Assembly (NCBI GenBank): GCA_945861685.1
Contig: CAMAVO010000012.1
Location: forward strand, 1-33,184
From: Chitinophaga pinensis
Lineage (GTDB): Bacteria; Bacteroidota; Bacteroidia; SXHM01
Length of the DNA: 33,184 nt
Direction: 5' to 3'
The position numbers were made by a program, and so were the translations under genes. Shown in pieces: positions 1 through 33,184 of this stretch. Within the stretch, counting starts at the first letter, position 1; the number at the start of each line of letters is the position of its first letter. The notes below the pieces were generated by a model. That model was not told the origin of the DNA. It saw nothing but the letters and a program-made list of their open reading frames with translations, and searched no databases.

Positions 1-530
1 CCAAAGCCGCATTGCGCGAAATGTTGGCTCCGGGTGCTATCACTATTGTTACTCCTATTATTATAGGTCTGGGCATGGGCGCTGAAGCATTAGGTGCATA
101 CATGGCAGGTGTTACAGTAAGCGGTGTATTGTGGGCTATCTTCCAGAACAACGCAGGTGGCGCATGGGACAATGCAAAAAAATCATTCGAGAAAGGTGTA
201 GAAATTGAAGTAAACGGAAAGAAAGAAATGTTCTACAAAAAATCTGAGCCGCACAAAGCTGCCGTTGTTGGAGATACTGTGGGAGATCCATTCAAAGATA
301 CTTCAGGTCCTTCAATGAACATCCTTATCAAGCTTTCATCACTGGTTGGTTTAACCATTGCACCTTTAATTGCAGTGGAGCACGTTGTAAAACACGAAGA
401 ACCGAATGCAGTAGTTTCACCGGCAACTTCATCGTTAAATGAAAACTCAGAAAAGAACATCACCATCACCGATATCAACGGTGCAGGAACAGTAAAACAG
501 GAAGAAACGGCAACTGCGGTAGCGCAATAG
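1..530 (+). CDS. hppA: Membrane-bound proton/sodium-translocating pyrophosphatase, C-terminal part (truncated at window start)
   Basis: Open frame from nt 3 ([65 protein letters not shown]...[28 protein letters not shown]), the conserved C-terminus of H+-PPases. Confidence 0.93.
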
Positions 531-558
531 TCTATTAACAATCCTCTATTAAAAACGA

Positions 559-590
559 AAAGTCCTTTGCCTCGGCAAGGGACTTTTTTA
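559..590 (+). terminator. Rho-independent-type terminator after hppA
   Basis: AAAAGTCCTTTGCC-TC-GGCAAGGGACTTTT followed by T's: 14-nt arms with one G-T wobble, T-run at 585-590. Confidence 0.8.
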
Positions 591-594
591 TTTT

Positions 595-602
595 ACCTTT
601 GA
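595..602 (+). promoter_or_regulatory. Bacteroidota-type -7 promoter element (TAnnTTTG)
   Basis: TACCTTTG 17 nt before the ATG at 619; the same motif class precedes several other genes here. Confidence 0.5.
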
Positions 603-618
603 TAAAATTATTGTCGTA

Positions 619-2541
619 ATGAAAAAAATCTTTTCGCTCTGCATACTCTTCTTTGCAATCATTATAAACACCACCGCAAAGCCTGAACCCGAAATACACC
701 AACTGTTTGTTCGTTTTACGAAAAACCTTTCTGCCGAAGAATTGAATACACTTGTTCAATCGGTGCCGGGAATAAAACCCTCCGATGCAAGAAACCGCTT
801 TCCTTACAAAACAACATTGGTTGAGTTAGATGGAAATGCAGATTATAAAATCGTTTCAGCAGAATTGAATAAACTGGATGTTGTGGCTTTTGTTGCACCG
901 GTTTATCAGACAGGCCAAAAAGAATTGATTACCACGGGCGATGAGTTTTTTGTAAGACTTAATCATGCCGGTGAGCTGCAACAACTGCGAGAACTTGCTT
1001 TAACAACCAAAACAAAAATCATTGGCGAAAATCAATTCATCAATAACGTTTATAAATTGAGAGTTGACAAAAACTCAAAGTCAGATCCCTTTGAACTTTC
1101 TAAGTATTTTATGCAGCAAGGAAATTTTGCTCATGCACAACCCAACTACAATTTTTCACCAACAGTAACCGTTGATGACCCGCGCTTCAACCGCCAATGG
1201 AATTTGGAAAACGTTGGTGGTTCACAGCAATACAAAGGCACTCCCGGTGCTGATATGAAAGTAACAGAAGCCTGGCAAATCACCATGGGTTCAGCTGATA
1301 TAAAAGTCGGAATTCTTGACTCAGGAGTTGATACCTTGCATGAAGATTTGAAGGCGAACCTGCTTGCCGGTTATGATGCCTGTCAGGATTCAGCGCAAAA
1401 CACAAAAGGTTATCCTACTCCTAACTTTGATGAAGACGGACATGGTACTTGCTGCTCAGGTATTGTTTGCGCTGTTGCCGATAATGGTCTTGGCATTGCG
1501 GGCATTGCACCCAATTGTAAAATAGTTCCCATCAGAGTGTTTTATTACATTACCATTGGTGTGGGTGGCGACCCAATCCCATGGTCAACCAGCGAGTTTT
1601 TTTTAAATGGAATAAGTTACCAGTGGCAGGTTGCTGATGTAGATGTTTCCAGCAACTCGTGGGGAATAACTGATAATTTTTTATCGCTCTTCCCGGGACA
1701 AGATTCAATTGTAAACATTGCCATCAATGAAGCAGTCAACAGTGGCAGAAACGGAAAAGGTTTGCCGGTGCTGCATTCCAGTGGTAATGACGGGTTGACT
1801 GACACTATTCCCATCTGGCCTGCCCGCACCGATATTGTTATTTCAGTAAATGCAACCAGCATGTGTGATGAGTGGAAAAGCAATACTTCCTGCGACAATG
1901 AAACATGGTGGGGAGGCAACTGGGGTGATGGTCTGGATGTTTCAGCGCCCGGAGTAAAAATCCCTGCAACAGATATGAACGGTTCAAATGGCTTTAGCGC
2001 TAATTCTAATTATTACAACACCTTTAACGGAACATCGGCTGCCTGCCCCAATGCTGCAGGCGTAATGGCATTAATGCTTTCCATCCGTCCTGAATTAACG
2101 CAAGCGCAAGCCCGCTCCATTTTAGAATCAACCTGTGATACGGTTGGCGGTTATGATTACAGTGCAGCAGGTCCTTCAGGTCCGTGGAGCGAAGAACTTG
2201 GTCACGGACGAATCAATGCAAAACGTGCCGTAGAGAAAGCACGTGACTATGTGATTATTCCACCTTCATTAGAAATTGATGCCTACGTTTATTACGATGA
2301 TACAGAGCAGAATTCTTACTTACATTATAATGTTGCTAATGCAGGAAAAGTAGTGATAGAGTGGTTTGATATCAACGGAGCAAAAGCATTATTGATTGAT
2401 GACGATAACCATGCAGCCGGTCAATTCAATTTGCTGATTGAAGAACCAAGACATGCTGCCGGAATTTTTGTTGCCCGTTTAAAAATCAATAACAAAGAGC
2501 AGATGGTGAAATTCTTTAAGCCAGCTCGCAAAACTGAATAG
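619..2541 (+). CDS. Secreted S8 (subtilisin-like) serine protease with probable T9SS type A-like C-terminal domain
   Basis: Signal peptide; catalytic blocks GILDSGVD, DGHGTCCSGIV and NGTSAACPNAAGVMAL; C-terminal beta-rich module (VVIEWFDINGAK...GIFVARLKINNKEQMVKFFK). Confidence 0.9.
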   Translation: MKKIFSLCILFFAIIINTTAKPEPEIHQLFVRFTKNLSAEELNTLVQSVPGIKPSDARNRFPYKTTLVELDGNADYKIVSAELNKLDVVAFVAPVYQTGQKELITTGDEFFVRLNHAGELQQLRELALTTKTKIIGENQFINNVYKLRVDKNSKSDPFELSKYFMQQGNFAHAQPNYNFSPTVTVDDPRFNRQWNLENVGGSQQYKGTPGADMKVTEAWQITMGSADIKVGILDSGVDTLHEDLKANLLAGYDACQDSAQNTKGYPTPNFDEDGHGTCCSGIVCAVADNGLGIAGIAPNCKIVPIRVFYYITIGVGGDPIPWSTSEFFLNGISYQWQVADVDVSSNSWGITDNFLSLFPGQDSIVNIAINEAVNSGRNGKGLPVLHSSGNDGLTDTIPIWPARTDIVISVNATSMCDEWKSNTSCDNETWWGGNWGDGLDVSAPGVKIPATDMNGSNGFSANSNYYNTFNGTSAACPNAAGVMALMLSIRPELTQAQARSILESTCDTVGGYDYSAAGPSGPWSEELGHGRINAKRAVEKARDYVIIPPSLEIDAYVYYDDTEQNSYLHYNVANAGKVVIEWFDINGAKALLIDDDNHAAGQFNLLIEEPRHAAGIFVARLKINNKEQMVKFFKPARKTE

Positions 2542-2550
2542 AGTTTACCG

Positions 2551-2580
2551 ACTTTGCCGGACTTTGCGCCTTTGCGAGAA
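2551..2580 (+). repeat. Intergenic tandem CTTTGC-type short repeat
   Basis: ACTTTGCCGG / ACTTTGCGCC / TTTGCGAGAA: three consecutive CTTTGC units in the spacer before the lipoprotein. Confidence 0.45.
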
Positions 2581-2601
2581 ATTCCTCTAATTTTGGCAAC
2601 A

Positions 2602-3021
2602 ATGAAAAACTTTCTTCTTCTTTCTGTTACACTAATCCTGCTTACATCCTGCAGTAAGAATAATAACAGCAGCAATATTCCTTATGTTCCGGTAAACATT
2701 GACATCTATCCCGCTAATCCTCAATACAACGATATCAATGTAATTGGAGGTTGGCTGTACATCAATGGCGGTTCCCGCGGAATTATCATTTATCGATATA
2801 CACAAGATGAGTTTTATGCGTTTGACCGCCATTGCACCTATCAACCAACCGATGCCTGCGGAAAAGTGAAAATGGATACCGATAATATTACCTTGCTTGA
2901 TACCTGTTGCGGTTCAAAATTTATTGTGGTAGATGGTTCAGTAATAAATGGCCCCGCAGGTTTACCGCTGAAAAGATATCAGACCTATTATGACGGAACA
3001 ACGCTGCATATAACTAATTGA
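2602..3021 (+). CDS. Lipoprotein with Rieske-like fold but degenerate cluster ligands
   Basis: Start reassigned from ORF-track 2554 to ATG 2602 (MKNFLLLSVTLILLTSCSK, lipobox LTSC). FDRHCTYQP...TCCGSKFIVVDGSVINGPAGLPLKRYQTYYDG aligns by eye to Rieske CTHxGC...CPCHGSxF..dG.v..GPA..PL..Y. Confidence 0.75.
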   Translation: MKNFLLLSVTLILLTSCSKNNNSSNIPYVPVNIDIYPANPQYNDINVIGGWLYINGGSRGIIIYRYTQDEFYAFDRHCTYQPTDACGKVKMDTDNITLLDTCCGSKFIVVDGSVINGPAGLPLKRYQTYYDGTTLHITN

Positions 3022-3987
3022 ATGATTGTAGTTACAGGCGCAGCAGGTTTTATTGGAAGTTGTTTAATTGAAAAACTAAATCGCGAACAGTATTATGATA
3101 TTGTAGCTGTTGATGATTTTTCTGACGAAGAAAAAAATAAAAACCTTGAAGGCAAGAGAATATCTGCCCGTGTTGAACGCAACGTGTTTTTCAACTGGCT
3201 GATAGAAAACCAGCGCTTTGTTCAGTTTGTATTTCACCTGGGCGCCCGCACTGATACTACTGAATTTGACAAAACCATTTTTGATGAACTTAATCTCAAT
3301 TACTCAAAAGAGGTTTGGAATATCTGTGTTGAGTTTGGTTTGCCATTGGTTTATGCATCCTCTGCCGCAACTTATGGATTAGGAGAATTTGGTTTTTCGG
3401 ATAACGAAGAACTAATTCCCCAACTCAAACCACTAAACCCTTATGGAGATTCTAAAAATGATTTTGACAAATGGGCGTTGGCTCAAAAACGTAAACCGTA
3501 TTTATGGGTTGGGCTAAAGTTTTTCAATGTTTATGGCCCGAATGAATATCACAAAGGGCGCATGGCTTCAGTGATTTTTCATACCTACAATTCGGTGAAG
3601 CAAAATGGTAAAATGAAATTATTCCGTTCGCATAATCCTGGCTATAAAGACGGAGAGCAGTTACGTGATTTCATATACGTGAAGGATGTTTGCGATGTGT
3701 GTTTTCATTTTATGCTTAACCGTAAAAACAGTGGAATTTTCAATCTCGGCACAGGAAAAGCAAGAACTTTTCTTGCGCTTGCACAAACTGTTTTCAAGGC
3801 AATGGCTATTTCAGAAAACATTGAATTTATTGATACTCCCAAAGATATACGTGATAAATATCAACACTTCACGGAAGCAGAAATGAATAAATTGCGTTCT
3901 GCGGGTTACGAAAAAGAGTTTACATCATTAGAAGATGGCGTTGATGATTACGTGAAAAATTACTTAGTGAATGAAAGTTATATGTAG
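3022..3987 (+). CDS. hldD: ADP-L-glycero-D-manno-heptose 6-epimerase
   Basis: MIVVTGAAGFIGSCLIEKLN..., HLGARTDTTE, YASSAATYG, NPYGDSKNDFD, FFNVYGPNEYHKGRMASV, GYKDGEQLRDFIYVKD. Confidence 0.93.
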   Translation: MIVVTGAAGFIGSCLIEKLNREQYYDIVAVDDFSDEEKNKNLEGKRISARVERNVFFNWLIENQRFVQFVFHLGARTDTTEFDKTIFDELNLNYSKEVWNICVEFGLPLVYASSAATYGLGEFGFSDNEELIPQLKPLNPYGDSKNDFDKWALAQKRKPYLWVGLKFFNVYGPNEYHKGRMASVIFHTYNSVKQNGKMKLFRSHNPGYKDGEQLRDFIYVKDVCDVCFHFMLNRKNSGIFNLGTGKARTFLALAQTVFKAMAISENIEFIDTPKDIRDKYQHFTEAEMNKLRSAGYEKEFTSLEDGVDDYVKNYLVNESYM

Positions 3988-4020
3988 GTAGACATCAATT
4001 ATGTTATTTTTGAACATTTT

Positions 4021-4776
4021 ATGACAATGATGAAGCTATCAGTTGTAATACCTGCTCATAATGAGGAAGGTAGCATCTATGAAACAGTTACACAACTTTA
4101 CTCTGTTTTACTACAGAATAAAATCTCTCATGAAATTCTTGTTATCAATGATAATTCAAGTGATAAAACAGAATTAATTTTAAAAGATTTGAAGAGAACT
4201 ATTCCTACTTTAATTTATTTCAACAATGATGGTTCAAATGGTTTTGGATTCGCGGTTAGGTATGGCCTTGAAAGGTTTACCGGAGATTGCGTGGCAGTTA
4301 TGATGGCAGATTTATCAGATTCACCTGATGATCTGGTAAAGTTTTATAATACAATGTGCGAAGGAAGGTACGATTGTGTATTTGGAAGCCGTTTTATAAA
4401 AGGTGGACAAGTAATTGACTACCCCTTTTTGAAAAAAATAATAAATCGCCTAGCAAATTTCATTGTACGTATCTCAGTGGGAATGAAATATAATGATGCT
4501 ACCAATGCATTCAAATTATATAAGAAAGAAACAATTGCAGGGATTAAACCATTTCTCGCACCGCATTTTAATTTAACACTTGAATTACCATTAAAGGCAA
4601 TAGTTCGCGGGTATTCATATACTGTATTGCCCAATTCCTGGACTAACAGAAAGCATGGAGAATCTAAATTAAAAATAAAGGAAATGGGTAGCCGTTACTT
4701 CTTTATTCTTCTCTATTGTTTGATTGAAAAATATTTTTCAAGAGGGGATTATAAAAAAGAAACACTAAAAAAGTAA
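4021..4776 (+). CDS. Family 2 glycosyltransferase (dolichyl-phosphate-mannose synthase-like)
   Basis: LSVVIPAHNEEGSIYETV..., MMADLSDSPDDL (donor-site region), FGSRFIKGG. Alternative start at 4030. Confidence 0.87.
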   Translation: MTMMKLSVVIPAHNEEGSIYETVTQLYSVLLQNKISHEILVINDNSSDKTELILKDLKRTIPTLIYFNNDGSNGFGFAVRYGLERFTGDCVAVMMADLSDSPDDLVKFYNTMCEGRYDCVFGSRFIKGGQVIDYPFLKKIINRLANFIVRISVGMKYNDATNAFKLYKKETIAGIKPFLAPHFNLTLELPLKAIVRGYSYTVLPNSWTNRKHGESKLKIKEMGSRYFFILLYCLIEKYFSRGDYKKETLKK

Positions 4777-4784
4777 TTAAACCA

Positions 4785-5846
4785 ATGAAAATATTAATCA
4801 CTGGTGGGGCCGGTTTTGTAGGATCATCAATTGGAATTTTATTAAAACAACGATATCCCCATTATCAGATTTTTGCATTAGATAATTTAAAACGCAGAGG
4901 TTCTGAACTCAATTTGCCTCGTCTGAAAGAAGCTGGTATCATTTTTTTTCACGGAGATGTTCGTAATCCAGAAGATTTCAATGAGTTGCCTGAAATTAAT
5001 TTTATTATTGAGGCTTCGGCTGAACCTTCTGTATTAGCCGGAATTAATTCTACACCTGATTATTTAGTAAACACCAATCTATCAGGCACTGTAAATTGTC
5101 TGAATTTTGCAGTGAAAAAGAATGCTAACTTTATTTTTCTTTCAACGAGTCGTGTTTATCCGATTAATCAAATAGAGAAGATTATTTACGAAGAAAAAGA
5201 AACTCGTTTTAACATAAAAGAAAAACAAAATATTTCGGGAATTTCTTTAACAGGAATTTCTGAAGATTTTCCACTTGAAGGCTATCGGTCAATTTATGGT
5301 GCTACAAAATTATGTTCTGAATATCTTATAAATGAATACCAACATTTTTACAACCTAAAAACTGTTATAAACAGATGCGGTGTATTAACCGGTCCCTGGC
5401 AAATGGGTAAAGTAGACCAAGGGGTTGTTGTATTGTGGATGGCTCGGCACTTTTGGAAACAGGATCTTAGTTATATTGGGTTCAACGGTTCAGGCAAACA
5501 AGTGCGAGACATTCTACATGTTAACGACTTATTTGAATTAACAGATTACCAAATTCACAATATTGATAAAATAAATGGAGAAACGTATAATGTTGGAGGA
5601 GGAAAGGATGTTAGTGTTTCGTTAAAAGAATTAACTCATTATTGTTCTGAAATAAGCGGAAATACAATTTCCATAAATGAAGTAAAAGAAAACCGCACAG
5701 CAGATATTTCACTCTATATAACAGATAACTCAAAAGTAACGGCAGCTACCGGATGGGAACCTAAAACGGGAACAAAAGAAATATTAAAAAATATTTATGA
5801 CTGGATTAAAAACAATGAGCAACAACTTTACCCAATACTAAAATGA
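4785..5846 (+). CDS. NAD-dependent epimerase/dehydratase (extended SDR; CDP-paratose 2-epimerase-like)
   Basis: [11 protein letters not shown] nucleotide-binding motif; STSRVYP; SIYGATK (YxxxK). Confidence 0.85.
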
Positions 5847-6904
5847 ATGTAGTTTTAATAACAGGAGCAGGAGGATTGATTGGCAGCGAGTCTGTTAATT
5901 TTTTTTCTGAAAAATTTGATCTCGTTGTAGGAATTGACAATGATATGCGCCAATACTTTTTTGGCAAAGAAGCATCTACTAATTGGAATGTCATCCGACT
6001 TTCAGAAAAATATAAAAATTATCGTCACTATTCAACAGATATTCGGGATCAGAAGGCATTGGAAAAAATTTTTTATGCGTATGGAAAAGATATAAAATTA
6101 ATTATTCATACTGCTGCTCAACCCAGTCACGACTGGGCTGCGAAAGAACCATTTACTGATTTTACAGTAAATGCTAACGGAACTTTGAATGCTTTAGAGT
6201 TCACACGTATTCACTGTCCTGAAGCAGTTTTTATTTTCACTTCAACCAATAAAGTATACGGTGATAACCCTAATTATTTACCACTGATAGAACTTGAAAA
6301 ACGATGGGAAATAGATACAAATCATCCCTACTATAAAAACGGAATTGATGAGCAGATGAGTCTTGATCATACCAAACACTCCGTTTTTGGTGCTTCAAAA
6401 GTTGCTGCAGATATTATGGCTCAAGAATATGGCCGTTATTTCGGAATGAAAGTTGGTGTTTTCCGGGGAGGGTGTTTAACCGGACCAAATCATTCAGGAG
6501 CGCAGCTTCATGGCTTTCTTTCATATTTAATGAAATGTGCAATAACAGGTCAAGATTATACCATTTTTGGATATAAAGGAAAACAAGTTCGTGATAATAT
6601 TCATAGTCAGGATTTAGTGAACATGTTTTGGCATTTTTATAAACAACCGCGCAATGGGGAAGCATATAATGCAGGAGGTGGTCGCTTTGCAAATTGCTCA
6701 ATGCTGGAAGCTATTGAACTCTGCGAGAAAATTACTGACAAGAAAATGAATTACTCTTATTCTGAAACCAATCGAATTGGTGACCATATCTGGTACATAA
6801 GCGATGTCTCAAAATTCAAAAGGCACTATCCCGAGTGGAATTGGGAATATGATTTAAATCAAACACTTTTAGAAATTTTCGAAAATCTAGTAACTAGAAT
6901 ATAA
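5843..6904 (+). CDS. NAD-dependent epimerase/dehydratase (extended SDR), paralogue of the preceding gene; Phe at catalytic Tyr position
   Basis: [56 protein letters not shown] overlap with the upstream stop. Confidence 0.85.
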
Positions 6905-6907
6905 ACA

Positions 6908-8056
6908 ATGGAAATTTTCTACACCAAAATTGAACAACTAATAAAATGGATTGAGCGTTTTCTACTTAAGAAGAAATATCCGGGAATTACAGTAGCAGTT
7001 ATTTGCACTATAGCAGCTTTTGTTTTTTATTTTCCTGACTATGATAATATGGTCCATGATGATGACATCCGTCAAATTTTTGTTGATGAACAAATACAAA
7101 ATCCATTTAACAAGATAGATTACGTTAAATACCCTCCTCATACACATTGGGCAAAAAGACAATATAGAATTACACTACCTGTTATTGGACATGTATTTGG
7201 TTTTACTGCTCGACAGATATTATTTTTTCAACAAGTATTACTTCCGTTATTTTTCTTTTTTGCTTTCCGGATTTTTATGTCAATAAAAAAAGATGTTGTA
7301 GCTGCTTTCCTCCTCACCCTTGCTTTTTCTATGGTATATGTCAGTAAATCATTTCTGATTCATTATACATTTTTCGATTGCTACGCTTACTTCTGTATTA
7401 TTATTTTATTGGCGAGTAAAAATCCGGTTATCCTGATTTTATTTACAATTTTAAATTGTTTTACTGATGAAAGAGGGTTGCTTGCAATGGGCTTAGTGCT
7501 AATCTGGTCATTTTTGCGGGAAGACAAAATGTTGTTTTCTCTTAAAGGAATATCATTTAAAAACTCAACTCTTTATCTTTTAGTAGGCGTTTTCTGCTAC
7601 GTGGGACTTAGGTTATACCTTAACTACTTTATCATTGGTTCCGAAATTCCGCTGTCAGATAAAACCTACGTGGGGCTGCAAACCATGCGCGATAATTTCA
7701 ATATGATTCCCCTTGTATTACTTGAAACATTGGAAGGCTTTTGGCTGCCTGTTTTAATTACTTTGGTTCTCTTAATTTTGAAGAAAAAGTATATAATAAC
7801 CCTAATTATAAGTGGTGCATTTTCAATAATCTTACTGGCTGGGCTTTCTGTTCATGATATGTTACGTTCCGTTACATATGTTTTTCCAATAGTATTTATT
7901 GCATATTATTTCTTAACAAAAGAATTAAAGTTAAATGAGGTTAGAAATATTGCATTTTTTGCGATGCTACTTTGCTTCATAATTCCAACTTATTTTATTG
8001 CTGACAAAACAGACCTGCTTTCTCCTATTTTTCCAAAAATATTAAAATGGTTATAG
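6908..8056 (+). CDS. Polytopic membrane protein of glycan cassette; possible GT-C-like glycosyltransferase (unproven)
   Basis: Multiple hydrophobic segments; acidic motif HDDDIRQ after the first TM; starts 4 nt after the epimerase stop. Confidence 0.7.
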   Translation: MEIFYTKIEQLIKWIERFLLKKKYPGITVAVICTIAAFVFYFPDYDNMVHDDDIRQIFVDEQIQNPFNKIDYVKYPPHTHWAKRQYRITLPVIGHVFGFTARQILFFQQVLLPLFFFFAFRIFMSIKKDVVAAFLLTLAFSMVYVSKSFLIHYTFFDCYAYFCIIILLASKNPVILILFTILNCFTDERGLLAMGLVLIWSFLREDKMLFSLKGISFKNSTLYLLVGVFCYVGLRLYLNYFIIGSEIPLSDKTYVGLQTMRDNFNMIPLVLLETLEGFWLPVLITLVLLILKKKYIITLIISGAFSIILLAGLSVHDMLRSVTYVFPIVFIAYYFLTKELKLNEVRNIAFFAMLLCFIIPTYFIADKTDLLSPIFPKILKWL

Positions 8057-8082
8057 TCTAGCAATGGCGATATCTATTTATA

Positions 8083-8090
8083 TAGCTTTG
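8083..8090 (+). promoter_or_regulatory. TAnnTTTG -7 element before the histidine kinase
   Basis: TAGCTTTG, 16 nt before the TTG start at 8107. Confidence 0.4.
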
Positions 8091-8106
8091 ATTTGGCGAT
8101 AATTCA

Positions 8107-9813
8107 TTGAATAACACCTCCCGCATATACGCCATCGTTGCAGTAGTTCTTTCGCTGCTGTTTGTGATATGGAGCGTTACCTTGATTCGTTCTGTAAAGC
8201 AACAACGCGATGATGTATCTAATCATGTTGCAGCCATTACACAGATTAATGCGATAAACCATGCCATTCTTGAACTTCAGACCGTTTATCTTGAAGATAA
8301 ATACCGAACAAACAGCAACTGGGTATCGGGACTAGAAACCTACACTAAAACTGTAAATAATTTCAGAGAAAGAAATACCCCTACGCCTGAAATGGCTGAT
8401 TACATTTATTCATTGGACTCTATTGTGCGTAGGGCTGTACTTATCCATTCGGGTATTTATGGTCAGGCAGAAAAGTCGGAAGTAGAAATAAATCAGTTGG
8501 AAACAGAATTTAAAAGCGAGTTGAATGAGGCGCTTGAACTGAATGATATCACCACAAGTAAAATAAGAAAAAAACTGGCAAAATATTCCGATGAACTTGC
8601 CTGGAAATGGACATTGCTGAATGTGCTGGTTATGTTTTCATGCATTCTGGCCTTGGTGCTTTCGGTGGTCAGTATTTTAAACAGTATCAATTATCAGAAA
8701 CGGAAAAAGGTCATGATTGCCTTGCGTGCCGAAAAAGATAAAGCACAGAGTTATCTTGACATGGCAGGCTCCATACTTGTGGTAATTGACCGCAACCAAA
8801 ATATAAGTATGCTGAATAAAAAGGGTCTGGAAATTCTTGGATTAACCCATGAAGAAGAAGTAATCGGAAGAAATGCGTTTGATTATTTTTCTTCAAAGGG
8901 TGAACGGACTGCATTAATTGAAGGGTTTAAGAAAGTTATAAATGGTGAAATTCAGTTGGTTGAATATTATGAACGCAAAGTGGTTTCTAAAAAGGGTGAG
9001 GAACGAATAGTAGGTTGGCACAACAGTTTGCTGGAAGATATGTCAGGACATGTTATTGGTGTGCTCAGTTCCGGTGATGATGTGACAGAGAAAAAGTTCA
9101 GAGAAAAAGCGATTAAGGAAACTGTAATAAAATTAGAAAAATCAAACGAGCAGCTTGAAGGTTTTGCCTACATGGCAACACACGACTTACGCGCACCTGT
9201 TGCCAATCTGATGGCGCTGCTTAATCTTTACAACAAAGAAATTCCGGAGGATGAGGAGAATAAATTCATCTTTCAGAAATTTGAGGAAAGCGTGAAAATA
9301 CTGAACAACACGCTGGGCGATTTGATTGATATTGTGGCGGTAAACAAAAATAAGTTTGACGAAAAAAATGACATTAACATTGAAGAAACATTGAAAGATG
9401 TAATGGAAAGTGTGAAGGAGGATATCAACAAATCAGGCATTGTCGTGAATTTTGATTTCAGCAAATGCAATGAGGTAAGTTATCCGGCATCTCAGTTTCG
9501 CAGCATATTGATTAACATGCTTACTAATGCAATCAAGTATCGTTCGCCCGATAAAAAAGCTCAAGTGGAAATCACATCCTCCATAGAAAACGGTTTTGTG
9601 CGTTTAGACTTTGCTGACAATGGATTGGGTATTGACCTGAAAAAGTACGGAAGCAAGCTGTTTCAGATGAACAAACGCTTTCACGTTGGAACCGAAGGAA
9701 AAGGCATCGGGCTTTTTATTATTAAGTCGCAGGTGGAAGCAATGGGAGGAAAAGTTGGGATTATAAGCGAGCCCGGAACAGGAACAACTTTCAGCGTTTT
9801 TATAAAGCATTGA
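8107..9813 (+). CDS. Membrane sensor histidine kinase with PAS domain (TTG start)
   Basis: Two TM segments flanking a helical region; PAS-like segment (ILVVIDRNQNISMLNKKGLEILG); H-box HDLRAPVANLMAL; N-box NMLTNAIKYRS; DNGLGI; GKGIGLFIIKSQVEAMGG. Confidence 0.9.
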   Translation: MNNTSRIYAIVAVVLSLLFVIWSVTLIRSVKQQRDDVSNHVAAITQINAINHAILELQTVYLEDKYRTNSNWVSGLETYTKTVNNFRERNTPTPEMADYIYSLDSIVRRAVLIHSGIYGQAEKSEVEINQLETEFKSELNEALELNDITTSKIRKKLAKYSDELAWKWTLLNVLVMFSCILALVLSVVSILNSINYQKRKKVMIALRAEKDKAQSYLDMAGSILVVIDRNQNISMLNKKGLEILGLTHEEEVIGRNAFDYFSSKGERTALIEGFKKVINGEIQLVEYYERKVVSKKGEERIVGWHNSLLEDMSGHVIGVLSSGDDVTEKKFREKAIKETVIKLEKSNEQLEGFAYMATHDLRAPVANLMALLNLYNKEIPEDEENKFIFQKFEESVKILNNTLGDLIDIVAVNKNKFDEKNDINIEETLKDVMESVKEDINKSGIVVNFDFSKCNEVSYPASQFRSILINMLTNAIKYRSPDKKAQVEITSSIENGFVRLDFADNGLGIDLKKYGSKLFQMNKRFHVGTEGKGIGLFIIKSQVEAMGGKVGIISEPGTGTTFSVFIKH

Positions 9814-9840
9814 AAAATTGTATAGTTTAGCATCTGCGAA

Positions 9841-10254
9841 ATGAAAAAGATAAAACACATAATGCTGGTAGATGATGACGACACTAACATTTATGTAACC
9901 CGCAGGTTTATTGAAAAAGCAGGTATTGCTGAAAAAGTAACCAGCAAAAAAAGCGGGGAGGAGGCATTGGCCTATTTCTCGGATTTTGAGAAATACAAAA
10001 GTGATCCTGAAAGTGAAATAGACCTTATTTTCTTAGACATCAATATGCCCGTAATGGATGGGTTTGAGTTTCTGGAAGAGTTTGAAAAACTAACCTTTGA
10101 ACCTGCGCTGAAGAAAGTGAAAATCATTATGCTTACTTCTTCCGTGTTTCATATCGACCGCTTTAAATCACAAAGCTTTCCCAACGTTATCAGCTACATC
10201 AGCAAGCCTGTTTCTATCGACAGTTTGAAAGATATTGCTGAACGCTATTTTTAG
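9841..10254 (+). CDS. Single-domain response regulator (CheY-like receiver)
   Basis: MLVDDDDTN, IDLIFLDINMPVMDGFEFLE, IIMLTSS, SYISKPVS; directly follows the kinase. Confidence 0.93.
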   Translation: MKKIKHIMLVDDDDTNIYVTRRFIEKAGIAEKVTSKKSGEEALAYFSDFEKYKSDPESEIDLIFLDINMPVMDGFEFLEEFEKLTFEPALKKVKIIMLTSSVFHIDRFKSQSFPNVISYISKPVSIDSLKDIAERYF

Positions 10255-10282
10255 TTCTCCTGTTTTTCTTTCTTATTAATCC

Positions 10283-10290
10283 TACCTTTG
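10283..10290 (+). promoter_or_regulatory. TAnnTTTG -7 element
   Basis: TACCTTTG, 20 nt before the ATG at 10311. Confidence 0.45.
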
Positions 10291-10310
10291 AAATCATAAA
10301 CCCCACAAAA

Positions 10311-10760
10311 ATGAAACGATACATTACAGCACTTTGCGCAGGCTCATTATTATTTTTCTCATGCGCAAATGAACAGGAAAAAGCAACTGATAAAACCGAA
10401 AGCACTAAACAGGACGCAGCGCAATCCACTACACCAACTGCACTGCCACCATCGGCATCACCTACTTTTAATCCTGGTCAGCAAATGGTAACACCGCAAG
10501 CTGCCACACCTGTTGCAGCCGGCATGAACCCCGAACACGGCCAACCCGGACACCGTTGCGATATTGCTGTAGGCGCACCGCTTAACTCACCACCTGCTGC
10601 AGCACCTGCAGTAACTTCGGCCCCAACATTTAATACACCGTCTCCAACGCAAACACCCGTAGCTACACCACCGGCTGCAACTGCTCCTGGAATGAATCCA
10701 CCGCACGGACAACCGGGACATGATTGTGCCATTGCCGTTGGTGCTCCTTTGAATAAATAG
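10311..10760 (+). CDS. Pro/Ala-rich lipoprotein with two GMNPxHGQPGHxCxIAVGAPLN peptide repeats
   Basis: MKRYITALCAGSLLFFSCANE (lipobox FFSC); repeats encoded at 10521-10586 and 10689-10757. Confidence 0.85.
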   Translation: MKRYITALCAGSLLFFSCANEQEKATDKTESTKQDAAQSTTPTALPPSASPTFNPGQQMVTPQAATPVAAGMNPEHGQPGHRCDIAVGAPLNSPPAAAPAVTSAPTFNTPSPTQTPVATPPAATAPGMNPPHGQPGHDCAIAVGAPLNK

Positions 10761-10766
10761 TTGCGT

Positions 10767-11006
10767 TTAGTTTTTTACCAGTTTCAGGTAAAGCTTTTCT
10801 ATTTTCTCTCTCGCCCAGGGTGTTCGTCTTAAAAAGGTAAGGCTTGAATTCAGCGATGGATTGGTGATAAAACATTTTATCCTCACGCGCTGCCCAAGCT
10901 CTTCCCAGCCATATTCTTCAACAAGGCGTTCCAGTATGGTGGACAAGGTTATTCCGTGTAAAGGATTATTGGGTTGCGGGTTGGCGGGTGTCTTTTCCTC
11001 TGACAT
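10767..11006 (-). CDS. VF530/DUF2132 family DNA-binding protein
   Basis: [62 protein letters not shown]. Confidence 0.88.
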
Positions 11007-11021
11007 TTCGTTAATTGAAAT

Positions 11022-13577
11022 TTACTGAACAATTATTTTTTTACTAAATTTTTCTGCTCCTGCTGAAATGCTAACAAAATAAACTCCGCTTTGAAGTTGC
11101 GCGCGATTAAAATTAATTTGTTGCTCTCCAACAAGATTTCCTTTGTTTTCAAAAAATACTAGTTGTCCTTTCAAATCGTAAACATCAATTGAAACTGCAC
11201 ATGGGTTTTTAAGATCAAATGAAACCGTTGTTGTTTGTGAAAATGGATTTGGAAAAATATTCAGTTGATTCTCTATTCCATTTTCTGCAACCGAAACCAA
11301 AGGTTCATCGGTAATAGCAAAATCCCAGGTGCCGCGACCGTAGGTTCCAAAGCGTACGGTGTTAAGTGAAGGAATAAAATCAACGCTTGTAAAATTCTGG
11401 TCAGGAGCAGTTATGCCGGCCATGTCAAACCATTCCTGCGTATTGAAATTATAGCAATACGGTCCTGCATCTGTGGCGGCAAACAACAACAATTCGGTTG
11501 AAGAAAGTTTTAAATCATTGAAAGAAGTTTGAGGAATAAGATTGTCTAATGGAGAAAAGTTCTGTCCGTGATTTTTAGAAACAAATACTCCCGGATTGCT
11601 GTAGCCGCTGCCACCTATTATTACTCTTCCCAATTCGGTTGGTGAAGGTATAATCACGTTTCCACGAAAATCAGGTTCGTCAAAACTTGCAGATAAAGTC
11701 CAGGTTTGTCCTTCGTCATCAGAATAAAAAAAGCGGCCGCGGTTGGTAAGCACATACCGGTAGTTCCAGTCGATAGGCGAGTAGGCAACAGCCGTAATTT
11801 CATTGGTATTGCTAATACTGAAATTGTAAGGAAGGCGCTCTGCTTCAACATCACCGCTGATGTGTTGCAGGTGCCAGAGGTATTGCCCGCTCACTGCAGA
11901 ATCGCCACCGCCTGTAAACGCATAATTGTAATCAAACGGGTCAGACATCATGGGTGCCATCCATTGCCATCCATCACCAACAAAATCCCAGTAAGCAGCA
12001 AAATCACCCAGATCTGCCGCATCGGGATAATACATCGCAAAGCCGGGATACACCGTCCACAGGCTGTTCCCGTTGTTGCCCGAAACAATACTCCCGTAGT
12101 CACCGCTAATACTTTGTTTAAAACCTAACACACCACCCGAATCAACACGACACTTTTGAAAACCCTGATCCTGGCTGCCCATGTAAATATAATTGGTGTT
12201 TACACGATTGGTGTAGGTTGAGTAAAATTGCCCTGTGCCTATCCCGGAGAGGGTAATATTTTCAACCTGGTCTAATTGATTGTATGATTTATAAAGTCCG
12301 CCATCGGTTGAAATCATGGTTACCTCATTGCCAAGTGTATCATAGAATAAATCAATTCCATCAATATCGGCATGAAGAGAATAACGCACATTACCATAAT
12401 ACTCAAACCACTCGTTGCGGGGAAACCATCCTGCACCGGCATCGCCCGTAATGTGGCAGTTTACTGCACCAAAATATAAACGATCAGCATCGTTGAGCGA
12501 ACATGCAAAACTGTTGCGCCCCCAAAGTCCGGCAGGTTCATCACCGGAGTAAGTCCAGTTCAGTCCGCTGTTATCACTGCGGTAAACGGCACCGTCCGAA
12601 AGAACAGCAAGTTTTGCTGTTCCGTTGTTTTCTTCCAATCCTGTAATTACTGCATTGCCACCCGAACTGCCGATGTTGGCTACAAACACCGGTTGCCCTG
12701 TATTGTCTAATTTATAAAAGTCGGCATCGTTGATGAGGTAAACATTACCGCTTGTTCCGTAACGTGCGGTCCATATATCGGTGTTGCCCGCCCATCCCGA
12801 ATACGATGTAATGCGTGTAAAACTTTCGCCCAAATCATCCGAGCGATACAACGCTGCAACGGGTTCCCAGGCTGGTCCATAATCCCATTCCAAAACCAGC
12901 GTGTAGAAAATTTTTGGTTCTGTAGAAGTAACAATCACACGGATAACATTGCCCCAGTCAATCAGGCTTTCCAAGCCTGTTGCGGTTTCCCAGGTAAGTC
13001 CATCGTTGTCGCTGTAGTAAAAATATTTTCCACCTGCCATGTAAAGACGGTTACCGTTTTGCAGTTCAAGGTGGCGAACAAAAATAATTTCGTTGCTCAT
13101 ATAATCATTCAGCGGCTGCCAATCATCACCATCCAATGTGCCTTTCCACAAAACACCGCCTGATGAGCCTGCATAAACCGTGTTGGTTTCAAAATCAATG
13201 TCGCAGGTGTGCATGCGTCCTGCAATATTGGTGCTGCCACGCTCACGCCATTCGCCCGTCAATGAACCGTTGCCCAGCGTTTCCAGAATTTTTTCGTTTG
13301 ATTTCAGTTGTCCTTTTTTGTAGAGTTCTTTGCGATACTGATTTCTTTTTTCGGCTCTTTCTTTTCTTGTTTGTTCGTCCATTGCCTTCCAGTCAATTCC
13401 TTCGGCTGCCCCATGTTTTTTCTCCCACCATTCTTTACGCCTTTGTTTCATTTCTTCATTTTCCTGAATTTCTGCGGGCGAAGGCTGTCTTTTTTCTTTT
13501 CCCGAAAAAAGTAACAATAAACCCATTGAAGGAATAATCAATAAAAATGCGGAGATAAGAACTTTTGTTTTATGCAT
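11022..13577 (-). CDS. Secreted BNR/VPS10-like repeat (beta-propeller) protein with T9SS type A sorting domain
   Basis: Repeated SDDxGxTW-type motifs (YSDNDGLTWETATG, RSDDLGESFTRI, RSDNSGLNWTYSG, YSDDEGQTWTLSA, SKNHGQNFSPL); C-terminus NIFPNPFSQTTTVSFDLKN...SGVYFVSISAGAEKFSKKIIVQ. Confidence 0.9.
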   Translation of the reverse strand: MHKTKVLISAFLLIIPSMGLLLLFSGKEKRQPSPAEIQENEEMKQRRKEWWEKKHGAAEGIDWKAMDEQTRKERAEKRNQYRKELYKKGQLKSNEKILETLGNGSLTGEWRERGSTNIAGRMHTCDIDFETNTVYAGSSGGVLWKGTLDGDDWQPLNDYMSNEIIFVRHLELQNGNRLYMAGGKYFYYSDNDGLTWETATGLESLIDWGNVIRVIVTSTEPKIFYTLVLEWDYGPAWEPVAALYRSDDLGESFTRITSYSGWAGNTDIWTARYGTSGNVYLINDADFYKLDNTGQPVFVANIGSSGGNAVITGLEENNGTAKLAVLSDGAVYRSDNSGLNWTYSGDEPAGLWGRNSFACSLNDADRLYFGAVNCHITGDAGAGWFPRNEWFEYYGNVRYSLHADIDGIDLFYDTLGNEVTMISTDGGLYKSYNQLDQVENITLSGIGTGQFYSTYTNRVNTNYIYMGSQDQGFQKCRVDSGGVLGFKQSISGDYGSIVSGNNGNSLWTVYPGFAMYYPDAADLGDFAAYWDFVGDGWQWMAPMMSDPFDYNYAFTGGGDSAVSGQYLWHLQHISGDVEAERLPYNFSISNTNEITAVAYSPIDWNYRYVLTNRGRFFYSDDEGQTWTLSASFDEPDFRGNVIIPSPTELGRVIIGGSGYSNPGVFVSKNHGQNFSPLDNLIPQTSFNDLKLSSTELLLFAATDAGPYCYNFNTQEWFDMAGITAPDQNFTSVDFIPSLNTVRFGTYGRGTWDFAITDEPLVSVAENGIENQLNIFPNPFSQTTTVSFDLKNPCAVSIDVYDLKGQLVFFENKGNLVGEQQINFNRAQLQSGVYFVSISAGAEKFSKKIIVQ

Positions 13578-13582
13578 ATAAA

Positions 13583-14707
13583 TTATCTGTTAATCACACG
13601 CTCATAAAGGCTTTCGTAAAGCGGAAGAATTTTTGAAAGCTCAAAATCTTTGGCGCGTTTCAATGCATTTTTACGAAAGGTGTCGTGTGTGTTTTTGTCT
13701 TTTAAAATACTGATTGCATTCTTTGCCATGTCGTCAACATCGCCTACATTACTCAGGTAACCCGAAACTCCATGAACATTTACTTCGGGCAAGCCACCTG
13801 TATTGGTTGAAATAACCGGAACAGATGCAGCCATTGCTTCCAATGCAGAAAGACCAAAGCTCTCTGTTTCGGAAGGCAAGATAAAAAGATCGGCCATTGC
13901 CAAAACTTGTTCAGTTGCCTTCAGTTTACCGAGAAATTGAATTTCCTCACATGTCCCCAATTCGCGACAAAGCGCTTCAATCTTGCTGCGTTCAGGGCCA
14001 TCGCCCACCAGCAAAAGTTTGGCAGGAATTTCTTTTCTCACTTTATCGAAAATGCGCACAACATCTTCAACACGCTTTACTGGGCGAAAGTTGGAGATGT
14101 GCAATAACACCTTTCTGTCGCCTGTATTGTAATTGAATTTGGTGAGTGCATTTTTTGCCTTGCTGTACAAATCTATATCCACAAAATTTGGAATTACCTC
14201 AATGTCGCGCTTTACGTTAAAGAACTTATAAGTGTCCTGCTTCAGGCTTTCTGAAACAGAAGTTACTGCATCGCTTTCATTGATCGCAAAAGTGATAACA
14301 GGTTCAAACGATGCATCTTTTCCTACCAGCGTAATATCTGTTCCGTGCAGCGTGGTGATGTACGGAATTTTTATGCCCTGCGAAGCTAAAATCTGTTTGG
14401 CCATATAGGCTGCAGATGCATGTGGGATGGCATAATGCACATGAAGTAAATCTAATTTTTCATGTTTTGCTACATCTACTAATTTGCTGGAAAGTACCAG
14501 TTCATAAGGTTGGTAATCAAACAATGGGTAATCACTTACCTGTACTTCGTGGTAAAAAAGGTTGGGCGAAAAGCTGTCAAATCGTACCGGCATATCGTAG
14601 CTGATAAAATGCACCTGATGTCCTTTATGTGCAAGTGCATTGCCTAATTCAGTTGCCACCACACCGCTTCCACCAAAGGTGGGATAACAGACTATACCGA
14701 TTTTCAT
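13583..14707 (-). CDS. bshA: N-acetyl-alpha-D-glucosaminyl L-malate synthase (bacillithiol biosynthesis)
   Basis: [43 protein letters not shown]...; [20 protein letters not shown]4 motif [30 protein letters not shown]. Confidence 0.92.
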
Positions 14708-14812
14708 TTATGAGTTGTTCGAGTTAAAATGATTGTAAAGATAAATAACTTCATTAGTGTATTGATTTCGATTTTAGCAGTAGTTAATATCAAATAAAAT
14801 GAAAGCCATATA

Positions 14813-15295
14813 CTATTCATTCTCGTAAAATTTCTCCTTCTTCAATAACCTATTGATTGCATTTGCCAGTCTGTCAATTTTAGTTTCTTCTCTCTTTGCC
14901 GAATAAATCCAGTTGATGTAATACTTCTGTTCGCTTTCAGTCAATGAATTAAAAAACTGCAAGGCTTCCGGCTCATCAGTCAGACAAAGCAGCATTTCTT
15001 CAGGAACTTCTAAGGGTTCGTTATCTGGAAATAAAACAATTTGCACGTAATCGCCTTCCTGCTTTTTGATAACTTTTCGTATTTCAGCTTTTACTGGAAG
15101 AAACAGATTACCATCACCCATCGGCATCAGGTGATATTTCCTTATTTCAAATCCATCAATAGTTCCTCTTACTTTTCTCCAACCGAACGGTGCTTTTTTA
15201 TCAGGTCGGATATCGGGCAGCCGAGCATAGGTCCAGCCACCTTTGCCTGGATATTTTTCAAGAAGTAATTTTTTACTGACTAATGGCTTTTCCAT
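14813..15295 (-). CDS. YdeI/OmpD-associated (DUF1905-like) protein
   Basis: GGWTYARLPDIRPDKKAPFGWRKVRGTIDGFEIRKYHLMPMGDGNLFLPVKAEIRKVIKKQEGDYVQIVLF; C-terminal EQKYYINWIYSAKREETKIDRLANAINRL. Confidence 0.8.
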   Translation of the reverse strand: MEKPLVSKKLLLEKYPGKGGWTYARLPDIRPDKKAPFGWRKVRGTIDGFEIRKYHLMPMGDGNLFLPVKAEIRKVIKKQEGDYVQIVLFPDNEPLEVPEEMLLCLTDEPEALQFFNSLTESEQKYYINWIYSAKREETKIDRLANAINRLLKKEKFYENE

Positions 15296-15300
15296 AAAGG

Positions 15301-15882
15301 TTAGCCATGAATTGTTTCTTTTTTCCCGTATTTGGCAATTACAGTTGCTTCATATTCCAGAAACTCTTTCCAGCGTTTATCCACATCTTCGCCTTTAGCA
15401 TATTTCTTTGCCAGCTTTATAAACGTGGTGTAATGATTAGCTTCGCTCACCATCAGATCGCGGTAAAAATCAGAAAGCTCTTTGTCCTGAATATTTTCTG
15501 AAAGTACCCGAAAACGCTCACAGCTGCGGGCTTCAATCATGGCAGAGAAAAGCAGCCTGTCAACCAATACAATTTCTCGTTTGTATCCTTTTCTTACAAA
15601 CAAATAGAGTTCATTTACATATTCATCTCTGCGCTCTCTGCCCAAAACATTTCCGCGCTTTTTAATCAGTTCATGAACCTGATTAAAGTGGTCTAACTCT
15701 TCCTGAGCAAGTGCAATCATCTGTTCTACCAGATCAGGATATTCAGGAGCAAACACAATTAATGAAATAGCATTGGTTGCAGCTTTCTGTTCGCAGAAAG
15801 CATGATCCGTTAGTATCTCGTCAATGTTTGTTTCAACAATGTTTACCCAGCGAGGGTCGGTTGGTAATTTAAGTCCCAGCAT
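15301..15882 (-). CDS. miaE: tRNA-(ms2io6A)-hydroxylase-like diiron protein
   Basis: DPRWVNIVETNIDEILTDHAFCEQKAATNAISLI...EELDHFNQVHELIKKRG...SAMIEARSCERFRVLSE...SEANHYTTFIKLA: diiron ExxH motifs. Confidence 0.9.
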   Translation of the reverse strand: MLGLKLPTDPRWVNIVETNIDEILTDHAFCEQKAATNAISLIVFAPEYPDLVEQMIALAQEELDHFNQVHELIKKRGNVLGRERRDEYVNELYLFVRKGYKREIVLVDRLLFSAMIEARSCERFRVLSENIQDKELSDFYRDLMVSEANHYTTFIKLAKKYAKGEDVDKRWKEFLEYEATVIAKYGKKETIHG

Positions 15883-15921
15883 TTTAAATTATTTCCTGCG
15901 AAATTAGGAATAATAAATTTT

Positions 15922-15929
15922 TAGCTTTG
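15922..15929 (+). promoter_or_regulatory. TAnnTTTG -7 element
   Basis: TAGCTTTG, 19 nt before the TTG start at 15949. Confidence 0.4.
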
Positions 15930-15948
15930 CTACCATAGTTTTACAGTC

Positions 15949-16473
15949 TTGTTCCTCAAAAAACTTCTCCCTTTATCGCTTCTGCTAATTCTGCTGTTCA
16001 ATATCAGCGGGCATTTGATCTCATTCAAAGTATCTCAGCACTCGATAAAAAAAGAGATAAAAAGAAAAATTAAAAGCCAGGTGCCTGAAACTGAATTAAT
16101 CGTTTTCACTTTTAGAATTGCTGACCTGAACAATATTGAGTGGGAAGAAGAAGGAAAAGAATTCTGGCTCAACGGAAACTTATATGACGTAGTAAAAAAA
16201 CAGGAGACTGCCGACAGCATAACCTTCCACTGCATCAACGACAAACAGGAAAAAACGTTATTTGCCAATCTGGAAGAACTGATAACCTGCCAGATGAATT
16301 CTGATGCTCAGACCAACAACACCTCACTTAAAAAATTCCAGTCCGATTATTTTTTCATTCAAACATACCTACAATTTTCTTTTAAAGAAATCAGTTGCTT
16401 GCCAATTGAAATAAAAGACAAACTGCTGAAAGGTTATTTATCTGAAAACCTTCAGCCGCCTGAACAGGCTTAG
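15949..16473 (+). CDS. Small N-terminally anchored hypothetical protein upstream of TonB-dependent receptor (TTG start)
   Basis: Frame open with hydrophobic N-terminus KKLLPLSLLLILLFNISGHLISF; no usable in-frame ATG near the start, so TTG is inferred. Confidence 0.65.
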   Translation: MFLKKLLPLSLLLILLFNISGHLISFKVSQHSIKKEIKRKIKSQVPETELIVFTFRIADLNNIEWEEEGKEFWLNGNLYDVVKKQETADSITFHCINDKQEKTLFANLEELITCQMNSDAQTNNTSLKKFQSDYFFIQTYLQFSFKEISCLPIEIKDKLLKGYLSENLQPPEQA

Positions 16474-16497
16474 ATTTCCAAAGGCTATCTATCAATG

Positions 16498-16520
16498 ATA
16501 CTTCACTGCTTGTGAAGTAT
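16498..16520. repeat. Perfect 9-bp inverted repeat, 5-nt loop, between the small ORF and the TonB receptor
   Basis: ATACTTCAC-TGCTT-GTGAAGTAT. Confidence 0.7.
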
Positions 16521-16545
16521 TCTCTCATTAATTTTTACTCTTAAT

Positions 16546-18756
16546 ATGAAAAATCATATTCTAATATTATTTACCATGCTCTTGTTTTCTCCTTTATTAA
16601 AGGCACAGAAAACAGATGAAAAAGACACGTTGAAATATAACTTTAACGAAGTCGTTATTTCTGCCAGCAAGTTTGAAGAAAAGAAATACGACATACCTCA
16701 ACCTATACAAAGTATAACGTTGAAACAGATTGAACAAACAAATGCACAAAACGCAGGCGACCTTTTAGTTTCTACCGGAACTGTGCTTTCGCAAAAAAGC
16801 CAGGCAGGTGGCGGAAGCCCCATCATACGTGGGTTTGAAGCCAACAAAGTTTTGATTGTTGTGGACGGTGTTCGGATGAACAACGCTATTTTCCGTGGCG
16901 GACATTTGCAGAATGTTATGACCATTGACAACTCTATGTTGGAGCGTGCAGAGATTGTTTTTGGTCCCGGCTCGGTTGTGTATGGCAGCGATGCATTTGG
17001 CGGTGTGATGCATTTCCACACCAAGAAACCTGTTTTTGCTGAAGGCGAAGAATCCTTTGCTTTTAAAGGAAGAACTTACACCCGTTATGCAACTGCTAAT
17101 CAAGAAAAAACAGGACATCTTGATTTCAATCTGGGCGGCAAAAAGTTTGCATCACTGACGAGTTTTACTTATTCCGATTTTGATGACATGCGTCAGGGAA
17201 ACATTCGCAAAGACTCGCTTTCTGATGTCTGGAAACGCAGGTATTATGTGCAACGCATCAATGGTGCAGATGTATTAGTCGCCAATGATGACATTAATAT
17301 TCAGAAATTCTCAGGCTACAGTCAGTACGATATTTTACAGAAGTTCTCATTCAGGCAAAGTGATAAGATTGCACACAACCTGAACTTCCAGCTTTCCAAC
17401 TCTTCCAATCTTCCGCGCTACGACCGGCTTACCGACCCTAAAGGTGGAGGACTTAGCAATGCCGAATGGTATTACGGTCCGCAGCAACGCATAATGGGCT
17501 CTTACCGTCTTGATTTAAGTGGTGAGAATGCACTTTACAGCAATGCACAGATTATTCTTGCGTATCAGGACATAAAGGAAAGCCGTAACCAACGCAAATT
17601 CGGGAATGATAATCTGGCACATCGCAATGAGCATGTGAATGTATACTCACTAAATGCTGATTTCAAAAAAGATCTGGAAAAGCATACTGTGAAATACGGC
17701 ATTGAAGTTACTTACAACAACGTAACATCAACTGCAGAAAATGAGAACATCGTTACAGGTGAAATAACGCCATTAGACACACGCTACCCTAATGGCGGAA
17801 GTACACAGCTCTCTGCTGCCGCTTACATTACCGATTCATGGAAGCTTAGTGAAAAGTCAAGGCTTTCTGCTGGTTTGCGTTACAGTCATGTTGGATTAAA
17901 AAGTTCATTTGATGACAAAACCTTTTTTCCTTTTCCGTTCAATGAAGCAAAACAAAATAACAATGCGCTTACCGGAAACATCGGTTACATTTTTTCACCC
18001 GGCAAAGACTGGCATTTATCATTTTTAGGCTCCACCGGTTTCCGTTCACCCAATATTGACGACATGGCAAAGGTTTTCGAATCGGGCAACGGAACATTGG
18101 TAGTTCCCAACCCTGACCTGAAAGCTGAATATGTTTACAACGGTGAACTTGGAATTTCAAAAGTGATTGCCCGCAAAGTAAAAGTGGAAGCAAGCGGGTG
18201 GTATTCGTATATGACCAATGCAATTGTCACCAAACCATTTACACTTAATGGTGAAGAAACAATTGTGTTCAATGGCGATACAAGCGTAGTGGTTGCAAGT
18301 CAGAATGCGCAAACTGCATTCATCACAGGTGCTTCAGTAAACATGGAAGCACATCTTACCAAATGGTTAGTGATAAACACTGCTCTCACCTACACCTACG
18401 GAAGAATTTTTTCAGATACAGGACATGTGCCGCTCGATCACATTCCACCAATCTTCGGAAGAACAGGAATACAGTTGAACTTCAAAAAGCTGAATGCTGA
18501 AGTATATGCGTTTTATAATGGCGAGAAAAAACTTACGGATTACAGATTAGGAGCAGAAGACAATGAAGCTTATGCTACTGCTGCCGGAATGCCTGCATGG
18601 TGGAACTTGAATGCACGTGCAGGATACAAGTTCAGTCAGAATGTAACCTTGCAGCTTGCGCTTGAAAATATTCTGGATGCGAATTACCGTGTGTTTGCAT
18701 CAGGTATCAGCTCACCCGGAAGGAATTTTATTGCTACGCTGAGAGTTAATTTATAA
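16546..18756 (+). CDS. TonB-dependent outer-membrane receptor (heme/hemoglobin-type plug)
   Basis: Signal peptide; plug GGGSPIIRGFEANKVLIVVDGVRMNNAIFRGGHLQNVMTIDNSMLERAEIVFGPGSVVYGSDAFGGVMHFHTK; C-terminal barrel ending LALENILDANYRVFASGISSPGRNFIATLRVNL. Confidence 0.93.
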   Translation: MKNHILILFTMLLFSPLLKAQKTDEKDTLKYNFNEVVISASKFEEKKYDIPQPIQSITLKQIEQTNAQNAGDLLVSTGTVLSQKSQAGGGSPIIRGFEANKVLIVVDGVRMNNAIFRGGHLQNVMTIDNSMLERAEIVFGPGSVVYGSDAFGGVMHFHTKKPVFAEGEESFAFKGRTYTRYATANQEKTGHLDFNLGGKKFASLTSFTYSDFDDMRQGNIRKDSLSDVWKRRYYVQRINGADVLVANDDINIQKFSGYSQYDILQKFSFRQSDKIAHNLNFQLSNSSNLPRYDRLTDPKGGGLSNAEWYYGPQQRIMGSYRLDLSGENALYSNAQIILAYQDIKESRNQRKFGNDNLAHRNEHVNVYSLNADFKKDLEKHTVKYGIEVTYNNVTSTAENENIVTGEITPLDTRYPNGGSTQLSAAAYITDSWKLSEKSRLSAGLRYSHVGLKSSFDDKTFFPFPFNEAKQNNNALTGNIGYIFSPGKDWHLSFLGSTGFRSPNIDDMAKVFESGNGTLVVPNPDLKAEYVYNGELGISKVIARKVKVEASGWYSYMTNAIVTKPFTLNGEETIVFNGDTSVVVASQNAQTAFITGASVNMEAHLTKWLVINTALTYTYGRIFSDTGHVPLDHIPPIFGRTGIQLNFKKLNAEVYAFYNGEKKLTDYRLGAEDNEAYATAAGMPAWWNLNARAGYKFSQNVTLQLALENILDANYRVFASGISSPGRNFIATLRVNL

Positions 18757-18761
18757 TGATA

Positions 18762-18818
18762 TTGTCACCCTGAGCGTAGTCGAAGGGCATTATGCTTCGA
18801 CTACGCTCAGCATGACAA
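18762..18818. terminator. Long imperfect palindrome filling a convergent intergenic gap; REP-like/bidirectional terminator
   Basis: TTGTCACCCTGAGCGTAGTCGAAG-GGCATTATG-CTTCGACTACGCTCAGCATGACAA: 24-nt arms with 22 matching positions. Confidence 0.75.
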
Positions 18819-18823
18819 AACAC

Positions 18824-19813
18824 TCAACTCCCGTGCTTCTTATTACTCAATACATTCTCTAATTTCCATTCTATCTTTCTCTCCATCGGAAACTGCCTCA
18901 CAGTACAATCATTCTTCTGGCAAATCTTACACGAAGTTGGAATACAAGGATCAGTATGAATGAAGAATTCAACATCACCTTGCTTTTTAGTATTGATAAG
19001 CTTATCTAACTTCTCTGCTTCATCATGCGATTCACGCAGGTTCAGAAACCACGGAAGTGTTATATGGCAATCCACATGCAGTTTTGAGCCATATTTAATT
19101 ACTCTCAGGTTATGGATATCCACCCAGTTGCTTCTTCTGTTTTCGTTCATGATAGCTATCAGTTCTTCTATCAGGTGTACATCTGCTTCATCCATAATTC
19201 CTGCAAGCGAGGTGCGGATAAGTCTATAACCGATGTAAAAAATATAGATACCCAGAAGAATAGCTACAACGTTATCAAGCCAGATAATTTTTGTCAGGAA
19301 AATAAGAAACAAACCTGCAAGCAATCCCGCGCTTGACCATGCATCGCTTTGCAGGTGTTTTCCTTCGGCCATCATAGCATGCGAGTTTGATTTTTCTCCT
19401 TTTTTGTTCAGATAAAAACCAAGAATATAATTTACAATTCCTGTAAAGGCAGTAATTGCAATACCAATATCAAGACTGTGAACTTCTATAGGATAGAAAA
19501 AATTATACACCGCTTTCCCGGCCATATAAACTCCGGCAAGAGCTATAAACGCACCTTCCAGCCCCGATGAAAGAAACTCCACTTTTCCATGTCCGTAAGG
19601 GTGGTCGGTGTCTTTAGGCCGCGAGGCAATCACCAGACTCCACAAGGCAAATGCACCTGCAACAACATTGATGATTGATTCCAATGCATCGGTAAGAATA
19701 GCATTAGAGTGTGTGAGATACCACGAAAAGAACTTGAGCCCAAGCAATACCGTTCCTATAATAAGAACGGTGCGCTGGAAACGGATGTTGTCACTATTTG
19801 TTGAAATACTCAT
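18824..19813 (-). CDS. Cation diffusion facilitator (CDF) family transporter
   Basis: NAILTDALESIINVVAGAFAL, DHPYGHGKVEFLSSGLEGAFI, GKHLQSDAWSSAGLLAGLF, C-terminal domain VDIHNLRVIKYGSKLHVDCHITLPW. Confidence 0.9.
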   Translation of the reverse strand: MSISTNSDNIRFQRTVLIIGTVLLGLKFFSWYLTHSNAILTDALESIINVVAGAFALWSLVIASRPKDTDHPYGHGKVEFLSSGLEGAFIALAGVYMAGKAVYNFFYPIEVHSLDIGIAITAFTGIVNYILGFYLNKKGEKSNSHAMMAEGKHLQSDAWSSAGLLAGLFLIFLTKIIWLDNVVAILLGIYIFYIGYRLIRTSLAGIMDEADVHLIEELIAIMNENRRSNWVDIHNLRVIKYGSKLHVDCHITLPWFLNLRESHDEAEKLDKLINTKKQGDVEFFIHTDPCIPTSCKICQKNDCTVRQFPMERKIEWKLENVLSNKKHGS

Positions 19814-19849
19814 TAAACAAAAATAGACCTAATATTGTAATTAAAGTGC

Positions 19850-20542
19850 TCAGTGGCAAGAATGCGCCTCACCCTTACTAATCTTCGGGCTTACATAAGG
19901 AATACCCAAATTCAATCCGCGCAGGATAAATAATACACCTATCAGCAAGATAACATACGGCATTGCCTTACGGATATGGTTGCGGATGTTGACACTGATA
20001 AAATTACCGGCTACAATTACTGATATCATCACAGGTAACGTTCCTGCGCCAAACAGCGCCATATACGCTGCTCCTTCAGCCGGACCCGATGTTGCTGATG
20101 CGCCTGCCACTGCCAGATAAACCAATCCGCAGGGCAACAAACCGTTTAGAATACCGATAAAGAAAAAGGAAAAAAACGTGCGTTGCTGAAAGAAATTCTT
20201 CATGCCTTTTTTTATGCGCGAAGTAAAACCATAAGCAAAACCAGTGATTTTAGTTCCGCTGCTCAAAACACCCGGGACAAGAATAGATAGCACAATCAAG
20301 ACCCCAATAGTGATAGAAAATCCTTGCTGCCATCCCGCCAATGCAAAGGTTTTTCCAATGATACCGAACAAAACACCAAAGAGAGAATAGGTAAGAATTC
20401 TGCCTGAGTTATAAGTAAAAGCTGCTACAACTCTTTCCGCTAAACTGTTTCCGCCAACAGGTAATGCAAGCGCAATCGGTCCGCACATTCCTATGCAGTG
20501 AAAGCTACCTAATAAACCCAATGTGAATGCTGTCCAAAGCAT
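19850..20542 (-). CDS. Sulfite exporter TauE/SafE-like membrane protein of the cbb3 cluster
   Basis: FTLGLLGSFHCIGMCGPIALALP...YNSGRILTYSLFGVLFG...FFIGILNGLLPCGLVYLAVAGA. Confidence 0.85.
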   Translation of the reverse strand: MLWTAFTLGLLGSFHCIGMCGPIALALPVGGNSLAERVVAAFTYNSGRILTYSLFGVLFGIIGKTFALAGWQQGFSITIGVLIVLSILVPGVLSSGTKITGFAYGFTSRIKKGMKNFFQQRTFFSFFFIGILNGLLPCGLVYLAVAGASATSGPAEGAAYMALFGAGTLPVMISVIVAGNFISVNIRNHIRKAMPYVILLIGVLFILRGLNLGIPYVSPKISKGEAHSCH

Positions 20543-20543
20543 G

Positions 20544-20969
20544 TTACAGTATAATTACACATTCCTGAAAATACGATTTGTCATTTTCCTTCCAATCAAT
20601 CTGCAACAGGTATTTTCCACTGCTTGCGGCAGTTATATCCACCTGCTGATTACCTGAACTGTCGGGCATAACAGCTACTTTAAAATCCATTGCTGCATCC
20701 GAAGGACGGAACAATTTTATTTCACCACTTACCTTTTCTGTAGCAGGAAAAACAAGATTCAGTGATTTGCCTTCGTGTTTCCACACAACCTGTTTGCTGT
20801 TTGTGTTCACCAAATTCTGCTTGTCAATCTGCTCCTGAAATTTCAGTTCCTTGTCGTAGTAATCTTCGGTAACCAAATCATATTTCTGATTGAAGCTAAT
20901 TACTACCAATGCAATAATAAAGGCTGCAAAGGCAGTGTAGAAGATGGCTATTTTGTATCCCCAATTCAT
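20544..20969 (-). CDS. ccoH: FixH/CcoH-family protein
   Basis: MNWGYKIAIFYTAFAAFIIALVVISFNQKYDLVTEDYYDKELKFQEQIDKQ; position after ccoG. Confidence 0.85.
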   Translation of the reverse strand: MNWGYKIAIFYTAFAAFIIALVVISFNQKYDLVTEDYYDKELKFQEQIDKQNLVNTNSKQVVWKHEGKSLNLVFPATEKVSGEIKLFRPSDAAMDFKVAVMPDSSGNQQVDITAASSGKYLLQIDWKENDKSYFQECVIIL

Positions 20970-20972
20970 GGT

Positions 20973-22400
20973 TTATTTAGTTAAAGTTATGGGCCCTATA
21001 AACGTAGTCTTCATTTTATATAACAACTCATCACCAGAGTAAATTCCAATAGTGAATTTTGATTTCATTTTCTTCAGATCAGTTTTGCTGGCATAAATAA
21101 ATAATGCTCCCTGCGCAATACCTTGTTCATTAACCACAATGTTTTCATGCGCCACTAATTTAATTTCAATATTAGAGTCAAGTGGCTTTAAGGTAAGTGG
21201 AATTGCATGATTTGTTTTATTGATGATTTTGTAATTATACAGGTTACTGATTTTACCGCCCTCCTGTTCCTGGTAAAGCATTCCCGGAGTGCGCAACAAG
21301 GTTGCTGAAATATCGCTGCGGGTAATTAGCAATGCTGTCATTGCAATAATCAACAACGTCAGCAATGTTGAATATGCTTTCATCCGCGTAGTAAATTTAA
21401 ACGGCTTGCCTTCTGCAATCTCACTCTCAGAAGCATACCGAATCAGACCTGGCTTCATATTCACACTCTCCATCATGTGGTTGCAGGCATCAATACAAGC
21501 GGTGCAGTTCACGCATTCCAACTGGGTTCCGTTGCGGATATCAATTCCGGTGGGGCAAACATCAACGCAATGGTGACAATCTATACAATCACCTTTTCCT
21601 GTTTCAACACGGTTTTCGTTTTTGTGAAATTTAGCACGCGACTCACCACGCACTTTGTCATAAGCCACTACAATGGAGTTACGGTCAAGCAACACACCCT
21701 GCAACCTTCCGTATGGACAAACCACCAGACAAACCTGCTCACGAAATCTGGAAAATACTCCGTAAAACACTGCACTGAAAATCATAATGGAAGTAAGACC
21801 TCCGATATGTTGTTGAGGAGGGTCTGTAATGATTTTCATCAACTCATCACTGCCAATTATGTAAGCAAGAAACGTATTGGCAATAAAAAATGAGATGATA
21901 TAAAAAACAACATGCTTCAATGTTTTCTTCCATATTTTCTCTGTATTCCAAGGCATTTTATCCAATGCTTGTTGTTGTTTCCAATCGCCTTCAATCCAGT
22001 ATTCAATTTTACGAAATACCATTTCCATAAAAATGGTTTGCGGACAAACCCATCCGCAGAATACCCTTCCGAAAATAACCGTGAAGACAATGATGAAAAC
22101 TAAAAATGTAATCATCGCCAAGCCGAAAATATAAAAATCCTGTGGCCAGAAAACCTGCCCGAATAACACAAACTTGCGCTGGATAATATTCATCATCAGC
22201 AATGGCTCACCACCGATGCGGATAAAAGGACCTGAGAATAAAAAAGCAAGAAGAACTACGCTTACAATCGTGCGTGCATTATAATACTTGCCTCCCGGCT
22301 TTTTAGGAAATATCCACCTGCGGTCACCTTCTTTATTAATGGTGCTGATAGAATCCCTGAAGGTTCCTTCGGGATCCTTTATATCAAAATTGATAGCCAT
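20973..22400 (-). CDS. ccoG: Cytochrome c oxidase accessory protein CcoG (FixG/RdxA), 4Fe-4S
   Basis: FGRVFCGWVCPQTIFMEMVFRKIEYWIEGD; CLVVCPYGRLQGVLLD; CIDCHHCVDVCPTGIDIRNGTQLECVNCTACIDACNHMM. Confidence 0.95.
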   Translation of the reverse strand: MAINFDIKDPEGTFRDSISTINKEGDRRWIFPKKPGGKYYNARTIVSVVLLAFLFSGPFIRIGGEPLLMMNIIQRKFVLFGQVFWPQDFYIFGLAMITFLVFIIVFTVIFGRVFCGWVCPQTIFMEMVFRKIEYWIEGDWKQQQALDKMPWNTEKIWKKTLKHVVFYIISFFIANTFLAYIIGSDELMKIITDPPQQHIGGLTSIMIFSAVFYGVFSRFREQVCLVVCPYGRLQGVLLDRNSIVVAYDKVRGESRAKFHKNENRVETGKGDCIDCHHCVDVCPTGIDIRNGTQLECVNCTACIDACNHMMESVNMKPGLIRYASESEIAEGKPFKFTTRMKAYSTLLTLLIIAMTALLITRSDISATLLRTPGMLYQEQEGGKISNLYNYKIINKTNHAIPLTLKPLDSNIEIKLVAHENIVVNEQGIAQGALFIYASKTDLKKMKSKFTIGIYSGDELLYKMKTTFIGPITLTK

Positions 22401-22477
22401 AATTTTTCTGAATTAATAAAAACTGATGGGTTTTTATACACTATTCTCCTACACATTTTGGCTATTCAAATTATAAA

Positions 22478-23641
22478 TTACTGATTAACTGCAACAGGCG
22501 CCTTCGCACTGTCTGGAGCTAAACTGTCAGGCTGTGCAGCAGGCACTCCGCCTTCTGTCCATAATTCACCCTGTGGCTCTTTTGGATTAGCAGGATTGCT
22601 TCCTTTCAGTGTAAGGATGTAGCTCGCCACTTCCTGTATCTGCACAGGTGTAAGCTGTGCTTCCCATGCTATCATACCTTTTGCGGGCACTCCGTATTTT
22701 ATGGTTTTGAAAACGTTATGTATTCCTCCTCCGTTTATCCAATATTCATCTGCAAAGTTAGGCCCTACTCCACCCTCACCTGCCTGTCCGTGACAAGCTG
22801 CGCAAAAGGTTTTAAATGTTTCCTTTCCTTTATCCAATTGTGCTGTTTCTGTAAAAGCTACCACCGTATTTTCATCTACTTTTGCTCCTGCCTTTGCAAG
22901 AAACGCTTCTTTCTGCAAACGTCCTTCTTCCATAGACTTCTCATACTCGGCAATCTGTAAATCTCCTTTTCCGGTGATGTGATAATAAGTAAGGTAAACA
23001 CCTGCAAATGCAATGGTGAAATAGAAACCCCAAATCCACCAAGGTGGCAGGTTGTTATCCAGCTCACGAATGCCATCGTATTCATGGTCCATCATAATCT
23101 CACCTTCGCGCTCAACAGGCACTGCATCATTCAATGCGCCTGCCCAGATGTCTTGTTTTACAGGTGCTGCTTCAACAACCTCTTCAGGTTTTAAACTTTT
23201 CAGCAGATTTTTTATAAGCAAAAGAATAGCAAATAACAGTGACAGCAACACAAAGTTTACTACAACCAATACCCAGAAAATATCTTCTGTCATTACAACC
23301 AACGGTGCAGCTTCAGGACTTGCCGCCTGAGCAAATGCTGATGTTGCAGGAAGTGTCATCAATGCAATAAGGATTACAGATGCTGCTTTGTTTCCTGCTG
23401 CTCTTTTAAGCCACAGATCTTTGTTAGAAACAATGCTTTTTAAAACTCCTGCCAGCACTATAATGAGTATCAGCAGGAACAAAGCCAATCCGCTGAGAAA
23501 CCAGAACGTTGATGTTTCGGTTGCGAATTTCAAATTTCTCCAAGGCACCTGAGGTGTTTCGGCTGCCATCAGGTTTCCTGACAAAAAGAGCATGAATGCA
23601 GACAAGGCTGCTTTCTGAACTATATTTTTGATGTGGTTCAT
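22478..23641 (-). CDS. ccoP: cbb3-type cytochrome c oxidase CcoP subunit with extended N-terminus and one CxxCH
   Basis: DHEYDGIRELDNNLPPWWIWGFYFTIAFAGVYLTYYH (CcoP N-terminal domain) and FKTFCAACHGQAGEGGVGPNF. Confidence 0.9.
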   Translation of the reverse strand: MNHIKNIVQKAALSAFMLFLSGNLMAAETPQVPWRNLKFATETSTFWFLSGLALFLLILIIVLAGVLKSIVSNKDLWLKRAAGNKAASVILIALMTLPATSAFAQAASPEAAPLVVMTEDIFWVLVVVNFVLLSLLFAILLLIKNLLKSLKPEEVVEAAPVKQDIWAGALNDAVPVEREGEIMMDHEYDGIRELDNNLPPWWIWGFYFTIAFAGVYLTYYHITGKGDLQIAEYEKSMEEGRLQKEAFLAKAGAKVDENTVVAFTETAQLDKGKETFKTFCAACHGQAGEGGVGPNFADEYWINGGGIHNVFKTIKYGVPAKGMIAWEAQLTPVQIQEVASYILTLKGSNPANPKEPQGELWTEGGVPAAQPDSLAPDSAKAPVAVNQ

Positions 23642-23663
23642 AAGGTTGAACGTTTTAGGGTTA

Positions 23664-23837
23664 TTAGATAATATCGTCTAAAGGCATGTTTTTCATCTTG
23701 TTTATATACTCCTTCCTTTCCATGACTACATAGGCAAGAAGTCCCACAAAAAAGACAAAGAATATTCCGAAGGAGATGAGCGGATAAATCTCAATTCCTG
23801 TGATATTGGTGAGGTGATGCTTTACAAATTTCAACAT
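23664..23837 (-). CDS. ccoQ: Small CcoQ-like membrane protein (57 aa; not in supplied ORF track)
   Basis: Reverse-complement translation MLKFVKHHLTNITGIEIYPLISFGIFFVFFVGLLAYVVMERKEYINKMKNMPLDDII*; located between ccoNO and ccoP. Confidence 0.82.
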   Translation of the reverse strand: MLKFVKHHLTNITGIEIYPLISFGIFFVFFVGLLAYVVMERKEYINKMKNMPLDDII

Positions 23838-23869
23838 GGGTTTGCTGTTTTAGATGGTTCGTTGTTATA

Positions 23870-25999
23870 TTATTTCTGTGCCTGTGCTTTATCTGCTTTT
23901 ATATCGGTACCCAAACGTTGCAGGTAAGCGATAAGCGCAATGATCTCCGTGTTAGGCAATGCCTGTATTTTATCTTTCTCCAGATTTTTAACAATCTGTT
24001 GTTCCTGGTAAACAAGGTCGGCATTGGCAATCTTATCATAACCTTCGGGATAAGGAACACCAATTGTGCGCATGGCATTAATTTTAGCTGCTGTGTTTGA
24101 TGTATCCAACTCGCTGGTGTGTAACCATGAGTAGGCTGGCATAATAGTTCCTGCGCTCATGCTCTCAGGATCCAGCATGTGGTTGTAGTGCCATGAGTCA
24201 GGATATTTTAAACCTTCGCGGTGCAAATCTGGTCCTGTACGTTTTGAGCCCCACAAGAAAGGATGGTCATATACAAACTCACCTGCTTTGCTGTACTCAC
24301 CGTAACGTTCTGTTTCAAAACGGAACGGACGAATCATTTGTGAGTGGCAGTTGTTGCAACCTTCGCGGATATAAATATCGCGACCCTGCAACTCAAGCGG
24401 AGTGTATGGCTTAACGCTTGCAATGGTTGGTATATTGGATTTGATCAGGAAGGTAGGAACAATCTCAATGAGTCCACCAATAGAAACCAAGACTAAAGAG
24501 AACAACAACATCTGAATTGGTCTGCGCTCAATCCAACGGTGCCATCCTTCGCCTGCATGTGCGGTGTAATCTTTTGACAGCGCAGGAGCTTCTGCTGCTT
24601 CGTTGTCAACAAAGTTTCCGGCTTTAACGGTTTTAACAACGTTGTAAAGCATTACAAAAACACCGCTCAGATACAACAGACCACCGAATGAACGCAGTGC
24701 ATAAAGTGGTTTCAGCTGTGTTACTGTTTCAAGGAAGTTAGGGTATGCAAGGAAACCTTCGGGAGTAAATTGTCTCCACATTCCGAACTGGGTTAAACCT
24801 GCCCAATACATCGGCAGTGCATAGAAGATAATTCCCAATGTAGCCAGCCAAAAGTGTGTGTTAGCTAATTTCTCGGAATACAGTTTGGTGTTAAACATTT
24901 TCGGGATCAGGAAGTAAATGATACCGAAAGTGAGCAGACCATTCCAACCCAACGCACCAATGTGAACGTGTGCAATAGTCCAATCGGTAAAGTGACTGAT
25001 GGCATTTACTGATTTCAATGAAAGCATAGGACCTTCGAAGGTTGACATACCGTAGCAGGTAATGGCCACCACCATAAATTTCAATACCGGATTTTCACGC
25101 ACTCGATCCCATGCACCACGCAGGGTAAGCAATCCGTTAATCATACCGCCCCATGATGGCGCAATGAGCATGATAGAGAAAACGGTACCTAATGATTGCG
25201 CCCAATCAGGTAAAGCAGTGTAAAGCAAGTGGTGAGGACCTGCCCAGATGTAAAGGAATATCAGCGCCCAGAAGTGAACGATGGAAAGTCGATAAGAGTA
25301 AACCGGACGATTTGCAATTTTTGGAATGAAATAATACATCAAGCCCAAGTAAGGTGTTGTTAAGAAAAACGCCACTGCGTTGTGACCATACCACCATTGT
25401 ACTAGCGCATCCTGTACACCAGCATAAAACGAATAGCTTTTGAATAAACTAACCGGGATTTCAAAAGAGTTAACAATGTGCAGCACGGCAACGGTTACAA
25501 ACGTTGCGATGTAGAACCAGATAGCTACATACAAGTGGCGCTCTCTGCGTTTGATAATGGTCATAAACATATTCAGACCAAACACTACCCAAATCAGTGC
25601 AATGGCAATATCAATGGGCCATTCCAACTCTGCATATTCTTTACTGGTGGTTAATCCCAGGGGAAGTGTTACCGCTGCAGCTACAATGATTAACTGCCAA
25701 CCCCAGAAATTTATTTTACTGAGGGTATCGTTCCACATACGTGCTTTCAGCAAACGCTGCAGTGAATAATAAACACCCATAAAAATTCCGTTTCCGACAA
25801 AGGCAAAGATGACTGCGTTTGTATGCAGCGGACGAATACGCCCAAACGTTGTGTAGGCAAAATTGAAGTTAAGCACAGGAAATACCAATTGCAGAGCAAT
25901 GAGTAATCCTACCGTCATGCCTACAATACCCCACAGGATGGTGGCGTAGGCAAACATTTTCACAATCTTATTGTCGTAAGAGAATTTTTCGGTTTCCAT
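23870..25999 (-). CDS. ccoNO: Fused cbb3-type cytochrome c oxidase subunits I and II (CcoN-CcoO)
   Basis: CcoN part (RPLHTNAVIFAFVGNGIFMGVYYSLQRL, WWYGHNAVAFFLTTPYLGLMYYFIPK, WTIAHVHIGALGWNGLLTFG) and CcoO part (YIREGCNNCHSQMIRPFRFETERYGEYSKAGEFVYDHPFLWGSKRTGPDLHREG) in one frame. Confidence 0.96.
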   Translation of the reverse strand: METEKFSYDNKIVKMFAYATILWGIVGMTVGLLIALQLVFPVLNFNFAYTTFGRIRPLHTNAVIFAFVGNGIFMGVYYSLQRLLKARMWNDTLSKINFWGWQLIIVAAAVTLPLGLTTSKEYAELEWPIDIAIALIWVVFGLNMFMTIIKRRERHLYVAIWFYIATFVTVAVLHIVNSFEIPVSLFKSYSFYAGVQDALVQWWYGHNAVAFFLTTPYLGLMYYFIPKIANRPVYSYRLSIVHFWALIFLYIWAGPHHLLYTALPDWAQSLGTVFSIMLIAPSWGGMINGLLTLRGAWDRVRENPVLKFMVVAITCYGMSTFEGPMLSLKSVNAISHFTDWTIAHVHIGALGWNGLLTFGIIYFLIPKMFNTKLYSEKLANTHFWLATLGIIFYALPMYWAGLTQFGMWRQFTPEGFLAYPNFLETVTQLKPLYALRSFGGLLYLSGVFVMLYNVVKTVKAGNFVDNEAAEAPALSKDYTAHAGEGWHRWIERRPIQMLLFSLVLVSIGGLIEIVPTFLIKSNIPTIASVKPYTPLELQGRDIYIREGCNNCHSQMIRPFRFETERYGEYSKAGEFVYDHPFLWGSKRTGPDLHREGLKYPDSWHYNHMLDPESMSAGTIMPAYSWLHTSELDTSNTAAKINAMRTIGVPYPEGYDKIANADLVYQEQQIVKNLEKDKIQALPNTEIIALIAYLQRLGTDIKADKAQAQK

Positions 26000-26002
26000 A
26001 AT

Positions 26003-26176
26003 TTATTCGGGTTTTGTTTGTTCTTTGTTATCTGAGGGTGTGTCGTTAAAAAGCATGCGGACAGATGGCGTGTAGTCATCTTCGTACTGGTTATTTTTTA
26101 CCGCCCATAAAAAGGCAATTAAAAAACCTACTGCTACTACTAGACTAATTCCGATGAGGAGGAAGATGGCGCTCAT
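26003..26176 (-). CDS. ccoS: cbb3-type cytochrome oxidase assembly protein CcoS
   Basis: MSAIFLLIGISLVVAVGFLIAFLWAVKNNQYEDDYTPSVRMLFNDTPSDNKEQTKPE. ATG at 26176 preferred over the GTG at 26194, which lies in the -7-like element. Confidence 0.9.
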   Translation of the reverse strand: MSAIFLLIGISLVVAVGFLIAFLWAVKNNQYEDDYTPSVRMLFNDTPSDNKEQTKPE

Positions 26177-26193
26177 AATTATTCTTTCTGGCA

Positions 26194-26258
26194 CAAAAAT
26201 GCATAGCAGATAATACTCTACTAATGATTGGGGTCAGTGAAAAATATGATTTATGTCA
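26194..26258 (-). promoter_or_regulatory. Dual CRP/FNR-geometry box promoter of the cbb3 operon
   Basis: Minus strand: TGACATAAATCA (26258-26247), TGACCCCAATCA (26236-26225), CATTTTTG (26201-26194). Box start-to-start 22 bp; box to -7-like element 31 bp. Confidence 0.72.
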
Positions 26259-26325
26259 GAGAAATCGCGCTGCAAAAAGTAAAATATCATGAATGATGAA
26301 ATGAACTACTAATCAAAACTCCTCA

Positions 26326-26333
26326 TACTTTTG
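26326..26333 (+). promoter_or_regulatory. TAnnTTTG -7 element of the divergent lipoprotein gene
   Basis: TACTTTTG, 6 nt before the ATG at 26340. Confidence 0.4.
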
Positions 26334-26339
26334 CAGAGT

Positions 26340-27134
26340 ATGAAGATATTTCCTGCGTTGGTTCTACCGTTATTATTCTTCTGCATGGCATGCTCTACTT
26401 CCAAACAAGTTGCGCAAAGCTCTGTTGCAAGAACAGATTGCACTACCCAGGGTACTTTGTCAACCAACCTTACCCCAAAATTTCCTGTGGAATATTATGC
26501 AGAACAAGGCGTGAAATACTTTCAAACAATGCAGTCTGATATTTCCATTAAAGTGCAGCCCAACTATTCCGATCTTGTTATCCGCTGGGAATGGCCTCCT
26601 TGGCTTTTGCTCACAGGCTTCCGCAAAACAGGACTTATCACTACCGATGTTATGCTCAAGTTAAACCCAACTAAATACGAACTGCTCGATTGCCGCGGAT
26701 TTGAATCACAACCCTTCTGTCGATGCCATGTGGTTTTTAATTATGGCGGAATACCTTGTCCTATTTACGAGGAGTTTACTTTTAACGACCAAGGCGAGAT
26801 GACCTTTATTGAAGCTTGGAGCGATTATGAAAGCCTGCTGCCTATGACATCTGGCGCAGACAGCTTATGGGATGAACAGGAATATTGGGGTATGAAGGAA
26901 GTAAACCGCTTATCAACTAAAGTTCCGGGACTGGGTAATTCTACCGGAAGAATTGACCTCTATTCGCCCTGCATGAATGAAGCAGCAGAAAAAGACACAG
27001 ACATTGCAGAACTTCAAAAACGAGCAAAAGATGCTAACAAATTCTGGATGCAGGAATTAATCAAACACGGAAAAGAAGCAAGCCGAGGTTGCGAACCTCC
27101 GGAAGGCAATATTTATCCCTATTATCATAAATAA
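26340..27134 (+). CDS. Cys-rich lipoprotein of unknown function, divergent from the cbb3 operon
   Basis: ATG 26340 (MKIFPALVLPLLFFCMACSTSKQ) follows TACTTTTG; lipobox; mature protein with DCTTQ, DCRGF, FCRCH, PCPIY, PCMNE and GCEPP cysteines. Confidence 0.8.
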   Translation: MKIFPALVLPLLFFCMACSTSKQVAQSSVARTDCTTQGTLSTNLTPKFPVEYYAEQGVKYFQTMQSDISIKVQPNYSDLVIRWEWPPWLLLTGFRKTGLITTDVMLKLNPTKYELLDCRGFESQPFCRCHVVFNYGGIPCPIYEEFTFNDQGEMTFIEAWSDYESLLPMTSGADSLWDEQEYWGMKEVNRLSTKVPGLGNSTGRIDLYSPCMNEAAEKDTDIAELQKRAKDANKFWMQELIKHGKEASRGCEPPEGNIYPYYHK

Positions 27135-27135
27135 T

Positions 27136-29535
27136 TTACAGTTTCATCCTCAACGCCATTAGCTTCACGCTAACCGTAACAAAGGCAACCACCGTAATAG
27201 AGCTCAGCGGCATAAGCAGAGCCGCAAAAACAGGAGAGAGCAAACCCTGCACCGCAAAGCTAAGCCCCACCGCATTATACAGCAGCGATATCACCAGCGA
27301 GATACCGATAATAAGTGATGATTTTTTTGCAAATGCAATGAGTAGTGGAAGCTTTTGAAAATTGCTGCCCTCCAAAATTCCATCGCAAGCAGGCGAAAAA
27401 TTATTCAGGTTGTTAGAAACCGAAATACCTATGTCGCTTTGTTTCAGCGCACCGGCATCGTTCAGCCCGTCACCCACCATCAACACCTTGTGTTTATTAC
27501 TTTGCCGGTCTTTTACAAAATCTAATTTATCCTGCGGTGAATAGTTAAAGCGCAATACCGCACCCGCAGGAAAAACAGTGCTCAGCGTTTTTTCTTCCGA
27601 GGCATTATCACCCGAAACAAGCGCCAGTTCATACCCAGATGAAAGCGTATGCAGCATTTCATTCAGTCCCTCACGATACTGAATGTTAAGACTGAAAACG
27701 CCTTTGTACTTACCATTGATGTTTACATACACACGTGAAGATTTAACGTTGCCGCTGTCAACCGCGCCTGCAAAAGCAGCAGCACCTGCCTTCAGTTCCA
27801 TATCTCCTGCCCTGCCCTTAATTCCTTTTCCGGGAAGTTCAGAAAAACTGCTGACATCTTCCTGTCCGCCTACGAAAATGCTTTGCGCAATGGCGGTGCT
27901 CAGCGGATGCGAACTCTGACTGAACAATGATTTAAGCGCAACCAGTTCCTGTACATTCAATTCTTCGCCTTCATACACCACCTGCGAACCACCGGCAACA
28001 GTAATAGTTCCTGTTTTGTCAAAAACAAGATGAGTGGTTTTGGCAATGCTCTCCACCACTGCTGCATTCTTCAGGTAAAAACCATTCTTACCAAAAACGC
28101 GAACAATGTGTCCCAACGTAAATGGCGAAGACAAAGCCAAGGCGCAGGGACAGGCAATAATCAACACCGCAGTAAAAGCGTCCAGTGCCTTGTGCAGGTC
28201 AGACGGCAGCCACCACAAAGCCGAACCAACAGCAATGAGAATAATAGCCACGGTAAAATATTTACTGATAACATTAATGAGCGGTTCGTGTTTGTCTTTA
28301 TCCTTTGTCGAAAAGATTTCATTGTTCCACAATTCGGTCAAATAACTCTGCGAAACATTTTTTATCACTTCCACTTTAATGGCACTGCCGCATTGCTTGC
28401 CTCCTGCAAAAACAGTGGCGCCATTGGATATCTTCACAGGTTGCGATTCTCCTGTTACAAAACTGTAGTCAATATTAGCATCACCCGAAAGCAATACAGC
28501 ATCAGCAGGAATAATTTCGCTGTTGCGCACCAAAATACGATTGCCTACCTTTAGTTTTGAAAGCGGAATGCTTTGCTCTTCTTCATTCTTTAACAACGTA
28601 ACCGCTACCGGAAAATACGATTTATAATCTCGCTCAAACGACAGTGTGTGATACGTCTGGTTCTGAAACCAGCGCCCCACCAGCATCAAGAAAACCAGGG
28701 CAGCCATTGAATCCATGTAGCCAGGTCCGGCTTGCAACACAATTTCGGTAACGCTGCGGATAAACATTACCGCAATACCCAATGCAATGGGCACATCAAT
28801 ATTGATAAACTTCTGGCGCAGGCTGTAGAATGCTGATTTAAAAAACTCGGCAGCGCTGTAAAAGAAAACCGGAAGTGATAATGCAATATTCAAATACCCG
28901 AACAACAATTTAAACGATGGTTCAAGTACCGATTTACCCGTCAAGTATTCAGGAAAACTGAGCAGCATAATATTACCGAAACAGAAACCTGCCACTCCTA
29001 TTTTATACCAGCGCGAATAATCTTTCTTTTGTTTTATTGTCTGTTCGTCTGCCAGGTTTATCTCAGGAGGATAACCGATGTTGGCAAGCAAATCAGCCAC
29101 TTCAGCCAACTGAATTTCCTTCTCCATAAAGAGAATGGTTACTTCCTTTTTCAGAAAATTAACACGCGAAGAAATAATGCCTTGGTTCAGTTTCGACATA
29201 TTCTCCAGCAGCCAAATACATGAACTGCAATGCACCTGTGGCACACGGAAGTTTACAGTAGATTTTTGTCCGTCCGAAAAACTAATAAGTTTTTCGCGCA
29301 GCGCGGCATCACGCAAATAACCATACCTGCTCTTAGGTTGATTCCTTTGTGAAATTCCCGGACGGGTATTAAGACTGTAATACGTGCACAGATTATTCTC
29401 GTCCAGAATTTCGTAAACCAATTTACAGCCTTCACAGCAAAAACTTTTTCCGTTTGCCAGAATAGTTTCTTCTGCGCAGTTCTCACCACAGTGCGTGCAT
29501 TTAAGTGCTTTTCCTACATTGGTATATTCTGACAT
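27136..29535 (-). CDS. ccoI: Copper-translocating P1B-type ATPase (CcoI/FixI)
   Basis: N-terminal CTHCGENC...CCEGCKLVYEIL; HMA-type CSSCIWLLENM; CPC in ILIIACPCALALSSPF; DKTGTITVAGG; MVGDGLNDAGALKQSDIGISV. ATG at 29535; ORF track begins at a TTG at 29547. Confidence 0.93.
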   Translation of the reverse strand: MSEYTNVGKALKCTHCGENCAEETILANGKSFCCEGCKLVYEILDENNLCTYYSLNTRPGISQRNQPKSRYGYLRDAALREKLISFSDGQKSTVNFRVPQVHCSSCIWLLENMSKLNQGIISSRVNFLKKEVTILFMEKEIQLAEVADLLANIGYPPEINLADEQTIKQKKDYSRWYKIGVAGFCFGNIMLLSFPEYLTGKSVLEPSFKLLFGYLNIALSLPVFFYSAAEFFKSAFYSLRQKFINIDVPIALGIAVMFIRSVTEIVLQAGPGYMDSMAALVFLMLVGRWFQNQTYHTLSFERDYKSYFPVAVTLLKNEEEQSIPLSKLKVGNRILVRNSEIIPADAVLLSGDANIDYSFVTGESQPVKISNGATVFAGGKQCGSAIKVEVIKNVSQSYLTELWNNEIFSTKDKDKHEPLINVISKYFTVAIILIAVGSALWWLPSDLHKALDAFTAVLIIACPCALALSSPFTLGHIVRVFGKNGFYLKNAAVVESIAKTTHLVFDKTGTITVAGGSQVVYEGEELNVQELVALKSLFSQSSHPLSTAIAQSIFVGGQEDVSSFSELPGKGIKGRAGDMELKAGAAAFAGAVDSGNVKSSRVYVNINGKYKGVFSLNIQYREGLNEMLHTLSSGYELALVSGDNASEEKTLSTVFPAGAVLRFNYSPQDKLDFVKDRQSNKHKVLMVGDGLNDAGALKQSDIGISVSNNLNNFSPACDGILEGSNFQKLPLLIAFAKKSSLIIGISLVISLLYNAVGLSFAVQGLLSPVFAALLMPLSSITVVAFVTVSVKLMALRMKL

Positions 29536-29543
29536 TGAAGAAG

Positions 29544-29720
29544 TCAATTGGCTTTCTTACCCCAGAAAAACATAGTGCCGAGGAAACCAAAAATTGTAAA
29601 CAGGAAACAGAATACACCTTTTACAGGGTGTGCCAAATCAATATTAAAATAAGCAACAGGCATAAAAATAAAGTAGGTAATTGCAGCTATTACAACAGCT
29701 ATCATTTTGTTTTTGTTCAT
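29544..29720 (-). CDS. 58-aa membrane protein directly upstream of ccoI (not in supplied ORF track)
   Basis: Reverse-complement translation MNKNKMIAVVIAAITYFIFMPVAYFNIDLAHPVKGVFCFLFTIFGFLGTMFFWGKKAN*: two hydrophobic segments. Confidence 0.75.
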   Translation of the reverse strand: MNKNKMIAVVIAAITYFIFMPVAYFNIDLAHPVKGVFCFLFTIFGFLGTMFFWGKKAN

Positions 29721-29749
29721 GTGAAAAGGGTTTTAAGTTTTTAACAGAA

Positions 29750-29814
29750 CAAAAATGCGAGAGCTACTGTGGCTACAAACTGATTGTAGTCAGCAGAATC
29801 GGTGATTTATGTCA
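29750..29814 (-). promoter_or_regulatory. Dual CRP/FNR-geometry box promoter of the ccoI operon
   Basis: Minus strand: TGACATAAATCA (29814-29803), TGACTACAATCA (29792-29781), CATTTTTG (29757-29750). Same 22-bp and 31-bp spacings as the 26194-26258 module. Confidence 0.72.
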
Positions 29815-29829
29815 GTTTTTCGGAATTTC

Positions 29830-31104
29830 TTACTCCGCAAACAACGGAAACTTGCTCATCATCTTGTTCACTTCCTTCTTCACCGCTTTCAATACAGCGT
29901 CATCTTCCGTGTTCATCAGCACAATATCAATAAGGTCAACAATAGCGGGAATGTGTTTCTCTTTCAGCCCTCTGGTAGTAATGGCTGCCGTTCCTACTCG
30001 GAAACCCGAAGTAACAAACGGAGACTTATCATCAAACGGAACCATATTCTTATTTACCGTTATGTCAGCTTTTACCAAGGTATTCTCAGCCACTTTTCCG
30101 TTCAGGTTTTTGCTGCGCAGATCAATCAGCATACTGTGATTATCCGTACCACCCGAAACTACATCATAACCTTTTGCCATAAATTCTTTGGCCATCAGTT
30201 GTGAGTTTTTCACCACCTGAACACAGTATTTCAGATATGAATCCGAAAGTGCTTCGCCAAACGAAACAGCTTTTGCAGCAATCACATGTTCCAACGGCCC
30301 GCCCTGTATTCCCGGAAATACAGCCCCGTTCAATACTGCCGACATCATTTTAATTTCTCCTTTCGGTGTTTTATGTCCCATCGGGTTTTCAAAGTCTTTA
30401 CCCATCATAATAATTCCACCTCTTGGTCCGCGCAAAGTTTTATGAGTTGTTGAAGTAACAATATGGCAATGCGGCATCGGGTCATTCAAAATTCCGCGTG
30501 CAATTAATCCTGCAGGGTGAGCAATATCAGCTAGCAACAAAGCACCAACCTTATCAGCAATCTTTCTCATGCGTTTAAAATCCCAATCGCGTGAGTGTGC
30601 CGATGCACCTGCAATAATCAGTTTTGGTTTTTCTTTAATGGCCGTTTTTTCCATGGCATCATAATCCACTCTGCCGTTAGATTTTTTCACGCCATAAAAA
30701 ACAGGGTTATACAACATTCCTGAATAGTTCACCGATGAACCATGCGATAAATGTCCGCCCATGGATAAATCCAATCCAAGAATGGTATCACCGGGCTTCA
30801 ATACAGCCAGCATCACCGCTGCATTGGCCTGTGCTCCCGAGTGTGGTTGCACGTTCGCATATTCAGCATTGAACAACGCTTTCAAACGGTCGATAGCCAA
30901 TTGTTCTACAATATCTACTACCTCGCAGCCACCATAATAACGCTTGCCGGGATACCCCTCTGCATATTTATTAGTAAGCACCGATCCCATGGCTTTCATC
31001 ACATCATCGCTCACATAATTTTCTGATGCTATGAGTTCAATTCCCACTGTCTGGCGGTGGCGTTCTTTTCTAATCAGGTCAAAAATGGCTGTATCTTTTT
31101 TCAT
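29830..31104 (-). CDS. glyA: Serine hydroxymethyltransferase
   Basis: [64 protein letters not shown]...; PLP lysine motif [15 protein letters not shown]. Start set at ATG 31104; the longer ORF to 31209 runs into the divergent gene. Confidence 0.95.
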
Positions 31105-31165
31105 TTGATAATTGTTTGTTTTGGTACTTTCGTGCGGCAGCAAAAGTATTACAACACCTAATGAT

Positions 31166-32113
31166 ATGAAGAACAGGATAACAGAACTTTTCAACATAAA
31201 ATACCCCATAATTCAGGCAGGAATGATTTGGTGCAGCGGTTGGCGTTTAGCCTCAGCTGTCAGCAACAGTGGCGGGCTCGGTTTGCTCGGTGCCGGCTCT
31301 ATGTATCCCGATGTTTTGCGCGATCATATCCGCAAATGCAAGGCAGCAACAGATAAACCTTTTGGCGTGAATGTGCCCTTACTTTATCCCGACACTAAAC
31401 AATTGATGGATATCATTGTTGAGGAAAAAGTCCCTGTAGTTTTCACCTCTGCGGGAAGCCCTAAAACATGGACCGGCTTTCTGCACGAACATGGAATTAA
31501 AGTAGTGCACGTTGTTTCCAGTGCCAAGTTTGCCTTGAAAAGTCAGGAAGCCGGAGTGGATGCATTAGTAGCAGAAGGCTTTGAAGCAGGCGGACACAAC
31601 GGACGCGAAGAAACAACAACACTTTGTTTAATACCGATGGTGCGCGAAGCGATTACAATTCCATTGATGGCAGCCGGAGGAATTGCCTCAGGCAGAGCAA
31701 TGCTGGCAGCAATGGCATTAGGCGCTGACGGTGTGCAGGTAGGAAGTCGTTTCGCTGCAACATTAGAATCATCGGCACACGATAATTTCAAGAATAAAAT
31801 TGTGCAGACCGAAGAAGGCGGAACATTATTAACCATGAAGAAATTAGTTCCGGTACGTTTGATAAAGAACAAATTCTTCGAACAAATGCAGGAAGCGGAA
31901 AACCGTTCTGCATCATTGGATGAAATGGTTCAACTCTTAGGAAGAGCACGTGCCAAGAAAGGAATGTTTGAAGGCGACCTGGATGAAGGTGAATTAGAGA
32001 TAGGACAAATTGCCGGCTACATTCACGATGTAAAACCTGCCGCACAGGTAGTAGAAGAAATGATTAAGGAATACAACGAAGCAAAAGCGGAGTTGAACAA
32101 AACAAATTTCTGA
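31166..32113 (+). CDS. NAD(P)H-dependent flavin oxidoreductase / nitronate monooxygenase-like (2-nitropropane dioxygenase family)
   Basis: [110 protein letters not shown]. Start 31166 preferred over 31112. Confidence 0.88.
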
Positions 32114-32117
32114 AAAG

Positions 32118-33184
32118 ATGATACAATTTGAAAAACATACACTAAGTAACGGGTTAAAAGTGATTGTTCACGAAGACCGCTCTACTCCTATTGCAGCTAT
32201 GAACATATTATATGATGTAGGCGCCCGCGATGAGGATGCAGACAAAACAGGTTTCGCCCATTTATTTGAGCATCTGATGTTTGGCGGTTCGGTAAATATT
32301 CCCAACTATGATGAGCCTTTGCAGAATGTGGGCGGTGAAAATAATGCCTTTACCAGCAACGATATTACCAACTATTATTTAACGCTTCCTGCACAAAATC
32401 TGGAGACAGGTTTTTGGCTCGAAAGTGATAGGATGCTGAGCCTTGCTTTCTCTGAAAAAAGCCTGGAAGTGCAGCGCAGTGTGGTAATTGAAGAATTTCG
32501 TCAGCGCTACTTAAATCAGCCTTACGGTGATGTGTGGCTGAAATTGAAACCCCTTGCCTACAAAGTGCATCCTTATTTATGGAACACAATAGGCAAAGAA
32601 ATTTCGCACATTGAAAATGCTACGATGGATGATGTAAAAGCATTTTTCAAAAAACATTACCTGCCTAACAATGCTATTCTTTCTGTTGCCGGAAACGTGA
32701 AAACAGATGAAGTATTAAAGCTGGCAGAAAAATGGTTCGGTCCAATTGCGAAAGGCGAAAAGAAGGAACGTAAGCTTCCGGTTGAGCCACCGCAAATAGA
32801 AGAACGTAAAGAGGAAACCACTGCTGATGTCCCTTACGATGCTATCTATAAAGCATGGCACATGTGCGACCGTAAAAATCCCGACTACTATACCTTTGAT
32901 GTTATCTCAGAATTATTCTCGCGCGGAAAATCTTCACGTCTGTATGTTGAACTGGTAAAGAATAAAAAGCTTTTCAGCGAAATCAACGCTTACATTTCTG
33001 GTGATGATGATCCGGGATTATTGGTAATTGCCGGAAAAGTTTCGGAGGGCGTTGACATGAAAACAGCTGAAGCCGGTATTGCCGAGGAAGTAAATAAGCT
33101 GTGCTCAACTGTTGTAGATGCAAATGAACTTCAGAAAATAAAAAACAACATGGAAGCATCACTTGTTTTTTCTGAAATGGGAGT
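32118..33184 (+). CDS. M16 family zinc metallopeptidase (insulinase/processing-peptidase type), truncated at window end
   Basis: Translation from ATG 32118: MIQFEKHTLSNGLKVIVHEDRSTPIAAMNILYDVGARDEDADKTGFAHLFEHLMFGGS (HxxEH) ... VVIEEFRQRYLNQPYGD; no stop before the window end. Confidence 0.92.
   Translation, partial: MIQFEKHTLSNGLKVIVHEDRSTPIAAMNILYDVGARDEDADKTGFAHLFEHLMFGGSVNIPNYDEPLQNVGGENNAFTSNDITNYYLTLPAQNLETGFWLESDRMLSLAFSEKSLEVQRSVVIEEFRQRYLNQPYGDVWLKLKPLAYKVHPYLWNTIGKEISHIENATMDDVKAFFKKHYLPNNAILSVAGNVKTDEVLKLAEKWFGPIAKGEKKERKLPVEPPQIEERKEETTADVPYDAIYKAWHMCDRKNPDYYTFDVISELFSRGKSSRLYVELVKNKKLFSEINAYISGDDDPGLLVIAGKVSEGVDMKTAEAGIAEEVNKLCSTVVDANELQKIKNNMEASLVFSEMG

Follow-up and report, generated by a model that had tools for sequence, protein, structure and literature searches.

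Tandem FNR-type boxes at fixed spacing before ccoI and the cbb3 oxidase operon of a Bacteroidota genome, and a candidate receiver-Crp regulator

The window, the whole stretch of 33,184 nucleotides analysed here, carries the genes of a cbb3 oxidase and, in a separate transcription unit, ccoI, whose product is thought to be the pump loading copper into the oxidase. A sequence-only reading of this DNA had noted the same arrangement of short boxes before both units. Is the arrangement more than chance, what kind of promoter would it form, and which protein would read it?

Two modules of one geometry in the cco cluster

The boxes and the genes that follow them, all on the minus strand, are:

29803..29814, minus strand: distal FNR-type box TGACATAAATCA of the ccoI promoter, predicted centre -63.5
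29781..29792, minus strand: proximal FNR-type box TGACTACAATCA of the ccoI promoter, predicted centre -41.5 (class II position; -7 placement from PMC9723704)
29750..29757, minus strand: -7 element CATTTTTG of the ccoI promoter, TAnnTTTG with one mismatch, predicted start ~29745
29544..29720, minus strand: ORF58, a 58-aa membrane ORF that opens the ccoI transcript; its place before ccoI is kept in the genus (81-93% identity)
27136..29547, minus strand: ccoI, copper-type P1B ATPase (matches to heavy-metal/copper P-type ATPase models; location within the cco cluster)
26247..26258, minus strand: distal box TGACATAAATCA of the ccoS-ccoNO promoter, identical to the ccoI distal box
26225..26236, minus strand: proximal box TGACCCCAATCA of the ccoS-ccoNO promoter
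26194..26201, minus strand: -7 element CATTTTTG of the ccoS-ccoNO promoter, predicted start ~26189
26003..26176, minus strand: ccoS, first gene of the oxidase operon (TIGR00847)
23870..25999, minus strand: fused ccoNO, cbb3 oxidase subunits I and II (NF011053, TIGR00780, TIGR00781)
22478..23641, minus strand: ccoP-like cytochrome c subunit (TIGR00782 below its cut-off; gene order)
20973..22400, minus strand: ccoG (TIGR02745)

On the minus strand from 29814 to 29750, the ccoI module reads TGACATAAATCA-N10-TGACTACAATCA-N23-CATTTTTG and is followed by ORF58 and then ccoI. The ccoS-ccoNO module (26258-26194, minus strand) is identical in order, step and gap. The box-to-box step is 22 bp in both, and the 31 bp from the proximal box to the end of CATTTTTG are made up of a 23-bp gap and the 8-bp element. 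The letters and spacings given by the sequence-only reading for the two modules (identical distal box, 22-bp step, 31 bp) were thus all recovered, and its account of the oxidase operon is refined in that the first gene is ccoS, not ccoN. The FNR type of the boxes, the -7 identity of CATTTTTG and the candidate regulator are added here.

The boxes are FNR/FixK-type palindromes, TGAY-N4-RTCA, the half-site pair of regulators of that type, and they contain the TGA-N6-TCA of class II FNR/CRP promoters. Written in IUPAC code each box is its own reverse complement, so a module takes its direction only from the -7 element and the gene. CATTTTTG matches TAnnTTTG with one mismatch, C for T at position one in both window promoters. 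The possibility that the module before ccoS also drives the lipoprotein gene at 26331, in the opposite direction, was rejected, as by eye the plus strand has no -7 element 23 bp past the last box.

The ORF58 product is a two-helix membrane protein encoded directly before ccoI in the genus, and it had no Pfam or NCBIfam match. CcoNO proteins 70-76% identical to that of the window are encoded on MAG contigs assigned to Calditrichota, Ignavibacterium, Neomarinimicrobiota and Limisphaerales (L026, L035, L039, L086). The promoter module is absent from these four contigs, and their CcoNO is likely to reflect horizontal transfer or a binning error.

Recurrence of the paired boxes in the genome and across Bacteroidota

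The genome assembly (3.04 Mb, 88% complete) was scanned with fixed patterns and reversed-pattern controls. The strict pattern, TGAYN4RTCA-N10-TGAYN4RTCA, gave 7 tandem pairs vs. 0 in the control, with ~0.02 per 3.04 Mb genome expected from base composition; when one mismatch was allowed, 12 pairs were found vs. 0. Two of the strict pairs lie in the window, and 300 first-order Markov windows hold none. This genome scan of the paired spacing had been set beforehand as the check, and its outcome is above chance.

Conservation was then considered among relatives. Exact pairs were present in 35 of 60 of them, with no control matches. For 80 ccoN loci taken from named genomes, the upstream regions were scanned at varied gap and step: 57 loci matched at a gap of 23 bp vs. 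0-9 at any other gap (reversed control at gap 23, 0), and tandem boxes scored in 35 loci at a step of 22 bp vs. 0-7 at any other step. Of the box pairs found within 100 bp at these loci, 26/36 were spaced by 22, and the gap to the -7 element was 23 bp in 97/120 matches from 23 genomes. The geometry is kept across families while the spacers diverge.

Identical distal boxes and an identical CATTTTTG in the two modules could also mean that the likeness is accidental or that one promoter was recently duplicated in place. Against this stand the zero control matches of the strict pattern in every genome scanned, on which chance was rejected, and the geometry kept across families with diverged spacers. 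The same-genus genomes contain both modules, ~3.6 kb apart and each with its own diverged spacers; since the spacers differ in the window as well, the ccoI module did not arise by recent copying of the ccoS module, as the earlier reading had held in speaking of conserved architecture and no obvious recent duplication. We regard chance or duplication as having practically no probability; the module is real and far from chance.

The tandem modules of this genome carry a -7-like element at 23 bp. They are found before a cytochrome c-nosZ unit, RIC (ScdA_N/hemerythrin), a CBS-domain protein (weak -7), a DUF465 protein, unassigned genes and a fasciclin-domain lipoprotein, where the other side of the module faces a gene preceding an Rrf2 regulator. 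The operon including hemN (TIGR00538; contig C30, L205:2435-2500) is preceded by two boxes whose step is 23 bp, again with a -7 element 23 bp away, showing that the step is not absolutely rigid and that the 23-bp gap is kept. A haem-binding-domain protein gene has a single box 23 bp from its -7 element. With nosZ, RIC and hemN, the targets are microaerobic, haem and N-oxide genes. The proposal of the sequence-only reading, one regulon for the oxidase operon and the copper ATPase, is supported at sequence level by this recurrence, and ccoS/NO, ccoI and other microaerobic genes are predicted to form a single regulon.

The ccoN promoters occur in two forms, 33 tandem and 18 with the proximal box only, the latter mostly in Flavobacteriaceae. 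The proximal box is strong in the single form. Tandem promoters have a near-perfect distal box, while their proximal box retains TCA downstream and often lacks the G in TGA upstream. An upstream half-site TAA in the proximal box was found in 14/33 tandem and 0/18 single-box promoters (Fisher p = 0.0008, the species not being independent). This pattern fits a distal dimer aiding a weak proximal dimer, that is, cooperative binding.

A class II promoter reading and its candidate regulator

Proteins of the CRP/FNR family activate as class II activators from position -41.5. In Bacteroidota, TAnnTTTG serves the primary sigma factor as -7 element (PMC7366714, PMC9723704), and in F. psychrophilum it spans -12 to -5 (PMC9723704). 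Setting the -7 element at these published positions places the box centres of the window modules at -41.5 and -63.5, and the predicted start sites ~5 bp past CATTTTTG. TA..TTT is near invariant across 51 ccoN promoters, as expected of primary sigma promoters of this phylum. No -33 TTTG was conserved at a fixed position in the 23-bp gap of the tandem ccoN promoters; it was likewise not found in F. johnsoniae (PMC7366714).

On this reading the primary sigma factor would depend on an activator at each module. A CRP/FNR-family dimer on the proximal box would activate RNA polymerase as a class II activator, and a second dimer on the distal box, two turns upstream and on about the same helix face, would most likely stabilise the first through cooperative binding.

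Four recognisable Crp-like proteins are encoded in this genome, and two have E...R reading residues: a fusion on contig C70 (TESVIR) and a 179-aa protein on contig C101 (PETLSR). The C70 protein has 351 aa and the order receiver-cNMP-HTH_Crp (domains by Pfam). CRP residues 180 and 181 are tied to specific site bases (Rodionov et al., PMC1274295). When its reading helix is compared with VETISR of E. coli FNR, the fusion keeps the Glu, has the FNR-type Glu and Arg, and has no Arg at the position of CRP Arg180; the helix is therefore FNR-like, and CRP-type specificity was rejected. The Fe-S cysteine set is absent from the fusion, which has one Cys.

In five same-genus genomes (G001, G002, G003, G004, G006) the order is universal stress protein / array / ArsR-kinase-receiver-Crp / module / ORF58-ccoI / module / ccoS. 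In all five the receiver-Crp operon has modules of this kind at its head and immediately precedes ORF58-ccoI, making the receiver-Crp protein the best candidate regulator. The ccoI module has a step of 22 in 4/5 of these genomes and of 23 in G003. In the genome of the window, the operon of kinase and receiver-Crp maps to a different contig, and the place upstream of the ccoI module is taken by glyA (29815-29830; compare L208-L212). The glyA junction, a rearrangement or an assembly join, lies only ~15 bp away from the distal box, and the module has thus stayed with ccoI.

On C70, a triple array (L021:218-273; boxes at 218, 240 and 262, each 22 bp apart) serves two divergent promoters, that of the universal stress protein and that of ArsR-kinase-receiver-Crp, and the middle box is the distal box of both. 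Three-box shared arrays are likewise present at L209, L210 and L211.

The first PAS domain of the kinase resembles the haem PAS of FixL, and the second is close to the FAD-type PAS of 3ewk (MmoS), Aer and NifL; this likeness points to oxygen or redox as the signal. A similar kinase is encoded directly upstream of a receiver-domain protein in 14/34 other genomes. We propose that the PAS-PAS histidine kinase, encoded just upstream, phosphorylates the C70 protein, and that low oxygen or a reduced state would in this way turn on the cbb3 oxidase, CcoI, N2O reductase, RIC, HemN and the sensor operon itself. Induction of the F. psychrophilum cbb3 oxidase by oxygen limitation (PMC9723704) fits this explanation. 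From these sequence features the activator here is most likely the receiver-Crp fusion, and the explanation as a whole, a class II activator promoter with a cooperative distal dimer and the C70 protein as regulator, appears probable to us; the C at the first base of both -7 elements speaks against it.

The same promoter mechanism could be served by a stand-alone FNR with an oxygen-labile Fe-S cluster, the receiver-Crp protein being otherwise employed or sharing the sites. Cysteine FNRs (CxxC and two further conserved Cys, helix VGTATES.IR) adjoin ccoI in many genomes, including Flavobacteriaceae, and tandem boxes occur in genomes where the fusion was not found (L029, L043, L047). Three same-genus genomes (G001, G003, G006) carry both the fusion and a cysteine FNR, whose own gene is preceded by a tandem-like module. 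However, no stand-alone cysteine FNR was found in the genome of the window (88% complete) or in G004 (91% complete), and we judge this reading unlikely for the present locus, though with some weight. Those three genomes, and other clades, encode a stand-alone cysteine FNR whose reading helix is nearly identical, so the fusion may not be the sole reader, and from clade to clade the boxes may be read by different sensors, one working by phosphorylation and the other probably by an Fe-S cluster. The association between tandem boxes and the fusion is weak (20/34 vs. 6/16) and clade-linked, and we do not claim that the boxes depend on the fusion.

In stand-alone FNR-like proteins (near ccoI at L029, L043, L076, L090, L101 and L104; also L217-L219), CxxC is followed by Cys ~49 and ~102 residues on. 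This spacing differs from that of E. coli FNR, and a variant Fe-S ligand set is possible.

A short Crp-like protein might read the boxes instead. The 179-aa C101 protein keeps the E and R positions in PETLSR, but it matched no HTH_Crp_2 model and had no neighbourhood link to cco genes in the loci read, so we hold this to be quite improbable. Operators of the ArsR family can also contain TGA...TCA inverted repeats, and the boxes could be repressor operators, for example for the ArsR-type protein heading the sensor operon. The fixed predicted placement at -41.5 is, however, the activator position, and the ArsR gene was detected in this genus only while the boxes span many families; the ArsR-type protein was rejected as box binder, and repression is given very little credence. 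The receiver-Crp fusion as class II activator is the reading carried forward.

Comparison with known systems

The module is apparently an undescribed, widespread variant of class II FNR promoters; no account of this motif in Bacteroidota was found in the open-access literature, of which coverage was incomplete. More tentatively, and with doubt outweighing confidence, many Bacteroidota could use a condensed FixL-FixJ-FixK cascade for microaerobic respiration and N2O reduction, in which a PAS kinase acts on a receiver-Crp protein and two cooperative dimers at -41.5/-63.5, distinct from single-site class II FNR, are tunable by degeneracy of the proximal half-site. One regulon would join the cbb3 oxidase, copper ATPase, haem synthesis, NO repair and nitrous oxide reduction, and N2O reduction by Bacteroidota bears on a greenhouse gas. 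The rigid 22/23-bp geometry would make the regulon predictable from sequence alone, giving a precise and testable regulatory grammar for low-oxygen respiration, with a likely regulator named, in a phylum about whose transcription control little is known.

The modules share the -7 TAnnTTTG with sigma-ABfr promoters of Bacteroidota, but the first -7 base is C in the two window promoters, there is no fixed -33 TTTG, and an activator box closely precedes the -7 element. HcpR2 of Bacteroides and Porphyromonas (PMC1274295) is likewise a CRP/FNR-family regulator of Bacteroidota with sites from comparative genomics. Its motif is GTAAC-N4-GTTAC, its Glu181 is changed to Pro and its regulon is mostly hcp only, whereas here the Glu is kept and the motif is TGAY-N4-RTCA.

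The class II promoters of FNR/ANR/FixK in Proteobacteria have TTGAT-N4-ATCAA at -41.5, with fixNOQP and fixGHIS under FixLJ-FixK. Shared with the present module are the TGAY-N4-RTCA core, a predicted activator position of -41.5 and the targets (cbb3 oxidase, ccoI/fixI, hemN and nosZ). The module differs in that (i) it has a second box at a rigid 22-bp step; (ii) the Bacteroidota -7 element at 23 bp replaces the sigma-70 -10; (iii) there is no conserved T before TGA; and (iv) the likely regulator is a receiver-Crp fusion. With the rhizobial FixL-FixJ-FixK system the proposed circuit would share a PAS sensor kinase, a receiver domain and control of cbb3 genes by a CRP/FNR output. In contrast to that system, receiver and Crp output are joined in one protein, and the FixJ-to-FixK transcription step would be dispensed with.
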